This document shows, one piece after another, positions 1-64,000 of a DNA stretch of 64,000 nucleotides. Every line of letters starts with the position of its first letter. The stretch's first letter is position 1. The DNA lies in contig BGOS01000006.1 of NCBI GenBank assembly GCA_003569365.1, forward strand, positions 1 to 64,000. Reading direction: 5' to 3'. Position numbers and translations under genes: made by a program. This DNA is from Anaerolineaceae bacterium. Lineage in GTDB: Bacteria > Chloroflexota > Anaerolineae > Anaerolineales > UBA11657. The notes under the pieces were generated by a model that was not told the origin of the DNA, ran no database searches, and saw only the letters and a list, made by a program, of their open reading frames with translations.

Positions 1-1001
1 CCGGGTAAGTGAGGCCAAGATGCTCGTAAGCCAGGCGCGTAGCAACGCGGCCACGACCAGTGCGTTCCAGAAATCCCAGCTGCAGCAGGTACGGCTCATA
101 CACATCCATGATAGTGTCAGCTTCCTCGCTGATTGAAGCCGCAACGGTTTCGAGGCCAACCGGGCCGCCGCCAAACTTATGAATAATGGCGGCCAGCAGC
201 CGCCGGTCAATTTCATCCAGGCCAACTGATCCACTTCAAGCAGGTCCAGCGCTGCATCAGCTACCGAGCGGCTTACAAAGCCGGCAGCCCGCACCTGGGC
301 GTAGTCGCGCACGCGCTTCAAAAAGACGCAGCTCCACGCGTGGCGTACCCGCGCGCGCGCCGCGCAATCTCCGTCACACCGGCCGCATCAACCGGCAGGT
401 GCAGCATGCCCGCAGCGCGCAGCACAATCGCCTCCATCGCAGCCAAATCATAAAAGTCCAACCGGAAAATTACGCCAAAGCGCGTGCGCAGCGGCGCAGT
501 GATGAGCGCCAGGCGCGTGGTAGCGCCAATCACCGTGAAGCGCGGCAGCTTCAACCGGATGTTGCGCGCGCCAGGCCCCTTCCCCACCACCAAGTCCAGC
601 GCGTAATCTTCCATCGCCGGATACAACACCTCTTCCACCGCGCGGCCCAAGCGGTGCACCTCATCTATGAACAACACATCGCCTTCGCGCAAGTTGGTCA
701 GAATTGCAGCCAGATCACCCTGCCGTTCGATCACGGGCCCGGCCGTGATCTTGATGTTCACGCCCATTTCTTTGGCCATCACATGCGCAAGCGTGGTCTT
801 GCCCAAGCCCGGCGGCCCATAGAAAAGAATGTGATCAAGCGGCTCTTTGCGGGCCAGCGCGGCCTCAACCACAATTTCGAGGTTGGCTTTAACTTTGTCC
901 TGCCCGATGACATCCGCCAGCTTTTGCGGACGCAGTGCCGCATCCACTACATCCTCAGCTTGTGGCTGCGGCGAAATCACGCGTTCTTCAGACTGTGCCA
1001 T
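1..1001 (-). CDS. ruvB: Holliday junction branch-migration helicase RuvB, frameshifted, 3' end outside window
   Basis: RuvB is the hexameric AAA+ motor that drives Holliday junction migration with RuvA during recombinational repair. The first 220 or so residues read cleanly: Walker A GPPGLGKT at 62-69, Walker B FIDEVH near 111-116, and sensor IGATTR near 158. The frame then breaks at three short runs: CCC at 348-350 and AAAAA at 320-324 each have one base too many, and CC at 222-223 has one too few. Repairing them gives the normal C-terminal winged helix (KRVRDYAQ, then [13 protein letters not shown], then [13 protein letters not shown]) up to the window edge. Three errors in one core gene point to sequence error rather than decay. 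The start is ATG with a purine-rich AGGGGGG stretch upstream. Confidence 0.93.
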
Positions 1002-1356
1002 TTAAGTTACGCCCCCCTTTGCAGGAGCTCCTAATTTCAAACCAAGTAAAGCGCAGTCCACCCTTTCGAACTAACGGTTGCCAATAATGAGGAATTACCA
1101 CGTGCATTTCAATATTTTACGATAACACGCGTAACACCGGCAAGGCAGCTTAGATACCGGCAAAGACGCACACCCCGCCCTAATCATCGACCCTGCCACG
1201 CAGCAGCCAACCCGGTCAGGCAGAGCATGGACACAGAAGCTGTGCAAGCAGTGATGCAGCTCACGGCCGCGCTGCCGGGCACCACTCGCGCTGGGTTACA
1301 ATGCGCCCTCAACAAGCGTGGCCGCATAGTTACGGCGCGCTTCTGCGGCAAATCAC
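1002..1356. other. Intergenic region between ruvB and the GT-C-like gene
   Basis: A divergent 355-base gap. It holds a good promoter for ruvB (1084-1112). A possible -10 (TACAAT near 1297-1302) faces the plus-strand gene but has no convincing -35. Open reading frames here overlap each other in conflicting frames and have no family features. No repeat or structured RNA was recognised. Confidence 0.5.
1084..1112 (-). promoter_or_regulatory. Predicted sigma-70-type promoter of ruvB
   Basis: On the minus strand TTGAAA (1107-1112) is followed after 17 bases by CATTAT (1084-1089). The leader to the ruvB ATG would be about 75 bases. Confidence 0.5.
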
Positions 1357-2855
1357 ATGCAGGCACAAGCCCCACTCACTACAACTCCGTTCGCAGACCG
1401 CACCACAAAACTCCTGCTGGCAGTGCTTGCAGCCTGCGTAATGCTGGGCACTGCCACAATGTTCTTTGGCGACTTTCTTGATTACGGCGCAGAGTCCACC
1501 AGCATCGCGGCGCTGCAGCGCGTGGCTGGCGGCCTGCCGCACCTCACTGGCGTCACCGAAACTCCAATTCACTTAAACCCCTACAGCGGATATTTTTATT
1601 GGGGACTTGCACCCCTCATGCGCCTCGTTGGCCCCGCCGACGTTTGGCTTGTTGCATTTGTTGCGCGCGCCGCAATTTTGCTGCTGGTTGTGGCCATCTT
1701 TCTTGGCGCAGTGCTGTTTCAATCGCCGCTCCAAGCTATTTGCATTAGCGCACCCGCAGCTGCGCTCACACTCCTGATGATTGCATCGCTGGACCTGGGA
1801 CTGCTGCTATCAATCCGCCCTGATCTGCCGGCAGCATTTTTTGAGCTGGTTGTTTTCTATCTGGCATGGGAGCTTCTCTTTCGCAAAAAGCTGGCGATGA
1901 TTCCTGCTGCCACGCTTGTGGGCTTGGCTGCCGCGCTGGCCTGCGCCTTCCGGCTGAACAGCGTTACGATTTTTCTGGGTGTACTGATTGCACTTGCGCT
2001 TGAGCGCCGCGGCAAGATGCTGCTGTGGTGCGCTGCCAGCTTTGCTGCATTCACAGCTGCGCTGCTTGCTTTGCTCTGGCTTGGCTACAGCGCTGCGGGC
2101 CTTGAGAATGCGCTGCTGATGACGCAGGGCGAGTTCTACTCAGATTTGGGGGCACTATCGCGCGTAATGGAACGCGCCGTAGCAGGCTTGGTGATTCAAC
2201 GCTTGCCGCTGTATCTGTTGGTTATCGCCGGTATTGCAACCCTCCACAAGTCTGAGCCCGCTGCGGCGCGCCTGTACGCGTGCTGCCTGCTTAGCGGTTA
2301 TCTGCTGGCGTTTGCGGGTTTACTGCGCATCGGCGGGGGCGGCAACTATTTTCACAGCGCAGTCTTCCTCGGATTTCTGCCGGCAGCCGCAGGTTTGGAT
2401 AGCCTCTTTCGAAGCAGTGAGACTTCTGGCGTGCATCAGGGCGCGCGCCTGGCAATCATTTTGTACGTGGCTGCGCTGGCTTTTGCGCCGCTCTTCCTTG
2501 CATTGAACAACATTGTCTACCGTTCCGGCAGGCACCCGTGGGCGGCCACGCGCGCCTACTTGGAAGAAAACATCGGCGCGGGCAAAGTTTACGCCAGCGA
2601 TAGCACCGCCATACTGTACTTCAGCGACCGCATCCTGCTGGGCCCATATTCGGAAACCGCACTCGGCATTAACAATAATCTCAAGCCATTCTTGCCACAA
2701 ATTGAGCGCGCTTGGCGACGCAGGAATTCAAGGCTGCGGTAATCGTATCCCGCACCTGTGCGGATTGGAAGCCGACTGGTATCTTTGCTTCCCAGCTAAA
2801 CCAGCTGACGCGCTTAGGCCACCGCGAAGGATCGATCTGTGTCTTTATGCCGTGA
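1357..2855 (+). CDS. Polytopic membrane protein resembling GT-C glycosyltransferases, one frameshift
   Basis: About 500 residues once repaired. It has many hydrophobic segments from residue 18 onward, a first extracytoplasmic loop with an acidic patch (FGDFLDYGAES, about 36-46), and a soluble C-terminal part after about residue 390. This layout fits lipid-linked-sugar GT-C enzymes or related mannosyltransferase-like membrane proteins, but no diagnostic motif fixes the donor or acceptor. The frame as read stops at 2742. One extra T in the TT at 2712-2713 would give a C-terminus containing FKAAVIVSRTCADWKPTGIF and ending CVFMP at 2855, which is why the longer end is chosen. No clear ribosome binding site precedes the ATG. 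Function is uncertain. Confidence 0.6.
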
Positions 2856-3023
2856 CGCGGCAGTGGCATAGTTCCGCTGCGCTAACGGGCAACTCCAGAG
2901 CGCGAGCAGAACAATTTTAAAAGTTTATTGTCCGGCTGCCAGCCCACCCGCTGCATAAAGCTGTCTCAGCCACCCGGCTTGAATTACTATGCGTTAAAAT
3001 GCGGCACAGCGAGAACTGAAATA

Positions 3024-3647
3024 ATGTCAAACGTATTTCCATCCACCCATCCATTGGTCGCGCACAAGCTTGCGAAGCTGCGCAGCATTGCTACAACCCA
3101 TAAAGAATTTCGCGAGCTGATCCGCGAAATAAGCATTCTGCTGGCAGTGGACGCCACGCGGGCGCTTACTGTGCGCGATGTTGCCGTGACTACACCGATG
3201 GGGCCCGCAAGTGGACAGACGCTGGACGGAACGATTGGGCTGGTGCCGGTGTTGCGCGCCGGCCTCGGCATGGTGGAGGGAATTTGGGAAATGATGCCCG
3301 GTGCCGCCGTGTGGCACATCGGGCTAAAGCGCGACGAACGCACGCTGGAGCCGGTGCAATATTACGCAAACAAACCGGACACGACAAAAGTTCAGGTATG
3401 CCTGGTGCTGGATCCGATGCTTGCAACCGGCGGATCGGCATCGGCGACCTGCGCGCTATTGAAGAGCTGGGGCATGCAGACGCTGATTTACATTGGGTTA
3501 ATTGCAGCACCGGAAGGCGTGGCGCGGCTGCAAGCGGACCATCCCGATGTGCCGATTTATGTTGCGGCGATCGACGCGCACTTAAATTCAGTGGGCTACA
3601 TCATACCCGGCTTGGGTGATGCCGGCGACAGGCAATTTGGCACCTGA
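3024..3647 (+). CDS. upp: Uracil phosphoribosyltransferase
   Basis: Converts uracil and PRPP to UMP in pyrimidine salvage; cytosolic. The 207-residue protein has the usual family length. It shows the PRPP-binding stretch VLDPMLATGGSA at about 132-143 and the uracil-binding C-terminus IPGLGDAGDRQFGT. The start at 3024 (MSNVFPSTHPLVAHKLAKLR) matches the family N-terminus; an in-frame upstream extension to 2928 has no family similarity and was trimmed. It stands alone between two unrelated plus-strand genes, so it is probably transcribed separately or with the gene upstream. Confidence 0.96.
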   Translation: MSNVFPSTHPLVAHKLAKLRSIATTHKEFRELIREISILLAVDATRALTVRDVAVTTPMGPASGQTLDGTIGLVPVLRAGLGMVEGIWEMMPGAAVWHIGLKRDERTLEPVQYYANKPDTTKVQVCLVLDPMLATGGSASATCALLKSWGMQTLIYIGLIAAPEGVARLQADHPDVPIYVAAIDAHLNSVGYIIPGLGDAGDRQFGT

Positions 3648-3838
3648 CAAAATTGCTTCGTTCGCACGGCGCGACCCGTCCACAGCAGCCGTGGTTACAA
3701 CTGACCTCGGGTTGCATCCAATCTGCGTTTACCAACTGCGAACACAAACTGTCGCCCACTCCGCTGGTGTGATGTGCAGTAAGTTCGAGATGCCTCCGCC
3801 CAAAACAAGTTGCCGCTCAAATAGAAATTCTCACTGAC

Positions 3839-4905
3839 ATGACCACCGCACTGATTGTGTTTTCAACAGCGCTGGCTGCCAGCGTGCTCTGCACGCCACT
3901 GGCTGGCTGGCTGGGGCGCCGGTTGCGGCTGGTTGACACCCCGGACGGCCGCCATCAGCACGCCGGCACCATTCGCGACTGGGCGGTGTGGGGCTTGTGC
4001 TGGCGCTGTTTGCCGGTTGTGCCATGGCATGGTGGCTGGACGCGCCCGCCGGCGGGCCGGACCGCCTGCGCATCGCGGGCATGCTGCTGGGCACGCTGTT
4101 TGTCTTTGGACTTGGATTGCTTGATGACTGGCGCGAACTCGGACCAATCCCGCAGCTGCTCGGACAATTGGCAGCTGCCGCAATTGCAATGTTGAGCACG
4201 GTATTCATTGAGCGCTTTACAAACCCGCTCAACGGCGAGCTGGTGGTGCTTAGCGGCTGGCTGCCGCTGGGGCCGCTGCTGATAGTCGCACTTACAAGCG
4301 TGTGGATCGCTGGCATGATGAACACCGTAAACTGGCTGGACGGCCTTGACGGGCTGGCTGCGGGCGTGGGCGCGATTGCGGCGCTGCTCTTTGCGGCGCA
4401 TATGTACAGCGTTGGCCAACCGCCGGTGGCGCTGTTTGCGCTGGCGCTGGCGGGCGCGTGCATTGGCTTTCTGCCATTTAACTTCAGCCCTGCACGCGTG
4501 TTTCTGGGCAGCGCCGGCGTGTTCACCATCGGCTTCCAGTTGGCTGCGCTTTCCATTCTTGCGCCCGCCCGCTTTGCCACCGCATTGCTGGTGCTTGCAG
4601 TTCCCATCACAGACACATTCTGGCGCATTCTGATGCGCATACGCAGCGGCCGCTCCCCGCTGCACGGAGATCGCGGGCATTTGCATTTCCGGCTGCTCGA
4701 CCGCGGCTACCGGCAAAACCGCATCGTGCTTGGCTATTGGGTGTTGTGCGCAGTGCTCGGGCTGCTGTCGTTGCTGCCCGTCGCGCGCATCTACAAGCTG
4801 GGAACGCTGGCTGCGGTGCTGGCCGGCGCCAGCATTGCCTTAGCCCGGCTCTCAAGCCCGAAGCAGTTGACCCCCGCGCAGCCGCCACAGCAGCGCCTCG
4901 AGTAA
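3839..4905 (+). CDS. WecA/MraY-family undecaprenyl-phosphate sugar-1-phosphate transferase, one frameshift
   Basis: Members move a sugar-1-phosphate (often GlcNAc-1-P) from a UDP-sugar to undecaprenyl phosphate in the membrane, starting cell-wall polymer or glycan synthesis. Seen here: N-terminal RLRLVDTPDGRHQHAGTI, then GLGLLDDW, the metal-binding VNWLDGLDGLA motif, and the cytoplasmic HLHFRLLDRGY motif of the WecA/TagO branch. The frame breaks at about 3973, where CC has become C (expected ATT CCG CGA CTG GGC). Restoring it joins the two halves into about 355 residues. The 3' end overlaps the convergent membrane-protein gene by 54 bases. WecA-like is favoured over MraY because of the HLHFRLLDRG motif and the absence of mur genes nearby. 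Confidence 0.88.
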
Positions 4906-5616
4906 ATACAACAACGGCAGCAACAGCAGATCCAGCAGAATTGTTATGCACAAAGCCACATTCGCAGCACTGGCCAAGCTCCAGGCAACCCCACCCAATG
5001 CAACGCGCACGAGCGGCAGCATGCCAAGCAAGTACCCGCCCAGCGCCAGGCCACCCAACACGGCAGCAGCAGCCGGCAAAGCCCGCCGGTCTGAGGCACT
5101 GGGCAGCATCGTGTTGCTGCACGCAAAAAGCAGATAGACCCACAACCACAAATCCGGCCGCAGCCAAACCTCAGCCAGCAAAGCGCGTAGCTGAATGGCT
5201 TCAGCTGCCGCCGCAGCTGTCCATAACCGGCCCAAGCCAAGGCGTGCGCTAATCAAGCTCACCAACACAATCCCGGCCACCAGCGGGGCGGTTCCCACAA
5301 ACGCAGCCCGCGCAAAGTTCATTTGCTCCGTTTTCACATAACCAAGGCGCACCGATCCATCGCGCTGGCGCTGCGGCCAGAGTGAGATCTCAAGGTCGCG
5401 CAATCCTAAAAAGCGCGCCACAATCCAATGGCTGGCCTCATGCAGCGCAACTCCCGGCAAAAATAGCAGCTGAAACGCAAGCAAAGCCGCATGTTCGTTG
5501 CGAATCAACAACAGCAGGATCAGCTGCGCGTGGCGGGTGACGCGGCTCTGCAGCCAGCCAACGAGGATCACACAAGCCAGCAGCCACAGCACCAAACCAA
5601 AGTTCGGCAGCGCCAC
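4852..5616 (-). CDS. Membrane protein with HEXXH-like motif, possible site-2-protease-like peptidase
   Basis: A 254-residue, mostly hydrophobic protein. The sequence HEASH lies at residues 59-63 in the second hydrophobic region, as in M50-type intramembrane zinc proteases or related M50-like membrane proteins. A second conserved Asp motif of M50 proteases was not identified, so protease activity is a guess. The start is GTG at 5616. It lies 65 bases downstream of tpiA on the same strand and could be the last gene of the gap-pgk-tpiA unit. Its 3' end overlaps the convergent WecA-like gene. Confidence 0.6.
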   Translation of the reverse strand: MALPNFGLVLWLLACVILVGWLQSRVTRHAQLILLLLIRNEHAALLAFQLLFLPGVALHEASHWIVARFLGLRDLEISLWPQRQRDGSVRLGYVKTEQMNFARAAFVGTAPLVAGIVLVSLISARLGLGRLWTAAAAAEAIQLRALLAEVWLRPDLWLWVYLLFACSNTMLPSASDRRALPAAAAVLGGLALGGYLLGMLPLVRVALGGVAWSLASAANVALCITILLDLLLLPLLYLLEALLWRLRGGQLLRA

Positions 5617-5681
5617 AGAGTTTAGAGTTGGAGTGCGGACTTATTCACGTTTTAGCATGCAGCGCTGCCCACCGGGGCAAC

Positions 5682-6440
5682 TTAGGCTGCATTGCGCACA
5701 ATATCAACAAAGCCGCCGGTTGTGAGGCTTGCGCCACCAACCAGCGCACCATCAATATCCGGTTGCGCCATGAACTCGGCAATGTTGCCGCCTTTTACGC
5801 TGCCACCATACTGCACCCGCACCTGCTGCGCCAACGCCCCGCCAAACATTTGTGTTAGCACCGCCCGCACACTTTCGCCGCATACTATATTTGCGCCTGC
5901 CGCAGTTGCCGCCCGCCCGGAACCAATCGCCCAAACAGGCTCATACGCAACCACGGTGTTGGCCACATCCGCCGCAGCAATCTGCGCGTACGCAATGCGC
6001 ACCTGCCGTTCCACCACCAGCGCGGTTTGCGCCGCTTCATACTCCGGCAAACTCTCACCCACACAAATAATCGGCCGCAAGCCATGCGCCAGCACGGCCA
6101 CCGCCTTGCGCCCCACTTGCTCATCCGTCTCCCCAAAAAACTGGCGCCGCTCAGAGTGCCCCACAATCACATACTGGCACAGCCCGGCCAGCATGCCAGC
6201 GGCAACCTCGCCCGTGAACGCACCACTTTCTTCCGTGTGCACGTTTTGCGCGCCCAGTTTGAGATGGGAACCTAGTAACACCTGCGCCACTGCGGCGAGC
6301 CCAACAAACGGCGGGCAAAGCACCACTTCCACAGCTTGCGGGCCGGCCAGCGCCGCACGGATGGCTGCTGCCAACTCCGCGCTTTCATCCGGCCGCTTGT
6401 TCATCTTCCAGTTGCCGGCAACAATCGGAATTCTGTTCAA
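5682..6440 (-). CDS. tpiA: Triose-phosphate isomerase
   Basis: Interconverts dihydroxyacetone phosphate and glyceraldehyde 3-phosphate. It has the family signatures GNWKMNK near the N-terminus, GHSERRQFFGE with the catalytic His, AYEPVWAIGSGR with the catalytic Glu, and YGGSVKGGN for phosphate binding. The TTG at 6440 is chosen as start: it gives 252 residues (usual about 250) and has GAGG eight bases upstream. A longer in-frame version from 6485 adds 15 residues with no family match. It is third in the gap-pgk-tpiA operon. Confidence 0.95.
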   Translation of the reverse strand: MNRIPIVAGNWKMNKRPDESAELAAAIRAALAGPQAVEVVLCPPFVGLAAVAQVLLGSHLKLGAQNVHTEESGAFTGEVAAGMLAGLCQYVIVGHSERRQFFGETDEQVGRKAVAVLAHGLRPIICVGESLPEYEAAQTALVVERQVRIAYAQIAAADVANTVVAYEPVWAIGSGRAATAAGANIVCGESVRAVLTQMFGGALAQQVRVQYGGSVKGGNIAEFMAQPDIDGALVGGASLTTGGFVDIVRNAA

Positions 6441-6539
6441 TGATCCATCCTCAAAACCAAGTCGAAGTAACGCGCGCTGCCGCAATCACCGCAAGCCTGC
6501 CCGCATGCCGCAGCTCCAGATGATCCAAGCTGCCAAACA

Positions 6540-7718
6540 TTAGCGGTCATTCAACGCTTCCACACCCGGCAAAATCCGGCCTTCCAAAAATTCCAAGCTG
6601 GCCCCACCGCCGGTGGAGATGTGAGTGATGCGCCCCGCCAAGCCCGCACCGTGAATGGCAGCCACCGAGTCTCCACCACCCACAATCGAAGTTGCACCGC
6701 AATCAGCCACAAGGCGCGCCACTGCATTTGTGCCGGCAGCAAACGGCGCCAGCTCAAACACGCCCATCGGCCCGTTCCACACCACCAGCTTGCAGCCGTG
6801 CAACGCAGCGCCAAAGCGCTCCACGGTCTGCGGCCCGATATCCAACATGCGCCAGCCATCCGGCACACCCTCGGCCACCGCAATCGTTTGCACCTTCGCA
6901 TCGGCGCCAAAGCGATCACCGAGGACTGCGTCTAGCGGCAGCAGAATGCGGTCACCATGGGTGTGCAGCAACGCGCGCGCCGTGTCCAGCGCACTCTCCT
7001 CCACCAATGAGGCACCCAGTGCCAGCCCTTGTGCGCGCAAGAAAGTATTTGCCATGCCGCCACCGATTAACATTTTGTCGGCCTTCTGCAGCAAGTTTTG
7101 GATAACGCCAATCTTGTCAGAGATTTTTGCGCCGCCAAGAATGGCAACGTAGGGGTGCTGCGGAGTCAAAACAGCCTGCCCCAGATACCGCAGCTCAGCC
7201 TCCATCAACAGGCCCGCCACCGCCGGCAGCAATTTCGCAACACCAACCGTTGACGCATGTGCGCGATGCGCCGAACCAAACGCATCGTTGACGTAGATTT
7301 CAGCATGTGCCGCAAGCTGCGCAGCAAAGCCAGGATCATTCTTCTCCTCGCCGGAGTGGAAGCGCGTATTTTCCAGCAGCAGCACTTCGCCCGCTGCAAG
7401 GCTCTGCGCCTGATTGGCTGCTGCACTGCCCACACAATCCGCCGCAAAGTTAATCTTGCGGCCGGGCAGCAGCTCGGACAACGCCGGCAGTACCGGCCGC
7501 AATGAAAACTCCGGCTCGGGGCCATGCTTCGGCCGCCCAAAGTGCGAGCACAAGATAACTGCAGCCGACTGTGCCAACAGATGCTGAATTGTCGGGAGGG
7601 CAGCCCGGATGCGCGTATCGTCAGCCACCGCGCCATCCTTGAGCGGTACATTGAAATCCACGCGCACAAGCACCCGCTTGCGCTGCAGATCAACGTCTAG
7701 GACAGTTTGCTTGTTCAT
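6540..7718 (-). CDS. pgk: Phosphoglycerate kinase
   Basis: Makes ATP and 3-phosphoglycerate from 1,3-bisphosphoglycerate. The 392-residue length is typical. Visible signatures are [40 protein letters not shown] and the C-terminal nucleotide-binding GGGDSVAAI. It starts 59 bases after gap and ends 99 bases before tpiA, so the three form a glycolytic operon read right to left. Confidence 0.97.
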
Positions 7719-7777
7719 CCAAACTTAATCCCGACCAACAACTTGGCCGACCCCCACATCGTTGGTACCCCGATCCG

Positions 7778-8836
<1,059 letters not shown>

Positions 8837-8939
8837 CTAAATCTTGTTGAATTGTATCCAGCCGAACTCAAAGTCTATGCCAGCCTTGGAAATACTTCCA
8901 GCGCCAGCCTGAAAGTTACCAAGCTGGCGTTTCTCCGCG

Positions 8940-10235
8940 TCAACCGGGCGTTCGCAGCTCGCCCAGCAAGCCGATCAATATTTCTGCAAGCTTGGCCGAA
9001 TCGTGGCGCCAAGGATGCTCGCGATCACACAAGTCTGCTGCCACCGTCCGGCACCCGGGCACAGGCTCGCCCAACGCCACCCAGCTCATATTTGGCAGCA
9101 GCTCTCCGTGCTGGTTTTCATTTGCAAGCACATTCGCAAACAACACATCGCCAGTGTGCGCTTGCAACGCGCGCACATGATCAGCCACAGAAAACCCGTC
9201 AGTCTCACCAAGCTGCGTCGCCATGTTGCATACCTGAACTTTGAGCGCAGTACTGTTGCGCACAGCATCGGCCAATTCGCGCAGCAGAAGATTTGGCAAG
9301 ATGCTTGTGTACAAACTTCCCGGACCCGCCACAATCAGATCGGCCGCCAAAATTGCCTGCAGCGCAACTGGAAACGCTGCGGGCGCATCTGGCTCAAGAT
9401 ACACGCGCTCAATGCGGCCGATGCTGCCGGGTATGGACGCCTCGCCAAGCACGCGTTTCAACGGCGCGTTATCACCGTCGCGCACCTCCGCGCAAAGTGT
9501 CACGGTTTGCAAGGTGGATGGAACCACGCGCCCGCGGATCGCCAGCACCTTGCTGGCTTCCTGCAGCCCGCGCTCAAATGAACCCGTGATATCCGCAAGC
9601 GCCGTGATAAATAAATTGCCAAGCGAATGTCCGTCCAGCGTATCGTCACCAAAGCGGTAGCGAAAGAGCTGCGTTAGCAGCGTCTCATCATCCGCCAATG
9701 CGGTGATGCAGTTGCGAAAATCGCCCGGCGGCAGCACGCCCAAATCTCGCCGCAAACGCCCCGACGAACCGCCATCATCAGCCACTGTAACAATCGCCGT
9801 GATGTTGCTGCTGTGCGCCTTGAGCCCGCGCAGCAAAGTAGCAAGGCCCGTACCGCCGCCAATCGCAACCACGCGCGGCCCGCGGCCGAGGCGCTGGCGC
9901 TGCGCGGCCACTGATGCGATCGACTGGCCCGCCGGTAACAGCGGATGCAAAACTATTCGTGCCAACCGCAGCGCTGCGTAGGCAATCGCTACAAAACCGG
10001 TGCCGCCAAAAATACCCGCCCGCACCGGCCACGGCAAAACCTGCAAGCCAAGATATCCAAGCCACGCCGGCACACTAACAATGCGCTTGAACTCGGCGAG
10101 CAATGTGGCGAACGCAAATGAAGCAAGTGCGACGCCCAGAGCAAACATCAGGATCCACTTCCCGCCGCTCCACGCAACTTGCAGCCAGTCCCCAACGCGC
10201 CTTTTCCACCGGCCAAAACCACCGTGATGCTGCAT
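8940..10235 (-). CDS. YvcK/CofD-family protein (gluconeogenesis-factor type) with N-terminal membrane anchor
   Basis: YvcK/MgfK proteins bind UDP-sugars and affect cell shape and peptidoglycan under gluconeogenic conditions in Bacillus; the family is related to CofD transferases. This one has two hydrophobic segments in its first 90 or so residues, then the nucleotide-binding core VVAIGGGTGLATLLRGLK, VTVADDGGSSGRLR and GDFRNCITALA, and later IVAGPGSLYTSILPN. The start at 10235 (MQHHGGFGRW) is preferred because TACAAT sits eight bases upstream, as in a leaderless message. In-frame alternatives are ATG at 10244 and TTG at 10268. It lies upstream of gap with a 118-base gap, so the two may be linked. 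Confidence 0.85.
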   Translation of the reverse strand: MQHHGGFGRWKRRVGDWLQVAWSGGKWILMFALGVALASFAFATLLAEFKRIVSVPAWLGYLGLQVLPWPVRAGIFGGTGFVAIAYAALRLARIVLHPLLPAGQSIASVAAQRQRLGRGPRVVAIGGGTGLATLLRGLKAHSSNITAIVTVADDGGSSGRLRRDLGVLPPGDFRNCITALADDETLLTQLFRYRFGDDTLDGHSLGNLFITALADITGSFERGLQEASKVLAIRGRVVPSTLQTVTLCAEVRDGDNAPLKRVLGEASIPGSIGRIERVYLEPDAPAAFPVALQAILAADLIVAGPGSLYTSILPNLLLRELADAVRNSTALKVQVCNMATQLGETDGFSVADHVRALQAHTGDVLFANVLANENQHGELLPNMSWVALGEPVPGCRTVAADLCDREHPWRHDSAKLAEILIGLLGELRTPG

Positions 10236-10290
10236 AACCAACATTGTACGCCACTGGCTGCAAGCCAAGCGCCTTTGCCAAAGCGCCTGC

Positions 10291-10319
10291 TTTACGTCCG
10301 GCGGCTCAACCGATATAAT
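10291..10319 (+). promoter_or_regulatory. Predicted promoter of tRNA-Pro
   Basis: TTTACG (10291-10296), 17 bases, then TATAAT (10314-10319). Transcription would begin a few bases before the tRNA at 10330. Confidence 0.6.
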
Positions 10320-10329
10320 GCTGAAAGTT

Positions 10330-10404
<75 letters not shown>

Positions 10405-10517
10405 CTAACTGCACAATGGTGTCCGCTGCGGAAACGAGTTCGACGTCGTCATGCCGGGCACCTTTGTCGTTAATCACACAACATCATTAAGGCCGGCGTT
10501 TTCGTGCCGCCGCCCAA

Positions 10518-10544
10518 GCGTGCGGCCTCCCAGCCGCCGCACGC
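10518..10544 (-). other. Stem-loop just downstream of xylA
   Basis: Perfect 9-bp stem GCGTGCGGC (10518-10526) with GCCGCACGC (10536-10544), a few bases after the xylA stop. There is no T run after it on the minus strand, so it is at best a weak or Rho-assisted terminator, or an RNA-stabilising hairpin. Confidence 0.4.
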
Positions 10545-10549
10545 GCGAC

Positions 10550-11716
10550 TTAGCGCACGCCCATCAATAACTCAAACAGCAGCTGGTCGAGGTGCTCATA
10601 CCCCAGATCGCGCGCACCCAGCGCCGGCCGGTCGAACACATGCGCCTTCAGCGCCGCAGCCCGCGTGGAGGAGTATGAGCCCAGTAAAGCGTCCGTTGCA
10701 GAATCACCTGCCGCTAGTTCCTTGAGCAGCATTTGGATCTCGCCGTCAGCGTTAAACTTTGCCGCCTTATCCTTAAGAATCAAGTAGGTGCGCATGCATC
10801 CCGCGGCAAACGCCTTCACACCCGCCGCGCCTTCCGTGCGATAAGCATGCGCATCGAAATGCCGTGATCCGGAATAGCCCACGTCCTCCAAAAACTTCAC
10901 CAGAAAAAATGCCTGCTTATAGTTCTGCGCCCCAAACCGGAAGTCCTGATCGTACCGGCCGGGATTCTGGTCATTCAAGTCGATATGAAATAGCTTGCCG
11001 GCATCCCATGCTTGCGCAACTGCATGCATGAAGTTCAGCCCCGCCATATGCTCATGGGCAACTTCCGGATTTACACCAACCATATCCGGATAGTCCAGCG
11101 TAGGAATAAACCCCAGCATGGCGCCCGTCGTGGGCAAATACAAATCCCCGCGCGGCTCATTTGGCTTCGCTTCCAGTGCAAACTTTAAGGCGTAACCCTG
11201 CTCGCGCACATACCCGCACAGAAAATTAAGGGCATCCCGAAAGCGCTTGCCGGCATCAAGCGGGCTGCGGCAGACGTCGGTCTCCGTGCCCTCGCGCCCG
11301 CCCCAAAACACATACACCTGCGCACCGAGCTCGACACCCAGATCAATCGACTGCATGGTTTTTTGCAAAGCCAAGGCCCGCACCTTGGGATCGTTGGATG
11401 TGAAAGCGCCATCCTTGAACGCTGGATCACTGAACAAGTTGGTGGTAGCCATCGGCACCACAAGACCGTGCTGCTTCAATGCATTCCTGAAGTCCGCAAC
11501 AATTCGTTTTCGATCTGCCAGGGTCGCATCAATCGGCACAAGATCGTTATCATGGAGATTGACACCGTATGCCCCCACATCAGCCAGCAGCCTCACTATT
11601 TCCAACGGCTTCAGCGCCGGCCGAACCGGTTCCCCAAATGGGTCGCGCCCCATGTTTCCGACCGTCCACATTCCAAATGTAAACTTATGCTCCGGTCCAG
11701 GTTGAAAATTTGACAT
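10550..11716 (-). CDS. xylA: Xylose isomerase (actinobacterial-type short form)
   Basis: Interconverts D-xylose and D-xylulose, and often D-glucose and D-fructose, using two divalent metals. At 388 residues it matches the Streptomyces-type short class. Conserved stretches seen: [20 protein letters not shown] with the catalytic His, [21 protein letters not shown] with a metal Glu, [26 protein letters not shown] and HFDAHAYR. The start has GAGG five bases upstream. No xylulokinase or sugar transporter is next to it, so the pathway partners must lie elsewhere. Confidence 0.97.
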
Positions 11717-11883
11717 GTGAACCTCGCTTAGAAGAATGAATTGAGTGATTATAGCGGGGCAGCGGCGTCGACGAGCTGCCCCCGGCCGATACTAAGAGAG
11801 TGCTTCTCCAAGATAAATCGCATTGGCAGATAATGCACAACCATTGCCCCAATAACCGTACCGAAACATGGTAGAACAGCACA

Positions 11884-12717
11884 ATGCCCAATACAAAAAG
11901 AAGTTTCTCTAAACGCGTGGCCGAATTCTACCAATGGCGAATTCGCAACCGTCTCACACGAGCCTACCGTGTATTGGGACCCCGGTTCCAATCCGTAACT
12001 GTGCGCGGACTTTCGATCCGCTTGTTAATCAGTTCGGATATCGAGCAATACCGCCTAGACTCTTATTCAGCAAAAGAGCCGGAAACATTAGACTGGATCG
12101 ATCGAAAAGTGCAATCGGGAACTGTGTTTTTCGACATTGGCGCAAACATAGGCCTCTATTCACTTTACACAGCTGCGCGGAACCCGGATGCCACTGTGTA
12201 TGCTTTTGAGCCCGAAGCCCAGAATCACGCCCACCTCTGTCAGAATATATTTGTAAACAACTTTACGAACGTGACCCCGTGCGCCATTGCACTAGGGCCA
12301 GCCGAGGAACTAAGCACATTTCACATAAGCACAATGGACGCAGGGAGTGCGCTACATTCGCTGAATGCCCCCAATCAACTGCGCATCGGTGGTGCGCGAT
12401 CAGTGTTTCAACAAAAGGTCTATGCAACCTCGCTCAATGCACTAACCGGAAAACTAGGGATGCCCTTCCCACACTGCATAAAACTTGACGTGGACGGATT
12501 GGAGTATGAAATTTTGGGGAGCGCCAGCCAGCTCTTTAGCAATCCAACCTTGCGCACGATCCTGTTGGAGGTCACCGGGGAGTTTTCAAATCCCGCATCA
12601 GAAGCCGCGCGGGTTAAGACCATGCTTGAGCCTTATGGCTTTGGAATAGAGAACATGGGGGCCGAAACTTTAACCGGGAGCGGGGAAGCGGTGAGAAATA
12701 CAGTTTTCAGCCGCTGA
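11884..12717 (+). CDS. FkbM-family SAM-dependent methyltransferase
   Basis: Contains the SAM-binding motif VFFDIGANIGLYSLY, the following acidic VYAFEPEAQNHA and the later CIKLDVDGLEYEILGSA, the order typical of the FkbM family. FkbM-type enzymes O-methylate polyketides, sugars or glycans; the substrate here cannot be told. The gene looks less GC-biased at third codon positions than its neighbours and has no related genes around it, which fits horizontal acquisition but was judged by eye only. Confidence 0.85.
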   Translation: MPNTKRSFSKRVAEFYQWRIRNRLTRAYRVLGPRFQSVTVRGLSIRLLISSDIEQYRLDSYSAKEPETLDWIDRKVQSGTVFFDIGANIGLYSLYTAARNPDATVYAFEPEAQNHAHLCQNIFVNNFTNVTPCAIALGPAEELSTFHISTMDAGSALHSLNAPNQLRIGGARSVFQQKVYATSLNALTGKLGMPFPHCIKLDVDGLEYEILGSASQLFSNPTLRTILLEVTGEFSNPASEAARVKTMLEPYGFGIENMGAETLTGSGEAVRNTVFSR

Positions 12718-12914
12718 ACACATCCAGACAAGAAATATTATCAAAAGCCAACTATCTGGCTGCAACCACAACCGAGACGCCAGGTATTTTGGTCGAGTGT
12801 CGGAGCCAAAGTCAGGAAACTTTCACCCCTCGCTGAATGATTTTTATAATTACCGCCTACCTTTCAAACTTCAACTAAAGTCCACGCAGGACACCAGTCA
12901 TTAGTTATGTTTCA

Positions 12915-13130
12915 CTACTTGCGACTCCAGTACGCCACCTGCCGATCAGCTGGCTTGGCCGCTTCCGGTTGGGTTGCGCGCAAAATATCAGCATACGGCA
13001 GCAGGCCCACATAACCGGCCGCATTGTCTGGATCTACAAGAGCCCTATAAGCCGACTGCACCAGGCTCCAATAATCGGATGTGCCGTTGTCTGTGGTCTG
13101 CGGCAAATTGTTCTCAACCTGTTGATCCAT
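12915..13130 (-). CDS. Small hypothetical protein, 71 residues
   Basis: Not recognised. An acidic, glutamine-rich N-terminus (MDQQVENNLPQTTDNGTSDY) is followed by an amphipathic region and a basic end. A well-placed AGGAG lies eight bases before the ATG, which is the main reason to accept it. No membrane segment or signal peptide is seen. Confidence 0.5.
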   Translation of the reverse strand: MDQQVENNLPQTTDNGTSDYWSLVQSAYRALVDPDNAAGYVGLLPYADILRATQPEAAKPADRQVAYWSRK

Positions 13131-13362
13131 TTAGCATGCTCCTAGACTAATCTTGTGCAGTTTCTTTCGCCGAACTAATTACTGGAGATTGCACGAAGCA
13201 CATGCACGGCGGCACTGTACTGGCGTAACTTTCTTGCTGTGGTTTTCGGCGGAAGTCATCTTGCGCGCATAAAACAAGGCTAAATGCGGACCACAACCGG
13301 GATTTCCGCGCAGTGGGCTGGACAACAATCGATTGTGAAAGCACCCAAGCTGCCGGGTTGAC

Positions 13363-13368
13363 TATAAT
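13363..13368 (+). promoter_or_regulatory. Consensus -10 element of menA, implying a leaderless message
   Basis: TATAAT ends seven bases before the A of the menA ATG at 13375. Transcription would therefore start at or next to the start codon. No good -35 is visible and there is no Shine-Dalgarno sequence. Confidence 0.5.
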
Positions 13369-13374
13369 ATTTTT

Positions 13375-14271
13375 ATGTCGGAGCCCACTTCCACATTTGC
13401 TTTGAGTGCGTGGATTTTGGCTTCCCGGCCACGTACTTTGTTCGCGGCCGCGGCGCCCGTGGTGGTTGGCAGTGCCATTGCCATACGCGACGGCGGGTTC
13501 GCATTACAGCCGGCACTTGCTGCGCTGTTCGGTGCGCTCTTGCTTCAGGTTGGCTCCAACCTCGCCAACGACGTTTTCGATTTCCAGCGTGGCGCCGACG
13601 CACCGGACCGTGTTGGCCCGCTGCGTGTTACACAGGCCGGCCTCCTAACGCCTGTGCAAGTAATGCGCGGCATGTGGATCGTCTTCGCGGTCTCGCTCAT
13701 TCCCGGCCTCTATCTTGCCGCTCGCGGCGGTTGGCCGGTAATCGCAATCGGCGTCTCTGCCATCGCCGCCGCAATCCTTTATACCGGCGGCCCACTGCCC
13801 TACGGCTACAAGGGCCTTGGCGAAATCTTTGTTTTCCTGTTCTTCGGGCTTGTGGCAGTTAGCGGCACTTACTACGTGCAAACCAGCACGTTGACGTGGC
13901 TCGCCATCGCCGCGAGCATCCCGGTCGGCTTGCTTACCAGTGCAATATTGAGCGTGAACAATTTACGAGACATGGGGCCAGACCGGGCAGCCGGCAAGAT
14001 CACGCTCGCAGTGCGCCTCGGCATGCGCGGCGCACGCATTGAGTACTTGCTGCTCCTCGGGCTGGCTTTTGCCGCCCCGCCCGCTCTCGCCGCAGCCGGG
14101 CTAGCATCCGTCTGGGTAATGCTCACGTGGCTCAGCGGGCCGCTGGCTGAGCGGCAGGCACGCATTGTTGTCACGCAAACCGGGGCCGCCCTCAACGCCG
14201 CGCTTGCGGGAACAGCGCTGCTTACCTTCGTATTCTCACTGCTGTTCGCTGCCGGCCTTACCGTCCAATAA
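13375..14271 (+). CDS. menA: 1,4-dihydroxy-2-naphthoate polyprenyltransferase
   Basis: Integral membrane UbiA-family prenyltransferase that joins the isoprenoid tail to DHNA, giving demethylmenaquinone. Seen: ASRPRTL near the N-terminus, the Mg-prenyl-diphosphate motif NLANDVFDFQRG near 61-72, GGPLPYGYKGLGE, and the second motif SVNNLRDMGPDRAAGK. The 298 residues include about eight or nine hydrophobic helices. It faces the menF-menD-menB-menE operon, and its last 36 bases overlap the end of menE on the other strand. Translation is probably leaderless. Confidence 0.95.
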   Translation: MSEPTSTFALSAWILASRPRTLFAAAAPVVVGSAIAIRDGGFALQPALAALFGALLLQVGSNLANDVFDFQRGADAPDRVGPLRVTQAGLLTPVQVMRGMWIVFAVSLIPGLYLAARGGWPVIAIGVSAIAAAILYTGGPLPYGYKGLGEIFVFLFFGLVAVSGTYYVQTSTLTWLAIAASIPVGLLTSAILSVNNLRDMGPDRAAGKITLAVRLGMRGARIEYLLLLGLAFAAPPALAAAGLASVWVMLTWLSGPLAERQARIVVTQTGAALNAALAGTALLTFVFSLLFAAGLTVQ

Positions 14272-15708
14272 TTCCGCAACGCCAAACGCTGCGCGTAACT
14301 CCGCCCGCTGCACTTTCCCCGCCGAATTGCGCGGAAGTGAGTCCATTACCTGCCAGCTGCGCGGCACCTTGTATCCAGCCAGCTTCATGCGGCAAGCACG
14401 CTGCAAGTCACCAACTTCAAGTTTCAGTTCCGCCTTCGCAACAACAGCTGCACCCACACGCTGTCCCCAATCCGCGTCAGGTAAACCAACCACACAACAC
14501 TCCGCCACAGCCGGGTGCGCCAACAGCACTGCCTCAACCTCCGCCGGATAAACATTTTCTCCGCCACTCACAATCAGATCGACGCGCCGCTGCAATACAA
14601 ACAAATCACCAGCGTCATCCAGGTAACCAAGATCTCCCGTAAACAACGCACCGCCCCGCAGCGCAGCGTTGGTCGCGAGCACATCTTTGTAGTAGGCATT
14701 CATCACAGTCGGACCCGCCACACAGATCTCGCCAACTTCGCCGGGCGCCAGCTGCTGCCCGCGGCTGCCCACCACCTCCACGCTAATGCCGGCCAGCGGC
14801 CGGCCAACGCTGGCCGGTTTCGCAAGTGCGCCAGCTGGCGTTGCAGTCACTGCCTGTGCTGCCGTTTCGGTCATGCCATAAGTTGGGAAGATCGGCCAGC
14901 CCAGCGCGAGCGCACGCAATACCAGTTCCGCCGGCGCAGCAGCCCCGCCAAGGAGGACGCAGCGCAAGCTGGACGACGCCTCAGCGCCGGCAGCCAGCAG
15001 GCGTTGCAGCATTGTAGGCACAAGCGAAATGATGGTGATGTGCCCAGCAGCAATTGCGGCGGTTACCAAGCTCGCGTCGAACCCTGCTTGCAACTCAATC
15101 GCGGTTCCATAAATGCAGCTCCGCAAAGCTGCTGCCAACCCACCCACGTGGTAGAGCGGCATGCACAGCAGCCAGCAGTCATTTGGCATCACGCCCAAGC
15201 GCTGTGCAGAAGCTTGTGCGCCCGCAAGCAAGTTGCTACTCGTCAGCTGTACTGCCTTTGGGCGCCCGCTGGTCCCGGACGTGAACATTAGAAACTGCGC
15301 AGCGCAGCGCGCCTTGACTCTCAGCGCTGGCGCCGTAGCAATTGTTCCGGGCAACTCCAGCCGCGGGCAATCCAGCGCTTTGGCCAGATCAGCGGTGGCT
15401 GCGTTGCAGACAAGCAGCGCCACATCGGCATACTCGATCTGCCATTGCAGTTCCACTTTGGTCAGGCGTGTATTGAGCGGGACCAGCACCGCCGCGAGGC
15501 GCATTACTGCATGCACCAGCACAACGAATTCCGGGCAGTTGGGCAGCAGAACTGCCACATGACTGCCGTTCACAACACCAGCGGCAACAAGACACGCAGC
15601 CATCTCAGTAGCAGCAGCATCCAAGTCCGCGTAACACCAACGGGAAGTGCCAAACCTCACTGCCAATGCCGCCGGGTTGCGCACTGCCTGGTCCGCCAGC
15701 CAATCCAT
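14236..15708 (-). CDS. menE: o-Succinylbenzoate--CoA ligase
   Basis: Adenylate-forming enzyme that activates o-succinylbenzoate to OSB-CoA for MenB. At 490 residues it shows the P-loop LMFTSGTSGRPKAVQL, the adenine region PTYGMTETAAQ, FTGDLGYLDDAGDLFVLQRR and the C-terminal lysine motif LPRNSAGKVQRAEL. A general acyl-CoA ligase cannot be ruled out from motifs alone, but its place 69 bases after menB supports MenE. It is the last gene of the minus-strand men operon. Confidence 0.92.
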   Translation of the reverse strand: MDWLADQAVRNPAALAVRFGTSRWCYADLDAAATEMAACLVAAGVVNGSHVAVLLPNCPEFVVLVHAVMRLAAVLVPLNTRLTKVELQWQIEYADVALLVCNAATADLAKALDCPRLELPGTIATAPALRVKARCAAQFLMFTSGTSGRPKAVQLTSSNLLAGAQASAQRLGVMPNDCWLLCMPLYHVGGLAAALRSCIYGTAIELQAGFDASLVTAAIAAGHITIISLVPTMLQRLLAAGAEASSSLRCVLLGGAAAPAELVLRALALGWPIFPTYGMTETAAQAVTATPAGALAKPASVGRPLAGISVEVVGSRGQQLAPGEVGEICVAGPTVMNAYYKDVLATNAALRGGALFTGDLGYLDDAGDLFVLQRRVDLIVSGGENVYPAEVEAVLLAHPAVAECCVVGLPDADWGQRVGAAVVAKAELKLEVGDLQRACRMKLAGYKVPRSWQVMDSLPRNSAGKVQRAELRAAFGVAELLDGKAGSEQQ

Positions 15709-15777
15709 TATTCTAAAAAGAAATCAATCACTCGCCCATCACAATTCACAAGCAACAGAGAAACCCACGCACAATAT

Positions 15778-16614
15778 TCATGGACGCCAGGGGAATTTTC
15801 CAAACTCCGGGTTGCGCTTCTCTCTATAGGCGGCGTTGCCCTCCTGACCCTCCTCGCTCATGTAGTACATCATTGTCGCGTTACCCGCCAGCTCCTGCAA
15901 TCCAAGCTGGCCGTCGCAATCGGCGTTCATTGCTGCTTTGAGAAAGCGAATGGCAATCGGACTCTTTGCAAGAATTTCGCGCGCCCAATTCATGCCCTCG
16001 TGCTCCAGCTGCGCCGTCGGTACAACGGCGTTGACGAGGCCCATCTGCAACGCATCCTGCGCGCTGTACTGCCGGCACAGATACCAGATCTCGCGCGCTT
16101 TCTTCTGCCCCACAATGCGCGCAAGATAACTGCTGCCGAGCCCGCCATCAAAGCTGCCAACTTTGGGGCCGGTCTGCCCAAAGACCGCATTCTCGGCAGC
16201 AATCGTCAGGTCACACACAACATGCAGCACATGACCGCCACCAATTGCATAGCCAGCCACCAAAGCAATTACCGGCTTTGGTATCGATCGAATGATGCGC
16301 TGCAGCTGCAGCACATTGAGGCGCGCGACGCCCTCATTGTCCACGTATCCGCCATACCCGCGCACGCGCTGGTCGCCACCGCTGCAAAAAGCATACTTGC
16401 CATCTTTTGCCGGCCCGTTGCCGGTCAGCAAGATGGTGCCCACCTGCTGATCGTGCCAAACATGATTGAATGCCTCAATCATTTCATCAATCGTCTGCGG
16501 CCGGAATGCGTTGCGCACTTCCGGCCGGTTAAATGCTATCCGCGCAACACCCTCAGCTTTTTGATAGGTGATGTCCTCGTATTCCTTAACAGTCGACCAC
16601 TGCAATACTTCCAT
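15778..16614 (-). CDS. menB: 1,4-dihydroxy-2-naphthoyl-CoA synthase
   Basis: Crotonase-fold enzyme that closes the second ring of OSB-CoA to DHNA-CoA. The 278 residues carry [14 protein letters not shown], the MenB-specific [11 protein letters not shown], the oxyanion loop [23 protein letters not shown] and the C-terminal [16 protein letters not shown] lies seven bases before the ATG. It lies between menD and menE in the same operon. Confidence 0.97.
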
Positions 16615-16676
16615 TATTTCACTCCTGGAGTAAGAATTTCAAATTACTAAATTGACCGGGCGCACACTGCACCGTA

Positions 16677-18443
16677 CTACTGAACGGTATCCCGCAGTGA
16701 TGAGAGGATGCGCTGCCGCACCAACTCATCAGCAGCTGAATCTGTCTGCACTTCGATCAACTGACTACCGCTGCGGCCCAGCGCTGCACTGAATGCAGCG
16801 CCAAATTCCCGGATGTGCCGCACTAACTGATAGCGCAGCCCAAAAAGTGTCGCCACACCCGAGAACTCCAGCCCATGTGGCGTCAGGAAGAGGTCGGTAA
16901 AAACCGGCTCGAACTGCGCAACTGGCAAACGCCGGAAGATACCGCCGCCGTCATTGTTGAGCACAACGATAATAGCGTGCAAGCCGCAGCGCCGCAGCGC
17001 CAATAGTGCATTGAAGTCATGGTAAAACGCAATGTCACCCAACACTAAAGTGACACGCTGGCCACTGCTGGCCGCGACTCCCAGTGCGCTGGAAATTGTT
17101 CCATCAATGCCGCTGGCGCCCCGATTACAGTAAACCGGCATTTGGGTTGTGCGCACCGCCGCAAACTGATCTAAGTGCCTCACTGGCAAACTGCTGGCAA
17201 TGAACAGCGGAGCACCAGCCGGATGCGCAGCGGCCACCGACGCCACCACGCTGCCCTCCACACCATCAGACTCAAACGCAGCCGCAACCGCCATGGATGC
17301 CCGCGCCTCGCAGGCCGCCCACTGCCCGGCCCACCCGGCCGCAACCAGCGGCGGGTGCGCCGCGAGCGCTGCGGAAACTGCATCACACAGCTCAGCGGGA
17401 TTGCATTGCAACAAGGCACTCAATCGGTGCGAAGGATCCTCGTAGGCGCCGCTGTCACTGATAAGAATCTGAGTCGTACTAGTGCCATCAATCAAGCGCT
17501 CAAGCGCAGCCGAAATTGGCGGTGCGCCAAATCGCAGAATCAAATCAGGCGCAGAAAGTACCGCACTCCCAATGTAGTTCTCGTACAGTCCAAACACCAG
17601 ATCCGCGGAACCATCCGGATGGCGCGCAAAGCGCACGCCAGAAAGCGCGTCCGCAAGCACTGGCACCCGCAACTGTGCTGCAAGGCGCTGCACGGCAGCG
17701 ACAAACGCCGCGCCAGCGCAGCGCGGCCCGCACACAATCAGCGGCCGCGCAGAGTTCTGCAGGGCAGCAACAACACTGTGCAACTGCTCATCGCTCGGCG
17801 TTTGTGCACCGCTTGAAATCTGCAGGTGAAGCCTATCGCGGTCCATATCGCCAGCGCCCAGTGGATCGCGGATGATGTCACCAGGCACTACGGTTGGCTC
17901 CAGAGGCTTGCGGAAAGGAAAGTTCAGGTGCACTGCACCCGCCGGCACACCAGCTGCAACCGCCAGCGCGCGATCCGCCAAACTGCACAAGTAGCGCAAC
18001 ATTAACTCCGATGGATTAGCTTCTGGCAGCGCCACATCTTGAAACCAGCGCACCTGGTCGCCGTAGAGTTTCACCTGATCGACGGTCTGGTTTGCCCCGG
18101 ACGCTCGCGCCTCTGGCGGCCGGTCGGCAGTCAGCACAAGCATCGGCACGCGCGCGTGATTGGCCTCCACAATCGCCGGCAGGAAGTTGGCAGCCGCGGT
18201 GCCACTGGTGCACAAAACCGCAGCGGCACGCCCGCTCTGCAGCCCGATGCCCAGCGCAAAAAAGGCAGCGCTGCGTTCATCCAGCAGCGAGTACACCGTA
18301 ATGCGCGGGTTTGCAGCAAAAGCAAACGCGAGCGGCGTGGAACGCGAGCCCGGCGCAATTACGGCCGCTTGCAGCCCGGCGCGCGCCAGCTCATCCACAA
18401 AAGTGGAAGCCCACAGCATGTTGCGGTTGGCAGAACTTAGCAT
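16677..18443 (-). CDS. menD: SEPHCHC synthase (MenD)
   Basis: Thiamine-diphosphate enzyme that adds the succinyl-semialdehyde unit from 2-oxoglutarate to isochorismate, the committed step of classical menaquinone synthesis. At 588 residues it has the N-terminal APGSRSTPLAFAF and DERSAAFFALG, the CTSGTAAANFLPA segment, and a C-terminal ThDP site with VLGDIAFYHDFNALL and VVLNNDGGGIF. It follows the flavin-binding protein by 62 bases and precedes menB by 62 bases. menH and menC are not in the window. Confidence 0.96.
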   Translation of the reverse strand: MLSSANRNMLWASTFVDELARAGLQAAVIAPGSRSTPLAFAFAANPRITVYSLLDERSAAFFALGIGLQSGRAAAVLCTSGTAAANFLPAIVEANHARVPMLVLTADRPPEARASGANQTVDQVKLYGDQVRWFQDVALPEANPSELMLRYLCSLADRALAVAAGVPAGAVHLNFPFRKPLEPTVVPGDIIRDPLGAGDMDRDRLHLQISSGAQTPSDEQLHSVVAALQNSARPLIVCGPRCAGAAFVAAVQRLAAQLRVPVLADALSGVRFARHPDGSADLVFGLYENYIGSAVLSAPDLILRFGAPPISAALERLIDGTSTTQILISDSGAYEDPSHRLSALLQCNPAELCDAVSAALAAHPPLVAAGWAGQWAACEARASMAVAAAFESDGVEGSVVASVAAAHPAGAPLFIASSLPVRHLDQFAAVRTTQMPVYCNRGASGIDGTISSALGVAASSGQRVTLVLGDIAFYHDFNALLALRRCGLHAIIVVLNNDGGGIFRRLPVAQFEPVFTDLFLTPHGLEFSGVATLFGLRYQLVRHIREFGAAFSAALGRSGSQLIEVQTDSAADELVRQRILSSLRDTVQ

Positions 18444-18505
18444 GCGCTCAAATTAAGACCCAATTACAAACCACATGCCGCTCATCGAAACCCAACCGTC
18501 GGTAA

Positions 18506-19161
18506 TTACTCTGACGCAAAGCCACGCAAGTATTCTGGTAGCGGCCGCGCCGGCTGCGTGCGCGGGTCCGGCACGGGCGCACTATACAAGTGGCGCATTG
18601 GAATGATGCCGGCCCACACAGGGTAATCCATGTCAGCTTCGTTATCGGTGGGCATGCCGTCTGCAATTTTTGCCGACGCACTTTCAATTGGCACAGCCAC
18701 AATGGTTGTCTGCTTCAACTCACTTTCATCCGGCTGCCGCGCGTCATTCCAACGCCCCGGAATCATGCGCTCTGCAAACAATTGCAGCGCAGCCACGCGC
18801 GCTGCGCCGCCGATCACGGGCGTTCCATGCCCGAAGAGGGTGGCAGACCGGTAATTCATGGAATGTTCAAAAATAGAGCGCGCCAGCACTAGCGCATCGG
18901 GATTGTGACTGAAATGCAGACCGCCCCGCCGGCATCAAGATGCCGCAGCATGCGGCTGGCACGCGAACCGTGCAGCAGAATCTGGTCGCCATCGCGCGCA
19001 TGCATCGTAGGTGTCACATACACCTGCCCGTCAATCACATAGCCCACGCTGCAGATCAGTGCCGCATCCACCACAGCGTAAATGCTCGCGGCATCGTACT
19101 GCCCCTTTTCGGGCAGCCGTTTCACTTTGTTTAGCGGGGTTTTTGGATACTCATGTGCCAT
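18506..19161 (-). CDS. Pyridoxamine 5'-phosphate oxidase-like flavin-binding protein, one frameshift
   Basis: The N-terminal half (MAHEYPKTPLNKVKRLPEKGQYD, a split-barrel with ARDGDQILLHGSRASRML) and C-terminal half (SIFEHSMNYRSATLFG, then PVWAGIIPM) match one protein of the PNPOx-like, FMN- or heme-binding split-barrel superfamily, about 218 residues. The frame breaks near 18900-18902, where one C is missing from a CCC run (expected I-P-D-A-L-V-L-A-R). The ATG at 19161 is chosen because GGAGA lies six bases upstream. It sits between menF and menD, but no role for such a protein in menaquinone synthesis is known to me. Confidence 0.8.
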
Positions 19162-19231
19162 CGCTTCTCTCCGTAATTTCAAGCTTGCTACAGCTGCATT
19201 TCACCAGTGCAGCAATTTAATCGCACGCTGC

Positions 19232-21256
19232 TTACGCACTGAGCGCATCCAGCATCGGCCGCAGCTTTAGTTCAGTCTCATTCCACTCGCGCTCCGGATC
19301 AGAGTCTGCAACAATCCCGGCGCCGGCATATAGCCGCGCAGTTGTGCCGTTGGTAACAGCGCAGCGGATGGCAACTGCCAGCAGCCCGCCGCCATTTGCG
19401 TCCAGCCAGCCCACCGGTGCGCCAAACCATCCGCGCCCCGTTGGCTCCAGTTCGGCCAGCAACTTCAGCGCCTGCACGCGCGGCACTCCGCCGAGCGCCG
19501 GCGTAGGGTGCAGCGCCGCTGCCACCGCCAACAGATCAACGCCGGCGAGCGCCTCGCCTTCAATTGCAGTTTGCAAATGCTGGATGTTGCTCAGGCGCCG
19601 CAGGTTGGGTTCCTGGGCTGCTGCCACAGTTTTTACAAACGGTTGAAGTTGGGAACAAATATCGCGCACCACCAGCTCATGCTCGCCCCGATCCTTTGCA
19701 CTTGCAAGCAACTCGCGCCCCAACGCTGCGTCCTCCGCCGCATCAACGCCCCGGCGGATCGATCCGGCCAGCGCGGTGCTGCGCAGCACATGCCCGTCAG
19801 ACTGCACCAGCAGTTCGGGCGTAGCTCCAAAGAATGCACACCCAGCCTCCGGCTCAATCAGATAGCGGTAGGTGCCCGCGTAATGCTGCTTGAGGTGGAT
19901 CAACGCCGCCAGCGGATCGATTGCGTGCGGCAACTCAAGTGCACGCGCAAGTACCACTTTTTGCAGCTCGCCGGCGCGGATCTGCGCCGTGGCAATGCGC
20001 ACGCTTGCCGCCCACTGAGCTTGTGTTTGCAGCGCAACTGCTGCCGTGGCTGGGCCCGGCACCAGCACGGCGGGATCATCTGGCAGCGCACGCAGCCGCT
20101 CCAGCTCCGCTACCACGCGCTCCTCCAAATGCTGCACATCACTGCCTGGCTGCAAGCACATGTTCAAAGTCAGCCAGACCTTTCCCTGATGGCGCGTTAA
20201 CAGCACTTGCGGCAGCACAAAACATGCTGCCGGAAACGCCGTCCACATCTCATCCGCCACCTCTTCTCGGAAGGCGAAGCCCCCGAACAATCGCGGCTGC
20301 ACTTGCGCCGGCGGCTGCTCACCGGTGGAAAGAATGCGCGCGAACACCGCAGCTGATGCGCTGCGCACGGTGTCGAAGGCAGTGCTGGCGGGAGCTACAA
20401 CACGCGCTGCTTCGCCAAACCCCGCAAAGGCGAGCGGGTTGCCCGCATGCGACCAATACAGGCGCGGCAGACCGCCTGCTTTGCGCAAAAATCCCGTGAG
20501 CGAAACAGCCGGCCATGGTACGGTGCGGCTCACAATCACGGTCTCGCCGGCAGCCAACCGGGCATGCAGGGCAGCCAGCTGTGCGGGCCGCTCCAGCTGC
20601 ACCGCAGTGGCAGACTCCACCTTGGCTGCCTCCCGCCGATTAATACGCTGCTCTGAAACACCAACGCTGCGCAGCAGAATGTTGCGCAGCGCCGGCAGCG
20701 CGCGTTCCGGTGCTGGCTCGCCAGTATGCACCCACTGGATGACCACCTCATTCAGCGCACCCATCCACGCATGCGCTGCCACTTGCGTATCAAGCGGCGG
20801 AATGGCGCCTTCATCAACCGCCTGATCAAGATAACTTTTAATAACGCGAATAAAGCGCCGGTGGACTTCAAGCCGTTTATGCTCGAATGCCGCACCCAAT
20901 CCCAGCGCCTGTACCAGCAGAATCTTTGCAAGGCTGCGATGCTGCCCAAAAGTTTCCATGCACACCCGCAGCGCAGCCTCAACGCGCTCCACGCCGTCGT
21001 GGCTTTCAGCAATCGCAGCATCCAGCCTTTCCTGCAGGCCTGCAACAAACTCCTCAACAATCGCCAGAAACATTTGCTGCTTGCCGGGAAAGTGCGAATA
21101 CAGCGAACCCTTGGACGAACTGCTCTCGGCCACAATTTCGTCCATACTGGCCTCGTGGTAGCCTTTGCGCGCAAACACGCTAATGGCCGCCTCAAGGATA
21201 CGGCGACGGGTGGCATGCACGCGCCCCTTTGGATTATTTCGCTGGAAAATAGCCAT
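19232..21256 (-). CDS. menF: TetR-family regulator fused to isochorismate synthase
   Basis: One 674-residue frame. Residues 1 to about 200 are a complete TetR regulator: helix-turn-helix RRRILEAAISVFARKGYHEA then SSSKGSLYSHFPGKQQMF, followed by an all-helical ligand domain. Residues from about 225 to the end are a complete isochorismate synthase: VSRTVPWPAVSLTGFL, LQKVVLARALEL with the catalytic Lys, GATPELLVQ, LRSTALAGSIRRG, KDRGEHELVVRDI, LHPTPALGGVPR and YAGAGIVADSDPE. A GTG at 20620 (residue 213) has GGGAGG eight bases before it and would give a free 462-residue MenF of normal size. It heads the operon making MenF, MenD, MenB and MenE. A consensus promoter and a TetR-type palindrome lie just upstream, so self-control of the operon is likely (inference). 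Confidence 0.9.
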   Translation of the reverse strand: MAIFQRNNPKGRVHATRRRILEAAISVFARKGYHEASMDEIVAESSSSKGSLYSHFPGKQQMFLAIVEEFVAGLQERLDAAIAESHDGVERVEAALRVCMETFGQHRSLAKILLVQALGLGAAFEHKRLEVHRRFIRVIKSYLDQAVDEGAIPPLDTQVAAHAWMGALNEVVIQWVHTGEPAPERALPALRNILLRSVGVSEQRINRREAAKVESATAVQLERPAQLAALHARLAAGETVIVSRTVPWPAVSLTGFLRKAGGLPRLYWSHAGNPLAFAGFGEAARVVAPASTAFDTVRSASAAVFARILSTGEQPPAQVQPRLFGGFAFREEVADEMWTAFPAACFVLPQVLLTRHQGKVWLTLNMCLQPGSDVQHLEERVVAELERLRALPDDPAVLVPGPATAAVALQTQAQWAASVRIATAQIRAGELQKVVLARALELPHAIDPLAALIHLKQHYAGTYRYLIEPEAGCAFFGATPELLVQSDGHVLRSTALAGSIRRGVDAAEDAALGRELLASAKDRGEHELVVRDICSQLQPFVKTVAAAQEPNLRRLSNIQHLQTAIEGEALAGVDLLAVAAALHPTPALGGVPRVQALKLLAELEPTGRGWFGAPVGWLDANGGGLLAVAIRCAVTNGTTARLYAGAGIVADSDPEREWNETELKLRPMLDALSA
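20618..20634 (-). promoter_or_regulatory. Candidate internal translation start for stand-alone MenF
   Basis: On the minus strand GGGAGG (20629-20634), an 8-base spacer, then GTG (20618-20620), in frame with the TetR-MenF fusion at Val213. The product would start VESATAVQLERP and be 462 residues, the normal length of an isochorismate synthase. Confidence 0.5.
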
Positions 21257-21266
21257 TATTCACTGA

Positions 21267-21280
21267 ACTGACTGGTCAGT
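21267..21280. promoter_or_regulatory. TetR-type operator candidate at the start of the men operon
   Basis: Perfect inverted repeat ACTGAC-TG-GTCAGT. It starts 11 bases before the TetR-MenF start codon and lies immediately after the predicted transcription start. The sequence resembles the ACTGACC/GGTCAGT operators of several TetR-family repressors. Confidence 0.65.
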
Positions 21281-21290
21281 CTACTTTGGA

Positions 21291-21319
21291 AGAATAGCAC
21301 GAACAAACCAAACTGTCAG
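21291..21319 (-). promoter_or_regulatory. Predicted promoter of the men operon
   Basis: On the minus strand CTGACA (21314-21319), 17 bases, TATTCT (21291-21296). The start point would be near 21284, just ahead of the palindrome at 21267-21280. Confidence 0.6.
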
Positions 21320-21380
21320 CCACGGGTACAATGCTAATTATGTACTCGGAGTGCACACCGTTCAGCGTGGAGCGTTGCTA

Positions 21381-21737
21381 ATGCGGGTAGCTTCTCTCAC
21401 CGTAATGCTGGCCAGCGGCGATCCCGCACGGCTGGCTGCCTTTTACGGAACTGTGCTGCAGCTTGAGCGCCTGCAGCATTTTCACGACCCGGTCTTCCAG
21501 CTTGGTGAAAGCCTGCTGCGCATCATCCAACATAGCGCAGTGCATGGCGCCAACCAGATGCCCGCCCGCTGTCAGCTAAATCTCTTCGTTGCAGACGCAC
21601 ACGCAGAGTGTGCGCGGCTGGAGGGGCAAGTGACATTTGTGCGCCGGCCGGAAAACGAAAGCTGGGGCGGCATCGTCGCCACACTGGCAGACCCGGATGG
21701 CAACTACGTTCAACTCATACAAACCGCGCCAAAATAA
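21381..21737 (+). CDS. VOC-superfamily (glyoxalase-fold) protein
   Basis: A 118-residue protein with the paired beta-alpha-beta-beta-beta pattern of the vicinal oxygen chelate fold: SLTVMLASGDPARLAAFYGT at the N-terminus and VATLADPDGNYVQLIQ at the C-terminus. Members include glyoxalases, dioxygenases and resistance proteins; the substrate is unknown. The ATG at 21381 has GGAG eight bases upstream and is preferred to 21351. It is divergent from the men operon, so a regulator bound at 21267-21280 might affect it, though the distance is about 100 bases. Confidence 0.82.
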   Translation: MRVASLTVMLASGDPARLAAFYGTVLQLERLQHFHDPVFQLGESLLRIIQHSAVHGANQMPARCQLNLFVADAHAECARLEGQVTFVRRPENESWGGIVATLADPDGNYVQLIQTAPK

Positions 21738-21785
21738 AAGCGGCGCACTCCGTGCCGCACCCACCGCACAAACCCCACACCGAAT

Positions 21786-23315
21786 TTAGTGCGCGCCAGC
21801 CTCAGAAGCAGGCGCTGCATCGTCACGCTCCGCTGCGGCCGCCACGCGATAGGTTACTTTGGCTTGATCCCAGAGCGTGTCCAGTTCCGCCAGCGTCATC
21901 TCCGACGGCGAACGCCCCAGTTCCCGCGCCGCCTGCTCCACCAGCTCAAAGCGCGCCCGGAAACGCGCAGCCGCAACGCGCAGCGCTGTCTCAGCGTCCA
22001 CCTTCAAGTGCCGCGCCCAGTTCACCACACTCAACAGCAAATCGCCCAGCTCCTCAAACTGTTGCGTTTCACCGGCAGCCGATTGCACTTCGCCCAGCTC
22101 CTCCATCACCTTCGCCAGCACCGGCTCCACCGCCGGCCAGTCGAAGCCCACGCGCGCGGCGCGTGCCTGCAGCGCTTGCGCCTGCGCCAGCGCCGGCAAT
22201 GCGCGCGGCACACCCGCAAGTACGCTGCTGGGCACAGATACGCCACTCGTGCGCCGTTCCTCGGCCTTGATGGTTTCCCAGTGCTGCACAACGGCTTCGG
22301 CGCTGGGCAGCTTGAGTGTGCCATACACATGCGGATGGCGACGCACGAGCTTCTCATTGATTCCGCGCAGCACAGCATGCATCTGAAACTCACCGTCATC
22401 AACTGCAATTTGCGCATGCAGCACCACCTGCAACAGCAGGTCGCCCAGCTCCTCCTGCAGTGAATCCGGATCCGCAGCATCCAAAGCCGCCAGCACCTCA
22501 TAGGTTTCCTCAAGCAAAGTTGCGCGCAGTGATTGGTGCGTCTGCTCGCGATCCCACGCGCAGCCCGCAGCCGAGCGCAAATGTGCAACCGTCACCTCGA
22601 GCGCTGCAAAGCTGGAACCAACCGGAAGCGCCGGCACAAACAAACATGTGAGATGGCCAATGTGCAGGCTGTGATCAATCGCATGCAGCGGCTGCCACTC
22701 CAACTGCGCGGACGCAGTACCGGCAGCGTGCACCAGCGCGACAAGATGCTCCTCCGGATATTGGTTCATCAGGGTGAGCTTCAGCTCAGAGGCAACCGCC
22801 CGGCTATAAACCTGTGCCAGCAGCACCGGCACATCCGGGCTCACAGGCGGATGGTGCAAGTCCAATAGCGCCAGCGCGTCACAGAGCTGCAAACTCGGCA
22901 GCACATCGCGCCCAAGCAGCGCCATCACCGGCTGCACAAAGCTCACACCCGGCAGCACCCGCACACCCCAGCCGCGCTTGCCCGCTTCTGCCCGAACTAA
23001 TTCCACTGACGCTTCTGCCGTGTGCGGGTCGCCCGGCACTGCATAGACAACGCTACCCGCTTCCTCGGCTGCTGCAATAATGCGCGCCGCAATCAGCGGA
23101 TACACCGCACTTAAGTCTGCCGTATCTTCATAGATATCATCACAGGTCTGGATCGGCACCCCTGGCGGCAGCCCGGCCACCGCCGGATGGCGCTGCGTTC
23201 GCAGGTAAATCACGGCAGCCCCCGTCAGTGCCTCCCATGCGTCGCGCGTCAGCATGCCCGCTTCACCAGGTCCGAGGCCAACAATCGTGATCACAATGCC
23301 AGAGCCGGGATTCAT
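21786..23315 (-). CDS. YabN-type protein: tetrapyrrole-methylase domain plus MazG pyrophosphohydrolase
   Basis: A 509-residue two-part protein. Residues about 7-215 form a tetrapyrrole (corrin/porphyrin) methylase fold, beginning ITIVGLGPGEAGMLTRDAWE and containing YAVPGDPHTAEASVE. Residues about 245-500 hold two MazG-like repeats (CAWDREQTHQSLRATLLEET with EELGDLLLQVVLHAQIA, then KVMEELGEVQSA with FEELGDLLLSVVNWARHL). MazG hydrolyses non-canonical or excess nucleoside triphosphates. The fusion matches Bacillus YabN, in which the methylase half is often thought not to act on tetrapyrroles. It begins 78 bases beyond the rpsI stop, on the far side of the ribosomal terminator. Confidence 0.92.
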   Translation of the reverse strand: MNPGSGIVITIVGLGPGEAGMLTRDAWEALTGAAVIYLRTQRHPAVAGLPPGVPIQTCDDIYEDTADLSAVYPLIAARIIAAAEEAGSVVYAVPGDPHTAEASVELVRAEAGKRGWGVRVLPGVSFVQPVMALLGRDVLPSLQLCDALALLDLHHPPVSPDVPVLLAQVYSRAVASELKLTLMNQYPEEHLVALVHAAGTASAQLEWQPLHAIDHSLHIGHLTCLFVPALPVGSSFAALEVTVAHLRSAAGCAWDREQTHQSLRATLLEETYEVLAALDAADPDSLQEELGDLLLQVVLHAQIAVDDGEFQMHAVLRGINEKLVRRHPHVYGTLKLPSAEAVVQHWETIKAEERRTSGVSVPSSVLAGVPRALPALAQAQALQARAARVGFDWPAVEPVLAKVMEELGEVQSAAGETQQFEELGDLLLSVVNWARHLKVDAETALRVAAARFRARFELVEQAARELGRSPSEMTLAELDTLWDQAKVTYRVAAAAERDDAAPASEAGAH

Positions 23316-23356
23316 ACTTCAATTCTAACTTGCACCAAATTCTCCAACCCGTGAGT

Positions 23357-23387
23357 GAAAACAAACTGCCGGCCAAAGCCGGCAGTT
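23357..23387 (-). terminator. Intrinsic terminator of the ribosomal-protein super-operon
   Basis: Perfect 10-bp stem AACTGCCGGC (23364-23373) with GCCGGCAGTT (23378-23387) and loop TTTG on the minus strand, followed by TGTTTTC. It is placed just after rpsI. Confidence 0.8.
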
Positions 23388-23393
23388 AGCACG

Positions 23394-23792
23394 CTAACGC
23401 TTGGTGTAGGTAGGCGCCTTGCGCGCCCGCTTGAGGCCCGGCTTCTTACGTTCTTTCTCGCGCGCATCGCGCGTGAGCAAGCCCGCCTTGCGCAACTGCG
23501 GCCGCAGCTCTTCGTTGAGCTGCAGTAACGCGCGCGCAATTGCATGGCGTGAAGCGTCGGACTGGCCGGTAATGCCGCCGCCCAGCACCACAATCGTGAT
23601 GTCAAACTGCTTCTCGGTGCCCGTCGCCCGCAACGGAGAAACCGCAGAGTCATAATCCCCAAGCCGGTCAAAATACTCGCGGCCCGGCAGATCATTGACG
23701 GTCATCTTGCCGGCTCCGCCCGGAAACAAACGCGCCCGCGCCGTGCTGCGCTTGCGCCGTCCCACACCTTCGTAATAGTGCTTATCTGTCAT
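23394..23792 (-). CDS. rpsI: 30S ribosomal protein S9
   Basis: Binds the 3' major domain of 16S rRNA; its C-terminal tail reaches the P-site tRNA. The 132 residues show YYEGVGRRKRSTARARLFPG, the VLGGGITGQSDASRHAIARAL core and the basic tail ending YTKR. The ATG at 23792 has GAGG eight bases upstream; an upstream in-frame extension was discarded. It is the last gene of the super-operon, 19 bases after rplM. Confidence 0.97.
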   Translation of the reverse strand: MTDKHYYEGVGRRKRSTARARLFPGGAGKMTVNDLPGREYFDRLGDYDSAVSPLRATGTEKQFDITIVVLGGGITGQSDASRHAIARALLQLNEELRPQLRKAGLLTRDAREKERKKPGLKRARKAPTYTKR

Positions 23793-23811
23793 TGATTGAT
23801 CCTCGCGCGGG

Positions 23812-24246
23812 CTATGCTGGCATCGCCGTGGGCTGCTGCGCAGCATGCGGGTGTTCGCCGCCACAATATATCTTTAACTTTTGCATCATCTGGCGCCCCA
23901 GCGGCGTTTTGGGCAGCATGCCCCGCACGGCCATCTCAATTGCACGCTCAGGATGGGTTTCAAGCAAGCGCCGCAAGGTAATCTCTTTCAGCCCGCCCAA
24001 ATACAGCGAGTGCCGGTAATATTTCTTCTGGTCGAGGCGGTCGCCCGTGACCACCACTTTCTCTGCATTGATGACGACCACAAAATCACCCGTGTCCAAT
24101 GACGGACTGAACATGGGCTTGTGCTTGCCGCGCAACACCACCGCGATGCGCGTGGAAAGTCGCCCGAGCGTCAGCCCGCTTGCATCCACCACGAACCACA
24201 CTGGTTCCACTTCACTTAATTTGGTTGCGTAAGTTTTATACACCAC
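23812..24246 (-). CDS. rplM: 50S ribosomal protein L13
   Basis: Early-assembly 23S rRNA-binding protein. The 144 residues include WFVVDASGLTLGRLSTRIA, VVINAEKVVVTGDR and the AVRGMLPKTPLGRQMM motif, ending in a GEHPHAAQQP tail. It is paired with rpsI, as in most bacteria, and lies six bases after truA. Confidence 0.97.
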   Translation of the reverse strand: MVYKTYATKLSEVEPVWFVVDASGLTLGRLSTRIAVVLRGKHKPMFSPSLDTGDFVVVINAEKVVVTGDRLDQKKYYRHSLYLGGLKEITLRRLLETHPERAIEMAVRGMLPKTPLGRQMMQKLKIYCGGEHPHAAQQPTAMPA

Positions 24247-24252
24247 AGTACC

Positions 24253-24990
24253 TCAATATTCCACTTCTACAAGACTCAACCCATGCGCCGGTGCGGCACT
24301 TCCGGAAAGTTTCCGGTCGCACGCAGCCAGCCGTTTCGCAAGTTCGCTCACTGGCCATGCCCCCCAGCCCACTTGGCACAGCGACCCCACAATGCTTCTC
24401 ACCATCCGGTACAAGAAGCCATCCGCCGCAATTTCAAACAACATCTCCGCGCCGTCCGCCCGCCACTGCGCCCGCATAACATTGCGGACGGTGCTTCCGC
24501 CGCTTTCTGGCGCAGTGCCGAACGTGGCGAAGTCATAGCGGCCAACCAACGCAAGCGCTGCCGCCTGCATCATCCCCAAGTCCAGCTCCGGCCACGCATG
24601 CCAATGACTGCGCGCCGTGCGCGGCACCCGCACTGCCGCGTTATAAATCCGGTATTCATAGCACCGCGATTTCGCCGAAAACCGCGGATGAAATCCGGCA
24701 TCAACCGCTTCCATTTTTTGCACGGCAACATCCAATGCCAGATGCGCATTCAATGCCGCGCACAATCGCTCCGCCCCGTGCACCCAATCCAAGTCAAACG
24801 CAATCACCTGCCCGGATGCGTGCACGCCACTGTCCGTGCGCCCGGCCGCCAACACTGGCACAGCCGGTTGATTGCTGATGCGCCCAAGCGCTGCCTCTAT
24901 CTCCCCCTGCACGCTGCGTCCCGCAGCTTGCCGCTGATAGCCGCAGAAATCGGTGCCGTCGTAAGCCAGCAGCGCCCGATATCGACCCAT
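24253..24990 (-). CDS. truA: tRNA pseudouridine synthase A (positions 38-40)
   Basis: Isomerises uridines 38-40 in the tRNA anticodon arm. At 245 residues it has RALLAYDGTDFCGYQRQ, the catalytic-Asp motif AAGRTDSGVHASGQV and the C-terminal FLYRMVRSIVGSLCQVG. It is inserted between rplQ and rplM with gaps of 12 and 6 bases, a common arrangement in Gram-positive-type alpha operons. Confidence 0.97.
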   Translation of the reverse strand: MGRYRALLAYDGTDFCGYQRQAAGRSVQGEIEAALGRISNQPAVPVLAAGRTDSGVHASGQVIAFDLDWVHGAERLCAALNAHLALDVAVQKMEAVDAGFHPRFSAKSRCYEYRIYNAAVRVPRTARSHWHAWPELDLGMMQAAALALVGRYDFATFGTAPESGGSTVRNVMRAQWRADGAEMLFEIAADGFLYRMVRSIVGSLCQVGWGAWPVSELAKRLAACDRKLSGSAAPAHGLSLVEVEY

Positions 24991-25002
24991 TCCAACCGGC
25001 TG

Positions 25003-25383
25003 CTATTCCTCAACCAGCTCGAGCAGCACCTGCTTCGCGGCATCGCCGCGCCGCGCCTCAAGCTTCAGCATCCGCGTGTATCCGCCGGCGCGGTTCACAT
25101 AGCGCGGCGCTATGTCGTCAAACACCTTCTTTGCCAGCGCCTGATCGCCAAGACGGCTAATCACTAGCCGGCGCGCGTGCACCAAGCGCACCGCATCGCC
25201 AGTCACGCGCCCGCGTTTGGCAATAGTAATGATGCGCTCAATCTCGCCGCGCACAGCCCGCGCCTTCGCTTCTGTCGTCTGGATGCGCTCATGCTGAATG
25301 ACATCTTTCATCAAACTGCGCCGCATGGAGTTGCGGTGGGCTGCACTTTTGTTCAGCCGCCGCCCGGAGATGCGATGCCTCAT
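25003..25383 (-). CDS. rplQ: 50S ribosomal protein L17
   Basis: Lies near the peptide exit tunnel. The 126 residues begin MRHRISGRRLNKSAAHRNSM and contain LIKDVIQ-type MKDVIQHERIQTTEAKA and the C-terminal GGYTRMLKLEARRGDAA. Its ATG overlaps the rpoA stop by four bases, which suggests translational coupling. Confidence 0.97.
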   Translation of the reverse strand: MRHRISGRRLNKSAAHRNSMRRSLMKDVIQHERIQTTEAKARAVRGEIERIITIAKRGRVTGDAVRLVHARRLVISRLGDQALAKKVFDDIAPRYVNRAGGYTRMLKLEARRGDAAKQVLLELVEE

Positions 25384-26369
25384 GATGGCGTCTCCTGCTC
25401 AGGCGTTTCTGCCTGAAAGAACTCGGCGTCGACCAAGCCTTCCAGTACCAGCTTCTCACGCAGCTCATCGCGTGACTTCTCGCCAAAATTCCGGATCGAC
25501 AACATCGCATCCGGACTCTTCTTCACATAGTCCACCAGCTCGCCAACGGTATGGATCCCGGAGCGCTTGAGCGCGTTGAACACCCGCACACTAAGCTGCA
25601 GGGTGTCAATCGAGCGCTCGTACAACTCACCCACGCCCTTCACAGCAGCAGCCTCATCCGTCTCCACGCCCGCCATCATCTCTTCGGTAACGCCCGATAT
25701 CTCGCGCAAATGATGCATCAGGATCGCAGCACTGCCGCTCATGGCATCTTCGGGGCTGATGGTGCCATCCGTCCAAATCTCCATCACAAGCTTGTCAAAC
25801 CCGATGTTCTGCCCATGGCGCGCGCTCTCAACATCCCAGTTCACCTTGCGCACCGGGCTGAAGACCGCATCCACTGGCAGTTCGCCAATTGGCAGCCGCC
25901 CGCGTTCCTCGCCGACGGAGAAACCGCGCCCGCGCTGCGCAGACAGCTCCATGTCGAACTTGGCCCGCTCTCCATCCATCGTAAACAGATAAAGCTCCGG
26001 GTTGATAATCTCAACCTCCGGCGGGCAAATAATATCCGCCGCAGTCACCGTGCCCTCGCCGCGCACCTTCAGGTACAGGCGCGCCACCGCACCCTCGAGC
26101 AGCTTCAAGCGCAGCTCGCGCAGATGCAGCATTACCTGCAGCATGTCTTCGCGCATGCCCGGCACAGCGGTGAACTCATGATAGGTGTCGCTGATGCGCA
26201 CCGAGGTAATGGCGGCACCATCGAGCGACGAGAGCAGCACCCGCCGCAATGCGTTGCCAAGCGTGATGCCGTAGCCCGCCTCGAGCGGGCCAATGCTGTA
26301 CTTGCCGTAATTTCGCGCCACGCGATCACGCTCAATCTTGGGCGTTGCAAAGCCACTTATAGTAATCAA
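25380..26369 (-). CDS. rpoA: DNA-directed RNA polymerase subunit alpha
   Basis: The dimer of alpha nucleates RNA polymerase assembly, and its C-terminal domain contacts UP elements and activators. At 329 residues it has EPLEAGYGITLGNALRRVLL-like IGPLEAGYGITLGNALRRVL in the N-terminal dimerisation domain, a flexible linker after about residue 235, and an alpha-CTD with LSVRVFNALKRSGIHTVGEL and IRNFGEKSRDEL. It follows rpsD by 31 bases. Confidence 0.97.
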   Translation of the reverse strand: MITISGFATPKIERDRVARNYGKYSIGPLEAGYGITLGNALRRVLLSSLDGAAITSVRISDTYHEFTAVPGMREDMLQVMLHLRELRLKLLEGAVARLYLKVRGEGTVTAADIICPPEVEIINPELYLFTMDGERAKFDMELSAQRGRGFSVGEERGRLPIGELPVDAVFSPVRKVNWDVESARHGQNIGFDKLVMEIWTDGTISPEDAMSGSAAILMHHLREISGVTEEMMAGVETDEAAAVKGVGELYERSIDTLQLSVRVFNALKRSGIHTVGELVDYVKKSPDAMLSIRNFGEKSRDELREKLVLEGLVDAEFFQAETPEQETPS

Positions 26370-26400
26370 TGGTCAATCCTCCCGCACTTAGCCCTGGGGC

Positions 26401-27039
26401 CTAACGCGAATAAAACTCCACAACCAGTTGTTCATTCACAGGTGTGTCAATCTCGTTGCGCAGCGGCAGCTGCAGAACCTTCCCGTCCAAATCTGAGATG
26501 TTGCGGCTCAGCCAGCCGGGCGTGGAACGCACCTCAGCCAAGTCCGACACCTCTTTGAAATAGCCGTTGCCCCGCGAAGACTGGCGCACACGCACCACAT
26601 CCCCGGCGCCCAGCTGCACGGAAGGCACATTGGTGCGCCGGTCATTCACAGTGAAGTGGCCATGCGAAACCAAGATACGCGCCTGCGCGCGGCTCTGGGC
26701 ATAGCCGAGCCGGTAGACCACATTGTCAAGGCGCGTCTCCAGTAACTGCAGCATGTTCACGCCGGTGACGCCGCGCATTGCAGCAGCCGTCTCGTAATAA
26801 CGCTGAAACTGGCGCTCCAGCAACCCATAAGTGCGCCGCACACGCTGCTTGGCGCGCAACTGCAGCAAAAAGTTAGAGTCGCGCTTGCGCTTAAAAGTTG
26901 ATTGGTTGCCATGCGCGCCCGGAATAAACGGACGCTTCTCAAACGCGCACTTCGGCGTAAGACAGCGCGAGCCCTTCAAGAACAGCTTCTCGCCCTCTGC
27001 GCGGCACAACCTGCAAACCGGACCTGTATACCTTGCCAT
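26401..27039 (-). CDS. rpsD: 30S ribosomal protein S4, zinc-binding type
   Basis: Primary 16S rRNA-binding protein for the 5' domain and a translational regulator in some bacteria. The 212 residues keep four cysteines at 9, 12, 26 and 31, so this is the zinc-binding version. The S4 RNA-binding domain reads RLDNVVYRLGYAQSRAQAR. The start at 27039 (MARYTGPVCRLC) follows the family; an open frame continuing upstream to 27408 is only rpsK read in another frame. Confidence 0.96.
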   Translation of the reverse strand: MARYTGPVCRLCRAEGEKLFLKGSRCLTPKCAFEKRPFIPGAHGNQSTFKRKRDSNFLLQLRAKQRVRRTYGLLERQFQRYYETAAAMRGVTGVNMLQLLETRLDNVVYRLGYAQSRAQARILVSHGHFTVNDRRTNVPSVQLGAGDVVRVRQSSRGNGYFKEVSDLAEVRSTPGWLSRNISDLDGKVLQLPLRNEIDTPVNEQLVVEFYSR

Positions 27040-27061
27040 ACTAAAACCAAAGCCTCCAGAA

Positions 27062-27454
27062 TTAAACGCGCCGCCGCTTTGGCGGCCGGCACCCGTTATG
27101 CGGAACGGGAGTTGTATCCGTAATCGACCGCACCTTAATGCCCAGCGACTGAATCGCCCGAATCGCAGACTCGCGGCCCGGTCCCGGTCCCTTGATGAAA
27201 ATTTCCACTTCCTGCATGCCCAGCTCTTTGGCAGCCTTGGAAGCCTCTTCCGCTGCAACCCGCGCGGCGTAGGGCGTGCTCTTGCGCGATCCCTTGAAAC
27301 CGGTTTTGCCAGCGCTGCCCCATGCCAGCGTATTGCCCTGCTGGTCCGTGAACGTAACGATGGTGTTGTTGAACGTAGCGTGCACATAGGCACGTCCGCG
27401 CGGAACAACGCGCTTCTCGCGCTTGCGGCGCGCAGGCTTGGATTGTGATTTCAT
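27062..27454 (-). CDS. rpsK: 30S ribosomal protein S11
   Basis: Forms part of the 30S platform and the mRNA exit region. The 130 residues have a basic N-terminus and then [49 protein letters not shown] and [20 protein letters not shown]. It lies 19 bases after rpsM and 22 before rpsD. Confidence 0.97.
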
Positions 27455-27473
27455 TTACCCTAAACCTCCCGTT

Positions 27474-27863
27474 CTACTTGCGTGCACCACGCTTCTTGCC
27501 GCGCCCGGCCACCGTCTTCTTGGTGCCCTTGCGCGTGCGGGCGTTGGTGCGCGTGCGCTGGCCGCGCATTGGCAAATTGGTGCGGTGCCGCCTTCCGCGA
27601 TAGGAACCGATCTCCACCAAGCGCTTGATGTTGAGCTGCACCTGCCGCCGCAGGTCACCTTCCACCTGCAACCCGTTGCTGGTGATGTATTCGCGCAGCT
27701 TGGCCTCCTCGGCCTCAGTCAAATCCTTTACACGGGTGTCCGGGTTAATCCCGGTCGCAGCCAGAATTTTGTGCGACGTGGAAAGCCCGACGCCAAATAT
27801 GTAGGTCATGCCAATCTCCACGCGCTTGCTGCGCGGAAGCTCGACGCCTTCAATTCGTGCCAT
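27474..27863 (-). CDS. rpsM: 30S ribosomal protein S13
   Basis: Head protein that forms bridges to the 50S subunit and touches P-site tRNA. The 129 residues include [40 protein letters not shown] and a basic tail. It lies 30 bases after rpmJ in the alpha operon. Confidence 0.97.
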
Positions 27864-27893
27864 AGTTCACCTTTATGCCACCCATAACAGTGC

Positions 27894-28007
27894 TCAACCC
27901 TGGCGCTGCTTGTGGCGCGGGTTCTCGCACACAATAAATACGCGCCGGCGCCGGCGCACAATTTTGCACTTGGGGCAGCGGGGCCGCACCGAAGCTGAAA
28001 CTTTCAT
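27894..28007 (-). CDS. rpmJ: 50S ribosomal protein L36, zinc-binding
   Basis: A 37-residue protein, [20 protein letters not shown] onward, with the CxxC-x(n)-C-x(4)-H zinc site (CPKC, then CENPRH). It is the usual start of the alpha operon. infA, which normally precedes it, is not present in the 34 bases between map and rpmJ. Confidence 0.95.
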
Positions 28008-28041
28008 AATCCGCCATCTCCTGTTTACACGCTCCGAACAC

Positions 28042-28806
28042 TCAGAGCCGGGTAAGTATGTCCGCATCGCCATCCTGTATGGCGATCGTATGTTCAAAAT
28101 GTGCCGTCAGCCGGCCGTCCTTCGCTGCCACCGTCCACTCATCATCCTGCAGCTGCGTGGCGTAATGCCCGGCCAGCACCATCGGCTCCATCGCAATCGT
28201 CATACCCGTCCGCAGGCGCAGCCCCGTGCCCGCCTTGCCATGGTTGGGAATGTGCGGGTCCTCATGCAACTCGCGCCCCACTCCGTGGCTGGTGTGCTCG
28301 CGGATGACATTGAAGCCATGCGCTTCCACTACCTTCTGCATCGCGGCCCCAACATCGCCGCTCTGGTTCCCGTTGCGGCTCGCAGCAATCGCCGCATTCA
28401 AAGCCTGCTCCGTCACTTGCAACAACTCGCGCGCCTCCGCGCTAATCGTTCCCACCGCAAACGTCCACGCCCCGTCGGCCACCCAGCCGTCTAATAGGGC
28501 GCCGCAATCAATTGTCAAAATATCCCCGTCTACCAAGCGGCGGGTGCTTGGGACACCGTGCACCACCTGCTCATTCACAGACATGCAGGTGAAGCCGGGA
28601 TACGGCTTGCGCGCCTGCGCCGGCTGATAGCCGATAAACGGGCTGGTTGCGCCGTGCCGCTCCAAGACCTGCCCTGCCAGCTGGTCCAGCTCCAGCGTAG
28701 TTACTCCGGGGCGCACTTTTGCACCCACATCTTGCAGCAGTGCTGCCACCACTCGCCCGGCCCGCCGCATGCTGGCAATCTCTGCGGCCGTCTTTATCAC
28801 AATCAC
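28042..28806 (-). CDS. map: Methionine aminopeptidase, type I
   Basis: Removes the initiator Met from nascent proteins, using a two-metal site. The 254 residues contain [20 protein letters not shown], the metal ligands in [19 protein letters not shown], then [16 protein letters not shown] and TIAMEPMV, and a last conserved Glu in FEHTIAI. The start is GTG, overlapping the adk stop by four bases (GTGA). Confidence 0.97.
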
Positions 28807-29444
28807 GCGGCCAGGCGCTCCCGCGCTGCAGTCACAATCAACTTCAGCACATCACCAATCGCCAGCTCGCCGTCAAACTCCTGCAGTACCCCAGCCGCCC
28901 GGAAGTACTCCAACAGCGGCGCGGTATTCGCATAGTATTCGGCGATGCGCCGGCGCACAGTGTGCTCCGCATCATCCGGCCGCTGCTCCAAATCCGCTCC
29001 TGCCGGGGGCGGGTTGTACTTCACATGATAAATTTTTCCGGTACGCCGGTCAGTCCGGCGCCCCGTCAACCGCTCCACCAATACTTGGTCGCTGACTTTT
29101 ATGTACGGCGCCAAATTTATCTTATCGCCCGCCTCAGCCAGCAGCACGCCCAAAGCCTCAGCCTGCGGCAGAGTGCGCGGAAAACCATCCAAAATCGCAC
29201 CACGCACACAATCCTGCGCGCGTAACCGCTCGCGCACCAGTTCTATCGTCACCGCATCCGGCACCAGTGCTCCGCTTGCCAAGATTTCCTCAACCCGCTT
29301 ACCAAGCGCAGACCCCGCCCGGATATTGTCGCGAAACAAGTCACCGGTAGACACATGCGCCAACTCCAATAATCCAGCCAGCTCCTTCGCCTGCGTACCT
29401 TTGCCCGCGCCCGGCGGGCCGATCATCACCAAATAAAAAGGCAA
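28803..29444 (-). CDS. adk: Adenylate kinase
   Basis: Equilibrates AMP, ADP and ATP. The 213 residues have the P-loop IGPPGAGKGTQAKELA, DGFPRTLPQAEAL and a LID of RLTGRRTDRRTGKIYH. The LID lacks the four cysteines of zinc-binding adenylate kinases. It lies between secY and map, as in most spc operons. Confidence 0.97.
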   Translation of the reverse strand: MPFYLVMIGPPGAGKGTQAKELAGLLELAHVSTGDLFRDNIRAGSALGKRVEEILASGALVPDAVTIELVRERLRAQDCVRGAILDGFPRTLPQAEALGVLLAEAGDKINLAPYIKVSDQVLVERLTGRRTDRRTGKIYHVKYNPPPAGADLEQRPDDAEHTVRRRIAEYYANTAPLLEYFRAAGVLQEFDGELAIGDVLKLIVTAARERLAA

Positions 29445-29456
29445 ACGCCAGAATTC

Positions 29457-30791
29457 CTAGCGCACCAGCAGCGTCTCATCGTATCCGCGCACCTTCAACT
29501 CGGCTTCAAGGCCAAAGAACATTTCCTTAACCACACCCACCACAATTAGCAGGCCGGAGCCAATCGCAAAAAAAGCATTGCTTCCAGAGCTGAAGAACAA
29601 AAGACCCACAAGCAATGGCAGCACCGCCACCGCACCGAGCAACAGCGCGCCCGGCAAAGTAATGCGGCGCAGCACCCGGTTCAGATAGCGTTGCGTCGCA
29701 GCGCCGCGCGTAATTCCCGGTACTTGCGCACCGGCGCGCTTCAGGTTCTCGCCGTAGTTCTGCTGTTGGAACAGCACATCGGTATAGAAAAACGAGAAGA
29801 TCACCACCATGCTGAAGTAAATAAGTATGTAGCCCCAGTTGCTGTGGTCAGCAAATAGATTCTGCATTCCCACTGCAAAGTTGCGCACCCACGCGTACTG
29901 GCTGCCGGTAAAGAACTGCGCAATGATGGCGGGAAAACTTAATATTGCCGACGCAAAGATAATCGGGATCATGCCCGCCATATTCACGAGCAATGGCAGA
30001 GTGCCGCGCACGGGCATAGACTGGCGCTGGCCAATGCGCCGCCCCGGATACATCACCGGCACATTGCGCCGACCCTGCGTCACAACAACAATTGCGAAAA
30101 TGGTGAGCGCCAGCAATGCAGCAAAAATGGTTATCGCAAAATAGCGCGTCTCCTCATCCGCCCAAAGCTGCCCCACACTCTGTGGCAGCCGGCTCACAAT
30201 GCCGCTGAAAATAATCAGCGATAGCCCCTGGTTGCGAATGCCATATTCCGAGATCAACTCGCCGAGCCAGATTGCAAACATCGTTCCGCCTGTCATGGTG
30301 ATGAGCGTTGTTGCGGTGGGCAGCGCCAACGCAGCGGTGAATCCAAAGTTGGGCAGAACTTGAATGCCTGATGACTGGAAGAGCCTGATCTGGCCGATTG
30401 CGTTCAAGCTGGCCATTGGAATTGCAAGAAAATAAGTCCAGCGCTCCATAAATTTGCGCCCCTCGGTCGGATCATCCTCCACGCGCTGCTTGAGTGCGGG
30501 AATGATGGGCACAAGCAATTGCAAAATGATCTGTGCGGTGATGTACGGATAGACACCCATTGCAAGCACCGAGAAATTTGACACAGTTCCACCCGACAGC
30601 AGATCAAACAGGCCCAGAAGATTCCCCGCGCCGGTCTGTGACTGCAGAATGCGCGAAATGGCTGCACGGTCCACGCCCGGAACCGGCACATGCGCCGCCA
30701 ACCGGTACAGAATCAAAAGACCAATGGTCAGAAGAATTCGGTTGCGTAAATCGCGTGCCGTCCAAAGCCGGCGCAAACCTGCAGTGCGCAT
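29457..30791 (-). CDS. secY: Protein translocase subunit SecY
   Basis: Central channel of the Sec translocon in the cytoplasmic membrane. The 444 residues include about ten membrane helices, the N-terminal RNRILLTIGLLILYRLAAHV, the plug-region LGLFDLLSGG, and the C-terminal loops LKRAGAQVPGITRG and VLPLLVGL. It follows rplO by 16 bases. Confidence 0.97.
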   Translation of the reverse strand: MRTAGLRRLWTARDLRNRILLTIGLLILYRLAAHVPVPGVDRAAISRILQSQTGAGNLLGLFDLLSGGTVSNFSVLAMGVYPYITAQIILQLLVPIIPALKQRVEDDPTEGRKFMERWTYFLAIPMASLNAIGQIRLFQSSGIQVLPNFGFTAALALPTATTLITMTGGTMFAIWLGELISEYGIRNQGLSLIIFSGIVSRLPQSVGQLWADEETRYFAITIFAALLALTIFAIVVVTQGRRNVPVMYPGRRIGQRQSMPVRGTLPLLVNMAGMIPIIFASAILSFPAIIAQFFTGSQYAWVRNFAVGMQNLFADHSNWGYILIYFSMVVIFSFFYTDVLFQQQNYGENLKRAGAQVPGITRGAATQRYLNRVLRRITLPGALLLGAVAVLPLLVGLLFFSSGSNAFFAIGSGLLIVVGVVKEMFFGLEAELKVRGYDETLLVR

Positions 30792-30807
30792 TTAGATTCT
30801 GCCGCCG

Positions 30808-31284
30808 TTACTCAGCTACACCAATTTCGCCCAGCGGCAGCACATCAACTGTTCCGCCAGCGCTGCGAATGCTCGCAGCAGCAGCCTCGGAAAACCGGTG
30901 CGCCCGCACATTCAAAGCCTTGAGCAATTTGCCACGGCCCAGCACTACAATCGGCTGCTGTCTTGGGTCTTTCACGTATCCGGCAAAAGCCAGCGTCACC
31001 GGGGTCACATCCTTGCCGGGCAGCTCCAACGCCTGCAGCTGGTCAAGATTGATTGCGGTGTAATGCACCTTGCGAATATTTGTGAACCCGCGCTTAAAGG
31101 GCAGCTTGCGCACCAACGGCAGGTTGCCGCCTTCACGGTACAAGCGCCCCGCCGTGCCGCGGCGAGCGCCAGCGCCTTTGGTACCGCGCCCGGCGGTCTT
31201 GCCCTGCCCGGCTGCGTGGCCACGCGCAAGGCGCTTGCGCTTATGGCGCGACCCGGCGGCTGGTTTAAGATCATGCAACTTCAT
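30808..31284 (-). CDS. rplO: 50S ribosomal protein L15
   Basis: Late-assembly 23S rRNA-binding protein. The 158 residues begin MKLHDLKPAAGSRHKRKRLA with the glycine- and arginine-rich GQGKTAGRGTKGAGARRG, then REGGNLPLVRKLPFKRGF. It sits between rpmD and secY in the spc operon. Confidence 0.97.
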   Translation of the reverse strand: MKLHDLKPAAGSRHKRKRLARGHAAGQGKTAGRGTKGAGARRGTAGRLYREGGNLPLVRKLPFKRGFTNIRKVHYTAINLDQLQALELPGKDVTPVTLAFAGYVKDPRQQPIVVLGRGKLLKALNVRAHRFSEAAAASIRSAGGTVDVLPLGEIGVAE

Positions 31285-31301
31285 TACAACAAGGCTCCTG
31301 C

Positions 31302-31484
31302 CTAGGCTTCCTGAATTTCCACCAAGCGCGCAACTTTAGAAAGCATGCCGCGCAGCTGCGGCGTGTCAGCCAGCTCCACAGTATGGTTTAGCCGGCGCAA
31401 ACCCAGCGCGCGCACGGTTGCTTTATGGCGCATCGAAAAACCAATTGCGCTGCGCACCAGCGTCACGCGCACGCTCTTAGCCAT
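31302..31484 (-). CDS. rpmD: 50S ribosomal protein L30
   Basis: Small, 60-residue ferredoxin-fold protein: [36 protein letters not shown] and [13 protein letters not shown]. The start at 31484 overlaps the rpsE stop by eight bases; a longer reading to 31556 is just rpsE out of frame. Confidence 0.96.
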
Positions 31485-32037
31485 TTTGTTCCGCGCGTTT
31501 GCGCGCCCATACTGGCGACACCTGCGAAACATCCTTGCCGCGCAGTAATGCAACATCTTCCGGGCGCTTCATGGTCAACAGTGCCGCCATCGTGGCGTTG
31601 ACAACGTTGAGGGTGTTGTTGCTGCCCTGGGACTTAGACAGCACATCCTTCACACCCGCACACTCAAGCACCGCGCGCATGCCGCCACCCGCCACAAGAC
31701 CGGTGCCGGGCGATGCCGGTTTCATAAACACCTTTGCCCCGCCAAACTCCGTGGTGATCTCATGCGGAATGGTGGTGCCAAGCAGCGGAACTTTCTTCAG
31801 GTTTTGCCGCGCGCGCTCACCAGCCTTCTTCAGACTGTCCGGCACAGAACGCGCGCGCCCAATGCCAACGCCCACGATGCCCTTGAGATCCCCCACAACC
31901 ACAACGGTGCGGAAGCTAAAGCGCCGGCCGCCCTTCACCACTGTGACCACGCGCGAGATATCTGCAATGCGCTCCTCATAATCAGAAGGCCGTTCTGGGG
32001 GACGTTTCCCTTGCGGACGTTGTGGACGTCTGGTCAT
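31477..32037 (-). CDS. rpsE: 30S ribosomal protein S5
   Basis: Controls decoding fidelity together with S4 and S12. The 186 residues contain [27 protein letters not shown]-type [29 protein letters not shown] and [19 protein letters not shown]. It lies eight bases after rplR. Confidence 0.97.
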
Positions 32038-32045
32038 GGTTTCTC

Positions 32046-32411
32046 CTAAAACTCCAAACCCGCAGCGCGCGCTGCATCAGCCAGCGCCTTCACGCGGCCG
32101 TGGTACTTATAACCACCACGGTCAAACACCACCTTGGCAACGCCTGCTGCCTTGGCCCGCTCTGCCACTGCACCACCCACCGTTTTAGCCTGGTCAGTTT
32201 TTGGTTTGCCCTTCACTGCATCGCGCAGTGCGGGATCCAATGTAGATGCCTGTGCCAGCGTCTTCCCGGTGGTGTCGTCAATCACCTGCGCATAAATATT
32301 GCCAAGGCTCCGGAACACGTTGAGGCGCGGCATTGCATTGGTGCCGGTCACGCGTTTGCGCACGCGCGTATGCCGCCGCTTCCGCGAAACTGATCGAATT
32401 GGCTGTGCCAT
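32046..32411 (-). CDS. rplR: 50S ribosomal protein L18
   Basis: Binds 5S rRNA and docks it on the 50S subunit. The 121 residues include a basic N-terminus ([20 protein letters not shown]), [19 protein letters not shown], and [20 protein letters not shown] at the C-terminus. It lies three bases after rplF. Confidence 0.97.
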
Positions 32412-32414
32412 AAT

Positions 32415-32960
32415 TTATTTGGCCTTGCCGGACTTGCCGGCCTTGCGGCGCACCTTCTCACCGAGGTATCGCACACCCTTGCCTTTGTACGGCTCCGGCG
32501 GCCGCCAAGCCCGCAGGTTGGCAGCAGTCTGCCCAACCAGCTCGCGGTCAATTCCCCGGATCGTAATTGTGCGCGCCTTCAAATCAACCTCAAAATCTAT
32601 TCCAGCCGGCGGATCAATTCGCACCGGGTGCGAATAACCCAGCATCATCACCAGAGTCTTGCCCTGCAACTCGGAGCGGTAGCCGACGCCCTCAATCTGC
32701 AGAACCTTGTGCCAGCCCGCGCTGACACCCAGCACCATGTTGTTCACCAACGCCCGCGTAGTGCCGTGCAATGCGCGCATGCCCGGGCTGTCATTTGTGC
32801 GCGCCACCGTCACCGTGTTCTCGGCCTGTGATAATGAAACACCCTCAGCACATTGCAATGAGAGGCCACCCTTCGGCCCGCGCACATCAACCTGGCGCCC
32901 GCTGATAGCCAGCTTCACGCCGGCCGGCAGGACAATTGGAGATTTACCGACGCGCGACAT
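32415..32960 (-). CDS. rplF: 50S ribosomal protein L6
   Basis: Lies near the factor-binding site of the 50S subunit. The 181 residues have MSRVGKSPIVLPAGVKLAIS, VDVRGPKGGLSLQC, the GVGYRSELQGKTLVMMLGYS motif and the C-terminal EPYKGKGVRYLGEKVRRKAG. The ATG at 32960 has AGGAG eight bases upstream and was preferred to 32978. Confidence 0.97.
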   Translation of the reverse strand: MSRVGKSPIVLPAGVKLAISGRQVDVRGPKGGLSLQCAEGVSLSQAENTVTVARTNDSPGMRALHGTTRALVNNMVLGVSAGWHKVLQIEGVGYRSELQGKTLVMMLGYSHPVRIDPPAGIDFEVDLKARTITIRGIDRELVGQTAANLRAWRPPEPYKGKGVRYLGEKVRRKAGKSGKAK

Positions 32961-32971
32961 TTCTGCAGCTC

Positions 32972-33382
32972 CTACCAAATCCGGCAGATAACTTCGCCGC
33001 CCACGCCCAACTTGCGCGCGCGCTGGTCCGTCATCAGCCCCTTCGGTGTTGAAATAATTGCAATGCCCATTCCGGATAGCACGCGCGGCAGCACAGCCTT
33101 GCCAGAATAAACCCGCATACCTGGCCGGCTGACGCGCACGATCCCTGCAATCACAGGCCGGCGCTTGCGCCGGTCGCCCACATAGCGCAAGGACACGCGC
33201 AGCGTCGGATACTTGTCCGGTTCGGTCACCACATCAAAGCCATCGATGTAGCCCTCGGCCTGCATAATCTCTGCCAGCGCCACCTTCATTCGCGAGCTGG
33301 GCATACTGGTGGCAGGATGTCCCACGGCCACAGCGTTGCGAATGCGGGTCAGCATGTCGCCGATTGGATCACTAATAGTCAT
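32972..33382 (-). CDS. rpsH: 30S ribosomal protein S8
   Basis: Primary binder of the 16S central domain and, in many bacteria, the spc-operon translational repressor. The 136 residues include DPIGDMLTRIRNAVAVGHPA, IGIAIISTPKGLMT-type GMGIAIISTPKGLMTDQRAR and a conserved end GGEVICRIW. It follows rpsN by 13 bases. Confidence 0.97.
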   Translation of the reverse strand: MTISDPIGDMLTRIRNAVAVGHPATSMPSSRMKVALAEIMQAEGYIDGFDVVTEPDKYPTLRVSLRYVGDRRKRRPVIAGIVRVSRPGMRVYSGKAVLPRVLSGMGIAIISTPKGLMTDQRARKLGVGGEVICRIW

Positions 33383-33395
33383 TATGCTGCAAGCC

Positions 33396-33578
33396 CTACC
33401 ACGAAGCCTTGGCTACACCGGGAATCTGACCCTCAAGCGCCAGCTCACGGAAACAAATCCGGCACAATTCAAAACGGCGGATGAAGCCGCGCGCGCGCCC
33501 ACAACGCCGGCAACGGCTGCGCACGCGCACCTGAAACTTGCGCTTGCTCTCGCGCGCCATGTTGGATTTTCTGGCCAT
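33396..33578 (-). CDS. rpsN: 30S ribosomal protein S14, type Z
   Basis: The 60-residue zinc-ribbon form, with CRRC and CRIC pairs and the conserved [20 protein letters not shown]. This type-Z version is typical of Gram-positive, Thermus and Chloroflexota genomes. Its start overlaps the rplE stop by one base. Confidence 0.97.
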
Positions 33579-34126
33579 CAGCTCACCCTTGCTTTGAATG
33601 GCATGCCCATGAGTGTCAACAATCTCCTGGCTTGCTCGTCAGTAGGCGCGCTGGTAACAACCGTAATTTCCATGCCACGCTGCTTGTCAATTTTGTCGTA
33701 GTCAATTTCTGGAAAGATCAGCTGATCGCGCAGGCCGAGAGTCCAGTTGCCCCGGCCGTCAAAACCAGTTGGCGGCAGTCCGCGAAAATCGCGCAGCCGC
33801 GGCAGCGCCACATTAATCAACCGGTCCAGAAAATCCCACATGCGCCCGCTGCGCAGAGTCACCTTGGTGCCAATCGAACGCCCTTCGCGCAGTTTGAAAT
33901 TTGCGATGCTGATGCGCGCCTTGGTCACCACCGGCTTCTGGCCGCTGATGATCGAAAGGTCGCCGACGGCGGCATCCACCATTTTGGCGTTGTCCATTGC
34001 CTCGCCCATGCCGATGTTGATCACAACCTTCTGAATGCGCGGCGCTTCCATCACATTCGAAAGGTCAAACTCCTTCATCAGAACGGGCGCAATTTCAGCG
34101 CGATATTTGTTTTTCAGGTTTGGCAT
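33578..34126 (-). CDS. rplE: 50S ribosomal protein L5
   Basis: Contacts 5S rRNA and P-site tRNA. The 182 residues show [39 protein letters not shown] and [20 protein letters not shown]. It lies 28 bases after rplX. Confidence 0.97.
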
Positions 34127-34154
34127 CGTTAATTAACTTTTACGTTGTCGCGTA

Positions 34155-34478
34155 CTACTTGTCCACCACGGTGTTGCACTTTTTGCACGTGCGCAGCACT
34201 TTGCCGCCCTCGCGCTGCGTGCCCAGCCGCACAGCCGCATCGCACTTGCTGCAAACCACCATCACATTGGAGATGTGCAGCGGCCCTTCAAATTCCACAA
34301 TGCCAGCCGACAGCGGGCGCTGGCCGCCAGTTTGCTGCTGCTTCTGGTGCTTCTTGCGCATGTTTACGCCCTGCACCACCACCTGGCTGCGCACGCGCAG
34401 GATCTTCAACACCTGACCGCGCTTGCCGGCCTGATTACCCGCAACCACTTCCACCAGATCCCCGCGCCTGACTGCCAT
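34155..34478 (-). CDS. rplX: 50S ribosomal protein L24
   Basis: An early 50S assembly initiator. The 107 residues carry the KOW motif GDLVEVVAGNQAGKRGQVLK, then VVVQGVNMRKKHQKQ and a two-CxxC C-terminal region (CSKCDAAVR, CKKCNTVV) that could bind zinc. It lies 21 bases after rplN. Confidence 0.96.
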   Translation of the reverse strand: MAVRRGDLVEVVAGNQAGKRGQVLKILRVRSQVVVQGVNMRKKHQKQQQTGGQRPLSAGIVEFEGPLHISNVMVVCSKCDAAVRLGTQREGGKVLRTCKKCNTVVDK

Positions 34479-34499
34479 CTACATCAACTCCAATCGATC

Positions 34500-34871
34500 C
34501 TAAATTACTTCAGGCGCCAGCGAAATAATCTTCATAAAGCCCCGGTCGCGCAACTCGCGCGCCACCGGCCCAAAGATCCGCGTGCCCTTCGGATTGGTGG
34601 TCTCGCCATCGAGCAGCACCACCGCATTGTCATCGAACTTAATATGCGACCCGTCACTGCGGCCGTACTCTTTCGCTGTGCGCACAATCACAGCCCGCAC
34701 AATCTCGCTCTTCTTCACGCCGCTGTTGGGCGTCGCCACTTTTACCGCACCCACCACCATATCGCCCACAAATCCATAGCGCCGGGTGGAGCCGCCCATG
34801 ACTCTGATCACCATTATTTCACGCGCGCCGGAATTGTCAGCTACGCCAATGTAAGACTCTTGTTGAATCAT
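34500..34871 (-). CDS. rplN: 50S ribosomal protein L14
   Basis: Forms an intersubunit bridge and the RsfS docking site. The 123 residues begin [20 protein letters not shown] and contain [20 protein letters not shown] and [20 protein letters not shown]. It lies nine bases after rpsQ. Confidence 0.98.
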
Positions 34872-34880
34872 TTAGTGGTC

Positions 34881-35153
34881 CTACTCGGCGGTCTTGCCAG
34901 CCGGGCCGGAATGCAAAATGCGCTCCAGTGCCCAGCGCTTCTGCTTGCTGATTGGCTGCGATTCTACGATCACCACTTTGTCGCCGACCTTGGCCGCATT
35001 TTCCGCATCGTGCGCCATATAGCGCACCACACGCCGCGTCACCTTGCGGTAAAGCGGATGCACCATCGTGCGCGCCACAGTCACAATAACTGTCTTGTCC
35101 ATTTTTCCGGCACTGGCTACAGTGCCAGTAATCCGCCGGCGCAAATTCTGCAT
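34881..35153 (-). CDS. rpsQ: 30S ribosomal protein S17
   Basis: OB-fold 16S rRNA-binding protein. The 90 residues contain GTVASAGKMDKTVIVTVART, HPLYRKVTRR, GDKVVIVESQPISKQKRWAL and a short C-terminal tail. Its start overlaps the rpmC stop by one base. Confidence 0.97.
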   Translation of the reverse strand: MQNLRRRITGTVASAGKMDKTVIVTVARTMVHPLYRKVTRRVVRYMAHDAENAAKVGDKVVIVESQPISKQKRWALERILHSGPAGKTAE

Positions 35154-35362
35154 TAGTCTGTTCCCCCGCCACTCTTTCGCTGTTGGTCACGCAGCTCAGT
35201 CAGCATGCGCGCCACTTTGCGCCGTGTCTTCCGAAATCGCGAAACATCTGTAAGCTGCCCAAATCGCAGCTGAAACCGCAACTTGAAAAGCTCTTCGCGC
35301 GCATCCGCGATACCGGTCTGCAACTGCTGTGCGTCCATTCCCTTGATCTCTGCCTCAGCCAT
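35153..35362 (-). CDS. rpmC: 50S ribosomal protein L29
   Basis: Small helical-hairpin protein near the tunnel exit and SRP site. The 69 residues contain LQTGIADAREELFKLRFQLR, FGQLTDVSRFRKTRRKVARM and LTELRDQQRK. It lies nine bases after rplP. Confidence 0.96.
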   Translation of the reverse strand: MAEAEIKGMDAQQLQTGIADAREELFKLRFQLRFGQLTDVSRFRKTRRKVARMLTELRDQQRKSGGGTD

Positions 35363-35371
35363 AACTACTGC

Positions 35372-35794
35372 CTATGCCCCAAAGCTGGACTCGCGCGTCC
35401 GGAACTGGGTCTTGATTGGCAGCTTGTGCGCTGCCAGGCGCATCGCCTCTTTGGCAAGGTCTTCGGGCGCGCCCGCAAGTTCAAACATCATGCGCCCCGG
35501 CTTAACAACCGCAACATAGTGATCGACGCTGCCCTTGCCCTTGCCCATGCGCGTCTCAGCCGCGCGATGCGTCACCGGTTTGTCGGGAAAGATGCGGATC
35601 CACAACTTGCCGCGGCGCTTGAGCGCCCGCATAATGGCGCGCCGGGCAGCCTCGATCTGGCGCTGTGTAATCCAACCCGGCTCCAGCGCCTGCAATGCGT
35701 AGTCACCAAACTCAATTGTGGCGCCGCGCGAAGCGCGCCCCGTCATGCGGCCGCGCATTTGCTTGCGATATTTAGTGCGCTTGGGAAGCAGCAT
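35372..35794 (-). CDS. rplP: 50S ribosomal protein L16
   Basis: Essential for the A-site region of the 50S subunit. The 140 residues begin [20 protein letters not shown] and contain [40 protein letters not shown] and [20 protein letters not shown]. It lies six bases after rpsC. Confidence 0.98.
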
Positions 35795-35800
35795 TGTCTG

Positions 35801-36478
35801 TTAGTCCCCCTGCTTTGTCGCAGGCGTTTCTGCTTTCTCGGCGCTGCCATCAGCCGCCACAGTACCGGTGTAAACCCACACCTTCACACCAATGCCACCA
35901 TACGTGGTCGGCGCAGTTGCCCGCGCATAGTCCAAGTTCGCACGTAATGTCTGCAGCGGAACGCGCCCCTCGCGCACCCACTCCCGCCGCGTCATGTCAG
36001 AACCATTCAACCGGCCGGATACCATCACCTTGATGCCTTGGGCACCCACGCGCATGGCCTGCGCCACCGCCCGCTTGAGGGCACGCTGATGACTAATGCG
36101 CCGTTCAAGCTGGCTTGCCACATTTTGGGCTATCAGGGCTGCGTTCAAGTCCGGCGCCGTGATCTCGGCAATGTCCACCTTCACCGGCATGCCGCAAGTC
36201 ACCGTCAGCTCTTCCCGCACCTTTTTGATGGTGGCTCCCTTACCGCCAATCAATACACCCGGTTTCGCAGTGTGCACGGTCACATGCACAAGGTTTGGAA
36301 AGCGCTGAATGTCCACCAGCGCAATTGCGCCGTGCGCATACTCAGTTTGGATCTTCTGGCGAATTTTCAAGTCCTCGTGCAGCTGGTTGGCATAGCGCCG
36401 CCCTTTGGCAAACCAGCGCCCCTGCCAGTCCTTGACGATCTTGAGACGGAACCCTACCGGATGTACTTTTCGGCCCAT
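35801..36478 (-). CDS. rpsC: 30S ribosomal protein S3
   Basis: Lines the mRNA entry tunnel. The 225 residues contain MGRKVHPVGFRLKIVKDWQG, the KH-domain motif VLIGGKGATIKKVREEL and the S3 C-domain GAQGIKVMVSGRLNGSDMTR and YGGIGVKVWVYTG, plus a short acidic tail. It lies 23 bases after rplV. Confidence 0.98.
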   Translation of the reverse strand: MGRKVHPVGFRLKIVKDWQGRWFAKGRRYANQLHEDLKIRQKIQTEYAHGAIALVDIQRFPNLVHVTVHTAKPGVLIGGKGATIKKVREELTVTCGMPVKVDIAEITAPDLNAALIAQNVASQLERRISHQRALKRAVAQAMRVGAQGIKVMVSGRLNGSDMTRREWVREGRVPLQTLRANLDYARATAPTTYGGIGVKVWVYTGTVAADGSAEKAETPATKQGD

Positions 36479-36501
36479 TGCAAATATTTTCCTGCTACTG
36501 C

Positions 36502-36849
36502 CTAACGCTCAGCTTCTGCAAGCTCAACCGTGATGTGCGAAGACCGGTGCTTGATCGGCTTCATCCGTCCGCGCGCGCCGTATCGCCGGCCACGCCGGCT
36601 GGGGCCTTCGTCAATCATGATCGTCTTCACCAACAAGTCTGCGCCATTCAAGCGCATGTTATTTTCCGCATTTGCAACTGCAGAGCGAATCACCTTGCTC
36701 ACCAGGCGGGCAGCGGTTTGCGGCATCACGTTCAACATCGTGATTGCCTGCAGCGCACGCGTGCCGCGCACGAGGTCCGCCAGCAGGCGCGCCTTCTGGG
36801 CAGATCCCGGCACCTTGAATGCAAAAGCCCGTGCAACAGTGTCAGCCAT
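36502..36849 (-). CDS. rplV: 50S ribosomal protein L22
   Basis: Its beta-hairpin lines the peptide exit tunnel and shapes macrolide binding. The 115 residues include ARLLADLVRGTRALQAITML, VIRSAVANAENNMRLNGADL and GRRYGARGRMKPIKHRSSHI. It lies four bases after rpsS. Confidence 0.97.
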   Translation of the reverse strand: MADTVARAFAFKVPGSAQKARLLADLVRGTRALQAITMLNVMPQTAARLVSKVIRSAVANAENNMRLNGADLLVKTIMIDEGPSRRGRRYGARGRMKPIKHRSSHITVELAEAER

Positions 36850-36853
36850 AGCT

Positions 36854-37129
36854 CTAGCTCTTTACCGCACTCTTGGTCTCATGACCCTTGAATGTGCGAG
36901 TGGGCGCAAACTCACCAAGCTTGTGCCCAACCATATTTTCGGTAATATAAATTGGCACATGGCGGCGGCCGTCATGCACTGCAACCGTATGCCCCACCAA
37001 TTGGGGAAATATGGTGCTGCGCCGACTCCAGGTGCGCACAACCAGCTTCTCGCTTTTTTCGTTCATCGCCTCGATGCGCTTCAAGAGCTTCGCCTCGATG
37101 AACGGACCCTTCTTTAATGAACGTGACAT
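36854..37129 (-). CDS. rpsS: 30S ribosomal protein S19
   Basis: A 30S head protein that pairs with S13 and bridges to the 50S subunit. The 91 residues begin [20 protein letters not shown] and contain [38 protein letters not shown]. It lies 14 bases after rplB. Confidence 0.98.
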
Positions 37130-37143
37130 TCAATAGCTCCAGG

Positions 37144-37977
37144 TTAGCGCTTCTTGCCGCGCCGCCGGACAATGTACTTGGCGGTGACTTTGTTTTTGCG
37201 CGTGCGCTTGCCATACGCCGGCTTGCCCCACGGCGTCTTCGGCCCCGGCAAACCAATGCCTTGGCGCCCCTCACCACCACCATGCGCGTGGTCACGCGGG
37301 CTCATTGCAGAGCCGCGCACACCCGGCCGCCTTCCCAAGTGCCGCGAGCGCCCAGCCTTGCCAAGATTGATATTGCGGTTGTCCGCATTGCCAACCTCGC
37401 CAATCGTTGCAAAGCAAATCTGCCGCACCAACCGCACTTCACCCGACGGCATGCGAATCTGCGCAAAGTCGCCTTCCTTCGCCACCAGCTGCGCAGAAGT
37501 ACCGGCAGAACGCACAATCTGTCCGCCCTTCCCCGGCTGCAGCTCAATATTGTGCACCAGCGTGCCAAGCGGTATGCGAGCCAGTGGTAGGCAGTGCCCG
37601 GGCCGGATATCCGCATTCGCACCGGACAACAAAACATCGCCCACCGCCAAGCCAAGCGGCGCCACAATGTAACGCTTCTCGCCGTCAGCATAATGCAGCA
37701 GCGCTATGCGCGCACTGCGGTTCGGATCGTACTCAACCGTCGCAACCTTGGCCGGGATGTCCAGCTTGTCGCGCTTGAAATCAATAATGCGGTAATTGCG
37801 CTGATGCCCGCCACCGCGATGGCGCACAGTAACCCGGCCCGTTGCATTGCGGCCGGCGCGCTTGCGCAGCGGCCGAACCAGCGAACGCTCCGGCTCGGAG
37901 CGCGTAATTTCCTCAAACGTGAAGCCCGTCATACCGCGCCTGCCAGGCGAGGTGGGCTTGTACTTCTTGATCGGCAT
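37144..37977 (-). CDS. rplB: 50S ribosomal protein L2
   Basis: Important for subunit joining and for the peptidyl-transferase centre. The 277 residues contain [60 protein letters not shown] and the conserved [20 protein letters not shown]. Its start overlaps the rplW stop by one base. Confidence 0.98.
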
Positions 37978-38276
37978 TAGCGCACGCCCTCAAAGTCCGG
38001 GATGGTATCACCCTCAACCAGAGTGACAATCGCCTTCTTCGATGCCGGCTTGCGCGTCGTAAAGCGGCGCATGCGGCGCGCGCGCTTTGCAGGCACAACC
38101 ATAGTGTTGACACTGGCCACGCTAACCCGAAACAGTTTCTCAACCGCTTCTTTTACCTGCACCTTGGTGGCCGCGCTCGCCACTTCAAAAACATACTGGT
38201 GCAGCTTGTTAACGTGAAAGTTTGTCTTCTCCGTAATCAACGGGCGCCGCAGCACATCGTAAGCCGTCAGTGCCAT
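37977..38276 (-). CDS. rplW: 50S ribosomal protein L23
   Basis: Docking site for trigger factor and SRP at the tunnel exit. The 99 residues include [40 protein letters not shown] and a basic loop, then [16 protein letters not shown]. It lies one base after rplD. Confidence 0.97.
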
Positions 38277-38277
38277 G

Positions 38278-38907
38278 TTACGCCTCCGCCCCCAAATAGG
38301 ACTTGATCACTTCGAGCGCGTCCAGCGGCATCAACACCTTCTCGTGGTACAGCAGGTCACGCACATTCAGGTAACCTGCACGCAAAGTCAGCGCAGTCTG
38401 CAGGTTGCGCGCGGACTTCTCCACCGCTTCGTTCTGCACCGCGAGCAAAATCAATGTCTTGCCCTCAATGCCCATGCCGGAAAGCAGCTGGCGCATCGAA
38501 CTTGTTTTGGAGTCGGCCATCTGCAGCGTATCCAGTACCACAATTTCGGATTGCTTTAACTTTACAGACAACGCCGAGCGCAAGGCTGCCCGCCGCATCT
38601 GGCGCGGCATGGCTTGCCGGTAGCTGCGCGGATGCGGGCCGTGAGCCACACCACCGCCCACCCATTGGGATGCGCGCCGCGAGCCTTGCCGCGCACGGCC
38701 TGTGCCCTTTTGTTTCCAAGGCTTGGCACCGCCGCCGCGCACTTCGCCGCGTCCGCGGGTGTTGTGGTTTCCCTGCCGCAAATTATTCAATTGGCGCATC
38801 AGCGCCTGGTGCATTAAGTCCACATTCACCGGCGCGCCAAAAATCTCTTCCGGCAGCTCAACCCGGCTTACCTTCTCGCCGCTTGTATTAACTACATCAA
38901 CCTGCAT
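38278..38907 (-). CDS. rplD: 50S ribosomal protein L4
   Basis: Lines the exit tunnel with L22 and represses the S10 operon in E. coli. The 209 residues contain VNVDLMHQALMRQLNNLRQG, the tunnel loop GGGAKPWKQKGTGRARQGSR, and NLQTALTLRAGYLNVRDLLY. It lies five bases after rplC. Confidence 0.97.
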   Translation of the reverse strand: MQVDVVNTSGEKVSRVELPEEIFGAPVNVDLMHQALMRQLNNLRQGNHNTRGRGEVRGGGAKPWKQKGTGRARQGSRRASQWVGGGVAHGPHPRSYRQAMPRQMRRAALRSALSVKLKQSEIVVLDTLQMADSKTSSMRQLLSGMGIEGKTLILLAVQNEAVEKSARNLQTALTLRAGYLNVRDLLYHEKVLMPLDALEVIKSYLGAEA

Positions 38908-38912
38908 CGCTG

Positions 38913-39569
38913 CTATTCCTTGCCCGCCACAGGGTTCTTTTGCTTGCGCGCCACGCGCACAAATACCACGGCTCCGGTCGGGCCAGGCACAGCGCCACGG
39001 ATAGCCAGCAAGTTGCGCGCATCATCAACCAGCGCCACAACCAAATGCTGTGCCGTGACCCGCTGATTGCCCATACGACCCGCCATGCGAGTGCCCTTTG
39101 GCACGCGGCCCGGAGTGGTGCCGGCGCCAATCGAGCCCGGCGCACGCCGCCGATCGGACTGGCCGTGCGAAACCGGTCCGCCGTGAAAACCGTGGCGTTT
39201 GATCGCGCCCTGAAAGCCGCGGCCCTTGGAAACACCCACAACATCAACCAAATCACCGTGCTTAAAAGCTTGCGCAACAGTGACCTTGTCACCCGCAGCG
39301 TAATTCACATCGCCCTTGAAGCGCAGCTCACGCAGCACACTCAGGTTTGGAAGCTCATTGGCCTTAAGGTGGCCGCGCTGCCCGCTGGTGAGCCGCTTAG
39401 TCTTCACTTCACCAAAACCGAGCTGCACAGCCTGGTAACCATCTTTATCCGGTGACTTGAGCTGCGTAACATAGCACGGCCCCGCCTCAATCAAGGTAAC
39501 CTGAATCGAAAGCCCGGCGTCATCAAAGATTTGCGCCATTCCAAGTTTGCGACCGATTAGCCCATTCAT
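38913..39569 (-). CDS. rplC: 50S ribosomal protein L3
   Basis: Early-assembly protein near the peptidyl-transferase centre. The 218 residues begin MNGLIGRKLGMAQIFDDAGL and contain GVSKGRGFQGAIKRHGFHGG, GSIGAGTTPGRVPKGTRMAG and GAVPGPTGAVVFVRVARKQK. It lies 37 bases after rpsJ. Confidence 0.98.
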   Translation of the reverse strand: MNGLIGRKLGMAQIFDDAGLSIQVTLIEAGPCYVTQLKSPDKDGYQAVQLGFGEVKTKRLTSGQRGHLKANELPNLSVLRELRFKGDVNYAAGDKVTVAQAFKHGDLVDVVGVSKGRGFQGAIKRHGFHGGPVSHGQSDRRRAPGSIGAGTTPGRVPKGTRMAGRMGNQRVTAQHLVVALVDDARNLLAIRGAVPGPTGAVVFVRVARKQKNPVAGKE

Positions 39570-39606
39570 ATCTTCAACTAGCTAATATCTAAAGTTCATT
39601 CACCAA

Positions 39607-39915
39607 CTAAATCTTGATCTCAATATCCACGCCTGCCGGCAGGTTTAGCCGCATCAGGGTGTCGATCGTATTTGGATCAGGATCAATTACATCGATCACA
39701 CGCTTGTGGGTGCGGATCTCAAAGTGCTCCTGCGACTTCTTGTCAATAAAAGGCCCGCGCCGCACGCAGAACCGCTCGATGCGCGTTGGCATCGGCACCG
39801 GCCCAACCACCCGCGCACCCGTGCGCTCGGCAGTGGTCACAATTTTGCGCGCAGACTGATCCAACATGCGATGGTCGTATGCCTTCAAACGAATGCGGAT
39901 CCTTTGCTTGGCCAT
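39607..39915 (-). CDS. rpsJ: 30S ribosomal protein S10
   Basis: Part of the 30S head; also called NusE, where it links to transcription antitermination. The 102 residues contain [55 protein letters not shown] and [11 protein letters not shown]. It begins six bases after tuf, so the str and S10 operons are fused here. Confidence 0.98.
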
Positions 39916-39921
39916 GGCTGG

Positions 39922-41121
<1,200 letters not shown>

Positions 41122-41151
41122 AGTATTAGTCCCCTAAAATGAAGGCCGGCT

Positions 41152-43230
41152 TTACTTGGCCTTGATTACTTCGAGCGCGATTGCCTCTGGCACCCGCTCG
41201 TAACGCGCAAACTCCATCGAGAACACGCCGCGCCCCTGGGTGCGCGAACGCAGCACCGTTGCGTAACCAAACATCTCAGCCAACGGCACGATCGCAAGCA
41301 CAGCCTGAGCGTTGCCGGGGCGCCCTTCCATTCCCTGGATCGCTCCCCGCCGCGAAGAGATATCACCCATGATGTCGCCCATGTATTCTTCCGGCATCAG
41401 CACTTCCACCTTCATCAAAGGCTCAAGCAAAACAGGCTTCGCCTTCAATACGCCTTCCTTGAATGCCATCGACCCGGCCAATTGGAAAGCCATCTCGCTC
41501 GAGTCCACATCGTGGAACGAACCGTCAATCAGCGTCACCATCACATCCGTGACCGGATATCCAGCCAGCACGCCGTTCTCAGCAGCGCCCCGCACGCCGC
41601 GCTCTACCGGCGAAATAAATTCGCGCGGGATTGTGCCGCCAACGATCGCACTCTCAAATCCAATTCCAGAACCTGGCTCTCCCGGCTCCAGCTTGATCAC
41701 AACATGCGCAAACTGCCCGCGTCCGCCACTTTGCTTTACGTGGCGGTAGTCAAGGTGTTCAACGGTGCGCGTAATACTTTCGTTGTACGCAACCCGTGGC
41801 CGCCCCACAGTTGCCTGAACCTTGAACTCGCGCAGCATGCGGTCCACCAAAATCTCAAGATGCAGCTCGCCCATTCCCGAAATTACCGTTTGCCCGGTGG
41901 TCTCGTCCGAGCGCACCCGGAATGTCGGATCTTCTTCCGACAGCTTGTGCAAGGCATTGCCCATCTTGTCCTGATCGGCAGTGGTCTTCGGCTCAACCGC
42001 CACCGAGATCACCGGCTCTGGGAAAGTGATGCGCTCCAGCACAACACCGTCATCACCGATCGCCAGCGTGTCACCCGTGAAGGTGTCTTTCAAGCCAAGC
42101 GTTGCGGCAATGTCACCTGCGCCCACTTCATCCAAGTCTTCACGCCGGTCCGCATACATGCGAATGACGCGCCCCACCCGCTCGCGCTTGCGTTTGGTGG
42201 TGTTGTGCACCTTCTCGCCCGCAGTGAGCTTGCCCGAGTAAACCCGGAAGTAAGCCAACCGGCCCACAAACGGATCGCTCACAATTTTGAAAACCAGCGC
42301 CGCCAACGGAGCGTCTACGCTTGGCGGGCACTCAATCGGTTCGCCCGAAGAAGCCGATACGCCGACTAGTGGCGGCACATCCAACGGCGACGGCAGAAAA
42401 TCCACGACCGCATCAAGCACCGGCTGGATGCCTTTGTTTTTCAGCGATGACCCGCAAAATACCGGGTTCATCTTTCCGCTGATTGTGCTAACCCGGATTG
42501 CCGAACGCAGCTGATCGATGCTCGGCTCAGTGCCTTCAAGATACATCGCCATCAGCTCATCGTCATGCTCCGCAACTTTCTCAATCATGAAAGCGCGCGC
42601 CACCGCCACCTCTTCAGCCATTTCGGCTGGAATTTCGCCATACTCGCGTGTCACACCCAGTTGATCAGACCACGTGATCAGCCGCATTTCCAAAAGATCG
42701 ATCACACCACTGAACGTAGCCTCAGACCCCACTGGAAGCTGCAAAGGCACCGGGTTGGCTCCAAGGCGTTCGCGAACCATTGCCACACAGCGCTCAAAGT
42801 TCGCACCCACCCGGTCCATTTTGTTGACAAAGCAAATTCTGGGAACAGAGTAGCGATCCGCCTGCCGCCACACAGTCTCACTTTGCGGTTCAACTCCCTG
42901 CACCGCATCAAACACCACAATCCCGCCATCAAGCACGCGCAAAGAGCGCTGCACCTCGGCCGTGAAATCAATATGGCCGGGGGTGTCGATTAGATTAAAT
43001 AGATGCTCGCGCCACTCCGCAGTAATTGCCGCCGACACAATTGTGATGCCGCGCTCGCGTTCCTGCTCCATCCAATCGGTAACCGTGTTGCCATCATCAA
43101 CATTTCCAATCCGGTGCGTCTTGCCCGTATAGAACAGAATCCGCTCGGTGGTGGTGGTCTTGCCCGCATCGATATGGGCAATGATGCCAATATTGCGGAC
43201 CCGCTCCAGTGGAGGGCGCGTGCTTGTCAC
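41152..43230 (-). CDS. fusA: Elongation factor G
   Basis: GTPase that drives ribosome translocation. The 692 residues contain [46 protein letters not shown] and the domain IV-V segments [17 protein letters not shown] and [16 protein letters not shown]. The start is GTG. It lies 50 bases after rpsG and 30 before tuf. Confidence 0.98.
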
Positions 43231-43280
43231 AGTTCGTGAGTAGAGATCTGGGCATGCGGAGAAAAAATATTCTCGCGCCC

Positions 43281-43751
43281 CTAAAATCTATAGTGGCTAA
43301 AAGCCCGGTTGGCTTCTGCCATCTTGTGTACTTCTTCGCGCTTGCGCATTGCCCCGCCCGAACCACCAGCCGCATCCTGCAGCTCGTTGGCCAGCTTCTC
43401 GCTCATGGACTTGCCGGCACGGGCGCGCGCTGCGTCAATGATCCAGCGCATCGCCAAAGTCTCGCGGCGCTCTGGCTTCACTTCCAGCGGCACTTGATAC
43501 GTGGCGCCGCCAACCCGCCGCGGCTTGACTTCCACCACCGGAGCCACATTCTGCAGCGCACTTTCAAACAGCTCGATCGGCTCTTTCTGGGTGCGCGCTG
43601 CCATCTCCGCCATCGCGGTGTACAACACGCGCTGCGCTACGCTTTTCTTGCCGCCGTACATGAGGCGATGCACAAACATCGAAACCCGCCGGTTGTGGAA
43701 CTTGGGGTCCGGCAATACTTCGCGCGGCGCCGGTGTATATCTACGTGACAT
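43281..43751 (-). CDS. rpsG: 30S ribosomal protein S7
   Basis: Primary 16S rRNA 3'-domain binder and the str-operon repressor in E. coli. The 156 residues contain [57 protein letters not shown] and the [14 protein letters not shown] end. It lies 29 bases after rpsL. Confidence 0.98.
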
Positions 43752-43780
43752 CTTGAATAGCTCTTACTTGAAAGCGCAAA

Positions 43781-44206
43781 TTACTTCTTGGCTTTCGGGC
43801 GCTTGCCGCCATACTTGGAGCGCCCCTGGCGCCGCGCATCCACGCCGGTTGTATCCAGTGTGCCACGCACGATGTGATAGCGCACGCCCGGCAAATCTTT
43901 AACACGCCCGCCGCGCACCAGCACCACGGAGTGCTCCTGCAGCGAATGACCCTCGCCGGGAATGTAAGCCGTGATCTCCATGCCGTTGGACAGGCGCACG
44001 CGCGCAACCTTGCGCATGGCTGAGTTTGGCTTCTTGGGAGTTTGAGTCCGGACCACAGTGCAAACACCGCGCTTCTGCGGCGCACCTTTTGCCTGCTTCG
44101 CCCGGCGCTCCTTGTTGGAGTTGTACGTGAACTGCAGCGCGGGCGCCTTGCTCATTTTGCGGCGCAGCTTCCGGCCCTTGCGCACAAGTTGATTGATCGT
44201 CGGCAT
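43781..44206 (-). CDS. rpsL: 30S ribosomal protein S12 with a short lineage insertion
   Basis: Decoding-centre protein and site of streptomycin-resistance mutations. The 141 residues contain [55 protein letters not shown] and [12 protein letters not shown]. Between PALQ and GAPQKRGVC there is an insertion of about 14 residues ([15 protein letters not shown]) relative to E. coli. The Lys of TPKKPNSA is present. It is the first gene of the super-operon and has its own promoter at 44364-44392. Confidence 0.98.
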
Positions 44207-44250
44207 TTCGTTCCTCTACTCCGTTCTAAACCTAAAGTCCGCCCACAGCT

Positions 44251-44282
44251 TGCGAGGCCAATACGCATGCATTGGCCTCGCA
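44251..44282 (-). promoter_or_regulatory. Perfect 12-bp hairpin in the rpsL leader
   Basis: TGCGAGGCCAAT (44251-44262) pairs perfectly with ATTGGCCTCGCA (44271-44282) around an 8-base loop. No T run follows on either strand, so it is not an ordinary intrinsic terminator. It lies in the roughly 150-base leader between the str promoter and rpsL and could be a ribosomal-protein binding site, an attenuator part or an RNA-processing site. Confidence 0.6.
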
Positions 44283-44363
44283 GTTATCAAGTTATTCAAT
44301 TCGCCCGTGGCCCCTGCCCTCGGACGACCCATAGCGCGCCCAAATTTGCTCGGGCGGCCTGAA

Positions 44364-44392
44364 ATTTTACTCCCCGCGCCCCGTAAAGTCAA
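44364..44392 (-). promoter_or_regulatory. Strong predicted promoter of the str/S10/spc/alpha super-operon
   Basis: On the minus strand TTGACT (44387-44392), 17 bases, TAAAAT (44364-44369). It lies just past the rpoB stop, so the ribosomal run can be transcribed independently of rpoB. Confidence 0.75.
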
Positions 44393-44419
44393 GCCGAATT
44401 TTCGGGCTTTCCGAATTGC

Positions 44420-47400
44420 CTATCGGCCCAGCTCCAGCAGCCCCATCCCACCCAAGCTTGGCATGCGGCGGCGCTCCTCTTCCTTTCCAAACTCGATCAG
44501 CTCGCCGTTGTCCAGAACCGCTTCCATAGCAAGCCCCAAACTTTGCATTTCCTTCACCAAAACGTGGAAAGATGCTGGAATTCCAGGGTCTTCAATCGGT
44601 TCACCTTTCACAATGGATTCATAAGCCTTCACCCGGCCGGCCACATCATCAGACTTGATGGTGAGCATTTCCTGCAAAATGTGCGCCGCGCCGTAGGCTT
44701 CGAGTGCCCACACTTCCATCTCGCCAAAGCGCTGGCCGCCAAACTGGGCTTTGCCGCCCAGCGGCTGCTGCGTCACAAGCGAATATGGCCCGGTCGAGCG
44801 CGCGTGCACTTTGTCTTCCACCAAATGCGCCAGCTTCAGCATGTGAATGTAGCCAACCGTTACCGGCTGGTCGTACGCCAAGCCGCCGCGGCCGTCACGC
44901 ACTTTCATCTTGCCCAAGATCGGCAACGGGTCGCCGCTGCTACTCATCATTTTGGCAGCCGTCTCGCGCAGTGTCTCAGTGTTTTGGCGCCGGGCCTTCA
45001 CCTCGTGGTCTTCCAGCCACAACACCAAACAGGCACGCACGGCCAAGTCGTCGGCCACAGCAGACTCTTCAGACGGCGCAGGATTGCCAAACACCAGCAG
45101 CTCGTCCGGCGCAAACCCGCACTCGGCCAGCCACGTAGTGAGCGCAGCCCGCCGCGCATACACCAAGTCAGTCTGCAGAAGCACGCGATCATACTTGCGC
45201 TTGTCCACCCATGTTTCCAGGAACAGCCGGATTGCTTCTTCATCGTCCTGGATTTCTGTAGTGTCGGACTCGCTATCCTTCAACCACTGCCATGCCCGAT
45301 TGCCGGCTTCCTTCCAAGCGCGGTCGATCAACCACGCACGCGCCAGCTCGGCCTCAATTTCACTCTCGGATGCACCATCAAACACCGGGGTCACAGCTCG
45401 AAAGCCGAGCCGGTCTGCGGCCCAACCCAAGTGTGTCTCCAGCATCTGCCCAATGTTCATGCGCCCCGGTACACCCAAAGGATTCAGAATGATATCGACC
45501 GGCGTGCCATCCTCCAGGAAAGGCATGTCTTCTTCCGGCAATATCTTAGAAACAACGCCCTTGTTGCCATGGCGCCCGGCCATCTTGTCGCCTTCGGTAA
45601 GTTTGCGCCGTTGGCTGAGCGACACCCGCACCATCTTCTCCACCCCGGGTGAAAGATCCTCCGTCTGACCGCGGTCGAAAACTTTTACATCCACCACTTT
45701 GCCCTTTTCGCCATGCGGCAGTTGCAGGGATGTGTCCTTTACTTCGCGTGACTTCTCGCCGAAGATGGCGCGCAGCAGTTTCTCTTCCGGTGACAGTTCC
45801 TTCTCACCCTTGGGCGTGATCTTTCCCACAAGGTAATCGCCCGGGCCCACTTCAGCGCCGATGCGCACGATGCCATGCTCATCGAGGTCCTTAAGGCTTT
45901 CCTCGCCCAAATTGGGAATGTCACGCGTAATCTCCTCCGGCCCGAGCTTGGTATCGCGCGCCTCCACTTCATGCTTCTCGATGTGAATGGACGTGAATTT
46001 ATCCTCGCGCAACATGCGGCTGGAAATCACGATCGCATCCTCAAAGTTGTAGCCTTCCCATGACATGAATGCAACCAGCACGTTTTGGCCCAGCGCGATA
46101 TCGCCCCGATCAGTGCTGGAGGAGTCCGCAATTACCTGGCCAACTTTCACCTTCTGCCCTTTTTGCACAATCGGGCGCTGGTCGATACAGGTGCTCTGGT
46201 TGGAACGCTTGAAGCGCCGCAGTGCATAAGTCTGTTTGCGGTCTTTGCCTTGCGGCAACACCACAATCTCACTGCCAGTTACGGACACCACCTGGCCCGC
46301 CGTCAATGCCCGCACCACCTGGCCGGAGTCCTTTACAGCCACCGCTTCCATGCCGGTGGATACGATTGCAACTTCCGGCCGCAGCAAAGGAACAGCCTGC
46401 GCCATCATGTTGGAACCCATCAGCGCACGGTTGGCATCATCATGCTCGAGGAACGGAATGAGCGAGGCGGAAATGCCGACGATCTGCTGCGGCGCAATAT
46501 CCATATAGTCAATATTGGCCGGTGCCTCAAAAACAAATTTGGCATGCGAGCGGCACGACGAACGCGGCCGCACAAACTCGCCGTTGGGCTTAAGTGGTGC
46601 CTGCGCCTGCGCGATCACATAGCGATCCTCGGTATCCGCCGACATATATGTGGTCTCATGCGACACGAACGGCACAATTTTCACCATGAACTTGTCGCCC
46701 AGCCGCTCCAAGCGCCGCGCCACGTCCTTTGTGATTTCAGTGCCATCGGTAAACATCACCTTGTCGTTTTTGGGGTCGTGCAGGTCATCCCGAATGGTGC
46801 GTCCAACCAGTTGCGAGTGCGTCGCGCGCAGCTCGCGGACCACCTTGCGATAAGGCGTTTCAATAAACCCAAATGGATTGACCTTGGCGTACGAGGACAA
46901 GCGCCCAATCAGGCCGATATTAGGGCCTTCCGGCGTCTCAATCGGGCAGATGCGGCCGTAGTGCGAGTGATGCACATCGCGCACATCAAAGCCCGCGCGC
47001 TCACGCCGCAAGCCGCCCGGTCCCAGCGCGGACAATGTGCGCTTGTGGCGCAGCTCCGAAAGCGGATTGGTCTGATCCATAAACTGCGAGAGCTGGCTGG
47101 ATCCAAAGAACTCCCGCACAGCTGCCACCACCGGCCGGATGTTGATGAGGTTTACCGGCGAAACAATATTGTCCTGATCTCGGATGGACATGCGCTCGCG
47201 CACCACCCGCTCCATGCGGCGCATGCCCACGCGCAGCTTGTTTTGAATCAGCTCGCCCACGGTCTTCACGCGCCGGTTGCCAAGGTGGTCCATCTCGTCA
47301 GCCGGCTCATCGCCGTTGTTGATTTGGATCATGCGCTTCAGCAGCCCAATGATGTCCGCTTTGGTTACGGTGCGGTGCGCCAGCGGCACGCGGTTGCCAA

Positions 47401-48331
47401 GGTCCAGCTTCTGATTAAGTTTGTAGCGCCCAACCCGCTCCAGGTTGTAACGCCGCTGGTCAAAAAGCTGCTGCGTTAAAAACTCGCGCGCGTTATCCAG
47501 CGTGGCCGGATCGCCGGGGCGCATCTTTTTGAAGAACTCAATCAGGGCTTCCTGCGCAACTGTGCGCTTGCTGCCGGCTTCCCATTCCGGCTCCTGCCGG
47601 ATTGTGGAAACGATGAACTGGCGATCCGGGTCAGTGTCCACTTTGGAGAATAGCGCCAGCAGCTCCTCATCGCTGCCGGTTTGCAGCGGCGAGTTTGGCA
47701 AGCCGTCACTGACGGCTGCCATGGCCCGCAGCAATATGGTCACCGGAACAGTCCGTTTGCGGTTAAACCGCAAAATCAGATAGTCAGCTTTGCGCGTGTC
47801 AAACTCCATCCAAGCGCCGCGGTCCGGCACCAGCTTGGCAGCTGCCATGCGCCGTCCGGTGGTTGTCTCAACCTGGCTCTCAAAATACACGCCCGGCGAG
47901 CGAATGAGCTGCGATACCACTACGCGCTCGGTGCCATTCACAATGAAGGTGCCGCGCTCAGTCATCAACGGGAAGTCACCGAGAAAAATATCGGACTTGA
48001 TGGGGTTCGGGATCTCATCGCCCGTAAGCAATACACTCACATAAAGCGGAGCGCAGTAAGTAAGGTCGCGCTCAAGGCATTCTTCAACCGGGTTCTTGAC
48101 TTTTTCAAACCAAAACTTCAGGCCGGCTTCGCGCGCCTCTTTTGTGTTGCCCGGCAGAAATAGTTTCATGCCGCCCTTAAACGATTCGATCGGAGAGATC
48201 TCATCAAACAAATCGCGCAGCCCATCCTGCTTCAACCATTCGAAGGAAGAGAGCTGCACTTCAATCATTTCCGGCAGCGGAAAATCATGGTTTAGACGCG
48301 CGTAAGACTTGACGGGACGGTTAACACTCAT
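44420..48331 (-). CDS. rpoB: DNA-directed RNA polymerase subunit beta with a large C-terminal insertion
   Basis: Catalytic subunit of RNA polymerase. The 1303 residues include [20 protein letters not shown] and [17 protein letters not shown] (rifampicin region, wild-type at the main resistance residues), [55 protein letters not shown] and [20 protein letters not shown]. Between [17 protein letters not shown] and [11 protein letters not shown] there are about 139 residues (about 1001-1139), where E. coli has only a short linker. AGGAG lies ten bases before the ATG. The usual neighbour rpoC is missing: the next gene is rpsL. rplJ and rplL are also absent upstream. Confidence 0.98.
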
Positions 48332-48397
48332 CTCGCAGATGCTCCTAAAAGGCTATTCAGCTGTTGTTGGCGAAATAAACGGAGGATACAGACCAGA

Positions 48398-48426
48398 AGT
48401 ATACCAGTAATTTTCAGCAGGGTCAA
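48398..48426 (-). promoter_or_regulatory. Strong predicted promoter of rpoB
   Basis: On the minus strand TTGACC (48421-48426), 17 bases, TATACT (48398-48403). The leader to the rpoB ATG is about 60 bases. The -35 overlaps the stop region of the SDR gene. Confidence 0.75.
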
Positions 48427-49379
48427 AGGTTTTTTTGGGGTTCCGGCAACCGCCGCCCGGTTACCCGGCGCCAGTCATCAAGCCAGCTGTGGCCGCGCAG
48501 GTAACCCAGGTTGGGGCTAAAGCGCGCGGGGCGCAGCTCAAAGAAGCGCTGCATACTGTTAATTTCGCAGGCTTGGTTCACAGCCAGCAGGTCCAGCCAA
48601 CAGCCGGCCAGTGGCGACTGTGGCCACAAACTGCGCCACACGCCCATGGCCGGGCGCGAGTAGGCAAGCGGCGCAGTAATAATTTGCCGGCGCACCCCCG
48701 TTGCCGCCATGATGGCAGCCAGAACCTCATTGATGGTAAGCGCTTCGGGGCCGCCAATCTCAATGGTGCGATTCTCGAAGCCGCGTTCGTTGCATACCGC
48801 CATCAGCCCGTGCACCACATCCTGAACCGAAAGCGGCTGCCAGCGCGCATCAATGGGACCCGGGCGCACAAACACACCAGGCGCGAGGCGCAGCAGGGCA
48901 GCGAGCATGCTGGGGAGTGCATCGCCGGCACCGAACACCGGCGCACTTTGCACGATGGTGTAGGGCACGCCACTCTGGCGAATAAATTCTTCTGCGAGGC
49001 CTTTGATCTTGAGCAGCTGAAATGCAGATGCGCGATCTGCGCCAAGATGCGAGAGATAAACGAAGCGCTGTACTCCCGCTTGCTGCGCGGCTTGCAGCAA
49101 TTGCAACGTGCCACGATAGTCAACGGACATGAGGCCTGCGGTGGTGCCACGCGCGTAGTTGCCTGCAAGGTGAACAACAACCTGTGCGCCGGCACACGCA
49201 GCGGCCAAACCATGGCCGCTCTCAAGGTCTGCAACAGCAACCGGCACGGCGAAGCTGCGCGGCAGTTGTGGTGTGCGCGTTTGCGGGCGCAGCAAGCAGC
49301 GCACCTGCGCACCAGACTGCACCAGCCGGGTCACCAATGCCCGGCCTATAAATCCTGTGGCGCCGGAAATTACAATCAA
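48423..49379 (-). CDS. Atypical SDR / NAD(P)-binding epimerase-like protein
   Basis: The 318-residue protein has the Rossmann motif VISGATGFIGRALVTRL at the N-terminus, VVHLAGNYARGTT, FVYLSHLGADRASAF and VPYTIVQSAPVFGAGD. The YxxxK catalytic pair of classical SDRs is not obvious, so it fits the atypical NmrA/NDUFA9-like group, which may bind NAD(P) without classical catalysis. The C-terminal 90 or so residues (WPQSPLAGCWLDLLAVNQAC) resemble those seen in complex-I-associated NDUFA9-like proteins. The ligand and role are unknown. It is divergent from fabF. Confidence 0.75.
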   Translation of the reverse strand: MIVISGATGFIGRALVTRLVQSGAQVRCLLRPQTRTPQLPRSFAVPVAVADLESGHGLAAACAGAQVVVHLAGNYARGTTAGLMSVDYRGTLQLLQAAQQAGVQRFVYLSHLGADRASAFQLLKIKGLAEEFIRQSGVPYTIVQSAPVFGAGDALPSMLAALLRLAPGVFVRPGPIDARWQPLSVQDVVHGLMAVCNERGFENRTIEIGGPEALTINEVLAAIMAATGVRRQIITAPLAYSRPAMGVWRSLWPQSPLAGCWLDLLAVNQACEINSMQRFFELRPARFSPNLGYLRGHSWLDDWRRVTGRRLPEPQKNL

Positions 49380-49417
49380 GTCTTTTATGGCGCGTCAGAC
49401 CGCGGGATCGCGGTGTT

Positions 49418-49455
49418 ATTATAAGCGGATGGATCTTTACGGTTCCAATACCGTA
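49418..49455. promoter_or_regulatory. Inverted repeat and weak minus-strand promoter between the SDR gene and fabF
   Basis: Inverted repeat TACGGT-TCCAAT-ACCGTA at 49438-49455. On the minus strand TTGGAA (49443-49448) overlaps it and TATAAT (49418-49423) follows after 19 bases, a slightly long spacer. The repeat could be an operator serving the SDR gene, fabF-fabH or both. Confidence 0.4.
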
Positions 49456-49502
49456 GATTTTCAACTGCGCGACGCAGCCTTGACTACTGTGACGCCAACA
49501 AT

Positions 49503-50762
49503 ATGAACAGTACCCGCAAGCGAGTTGTAATAACGGGCATGGGCACGGTGAACCCGCTGGGCTTGAATTTGGCTGCCAGCTGGCAGGCAATCATGCGCGG
49601 GGCTTCCGGCATTGAGCTGATCTCGTTGTTTGATACCGCGGCACACTCGGTCAAGATCGCGGGCGAGGTGAAAGGCTTCGACCCAGTTGAGCGCTTCGGC
49701 AAGAAGGACGCCCGCCGGATGGACCGCTTTGTGCAGTTCGCACTCAGCGCAGCCCAGGAGGCAGTGCTCGCGTCCGGCCTGAAGGTTGACGCTGGCAACG
49801 CTGACCGGATCGGCGCGCTGATTGGCACTGGAATGGGCGGCATCACCACTGTGGGTTCAGAGGCGCAGACCTTGAATGCACGCGGTGCCAGCCGCATCAG
49901 CCCATTCATGGTGCCAATGATGCTGCCGGATACAGCAGCCGGGCAGGTTGCGCTGCATTTTGGGTTGCGCGGGCCAAACCTTGCCGTGAGTGCAGCGTGC
50001 GCCAGCAGCACAAATGCAATTGGCGAAGCAGCGGAGATGATCCGGCGCGGCGCAGCAGACGTGATGCTGAGTGGTGGCGCCGAAGCAGCGCTCACGCCGC
50101 TGATTATGGCGGGCTTTGCCAACATGGGCACGCTCTCAACCAAGTCATCCGATCCGCACTCAGCCTCCCGCCCGTTTGATAACGAACGCGACGGGTTTGT
50201 GGCAGCCGAAGGCGCGGCCGTGCTGGTGCTGGAAGATGCAGCGCACGCCACGGCACGCGGCGCACAAATTCTGGGAGAGGTACTGGGGTACGGACTCAGC
50301 AATGACGCCTTTCACATGACCGCACCCGCCAGTGACGGCTCAAGCGCTGCACGGTGCATGCAGCTTGCGCTGAATGATGCCGGCTTGCAAGCCGCCGATA
50401 TCGATTATCTCAACGCCCATGGCACCTCAACCATGTTGAACGACCGGATGGAAACACTGGCGATAAAAAAAGTATTTGCAGCTGCAGCGGCTACACTGCC
50501 GGTCTCGTCCACAAAATCGATGCATGGCCACTTGCTGGGCGCCGCCGGCGCACTTGAGGCGTGCATCGCACTGCAGGCCATAGCGCACGGCATTCTGCCG
50601 CCCACAATAAATTACGCGCACCCGGACGAGCACTGCGATCTGGACTACGTGCCAAACCAGTCGCGGGCCGCCAAAGTGCGCCGGGCGATGTCAAACTCCT
50701 TCGGGTTCGGCGGCCATAATGCCTGCCTGATTTTTGGCTCTTATCTCAATGACCACGCCTGA
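49503..50762 (+). CDS. fabF: 3-oxoacyl-[ACP] synthase II
   Basis: Condensing enzyme that elongates acyl-ACP with malonyl-ACP in type II fatty acid synthesis. The 419 residues contain VVITGMGTVNPLGLNLAASW, the nucleophile motif VSAACASSTNAIGEA, LNAHGTSTMLND with the first catalytic His, and KSMHGHLLGAAGALE with the Lys and second His. It is followed after six bases by fabH. acpP, usually adjacent to fabF, is not here. Confidence 0.96.
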   Translation: MNSTRKRVVITGMGTVNPLGLNLAASWQAIMRGASGIELISLFDTAAHSVKIAGEVKGFDPVERFGKKDARRMDRFVQFALSAAQEAVLASGLKVDAGNADRIGALIGTGMGGITTVGSEAQTLNARGASRISPFMVPMMLPDTAAGQVALHFGLRGPNLAVSAACASSTNAIGEAAEMIRRGAADVMLSGGAEAALTPLIMAGFANMGTLSTKSSDPHSASRPFDNERDGFVAAEGAAVLVLEDAAHATARGAQILGEVLGYGLSNDAFHMTAPASDGSSAARCMQLALNDAGLQAADIDYLNAHGTSTMLNDRMETLAIKKVFAAAAATLPVSSTKSMHGHLLGAAGALEACIALQAIAHGILPPTINYAHPDEHCDLDYVPNQSRAAKVRRAMSNSFGFGGHNACLIFGSYLNDHA

Positions 50763-50768
50763 CCGCGC

Positions 50769-51922
50769 ATGAAGTCCTACGCCCACATCATTGGCTGGGG
50801 CATGGCTGTGCCCAAGCGCGTACTTACCAACCGCGAGATTTCGCGCATGGTGGACACCACCGAGGACTGGATAGTCTCGCGCACTGGCATCCATGAGCGC
50901 CGCATTGCCGGGCCGCAAGATACAACCGCAAGCCTTGGCCTGGCAGCCGCGCGCCAGGCAATCGAAGTCGCAGACATCAGTCCCGGCGAAATTGACCTGA
51001 TCATTGTGGCTACTTCCACGCCCGAGCATTTATTTCCAGCCACAGCCAGCATTATTCAGGATGCACTGGGAGCCCGCAAGGCTGGCGCGTTTGATCTACT
51101 GGCTGCCTGCACCGGCTTTGTGTACGCACTTTCGCTGGCGTCGCAGGCAATCATCTCCGGCTCGATGAACACCGTGCTAGTCATCGGCTCGGAAACCCTG
51201 TCACGCATTGTGAACTGGGAAGATCGCGGCACCTGCATTCTTTTTGGAGATGGCGCTGGAGCATTTGTGCTGCGCGGCAGCGAACAGCGCGGCGGTGTGC
51301 TCTCCACCCTGCTGCGCTCGGACGGCTCGGGAGCAGACCTGCTTTCGGTGCCGGCGGGCGGCAGCCGCAAACCTGCCAGCATCGAAACCTTGCGCGACAA
51401 CCTGCACACAATTCAGATGAACGGATCCGAAGTATTTCGGTTTGCAACAACCGTGATGGTGGATGCCTGCCGCCAGGTGGTGGCTGACGCCGGACTGCGC
51501 ATGTCGGAGATTGATCGCATAGTTCCGCACCAAGCCAACGAGCGCATCGTGGCCGCCGCCGCCCGCGGGCTAAAGCTGCCGGCAGACCGCTTTGTCCTCA
51601 ACCTGAGCGTTACGGCAACACCTCTACGGCTTCGATTCCAATTGCCTTGTGCGAGGCTGTGGCTGCCGGAACCATCAAGCCCAACACCAACATTGTGTTC
51701 GTGGCATTCGGCGGCGGGCTCACATGGGGCGCAGCCCTTGTGCGCTGGAATGTGACCGCGCCCGCTGCGCCGGGCACATTGCGGCGTTTGCAGCGCCGCG
51801 CCTTCTATGGCATCTCACGCGTGCGCTCGGCACTGCGCCGCGGTGCCCGCACAGTGGAGGGCTTCATCTTCGGCAAGTTGTCACGCGAAGACGAGCAGCC
51901 GCCACACGCCGGCAAGAGTTAG
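50769..51922 (+). CDS. fabH: 3-oxoacyl-[ACP] synthase III, one frameshift, C-terminal extension
   Basis: Starts fatty acid synthesis by condensing an acyl-CoA with malonyl-ACP. It shows [34 protein letters not shown], the active-site Cys in [14 protein letters not shown] and the catalytic His in [10 protein letters not shown]. The frame breaks at 51614-51615, where one G is missing from a G run, exactly at the codon pair for the catalytic Asn (expected [11 protein letters not shown]). Repair gives [17 protein letters not shown]. Reading continues about 57 residues past that usual end, with a basic, helix-prone tail ([20 protein letters not shown]) that is uncommon in FabH. Confidence 0.9.
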
Positions 51923-52000
51923 GCGCCAGGCTGCCACTGGCGGGCAGCCGGCGCTCTGCCGCAGTAGGAAGCTGCGTCTTCGCTGAGCGCTGCGCCACGC

Positions 52001-52032
52001 AAATAAAAAGCCGCCAATAAATTATTGGCGGC
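52001..52032 (-). terminator. Intrinsic terminator of the sigma factor gene
   Basis: Perfect 9-bp stem GCCGCCAAT (52010-52018) with ATTGGCGGC (52024-52032). On the minus strand it is followed by TTTTTATTT. It lies 28 bases after the sigma factor stop. Confidence 0.85.
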
Positions 52033-52059
52033 CTGATGCTCGAAACTTGCGGAGCGGCT

Positions 52060-53427
52060 CTAAACCGAGTCCGCCTTCAAGTACTCTTTCAACTTTTGCC
52101 TTTGCAGGGGGTGGCGCAAGCGGCTCAGCGCCTGTGCTTCAATCTGGCGCACGCGTTCGCGCGTCACGCCCATCATCTTGCCCACTTCTTCCAGCGTGTA
52201 GGCTTCGCCATCGTGCAGCCCATAGCGCAGTTTCAAGATTTGAACTTCGCGCGCCGGCATCTTTGCAAGCTCCTCATCAATGTGCTCGCGGCGCATCTTT
52301 TCCAAAGTCACCCGCGCTGGCTCAGGGCTTTCGATGTCAGTGATGAAGTCGCCGAGCGAAGAGTCATCTTCATCGTCGGTGGACATTTCCAATGACAACG
52401 GCCGGCGCGCAATCTGCTGCATATCTTCCACCTTGCGCGCTCCCACCTCAAGCGCCTTGGCCAGCTCTTCGGTGGAGGGGTCCCGGCCAAGTTTTTGGGT
52501 AAGCGAGTGCGACGCACGCAGCAGCTTGTTGATCTGGTCACCCATGTGAACCGGCACACGAATGGTGCGGCCCTGGTCCGCAATTGCGCGCGTCACAGCC
52601 TGCCGGATCCACCAAGTGGCATACGTGCTGAACTTATGCCCGCGATGATGATCAAACTTTTTAGCAGCACGCAGTACGCCAATGTTGCCTTCTTGAATCA
52701 GATCCAGAAATGGCACCCCGCGCCCAATGTACTTCTTAGCCACACTGATCACCAGCCGGGAGTTTGCCGTAACCAAATGCTCGCGCGCTGCCAGTCCGTC
52801 GGCTATGTCATGCAAAATTTCAGCGCGCCGCTTTGGCCCCATGCGCTTTTTACACTCGAGTTCCTCGCTCGACTTTACGGCCTTCTCGATGCGCTTTGCA
52901 AGCCAGACTTCTTCTTCTGCAGTCAACAGCGGAACACGCCCGACCTCCTTCAGGTACAGCCCAATCGTGTCTTCAACATCAACGCCCAGAATGCCCTGAT
53001 CCGCGCCGGCAGCCGGTTTCTTTTTGCTCTTGCGCAGCTTGCGGCGCACATCTTCTTCGTCATCGCTGGGCGGATCGTCATCGTCGGCACCTTCCTCGCC
53101 GTCCTCAGCCTGCTCCACTACTTCAATATTTTCCGCTGCCAGCGCAGTCATTGCCTCATCCAGCTCATTGACTTCATCTTCCACTTCTGGAAACAAAGCG
53201 ATCAGCTCATCGTTAGTGATGTAGCCTTTGGCACGGCCAATCTCCAGCGCCTTTTGTACCTTGGGGCTCTCCTCCAAATCCATCAAGAGTTCTTCAACCA
53301 CCTCGGGTTTGTGGCCGTTCTTCGCTGTGCCATTGGTTGCGGCCCGCCGGCGCGATGCCGGACGCCCCGCCTTTGCGGTTATGCCGAGGGTTCGTTTACT
53401 TGAGTTCTTCTTTCCGGGTACAGCCAT
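52060..53427 (-). CDS. rpoD: Primary sigma factor (RpoD/SigA)
   Basis: Housekeeping sigma-70. The protein has a lysine/alanine-rich N-terminus, a very acidic stretch ([19 protein letters not shown]), region 1.2 [20 protein letters not shown], region 2 with [20 protein letters not shown] and [20 protein letters not shown], region 3, and region 4 with [20 protein letters not shown]. The ATG at 53427 gives 455 residues. A GTG at 53442 is possible, but it abuts the AAGGA sequence too closely. It has its own promoter and terminator. Confidence 0.96.
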
Positions 53428-53442
53428 TTTTTGTGTTGTCAC

Positions 53443-53871
53443 TCCTTAATCAAAATACCAAGCATCTAAGCGCAGACAAGCACCGCAAGTTGCCTTGCGA
53501 GTTCAGCTACGACCTGCCTAACAAGTTGCCAAGCCACCTGTTGCAGGCTTCAATCAAAATCAGTTGTCAAAATCAGACGTACGACCCGTTGTGTATACCG
53601 TAAAAAGATCGTGAAAGTCAACTCTTTTCAAAAAACTCGTTTATTTGGCAAAAAATCGGCTGGCTGGCAATAAAATTCACGAAATTCCGAGTTCTGATGC
53701 AATACAGGCCTATTAAAGAGGAGAATATGTAGATGCTGGGCCGGCGGGAAGCGTTCAGTCACTTCCCCATTAGCTTATGGCAAAAAAAATCCGAATTGGA
53801 CGATATCTGCCTGACTCGGGCGGACCCTCACGGTTTTTGCGCTTTAGTGGAGCAAGCAGCAGCGGCGCTTG
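53443..53871. other. AT-rich gap between the sigma factor gene and guaA
   Basis: A 429-base stretch, noticeably richer in A and T than its surroundings. It contains the sigma factor promoter (53592-53621), a leader of about 140 bases for that gene, and the start of a possible 58-residue plus-strand frame at 53733. No recognised structured RNA or terminator for guaA was found. Confidence 0.5.
53592..53621 (-). promoter_or_regulatory. Predicted promoter of the primary sigma factor gene
   Basis: On the minus strand TTGACT (53616-53621), 18 bases, TATACA (53592-53597). Confidence 0.65.
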
Positions 53872-53909
53872 TCACTCCCATTCAATCGTCGCGGGGGGTT
53901 TGCTGGTAA
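53733..53909 (+). CDS. Possible 58-residue protein of unknown function
   Basis: The frame MLGRREAFSHFPISLWQKKS onward, 58 residues, has no recognised family. It is noticed because AGAGGAG lies well placed before it, and an ATG TAG ATG sequence leaves an overlapping start-stop just upstream. Its last 38 bases overlap the end of guaA on the other strand. It may be chance. Confidence 0.2.
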   Translation: MLGRREAFSHFPISLWQKKSELDDICLTRADPHGFCALVEQAAAALVTPIQSSRGVCW

Positions 53910-55398
53910 TGTCGTAGACCACGCGGTTGATGCCCGGCACTTCGTTCACGATGCGACTGCTTATGGTGGCAAGCAATTCGTACGGCAAGCGCGTCCAGTC
54001 TGCAGTCATAAAGTCCGAGGTGGTCACGCAGCGCAGCGCTACCACCTCCTCATGGGTCCGGCTGTCGCCCATCACCCCCACAGACTTGACCGGCAAGAGG
54101 ACCGCAAAGGCTTGCGCTGCTGCAGAGCGCTCCAACCCGGCACCAGCCAGCTCGGCGCGCATGATGGCATCGGCGGCGCGCAGTGTGGCAAGGCGCTCTG
54201 GCGTAACGCAGCCAAGGCAGCGAATGGCCAGGCCGGGGCCGGGAAAGGGCTGCCGCCAAACAAGCGAATCAGGCAAACCGATCGCACTGCCCACCTTGCG
54301 CACTTCGTCTTTGAAAAGATAGCGCAACGGCTCCACCAGCTGAAAATCCAAATCCGGCGGCAGGCCGCCGACGTTGTGGTGCGTCTTAATTTTTGCGGCC
54401 TGCTCCCGGCCGCTGCCACTGCTTTCAACAACATCCGGATAAATTGTGCCCTGCACCAAAAATTTTGCACCAGCTCCCAGCCGCCGTGCCTCGCGTTCAA
54501 AAACGCGAATGAAGCGCGCGCCAATGCGCCGGCGCTTTTCCTCCGGATCAACCACCGCATGCAGGTCAGCCAAAAATTCAGCGCTTGCATCCACAGCCGA
54601 AAAATGCGAACCAAGACCGTGAAATGCAGCCACCACTTCGGCAGTTTCATTTGTTCGCATCAGCCCGGTGTCCACATAGAAGCAATCCAGCTGATCGCCG
54701 AGCGCGCGCTGTGCCAATGCCACGGCAACCGCAGAATCAACTCCGCCGCTGAGTGCTGCGATGGCCCGCTGGCTGCCAACTTGCGTGTGGATCTGCGCCA
54801 CCAACCCGTCCGCAATTGCTTCCGGCAGCCAGTCTGCGCGCACACCCGCCAACGCTAGAAACTTTCCAATGATCTGGGGTCCGTTTGGCGTGTGTTCAAC
54901 CTCCGGATGAAACTGCAAAGCGAAGATACGGGCCGCGGTATTTTCCATTGCAGCAAAAGTACAGCCTTCTCCGCTGGCGCTGCACACAAAACCCGGCGGC
55001 AGCGTGTGCACCTGATCGCCATGGCTCATCCAAACTTGCTGCGCACCCTGCGCCAGCAGCGTGCTTTCCGCTGCTGTGATTGCAGCGCGCCCATACTCGC
55101 GCTGCTGCCCCGGCTGCACATCCCCGCCGAGCGTGCGCGCCAGCAGCTGCATGCCGTAGCAAATCCCCAGCACGGGCACGCCAGCTGCCAGCACATAATC
55201 GGGCAGCGTTGCGGCACCCGCTGCATAAACACTGTCCGGGCCGCCCGAAAGGATAAAAGCCTTGGGGCGCAATGCCAGTACGCGCCCGGGCTCGGCATTC
55301 CATGCAAACAATTCGCAGTAGGTGTTGTGCTCGCGCACACGCCGCGCAATCAGCTGCGCGTACTGCGAGCCAAAATCCAAAATGACAACCGTGTCCAT
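53872..55398 (-). CDS. guaA: GMP synthase (glutamine-hydrolysing)
   Basis: Aminates XMP to GMP using glutamine and ATP. The 508 residues begin with a class I glutamine amidotransferase domain (ILDFGSQYAQLIARRVRE, nucleophile in GICYGMQLLA, LQFHPEVEHT). An ATP-pyrophosphatase domain follows (ALSGGVDSAVAVALAQRALG), then the dimerisation end INRVVYDITSKPPATIEWE. It lies 51 bases after xpt on the same strand, so salvage-made XMP can go straight to GMP. Confidence 0.97.
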   Translation of the reverse strand: MDTVVILDFGSQYAQLIARRVREHNTYCELFAWNAEPGRVLALRPKAFILSGGPDSVYAAGAATLPDYVLAAGVPVLGICYGMQLLARTLGGDVQPGQQREYGRAAITAAESTLLAQGAQQVWMSHGDQVHTLPPGFVCSASGEGCTFAAMENTAARIFALQFHPEVEHTPNGPQIIGKFLALAGVRADWLPEAIADGLVAQIHTQVGSQRAIAALSGGVDSAVAVALAQRALGDQLDCFYVDTGLMRTNETAEVVAAFHGLGSHFSAVDASAEFLADLHAVVDPEEKRRRIGARFIRVFEREARRLGAGAKFLVQGTIYPDVVESSGSGREQAAKIKTHHNVGGLPPDLDFQLVEPLRYLFKDEVRKVGSAIGLPDSLVWRQPFPGPGLAIRCLGCVTPERLATLRAADAIMRAELAGAGLERSAAAQAFAVLLPVKSVGVMGDSRTHEEVVALRCVTTSDFMTADWTRLPYELLATISSRIVNEVPGINRVVYDITSKPPATIEWE

Positions 55399-55449
55399 TA
55401 GATGCAGTTGTGCCTTACTGCAACCGGATAGCGCCCAAATTGCTGCCGC

Positions 55450-56022
55450 TCAGCTGCCAAGTTCAATCCGCCCGGCATCCATGTTGGTAATGCGCACCAG
55501 CGTCTCGATGGGCACGCCTAAACCGGATAAGACATCGCGGCCGCCTTCAAATGTCTTTTCAATCAATGCTCCCACGCCCACCACTGCGCCGCCAGCTGCC
55601 TTCACCAACCGCGCCAACCCAAGAATGGTTTGGCCGCTCGCAAGAAAATCATCGATCACCAGCACGCGCTCGCCGGCACCCAGATACTCCGGCGACACAA
55701 TCAACTCCACGTTGCGCCCTTTCGTGTGTGACGGCGCAATGGTCAGCAGCACCTGATCCGGCATCGTGATTGGCTTTTGCTTGCGTGCGTAGACAACCTC
55801 AAGGCCCAATTCCAGCGCCGTCATCACCGCAGGCGCAATCCCGGAAATCTCAGCTGTGAGTACTTTGCTCGCACCGCAGTTAGCAAACCGCTTGGCAAGC
55901 TCCAAGCCGCAGGCCTGCATCAATTTTGTATCAACCTGATGATTTACAAAACCGTCAACCTTTAGAATCCCATTGCCGAGGTTGCGGCCTTCTGCCCGGA
56001 TGCGGTCCAATAATTGTTTCAC
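55450..56022 (-). CDS. xpt: Xanthine phosphoribosyltransferase
   Basis: Makes XMP from xanthine and PRPP. The 190 residues match Bacillus-type Xpt: GNGILKVDGFVNHQVDTKLM, the PRPP loop VLVIDDFLASGQTILGLARL and GALIEKTFEGGRDVL. The GTG at 56022 is chosen because it starts VKQLLDRIRAEG, as in the family, and has GGAGAG seven bases upstream. An in-frame extension to 56316 reads through the divergent gene's start and was dropped. No purine riboswitch was recognised upstream. Confidence 0.94.
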   Translation of the reverse strand: MKQLLDRIRAEGRNLGNGILKVDGFVNHQVDTKLMQACGLELAKRFANCGASKVLTAEISGIAPAVMTALELGLEVVYARKQKPITMPDQVLLTIAPSHTKGRNVELIVSPEYLGAGERVLVIDDFLASGQTILGLARLVKAAGGAVVGVGALIEKTFEGGRDVLSGLGVPIETLVRITNMDAGRIELGS

Positions 56023-56126
56023 GTTAAAGCTCTCCGCCCAAATTCTAACCGCGCTGCGCGCCAAAATGCAGCGCTCGCAGAGTCTGTTTCTGCAAAAGCT
56101 GATAATGTTCGCAATCGGCCGAGCGT

Positions 56127-58613
56127 TTGATAGCAGTCCATCATGAAAAAAGCCGCCCCGCCAAAACTGTGCCTGCGGTGAAACGAACCCGCTTGATCTG
56201 GCTCGCTGCCCTGCCCGGGCTGTTCCTGGCAGCCGGCGCGGCAGCACTGCTTTGGTATGCCCACACCGCGCCGGCCATGCCCGGCTTGCTGCCGCCGCCC
56301 GCAGCACCATCCACAAAAATTCTGGCGCGCGACGGGCGCCTGCTGTACGAAGTTGCCAGCAGCGCGGGCGTGCATCACACGCCGCTCACACTGGCGCAGA
56401 TACCCAGCGCCTGCCGGCAGGCCACCATCGCCACAGAAGACGCCACTTTTTATTCCAATCCGGGCGTGGAGTGGCGCGGCATTTTGCGTGCGCTGTGGAT
56501 TAACGTGCGCGGCGGACAAACCATTGCGGGTGGCAGCACGATCACACAGCAAGTGGTGCGCAACCTGCTACTGCCGCCCGCAGCGCGCAGTGCGCGCACG
56601 CTTGAGCGCAAGCTGCACGAGAGCCTGCTGGCTTGGCGCCTGACGCGCACGCTTCCGAAGGCGCGCATCCTTGAGCTGTACTTGAACAACATCGACTACG
56701 GCAATCTTGCGCTTGGACTGCAAGCGGCTGCGCAAACATATTTCGGCAAGGATGCCGCGGAATTAGACTTGGCCGAATGCGCGCTGCTCGCCGGCCTGCC
56801 GCAGGCACCGGCGCAGCACAACCCGCTGGCCAACCCGGCCGCTGCGCAGACGCGGCAGCGCGTGGTGTTAGGTCTGATGCATAAGGCCGGCTTCATAGAC
56901 ACAGCGGGCGCAGCCGCCGCGCTGCGCGAACCGCTGCAATACGCTCCAGCACCCTTCCCAATCACTGCCCCGCACTTTGTATTTCAAGTGCTGGCACAAT
57001 TGCAGCAGCAATACGGCGCAGCAGCATTGGCCAGCGGGCTCACCGTTACCACTACGCTGGATATTGACCTGACGCACAGCGCTGAACAGATTATGCGCCG
57101 CCGGCTGGCGCAGCTGGCAGACTCAAAAACCGGTAGCCACAACTCCGGCAACGCAGCGCTGGTTGCGGTTGACCCGCGCACCGGTCAGGTACTGGCACTG
57201 GTTGGGTCGATTGATTATTTTGATCGCGCAATCTCCGGCGCAATTAACATGGCGCTTGCGCCGCGGCAACCCGGCAGCACTCTCAAGCCGCTCACGTACG
57301 CGCTGGCGTTTGATCCCGCGCGCTGCCCGCCCGCTGCGGCAAACTGCCCATGGACAGCAGCGACACAGTTGCCCGATTTACCAACAAGTTTTGTAACAAC
57401 AGAAGGCCGCGCCTACACGCCGCAAAACTATGACCGCAAGTTCCGCGGGCCGGTGCTGGCGCGCGCAGCGCTTGGCAATTCGCTGAATATTCCCGCTGTG
57501 CTTGCACTGCAAGAAGTGGGGGTGGCCGGCTTGCAGCGCATGGCACGCGCCATGGGAATTACAACACTTGCCGCAACCAAGTCGCCGGGGCTGGCACTGA
57601 CGCTGGGCGGCGGTGCAGTGCGCCTTACAGAACTAACTGCAGCATACGGCGTGTTCGCCACGGGTGGCATGCTGCTCCCGCAAACCCTCATCATGAGCGT
57701 GCACGCGGCGGACGGCACGCTGCTCTCAAGCCGGCAGCCAATTCACGCCACGCGCGCACTCGATGCGCGCATCGCTTTCATCATCACCAACATTCTGGCC
57801 GACAACAACGCGCGCAGCGCAGCGTTTGGCGCAGCAAGTGTGCTGAACATTGGCCGGCCGGCTGCAGTGAAGACCGGCACCACAACCAACTGGCGCGACA
57901 ACTGGACGGTGGGTTATACGCCAGAGCTGGCCGTGGGAGTGTGGGTTGGCAATGCCGACAACTCGCCGATGCGTAACGTGGCGGGCATCAGCGGTGCCGC
58001 GCCGATCTGGCATGACTTCATGCGCACGGCATTGCGCGGAAAAGCTGCTGGCACATTTATGCAGCCGGCAGGCCTGGTGCGCCGCAATATTTGCGCAGGC
58101 TCCGGCGCGCAGCCGACTGCAACCTGTATCCAGCGCACTACCGAGATATTTATCAGCGGCACTGAACCGCGGGAACTTATTGGAGTGGACGCCGTAACGG
58201 AATTTTATGCAAGCGACAGCGGCTTGCTAGCTGCAAATTTACCAGCAGCGCGCGAACCAGCAGCAGTGCTTGCCGTTCCGGCATCCAACGATGCGCAGAG
58301 CCCAATTGTTGGCGGCGCGCCGCAGCTCCGAATTGCAGCGCCGGACGCAGCCAGCGTGTACCGCCTGTCGGCGCGCCTGCCAGCCGCAAACCAACTGCTG
58401 CCGCTGCGCATCCTGAGTGCGGCAGCGATCACAAATGTCACAATTCTGATGGATGGCGAAGCCCTGGCGCAATTGAGCTCTGCACCATTTGAAGTTGTTT
58501 GGCAGCTGGCAGCCGGGCGACACCGCGTAGAAGCATTCGGAACCGCAGCTGGCTCCAGCTTGCAGCTCCATGCGCCACCGGTCGAGTTTATTGTGCTTGC
58601 GCCGGACTCTTAG
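56127..58613 (+). CDS. Class A penicillin-binding protein, PBP1C-like
   Basis: Bifunctional peptidoglycan synthase anchored by one membrane helix (about residues 22-45). The GT51 glycosyltransferase domain has the catalytic ATEDATFYSNPGVEWRG and GGSTITQQVVRNLLL. The transpeptidase has PGSTLKP with the catalytic Ser, GNSLNIPAV and VKTGTTTNWRDNW. A C-terminal beta-rich domain after about residue 720 resembles the BiPBP_C domain of PbpC. The start is uncertain: as read it is TTG at 56127. If the A run at 56146-56151 has lost one A, an ATG at 56143 would give MKKSRPAKTVPAV in frame. Confidence 0.93.
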   Translation: MIAVHHEKSRPAKTVPAVKRTRLIWLAALPGLFLAAGAAALLWYAHTAPAMPGLLPPPAAPSTKILARDGRLLYEVASSAGVHHTPLTLAQIPSACRQATIATEDATFYSNPGVEWRGILRALWINVRGGQTIAGGSTITQQVVRNLLLPPAARSARTLERKLHESLLAWRLTRTLPKARILELYLNNIDYGNLALGLQAAAQTYFGKDAAELDLAECALLAGLPQAPAQHNPLANPAAAQTRQRVVLGLMHKAGFIDTAGAAAALREPLQYAPAPFPITAPHFVFQVLAQLQQQYGAAALASGLTVTTTLDIDLTHSAEQIMRRRLAQLADSKTGSHNSGNAALVAVDPRTGQVLALVGSIDYFDRAISGAINMALAPRQPGSTLKPLTYALAFDPARCPPAAANCPWTAATQLPDLPTSFVTTEGRAYTPQNYDRKFRGPVLARAALGNSLNIPAVLALQEVGVAGLQRMARAMGITTLAATKSPGLALTLGGGAVRLTELTAAYGVFATGGMLLPQTLIMSVHAADGTLLSSRQPIHATRALDARIAFIITNILADNNARSAAFGAASVLNIGRPAAVKTGTTTNWRDNWTVGYTPELAVGVWVGNADNSPMRNVAGISGAAPIWHDFMRTALRGKAAGTFMQPAGLVRRNICAGSGAQPTATCIQRTTEIFISGTEPRELIGVDAVTEFYASDSGLLAANLPAAREPAAVLAVPASNDAQSPIVGGAPQLRIAAPDAASVYRLSARLPAANQLLPLRILSAAAITNVTILMDGEALAQLSSAPFEVVWQLAAGRHRVEAFGTAAGSSLQLHAPPVEFIVLAPDS

Positions 58614-58634
58614 CGCAGGCCTCAACCTCGTACG

Positions 58635-59402
58635 CTACGGCTTGGCGGCATTGCCGCGCAAGAAACACAAGATGCCGTTGCTCACGCCGGCTGAAGTCAA
58701 ATCGGGGCGGCTCTCCAAAATTTCGCGGTCCAGATTTAAAAAGCCCAGCTCGATTATGGCAGCTGGTGTTGCCGGATCAATTTCCCGGTACGCATGATAA
58801 AAAGTCATGTCGCGTGTAATGCTGTCTGCATGGAAGTTCATTTTTGTCTGCGCAACATAGCTCTGAATGATGCATTCCGTGAGCGCCGCCGACTGTTCCG
58901 GCGCTGTTGCAGCCATGGAGCCGGCCACCTTGTAGCCAGTTGCCAGCTCATTGATGTACTCGCAAGAGTCTGCATGAATCGACACGAGCGCATCGGCCCG
59001 GTAGCCCTCAAGGCGCGCATCAAATTCGTCAAGTACATCCACAGCGTAGCCGGCTAGCTGCAGAGTTGCCTGCACCCGGCCCGCCACTTCAAGGTTTACC
59101 TGCGCTTCGGTAAGTCCGTCCGGACAAACCGCACCGGAGTCATTGCCCTTGTGCCCGGCCACGATGCCCACGCGCTGCTGATTGACGGGTGCGGCGGTTG
59201 GCTCAGCCGCATCGGCCGCTTTTGCGGCTGCGCCTTTGGCAATGCTGATGCCGAGCCGCACGCCGCGCGGCAGCAACGCATCCGGTGTGATCTGGCTGGC
59301 AACTGTGGCAACAGTGGCGCCAACCAAAAACACCACGCCCACATGGCGCGCCACCTCGCGCACCACGTAGCCGAAACCAGTATCCCGCTCTTGGCGTGGC
59401 AT
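58635..59402 (-). CDS. N-acetylmuramoyl-L-alanine amidase, membrane-anchored
   Basis: Zinc hydrolase (Amidase_3 fold) that cuts the bond between MurNAc and the stem peptide. The 255 residues have a short basic N-terminus, one hydrophobic helix at about 19-38, and the catalytic domain with VGIVAGHKGND (zinc His), EAQVNLEVA (zinc Glu), VSIHADSCEYIN (zinc His) and AAIIELGFLNLD (catalytic Glu). It is convergent with the PBP gene, with a 21-base gap, so two wall enzymes lie tail to tail. Confidence 0.92.
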   Translation of the reverse strand: MPRQERDTGFGYVVREVARHVGVVFLVGATVATVASQITPDALLPRGVRLGISIAKGAAAKAADAAEPTAAPVNQQRVGIVAGHKGNDSGAVCPDGLTEAQVNLEVAGRVQATLQLAGYAVDVLDEFDARLEGYRADALVSIHADSCEYINELATGYKVAGSMAATAPEQSAALTECIIQSYVAQTKMNFHADSITRDMTFYHAYREIDPATPAAIIELGFLNLDREILESRPDLTSAGVSNGILCFLRGNAAKP

Positions 59403-59464
59403 GCGCGAATGTTAATCGCAGCGCGGGATTTGGGCAAGCACCAAAGACACGGCTGTCTCGGGCC

Positions 59465-59500
59465 AAAAAGCAAGCACGGAGGCCGATGGGCCTCCGTGCT
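59465..59500 (-). terminator. Intrinsic terminator after the acetamidase/formamidase gene
   Basis: Perfect 12-bp stem AGCACGGAGGCC (59473-59484) with GGCCTCCGTGCT (59489-59500), followed on the minus strand by TGCTTTTTGG. It separates this gene from the amidase gene downstream. Confidence 0.75.
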
Positions 59501-59526
59501 GCGCAGCCCACGAGGCTTGGGCGCTG

Positions 59527-60906
59527 CTAATCGCCGTATTGATCGAGCGCAAAGTTGAGCAATCCACACTCCTCAAGTTTTTCCGCGGGTACGCGGAAGG
59601 TGACTTGCACTACGCCCGGATGGCGCCCGATTTCAATTGCGCCAGTGATGGTGGCACGGTTCTTAACTTCTGGCACAGACATGCCCAGCAGCGCAGCCGC
59701 GCGATTGAGCCCGTTGTCGGTGGCAGCATTCAGGTCTGCGCCCGTGCCGATCACCGACACAGGCAGGCTGTCTTCAATCTCCAACACGCCATGTTCCTCA
59801 GCCAGCCCTTCAGCGCGCGCAAATTCCTCGTCGCTCAACGGCTGCGCGAGAAACGGCAGATCTTCAAAAACCGGGAACAAGAGCGGGCCATCGAGATTTA
59901 GATTTTTGATCAGGTGCACTTGCAGCGTCACCGTGCCAGAGACATCACAAGTGTGGCCGGCAATTTCGCCATCGCCCTGCATCGCATGCATGTCACCAAG
60001 GTACACACCGCCACCCGGCACCTTCACCGGGCAAATCAAAATTGCGCCCTTGCGCACCGCATCAATGTCCAAGTGGCCGTCAGTACGCTGCTCGAGCTGC
60101 TTCGCTGTGACAGCATACTCGTGCGGCGCGCCAATCAGAAACGACCCGAAGTCGCCGGCGTTGTGAGAGTCCGGCAGCGGAACCGCCGGCGTTGTGCCAA
60201 GCTGACCCATAAATGGCCGCACGCGTGCCACCACGCCGACCAAGTCATGCGGTGCAAACGTGAGGATGGAGTTCTGTATGGAGTTTTCGGGCATCGCCGC
60301 AAATGTCTTTGCATCGTGCGCCATTTCTTCGGCAGCCTTGCGCCCCACTGTGACGCCCAACCCATGGCCTTCATCAAATGCAATTGTGTAGCCGTTGGCA
60401 AAGGTGAACGGTGTGCAATCCGCGCCGCACTTTACGCAGCGCACGGATTGCTGGCCGATGCCCTCAAGGCGCGTCTCCGGATACAGCACGCTGCACTTGG
60501 GGCATTTGCCGGCCACGTACGGGTCGCCCAAAAACCGGCCGGCCATCATTGTGTCATTGCCCGAAGCTGTGGCCCGGGATGTGATCGTGATGTCTTTGAT
60601 GCGAATTGCGATTGCATCGCCCACCTCGGCGCCGGCAACCGCCACCGGCACAGTTACTTCATGCCCACCGCGAATTGCGGGCGTGATCATCGGCCCCCAG
60701 CAGCCGGGTGCAGTATTGGCCACAATGTGGCCGCCGTCGCGCACCGGCCCAAGCATTGGCTGCGCCGGGTCCAGAATTCCGTTGATGTACTGGTCGACAT
60801 AAACAGTCTCGTGCCCGGCATGTCCGTTGCTTGCAGCTTTTCGCGGCAGTGGCTGGGCTTGCGCCTTGGGCTTGGCTTTGGAAGCAGGGGCAGAACTTTT
60901 GGCCAT
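59527..60906 (-). CDS. Acetamidase/formamidase-family protein with an inserted zinc-ribbon-like motif
   Basis: The family hydrolyses short amides such as formamide or acetamide to the acid and ammonia. The 459 residues include ANTAPGCWGPMITPAIRGGH, NDTMMAGRFLGD, SHNAGDFGSFLIGAPHEYAV and MHAMQGDGEIAGHTCDVSGT. The first 30 or so residues are Lys/Ala/Pro-rich and look disordered. Two cysteine pairs (CPKC about 134, CVKC about 157) form a zinc-ribbon-like insertion; I do not recall these from the characterised amidases, so the substrate is open. It follows the sulfur-carrier-like gene by 21 bases in the same unit. Confidence 0.85.
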   Translation of the reverse strand: MAKSSAPASKAKPKAQAQPLPRKAASNGHAGHETVYVDQYINGILDPAQPMLGPVRDGGHIVANTAPGCWGPMITPAIRGGHEVTVPVAVAGAEVGDAIAIRIKDITITSRATASGNDTMMAGRFLGDPYVAGKCPKCSVLYPETRLEGIGQQSVRCVKCGADCTPFTFANGYTIAFDEGHGLGVTVGRKAAEEMAHDAKTFAAMPENSIQNSILTFAPHDLVGVVARVRPFMGQLGTTPAVPLPDSHNAGDFGSFLIGAPHEYAVTAKQLEQRTDGHLDIDAVRKGAILICPVKVPGGGVYLGDMHAMQGDGEIAGHTCDVSGTVTLQVHLIKNLNLDGPLLFPVFEDLPFLAQPLSDEEFARAEGLAEEHGVLEIEDSLPVSVIGTGADLNAATDNGLNRAAALLGMSVPEVKNRATITGAIEIGRHPGVVQVTFRVPAEKLEECGLLNFALDQYGD

Positions 60907-60927
60907 AATGTTTTCTCCTTGGGATAA

Positions 60928-61197
60928 TCAACGAACGCGGAATAACTTTTGGCTGCCACCAGCCACCGGCAGCAATAGCGCAATTTCCTGACTGCTGTTT
61001 ACAACATCATCCGGGCTCGCGTGCCGCCCCGCAACCACAGCGATGGCACTGGCCGCGACGGCGGCAATTTGGGGATGCAGGCGCTGCAGCTCGCCAATGA
61101 TTGCGGCCACAGTGGCCGGCTCAGGCAGCTCCACAGCTATGCGCGGTGCGCCAGCACGCTCCGCCAGACTTCCAGCCAACCGCACCATAATCTGCAT
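60928..61197 (-). CDS. MoaD/ThiS-like sulfur carrier protein with residues beyond Gly-Gly
   Basis: An 89-residue beta-grasp protein: MQIMVRLAGSLAERAG, VAAIIGELQRLHPQI and EIALLLPVAGG. The Gly-Gly that is normally the C-terminus and carries the thiocarboxylate lies at 80-81 and is followed by SQKLFRVR. It therefore looks like a precursor that must be trimmed. The start at 61197 is leaderless: a TTGACA-17-TATAGT promoter ends ten bases before the ATG and there is no Shine-Dalgarno. It is the first gene of a unit with the acetamidase/formamidase. It could serve molybdopterin, thiamine or cysteine synthesis. Confidence 0.8.
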   Translation of the reverse strand: MQIMVRLAGSLAERAGAPRIAVELPEPATVAAIIGELQRLHPQIAAVAASAIAVVAGRHASPDDVVNSSQEIALLLPVAGGSQKLFRVR

Positions 61198-61206
61198 GCA
61201 ACGATT

Positions 61207-61235
61207 ACTATAGGGGGGCGCCTGCATATTGTCAA
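61207..61235 (-). promoter_or_regulatory. Consensus promoter of the sulfur-carrier-like/formamidase unit (leaderless)
   Basis: On the minus strand TTGACA (61230-61235), 17 bases, TATAGT (61207-61212). The expected start point (about 61198-61200) falls zero to three bases before the ATG at 61197. Confidence 0.8.
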
Positions 61236-61242
61236 AGCAGTC

Positions 61243-61257
61243 CGCAGTACAACTGCG
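61243..61257. promoter_or_regulatory. Operator-like inverted repeat between divergent promoters
   Basis: CGCAGT-ACA-ACTGCG, perfect 6-base arms, centred in the 26 bases between the two -35 elements. A regulator bound here could control both directions. Confidence 0.55.
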
Positions 61258-61261
61258 TAGC

Positions 61262-61289
61262 TTGACATTTTGCCTGCGGCGGATACAAT
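61262..61289 (+). promoter_or_regulatory. Consensus promoter of cysM-mec-cysO
   Basis: TTGACA (61262-61267), 16 bases, TACAAT (61284-61289). Transcription would start near 61296, giving a leader of about 190 bases. Confidence 0.8.
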
Positions 61290-61295
61290 CGCGAC

Positions 61296-61480
61296 CATGA
61301 GTAGGGGAACGGGAGCCTGCACGTGTATTGGCGCTGGGAGGTTGTCCACCCTGCGCTGACCGGTACCGAGGTAACAAGGCCGCCGCGGCCAAGCAGCAAA
61401 GAGTGGATGGCATTCCCAGCGGGATATGCCGGCCGAAAGGCCACCACTCTTTTTTTGTTTAACTTTACTTTTTTGGGAAA
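61296..61480 (+). promoter_or_regulatory. Structured 5' leader of cysM, riboswitch- or attenuator-like
   Basis: Contains at least three foldable parts. Hairpin 61331-61356 is GCGC/GCGC, GGG/CCC and GG/CC around a TTGT loop, with symmetric T-T and A-A mismatches. A GGCC-GCCGC-GGCC hairpin lies at 61378-61390. A three-way junction at 61398-61452 ends in a T run (next entry). Between them are unpaired purine-rich stretches such as GAGTAGGGGAACGGGAG and GAGGTAACAAGG. No known riboswitch consensus was recognised. Confidence 0.6.
61398..61456 (+). terminator. Intrinsic terminator with three-way junction inside the cysM leader
   Basis: Outer stem AAAGAGTGG (61398-61406) with CCACTCTTT (61444-61452), enclosing hairpin GGCAT...ATGCC (61409-61430, with inner CCC/GGG) and hairpin GGCC-GAAA-GGCC (61431-61442). 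A run of seven T (61450-61456) follows. It lies 30 bases before the cysM ATG, so it would stop transcription before the gene unless overridden. Confidence 0.75.
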
Positions 61481-61486
61481 CACTTG

Positions 61487-62452
61487 ATGCTGCAAGCCAC
61501 AACAACTAAAACCAATCCGGCCCTCGCGGAGCTGGCAGAAACCAACCTTGAAACTCTGGTGGGCAACACGCCGCTGCTGCAGTTGCAGCGCATCACGCGC
61601 CACCTGCCGGCCGCCGTGCGCATCTTTGCCAAACTCGAGTGGCACAACCCCAGCGGCTCCATCAAGGACCGCGCTGCGCTTTTTGTACTGCGCGCTGCAC
61701 TGCAAGCCGGCGAGCTCGGGCGCGGGCGCGTGCTGCTGGACTCCACCTCCGGCAACATGGGCATCGCCTACGCCACGCTTGCAGCGGCCCGTGGCATCGC
61801 TGTGAAACTTTGTGTGCCGGAAAATGCGAGCCGCGAAAGGATTGCCGTGCTGCGTGCGCTCGGCGCCAGCTTGGTGTTGACGGATGCAGCCGAGGGCTCA
61901 GATGGCGCAATCTTGAAAGCGCGCGAGCTGGCAGCCGCCGAACCCGAGCGCTACTTCTATGCCGACCAATACAACAACCCTGCCAGCTGGCACGCGCACT
62001 ATCACACCACCGGCCCGGAAATCATTGCGCAAAGCAACGGCCAGGTCACGCACTTGGTGGCGGGCCTCGGAACTGCCGGCACCATGGTTGGCACCGGCCG
62101 CTACCTCAAGCAATACAGCGCCGACATCGCACTTGTGGCGGTGCAGCCGGACGCAGCTTTCCACGGCATCGAAGGATGGAAGCACATGGCCAGCTCCATC
62201 CAGCCGGGAATCTATGATGCGGCGCTGCCAGACAAGCAGGTTGCCGTTCGCACGGAAGATGCGCTGCTGGCCACACGCCGCTTGGCCAAAGAAGAGGGGT
62301 TGTTCGTGGGAATATCGGCAGGCGCCGCCACTGTGGCAGCCCTGCAGCTGGCTGCCACAATGCAGGCTGGCCACATTGTCGTAATCTTCCCGGACAGCGG
62401 CTACAAGTATCTGTCGGACCGCATGTGGCAGCCGCAGCCGGCCGGCCTATGA
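61487..62452 (+). CDS. cysM: Cysteine synthase, CysM type (CysO-thiocarboxylate dependent)
   Basis: PLP enzyme of the cysteine synthase family. The 321 residues contain ETLVGNTPLLQLQR, the PLP lysine in NPSGSIKDRAALF, LDSTSGNMGIAYATLAAARG, DQYNNPASWHAHYHTTGPEI, VAGLGTAGTMVGTGRYLK and GISAGAATVAAL. Similarity of these blocks to mycobacterial CysM, together with mec and cysO next to it, suggests that it uses O-phosphoserine and the CysO thiocarboxylate rather than free sulfide. The ATG at 61487 is preferred to the TTG before it. Its stop overlaps the mec start (ATGA). Confidence 0.92.
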   Translation: MLQATTTKTNPALAELAETNLETLVGNTPLLQLQRITRHLPAAVRIFAKLEWHNPSGSIKDRAALFVLRAALQAGELGRGRVLLDSTSGNMGIAYATLAAARGIAVKLCVPENASRERIAVLRALGASLVLTDAAEGSDGAILKARELAAAEPERYFYADQYNNPASWHAHYHTTGPEIIAQSNGQVTHLVAGLGTAGTMVGTGRYLKQYSADIALVAVQPDAAFHGIEGWKHMASSIQPGIYDAALPDKQVAVRTEDALLATRRLAKEEGLFVGISAGAATVAALQLAATMQAGHIVVIFPDSGYKYLSDRMWQPQPAGL

Positions 62453-62913
62453 ACCTTTACATCGAAACTGCGTTGTACAGGCAAATCACTGCGCATCTGT
62501 GCGCTGCCTACCCCAAGGAGGCTGCCGGCCTGCTGCTGGGCAATGCCGCTGATGGCAGCTGGCACGCCACCCGCATGCTACCCCTCACCAACAAGTTTGC
62601 GCACGCAGAGCAATACCACCGCTACCTCATCACTGCTGAGGACATGCTCGAGGGCGAAGACCACGCCGCAACCTTTGGCTTGGACGTCGTCGGTGTTTTT
62701 CACTCGCATCCGGACTCAGCGCCACAGCCTTCCGATTACGATTGCCAGCACGCACTGCCCTGGTACCTGTACTTGATCGTGAGCATTGCAGCGGGCGAGC
62801 CCGCCGGTGCCCGCGCGTGGCAGCTGCGCGAAGACCGGTCTGATTTCAACGAGGCTGTGCTTGCGATTGGCCCAGCCGTGCCCGCCAGGCCAAACAGCAG
62901 CACCTTCGAGTAA
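62449..62913 (+). CDS. mec: JAMM/MPN+ zinc peptidase, Mec type
   Basis: In mycobacteria Mec releases cysteine from the CysO-cysteine adduct. The 154 residues show a complete JAMM site: the catalytic Glu in YPKEAAGLLLG near the N-terminus and HSHPDSAPQPSDYD (H-x-H-x7-S-x-x-D) in the middle. The ATG at 62449 overlaps the cysM stop by four bases; earlier in-frame residues belong to cysM sequence. In this genome it may also remove the extra residues after Gly-Gly on the two carrier proteins (inference). Confidence 0.9.
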   Translation: MNLYIETALYRQITAHLCAAYPKEAAGLLLGNAADGSWHATRMLPLTNKFAHAEQYHRYLITAEDMLEGEDHAATFGLDVVGVFHSHPDSAPQPSDYDCQHALPWYLYLIVSIAAGEPAGARAWQLREDRSDFNEAVLAIGPAVPARPNSSTFE

Positions 62914-62935
62914 ACAATTAATAACTGGAGCATCT

Positions 62936-63253
62936 ATGCCAACCATTCGAATTCCAACTCCCTTGCGGCCGTTCACTGGCGGTGCCACAGAAGTCGCAAT
63001 CACCGGCGCCACAGTGGCGGACGCAATGCACGACCTCACCGCGCAGCACCCGCAACTGCAGCAGCACTTGTATGGCGCTGATGGCGAGTTGCGCGCCTTC
63101 GTCAACATCTTTCTGGAGAGTGAGGATGTGCGCCACCTGCAGGGCATAGCCACACCGCTGCCAGCCGGCGCACGCCTGCGCATTGTGCCTTCGGTTGCCG
63201 GCGGCAAAAGAAGCCAGCGCGCAGCCACGCAGTTGGCTGCCGGCTGCTGTTAG
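62936..63253 (+). CDS. cysO: CysO-type sulfur carrier with 15 residues beyond Gly-Gly
   Basis: Beta-grasp carrier whose C-terminal Gly-Gly thiocarboxylate donates sulfur to CysM. It has IPTPLRPFTGGATEVAI, LRAFVNIFLESEDVR and LRIVPSVAGG, closely resembling mycobacterial CysO, which ends at Gly-Gly. Here Gly-Gly is at 89-90 of 105 and KRSQRAATQLAAGCC follows. Shifting the frame after Gly-Gly does not give a prompt stop, so the tail does not look like a simple one-base error. CTGGAG lies five bases before the ATG. It follows mec by 22 bases. Confidence 0.9.
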   Translation: MPTIRIPTPLRPFTGGATEVAITGATVADAMHDLTAQHPQLQQHLYGADGELRAFVNIFLESEDVRHLQGIATPLPAGARLRIVPSVAGGKRSQRAATQLAAGCC

Positions 63254-63356
63254 GCGCACAAGTGTTCGGGCAATTCAGATAAAATCTTTTCTAAGCATTG
63301 CGGGCTGGCTGTCAATCTTGCAACCCGCATCAACATATCAGGAGTAATACAACGCA

Positions 63357-64000
63357 TGACAAATGAATACGCACAACCAGACGCATTGGTGTCAACTCAG
63401 TGGGTGGCCGACAACCTGCATACTTCCAATGTACGCATCGTGGAGTCCGACGAGGACTTGCTGCTCTACGGACAGGGCCATGTGCCCGGATCAATCATGA
63501 TCGACTGGGTGAATGATCTCAATGACCGCATCCGGCGTGACTATCTGGATCGCGAAGGCTTCGAAGCACTCTGCCGCCGCAACGGAATTGGCAACGACAC
63601 CACGGTTGTCTTCTACGGCGACAAAAGCAACTGGTGGGCCTGCTACGCGCTTTGGGTGTTTCGGCTTTACGGCCACCAGCATGTGCGCATCATGAACGGC
63701 GGCCGCAAAAAATGGGCAGATGAAGGCCGCGAAATGACCAAACAGGTACCCGCCTACCCGGCTTCCAATTACAAAGCGCAGGCGCGCACAGATTACAAAA
63801 TTCGCGCCTTCCGTGAACAGGTAATGGAGCATGTGCGCGCCGGCCTGCCGCTGGTGGATGTGCGCTCACCCAAGGAGTACACCGGCGAGATGATGCACAT
63901 GGAAGCGTATCCGCAAGAAGGCGCACTGCGCGGCGGCCATATCCCCGGCGCGCGCAGCATTCCGTGGGCGCGCGCAGCCAACGATGACGGCACTTTCAAG
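63357..64000 (+). CDS. Thiosulfate/3-mercaptopyruvate sulfurtransferase (tandem rhodanese), 3' end outside window
   Basis: Transfers sulfane sulfur. About 214 residues are visible: a first, inactive-type rhodanese domain ([70 protein letters not shown]) and the beginning of the second ([30 protein letters not shown]). The catalytic Cys of the second domain lies beyond the edge. It resembles mycobacterial CysA2/SseC. AGGAG lies 11 bases before the ATG. It is 103 bases after cysO and could supply sulfur to the carriers (inference). Confidence 0.93.

Follow-up and report, generated by a model that had tools for sequence, protein, structure and literature searches.

A TetR repressor fused to isochorismate synthase at the head of a menaquinone operon, and its apparent family of menaquinone regulators in Chloroflexota

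In a 64,000-nucleotide stretch of an Anaerolineaceae genome (contig BGOS01000006.1; henceforth the window), one reading frame on the minus strand runs from a TetR-type repressor straight into MenF, the isochorismate synthase that heads a menaquinone operon. This raises a set of connected questions: whether the frame genuinely encodes one protein, whether such a fusion is peculiar to this genome, and what a repressor might sense, and control, when it is covalently joined to the first enzyme of the pathway.

The fused gene and its operon

The frame is devoid of internal stops across its 674 codons, and each of its halves is recognized by profiles with scores above their own cut-offs. At the N-terminus, TetR_N (PF00440) matches at 1.4e-15 (57 bits versus a Pfam cut-off of 24), with a conserved SKGxxYxxF recognition region, and is followed by a ligand-binding domain of the TetR_C_24 family (PF17932) that likewise exceeds the Pfam cut-off. 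In the AlphaFold model, this half comprises nine helices at a mean pLDDT of 92, the C-terminal ligand domain being all-helical; its closest solved folds include the acyl-CoA binders FadR and FasR, the nearest being FadR, a repressor that responds to long-chain acyl-CoA, and the NCBIfam FadR_Bac model also matches it, but below its own cut-off. The C-terminal half is matched by Chorismate_bind at 1.5e-75, above the Pfam cut-off, and the protein scores 333 bits against the NCBIfam isochorismate synthase model TIGR00543 (cut-off 225). Its K433, E481, E525 and E657 align with EntC and are nearly invariant in relatives; from the roles known in the EntC family we take them to be the catalytic base, the acid and the Mg-binding glutamates. 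The model of the whole protein (mean pLDDT 92.7) shows two well-formed domains, with E. coli MenF as the best fold match in the PDB, and a short, helical linker in which pLDDT dips at about residues 211-220. Judged by these sequence matches and models, the TetR repressor and the MenF enzyme are both present in full, as an earlier sequence-only reading of the window had proposed, and MenF retains its catalytic residues.

That reading had also placed the gene at the head of an operon of the order menF-x-menD-menB-menE, which our annotation bears out, with x being a pyridoxamine-phosphate-oxidase-like gene (Table 1). The linkage of the MenF half to menD, menB and menE is as expected of a menaquinone-specific isochorismate synthase. 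The pyridoxamine-phosphate-oxidase-like gene lacks one base relative to the intact gene for a 218-residue protein in a related genome (L002) and is therefore split, which could stem from faulty assembly or from genuine loss of the gene. Converging on the operon is a menA-like gene; a relative, at locus L084, is recognized as MenA by TIGR00751. On the other side of the fusion lies a gene coding for a tetrapyrrole methylase fused to a MazG domain, a pairing known from Bacillus YabN.

Table 1. Features of the tetR-menF locus, in window coordinates
Feature	Position	Strand	Basis or remark
menA-like prenyltransferase	13375..14271	plus	convergent with the men operon
menE	14236..15708	minus	TIGR01923
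menB	15778..16614	minus	TIGR01929
menD	16677..18443	minus	TIGR00173, 440 bits
pyridoxamine-phosphate-oxidase-like gene	18506..19182	minus	Pfam; between menF and menD
tetR-menF fusion gene	19232..21256	minus	674 aa, one uninterrupted frame
MenF catalytic domain, aa 412-664	19265..20023	minus	Chorismate_bind
linker, about aa 198-240	20537..20665	minus	AlphaFold model and dN/dS comparison
TetR ligand-binding domain, aa 87-183	20708..20998	minus	PF17932 match
TetR DNA-binding domain, aa 20-66	21059..21199	minus	PF00440
operator palindrome ACTGACCAGTCAGT, 14 bp	21267..21280	.	candidate, sequence-based
predicted promoter CTGACA-17-TATTCT, TG before -10	21291..21319	minus	conserved in L003
tetrapyrrole methylase-MazG fusion	21786..23315	minus	Pfam TP_methylase and MazG

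One explanation of such a gene is that a sequencing or assembly indel conceals a stop between two separate genes, and the adjacent gene of the operon is indeed short of one base in this assembly. Against this stand two other metagenome-assembled genomes (MAGs), L002 (from Lake Zurich) and L003, which represent other species placed in the same genus by genome search. The Lake Zurich origin hints that the reference genome may belong to CL500-11-like freshwater Chloroflexota. The gene sits at a contig end in both and is hence only partially covered: L003 spans residues 1-438 at 94% identity and L002 residues 151-674 at 87% identity. Both read through the junction in the same frame with the linker aligned without gaps, at protein differences of 6-13%. 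This rules out the artefact for this genus, where we consider it vanishingly improbable, and disposes of the concern, raised with the original proposal, that a corrected base might split the domains. A separate MenF translated from an internal start was also considered: GGGAGG precedes a GTG at codon 213, yet L003 reads CTG and L002 reads GTT at this codon, and there is no ATG at codons 196-245. Given that the former start is not conserved and the latter is absent, an internal start is not supported.

The same relatives allow an estimate of the constraint on the protein. Between the reference gene and L003, the helix-turn-helix shows a dN of 0 at a dS of 0.45 and the ligand domain a single amino-acid change; the MenF part has a dN/dS of 0.12-0.17, and the linker one of 0.25-0.28 in all comparisons. 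The low values indicate purifying selection on both halves and on the linker, and the fusion has been kept while three species diverged to a dS of 0.3-0.7, neither domain being lost.

Unfused relatives and recurrent fusion

We searched Chloroflexota genomes and then read about 80 loci to place the fusion in context. In the usual configuration, a separate tetR immediately precedes menF, with menD, menB and in many cases menE behind them; some menF loci, such as L105 and L106, are free of a TetR gene. In 43 of 48 same-strand tetR-menF pairs the two genes are unfused, these 43 coming from some 20 families; as the loci were picked by their match to the query, the share of adjacent pairs is not an unbiased estimate. 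Of these 43, 19 overlap, with 4 and 11 nt as frequent lengths, and the other 24 lie within 30 nt of each other. As read from these sequences, the ancestral state is a separate TetR protein, with tetR and menF coming first in an old tetR-menF-menD-menB-menE operon.

In-frame fusions were found in the reference genus, in another family of its order (L052) and outside its class (L092), such that homologues are by no means always two genes; together these are five genomes in three lineages, out of genome scans that, counting repeats, number well above a thousand. The fused sequences need three state changes on the TetR tree and likewise on the MenF tree, and the simplest reading is therefore that at least three independent fusions occurred, the second and third being each represented by a single MAG.

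In several unfused pairs (L014, L023, L148 and others), tetR and menF share a frame and are separated by just one stop, which varies, and this indicates how near a fusion can be. Stop-codon read-through as a conserved mechanism in these relatives was rejected: the stop is TAA, TAG or TGA depending on the genome, with no sign of recoding. In L055 (about 5019-5627), the tetR that precedes menF is fragmented into four pieces in different frames, reflecting either a pseudogene or assembly errors.

The candidate operator and the other settings of the regulator

The sequence-only reading had pointed to a possible self-binding site just upstream of the gene. There, the palindrome ACTGACCAGTCAGT ends 10 nt before the start codon, between it and the predicted promoter; a palindromic operator at a target promoter is typical of TetR-family repressors. 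The 2.63-Mb genome contains no second perfect copy, and it has only two TetR_N matches. The consensus ACYGACNNGTCRGT was found exactly in 50 of the 65 tetR loci with enough upstream sequence, as against 0.005 expected from shuffles, the stretch searched reaching from 150 nt upstream of the start to 40 nt downstream of it; the remaining 15 lack the exact form there, and 522 kb contain only 6 additional copies. Two rearranged loci help to discern the target: in the genome G565, the palindrome lies 13 nt upstream of the menF start (L132), with tetR on another contig ahead of menA (L133), and at L082, where menF and tetR are divergent, the palindrome lies 54 nt before menF. As it stays with menF in both, the men operon itself is the likely target, rather than tetR alone. 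The palindrome is likely the self-binding site of the TetR half, given its single perfect copy and its conservation across the phylum, and its position just after the promoter would suit repression. A wider regulon in the reference genome was rejected, as there is only one perfect operator and the ten other sites at two or fewer mismatches are not far from what a reversed control pattern yields.

The same regulator is found in settings beyond the classical pathway. At L110:4160-8999, a TetR gene preceded by the operator AGACCGACGCGTCGGTCT is the first gene of a futalosine operon. Of its other members, mqnE and mqnC were identified by NCBIfam, whereas an mqnD-like and a deaminase-like gene are also present, the mqnD-like one being so called from its sequence alone; the neighbors of the TetR genes at L111 and L114 are also mqnC/mqnE-like. 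In two families of the reference order, the TetR gene heads a nitrate/sulfonate/taurine-type ABC importer with a menA-like gene or menG nearby, and neither MenD nor MqnC was detected above cut-off in those genomes. Loci with the TetR and its operator before importer and/or menA-like genes include L065, L068, L071, L074, L076, L084, L085, L086 and L088, and these importer clusters are candidates for the uptake of a menaquinone precursor. In all of the men, futalosine and importer/menA settings the ligand domain is well conserved, and on the TetR tree the reference TetR groups among unfused, futalosine-operon and importer-locus versions.

These settings bear on what is sensed. As the same TetR and operator occur where isochorismate is no intermediate of menaquinone synthesis, isochorismate is unlikely to be their common signal; a late product shared by all settings, such as menaquinone or another lipid compound, appears likelier on the evidence of gene neighborhood and fold. 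A hydrophobic ligand is plausible since the closest folds, FadR and FasR, bind acyl-CoA. By neighborhood evidence, any shared metabolite would fit too, be it an acyl-CoA, a polyprenyl diphosphate or the redox state. More tentatively, this family of TetR regulators may sense quinone and govern menaquinone supply across the Chloroflexota, whether by the classical route, the futalosine route or an imported precursor, with the sensing in the three fused lineages also acting on the enzyme by allosteric crosstalk; we hold this broader scheme to be rather unlikely.

A proposed tethered autorepressor and its place among known systems

We consider it probable that the fusion is a bifunctional protein, in which an autorepressor of the men operon is tethered to the first enzyme of the pathway and provides end-product feedback via the ligand domain of the TetR itself. 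Under this proposal, fusion of the two leading genes of tetR-menF-menD-menB-menE would have created a protein whose TetR half binds, presumably in dimeric form, to the palindrome just downstream of the predicted promoter and blocks its own operon, while its MenF half would convert chorismate to isochorismate. The regulating ligand would be bound by the TetR domain, and would most likely be menaquinone or another prenylated or lipid compound that arises late and whatever the pathway; repression would then last until the quinone status changes, making the circuit one of end-product feedback. The fusion itself would set repressor and enzyme at a 1:1 ratio and couple the supply of the enzyme to that of the repressor.

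A serious rival is that the fusion is neutral, with overlapping, co-translated neighbors easily losing a stop and nothing being gained beyond the operon. The overlap in 19 of the 43 unfused pairs, the several genomes with both genes in one frame and a single stop between them, and the rarity of fused forms (merely five genomes) all speak for it; the persistence of the fusion through the divergence of three species without the loss of a domain speaks against it, and we regard it as somewhat unlikely. The fold of the TetR half raises the further alternative of a general, FadR-like lipid or acyl-CoA regulator that responds to fatty-acid status and merely counts menaquinone genes among its targets, an idea to which the sub-threshold FadR_Bac match also lends itself. 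However, no fatty-acid genes were recognized beside tetR in the loci that we read, menaquinone genes were present in most of them, and the reference genome has but one perfect operator; this alternative is thus unlikely.

The sequence-only reading had favored a trigger enzyme. In such a scheme, DNA binding by the TetR half would change with ligand binding or catalysis at the MenF active site, so that chorismate or isochorismate levels control the operon directly. By sequence, an enzyme and a DNA-binding part are indeed united in one protein at their own operon, the covalent link is short and partly helical in the model, and the fusion arose at least three times, as might occur if such coupling were useful. 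Yet the TetR has a conserved ligand domain of its own and was ancestrally separate; it is commonly unfused, sharing ligand domain and operator with the fused form, and TetR and operator also precede futalosine and importer/menA loci that lack MenF and in which isochorismate is not a pathway intermediate, with the reference TetR falling among these on the tree. Since across most of the phylum the regulator seems to do its work without MenF, we do not uphold the notion that the MenF domain reports its substrate or product to the operon: it is distinctly improbable, although in the fused proteins MenF might still play some part in sensing.

Returning to the tethered autorepressor, in open-licence papers we found no description of a TetR-MenF protein, in line with the sequence-only reading, nor of a MenR-like or Chloroflexota menaquinone regulator or any dedicated transcriptional regulator of menaquinone biosynthesis of such a kind. 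It is thus apparently a TetR autorepressor-enzyme fusion within a so far undescribed family of menaquinone regulators, which offers a testable regulator, operator and candidate regulons within one phylum. The repeated natural fusions allow one to test directly whether tethering a repressor to the first enzyme alters control, and the importer/menA regulon hints at a possible route for the uptake of a menaquinone precursor.

Among known systems, close parallels include the trigger enzymes PutA and BirA, where a pathway enzyme has a DNA-binding part that acts on its own genes; as in these, an enzyme of the pathway is here combined with a DNA-binding domain at its own genes, but that domain belongs to a full-length TetR that brings its own ligand domain and that most relatives have as a separate regulator. 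The TetR half shares its fold with FadR of Bacillus and FasR of Mycobacterium, from which it differs by an identity of only about 20%, by other neighboring genes and by its fusion to an enzyme. The MenF half resembles E. coli MenF and EntC in fold and catalytic residues, both of which are without an N-terminal regulator domain. Finally, feedback by a late metabolite on this very pathway has a precedent in the inhibition of MenD by DHNA in M. tuberculosis and S. aureus (PMC9835592); there it is exerted by enzyme allostery, whereas in the case of TetR-MenF it would operate through transcriptional control.
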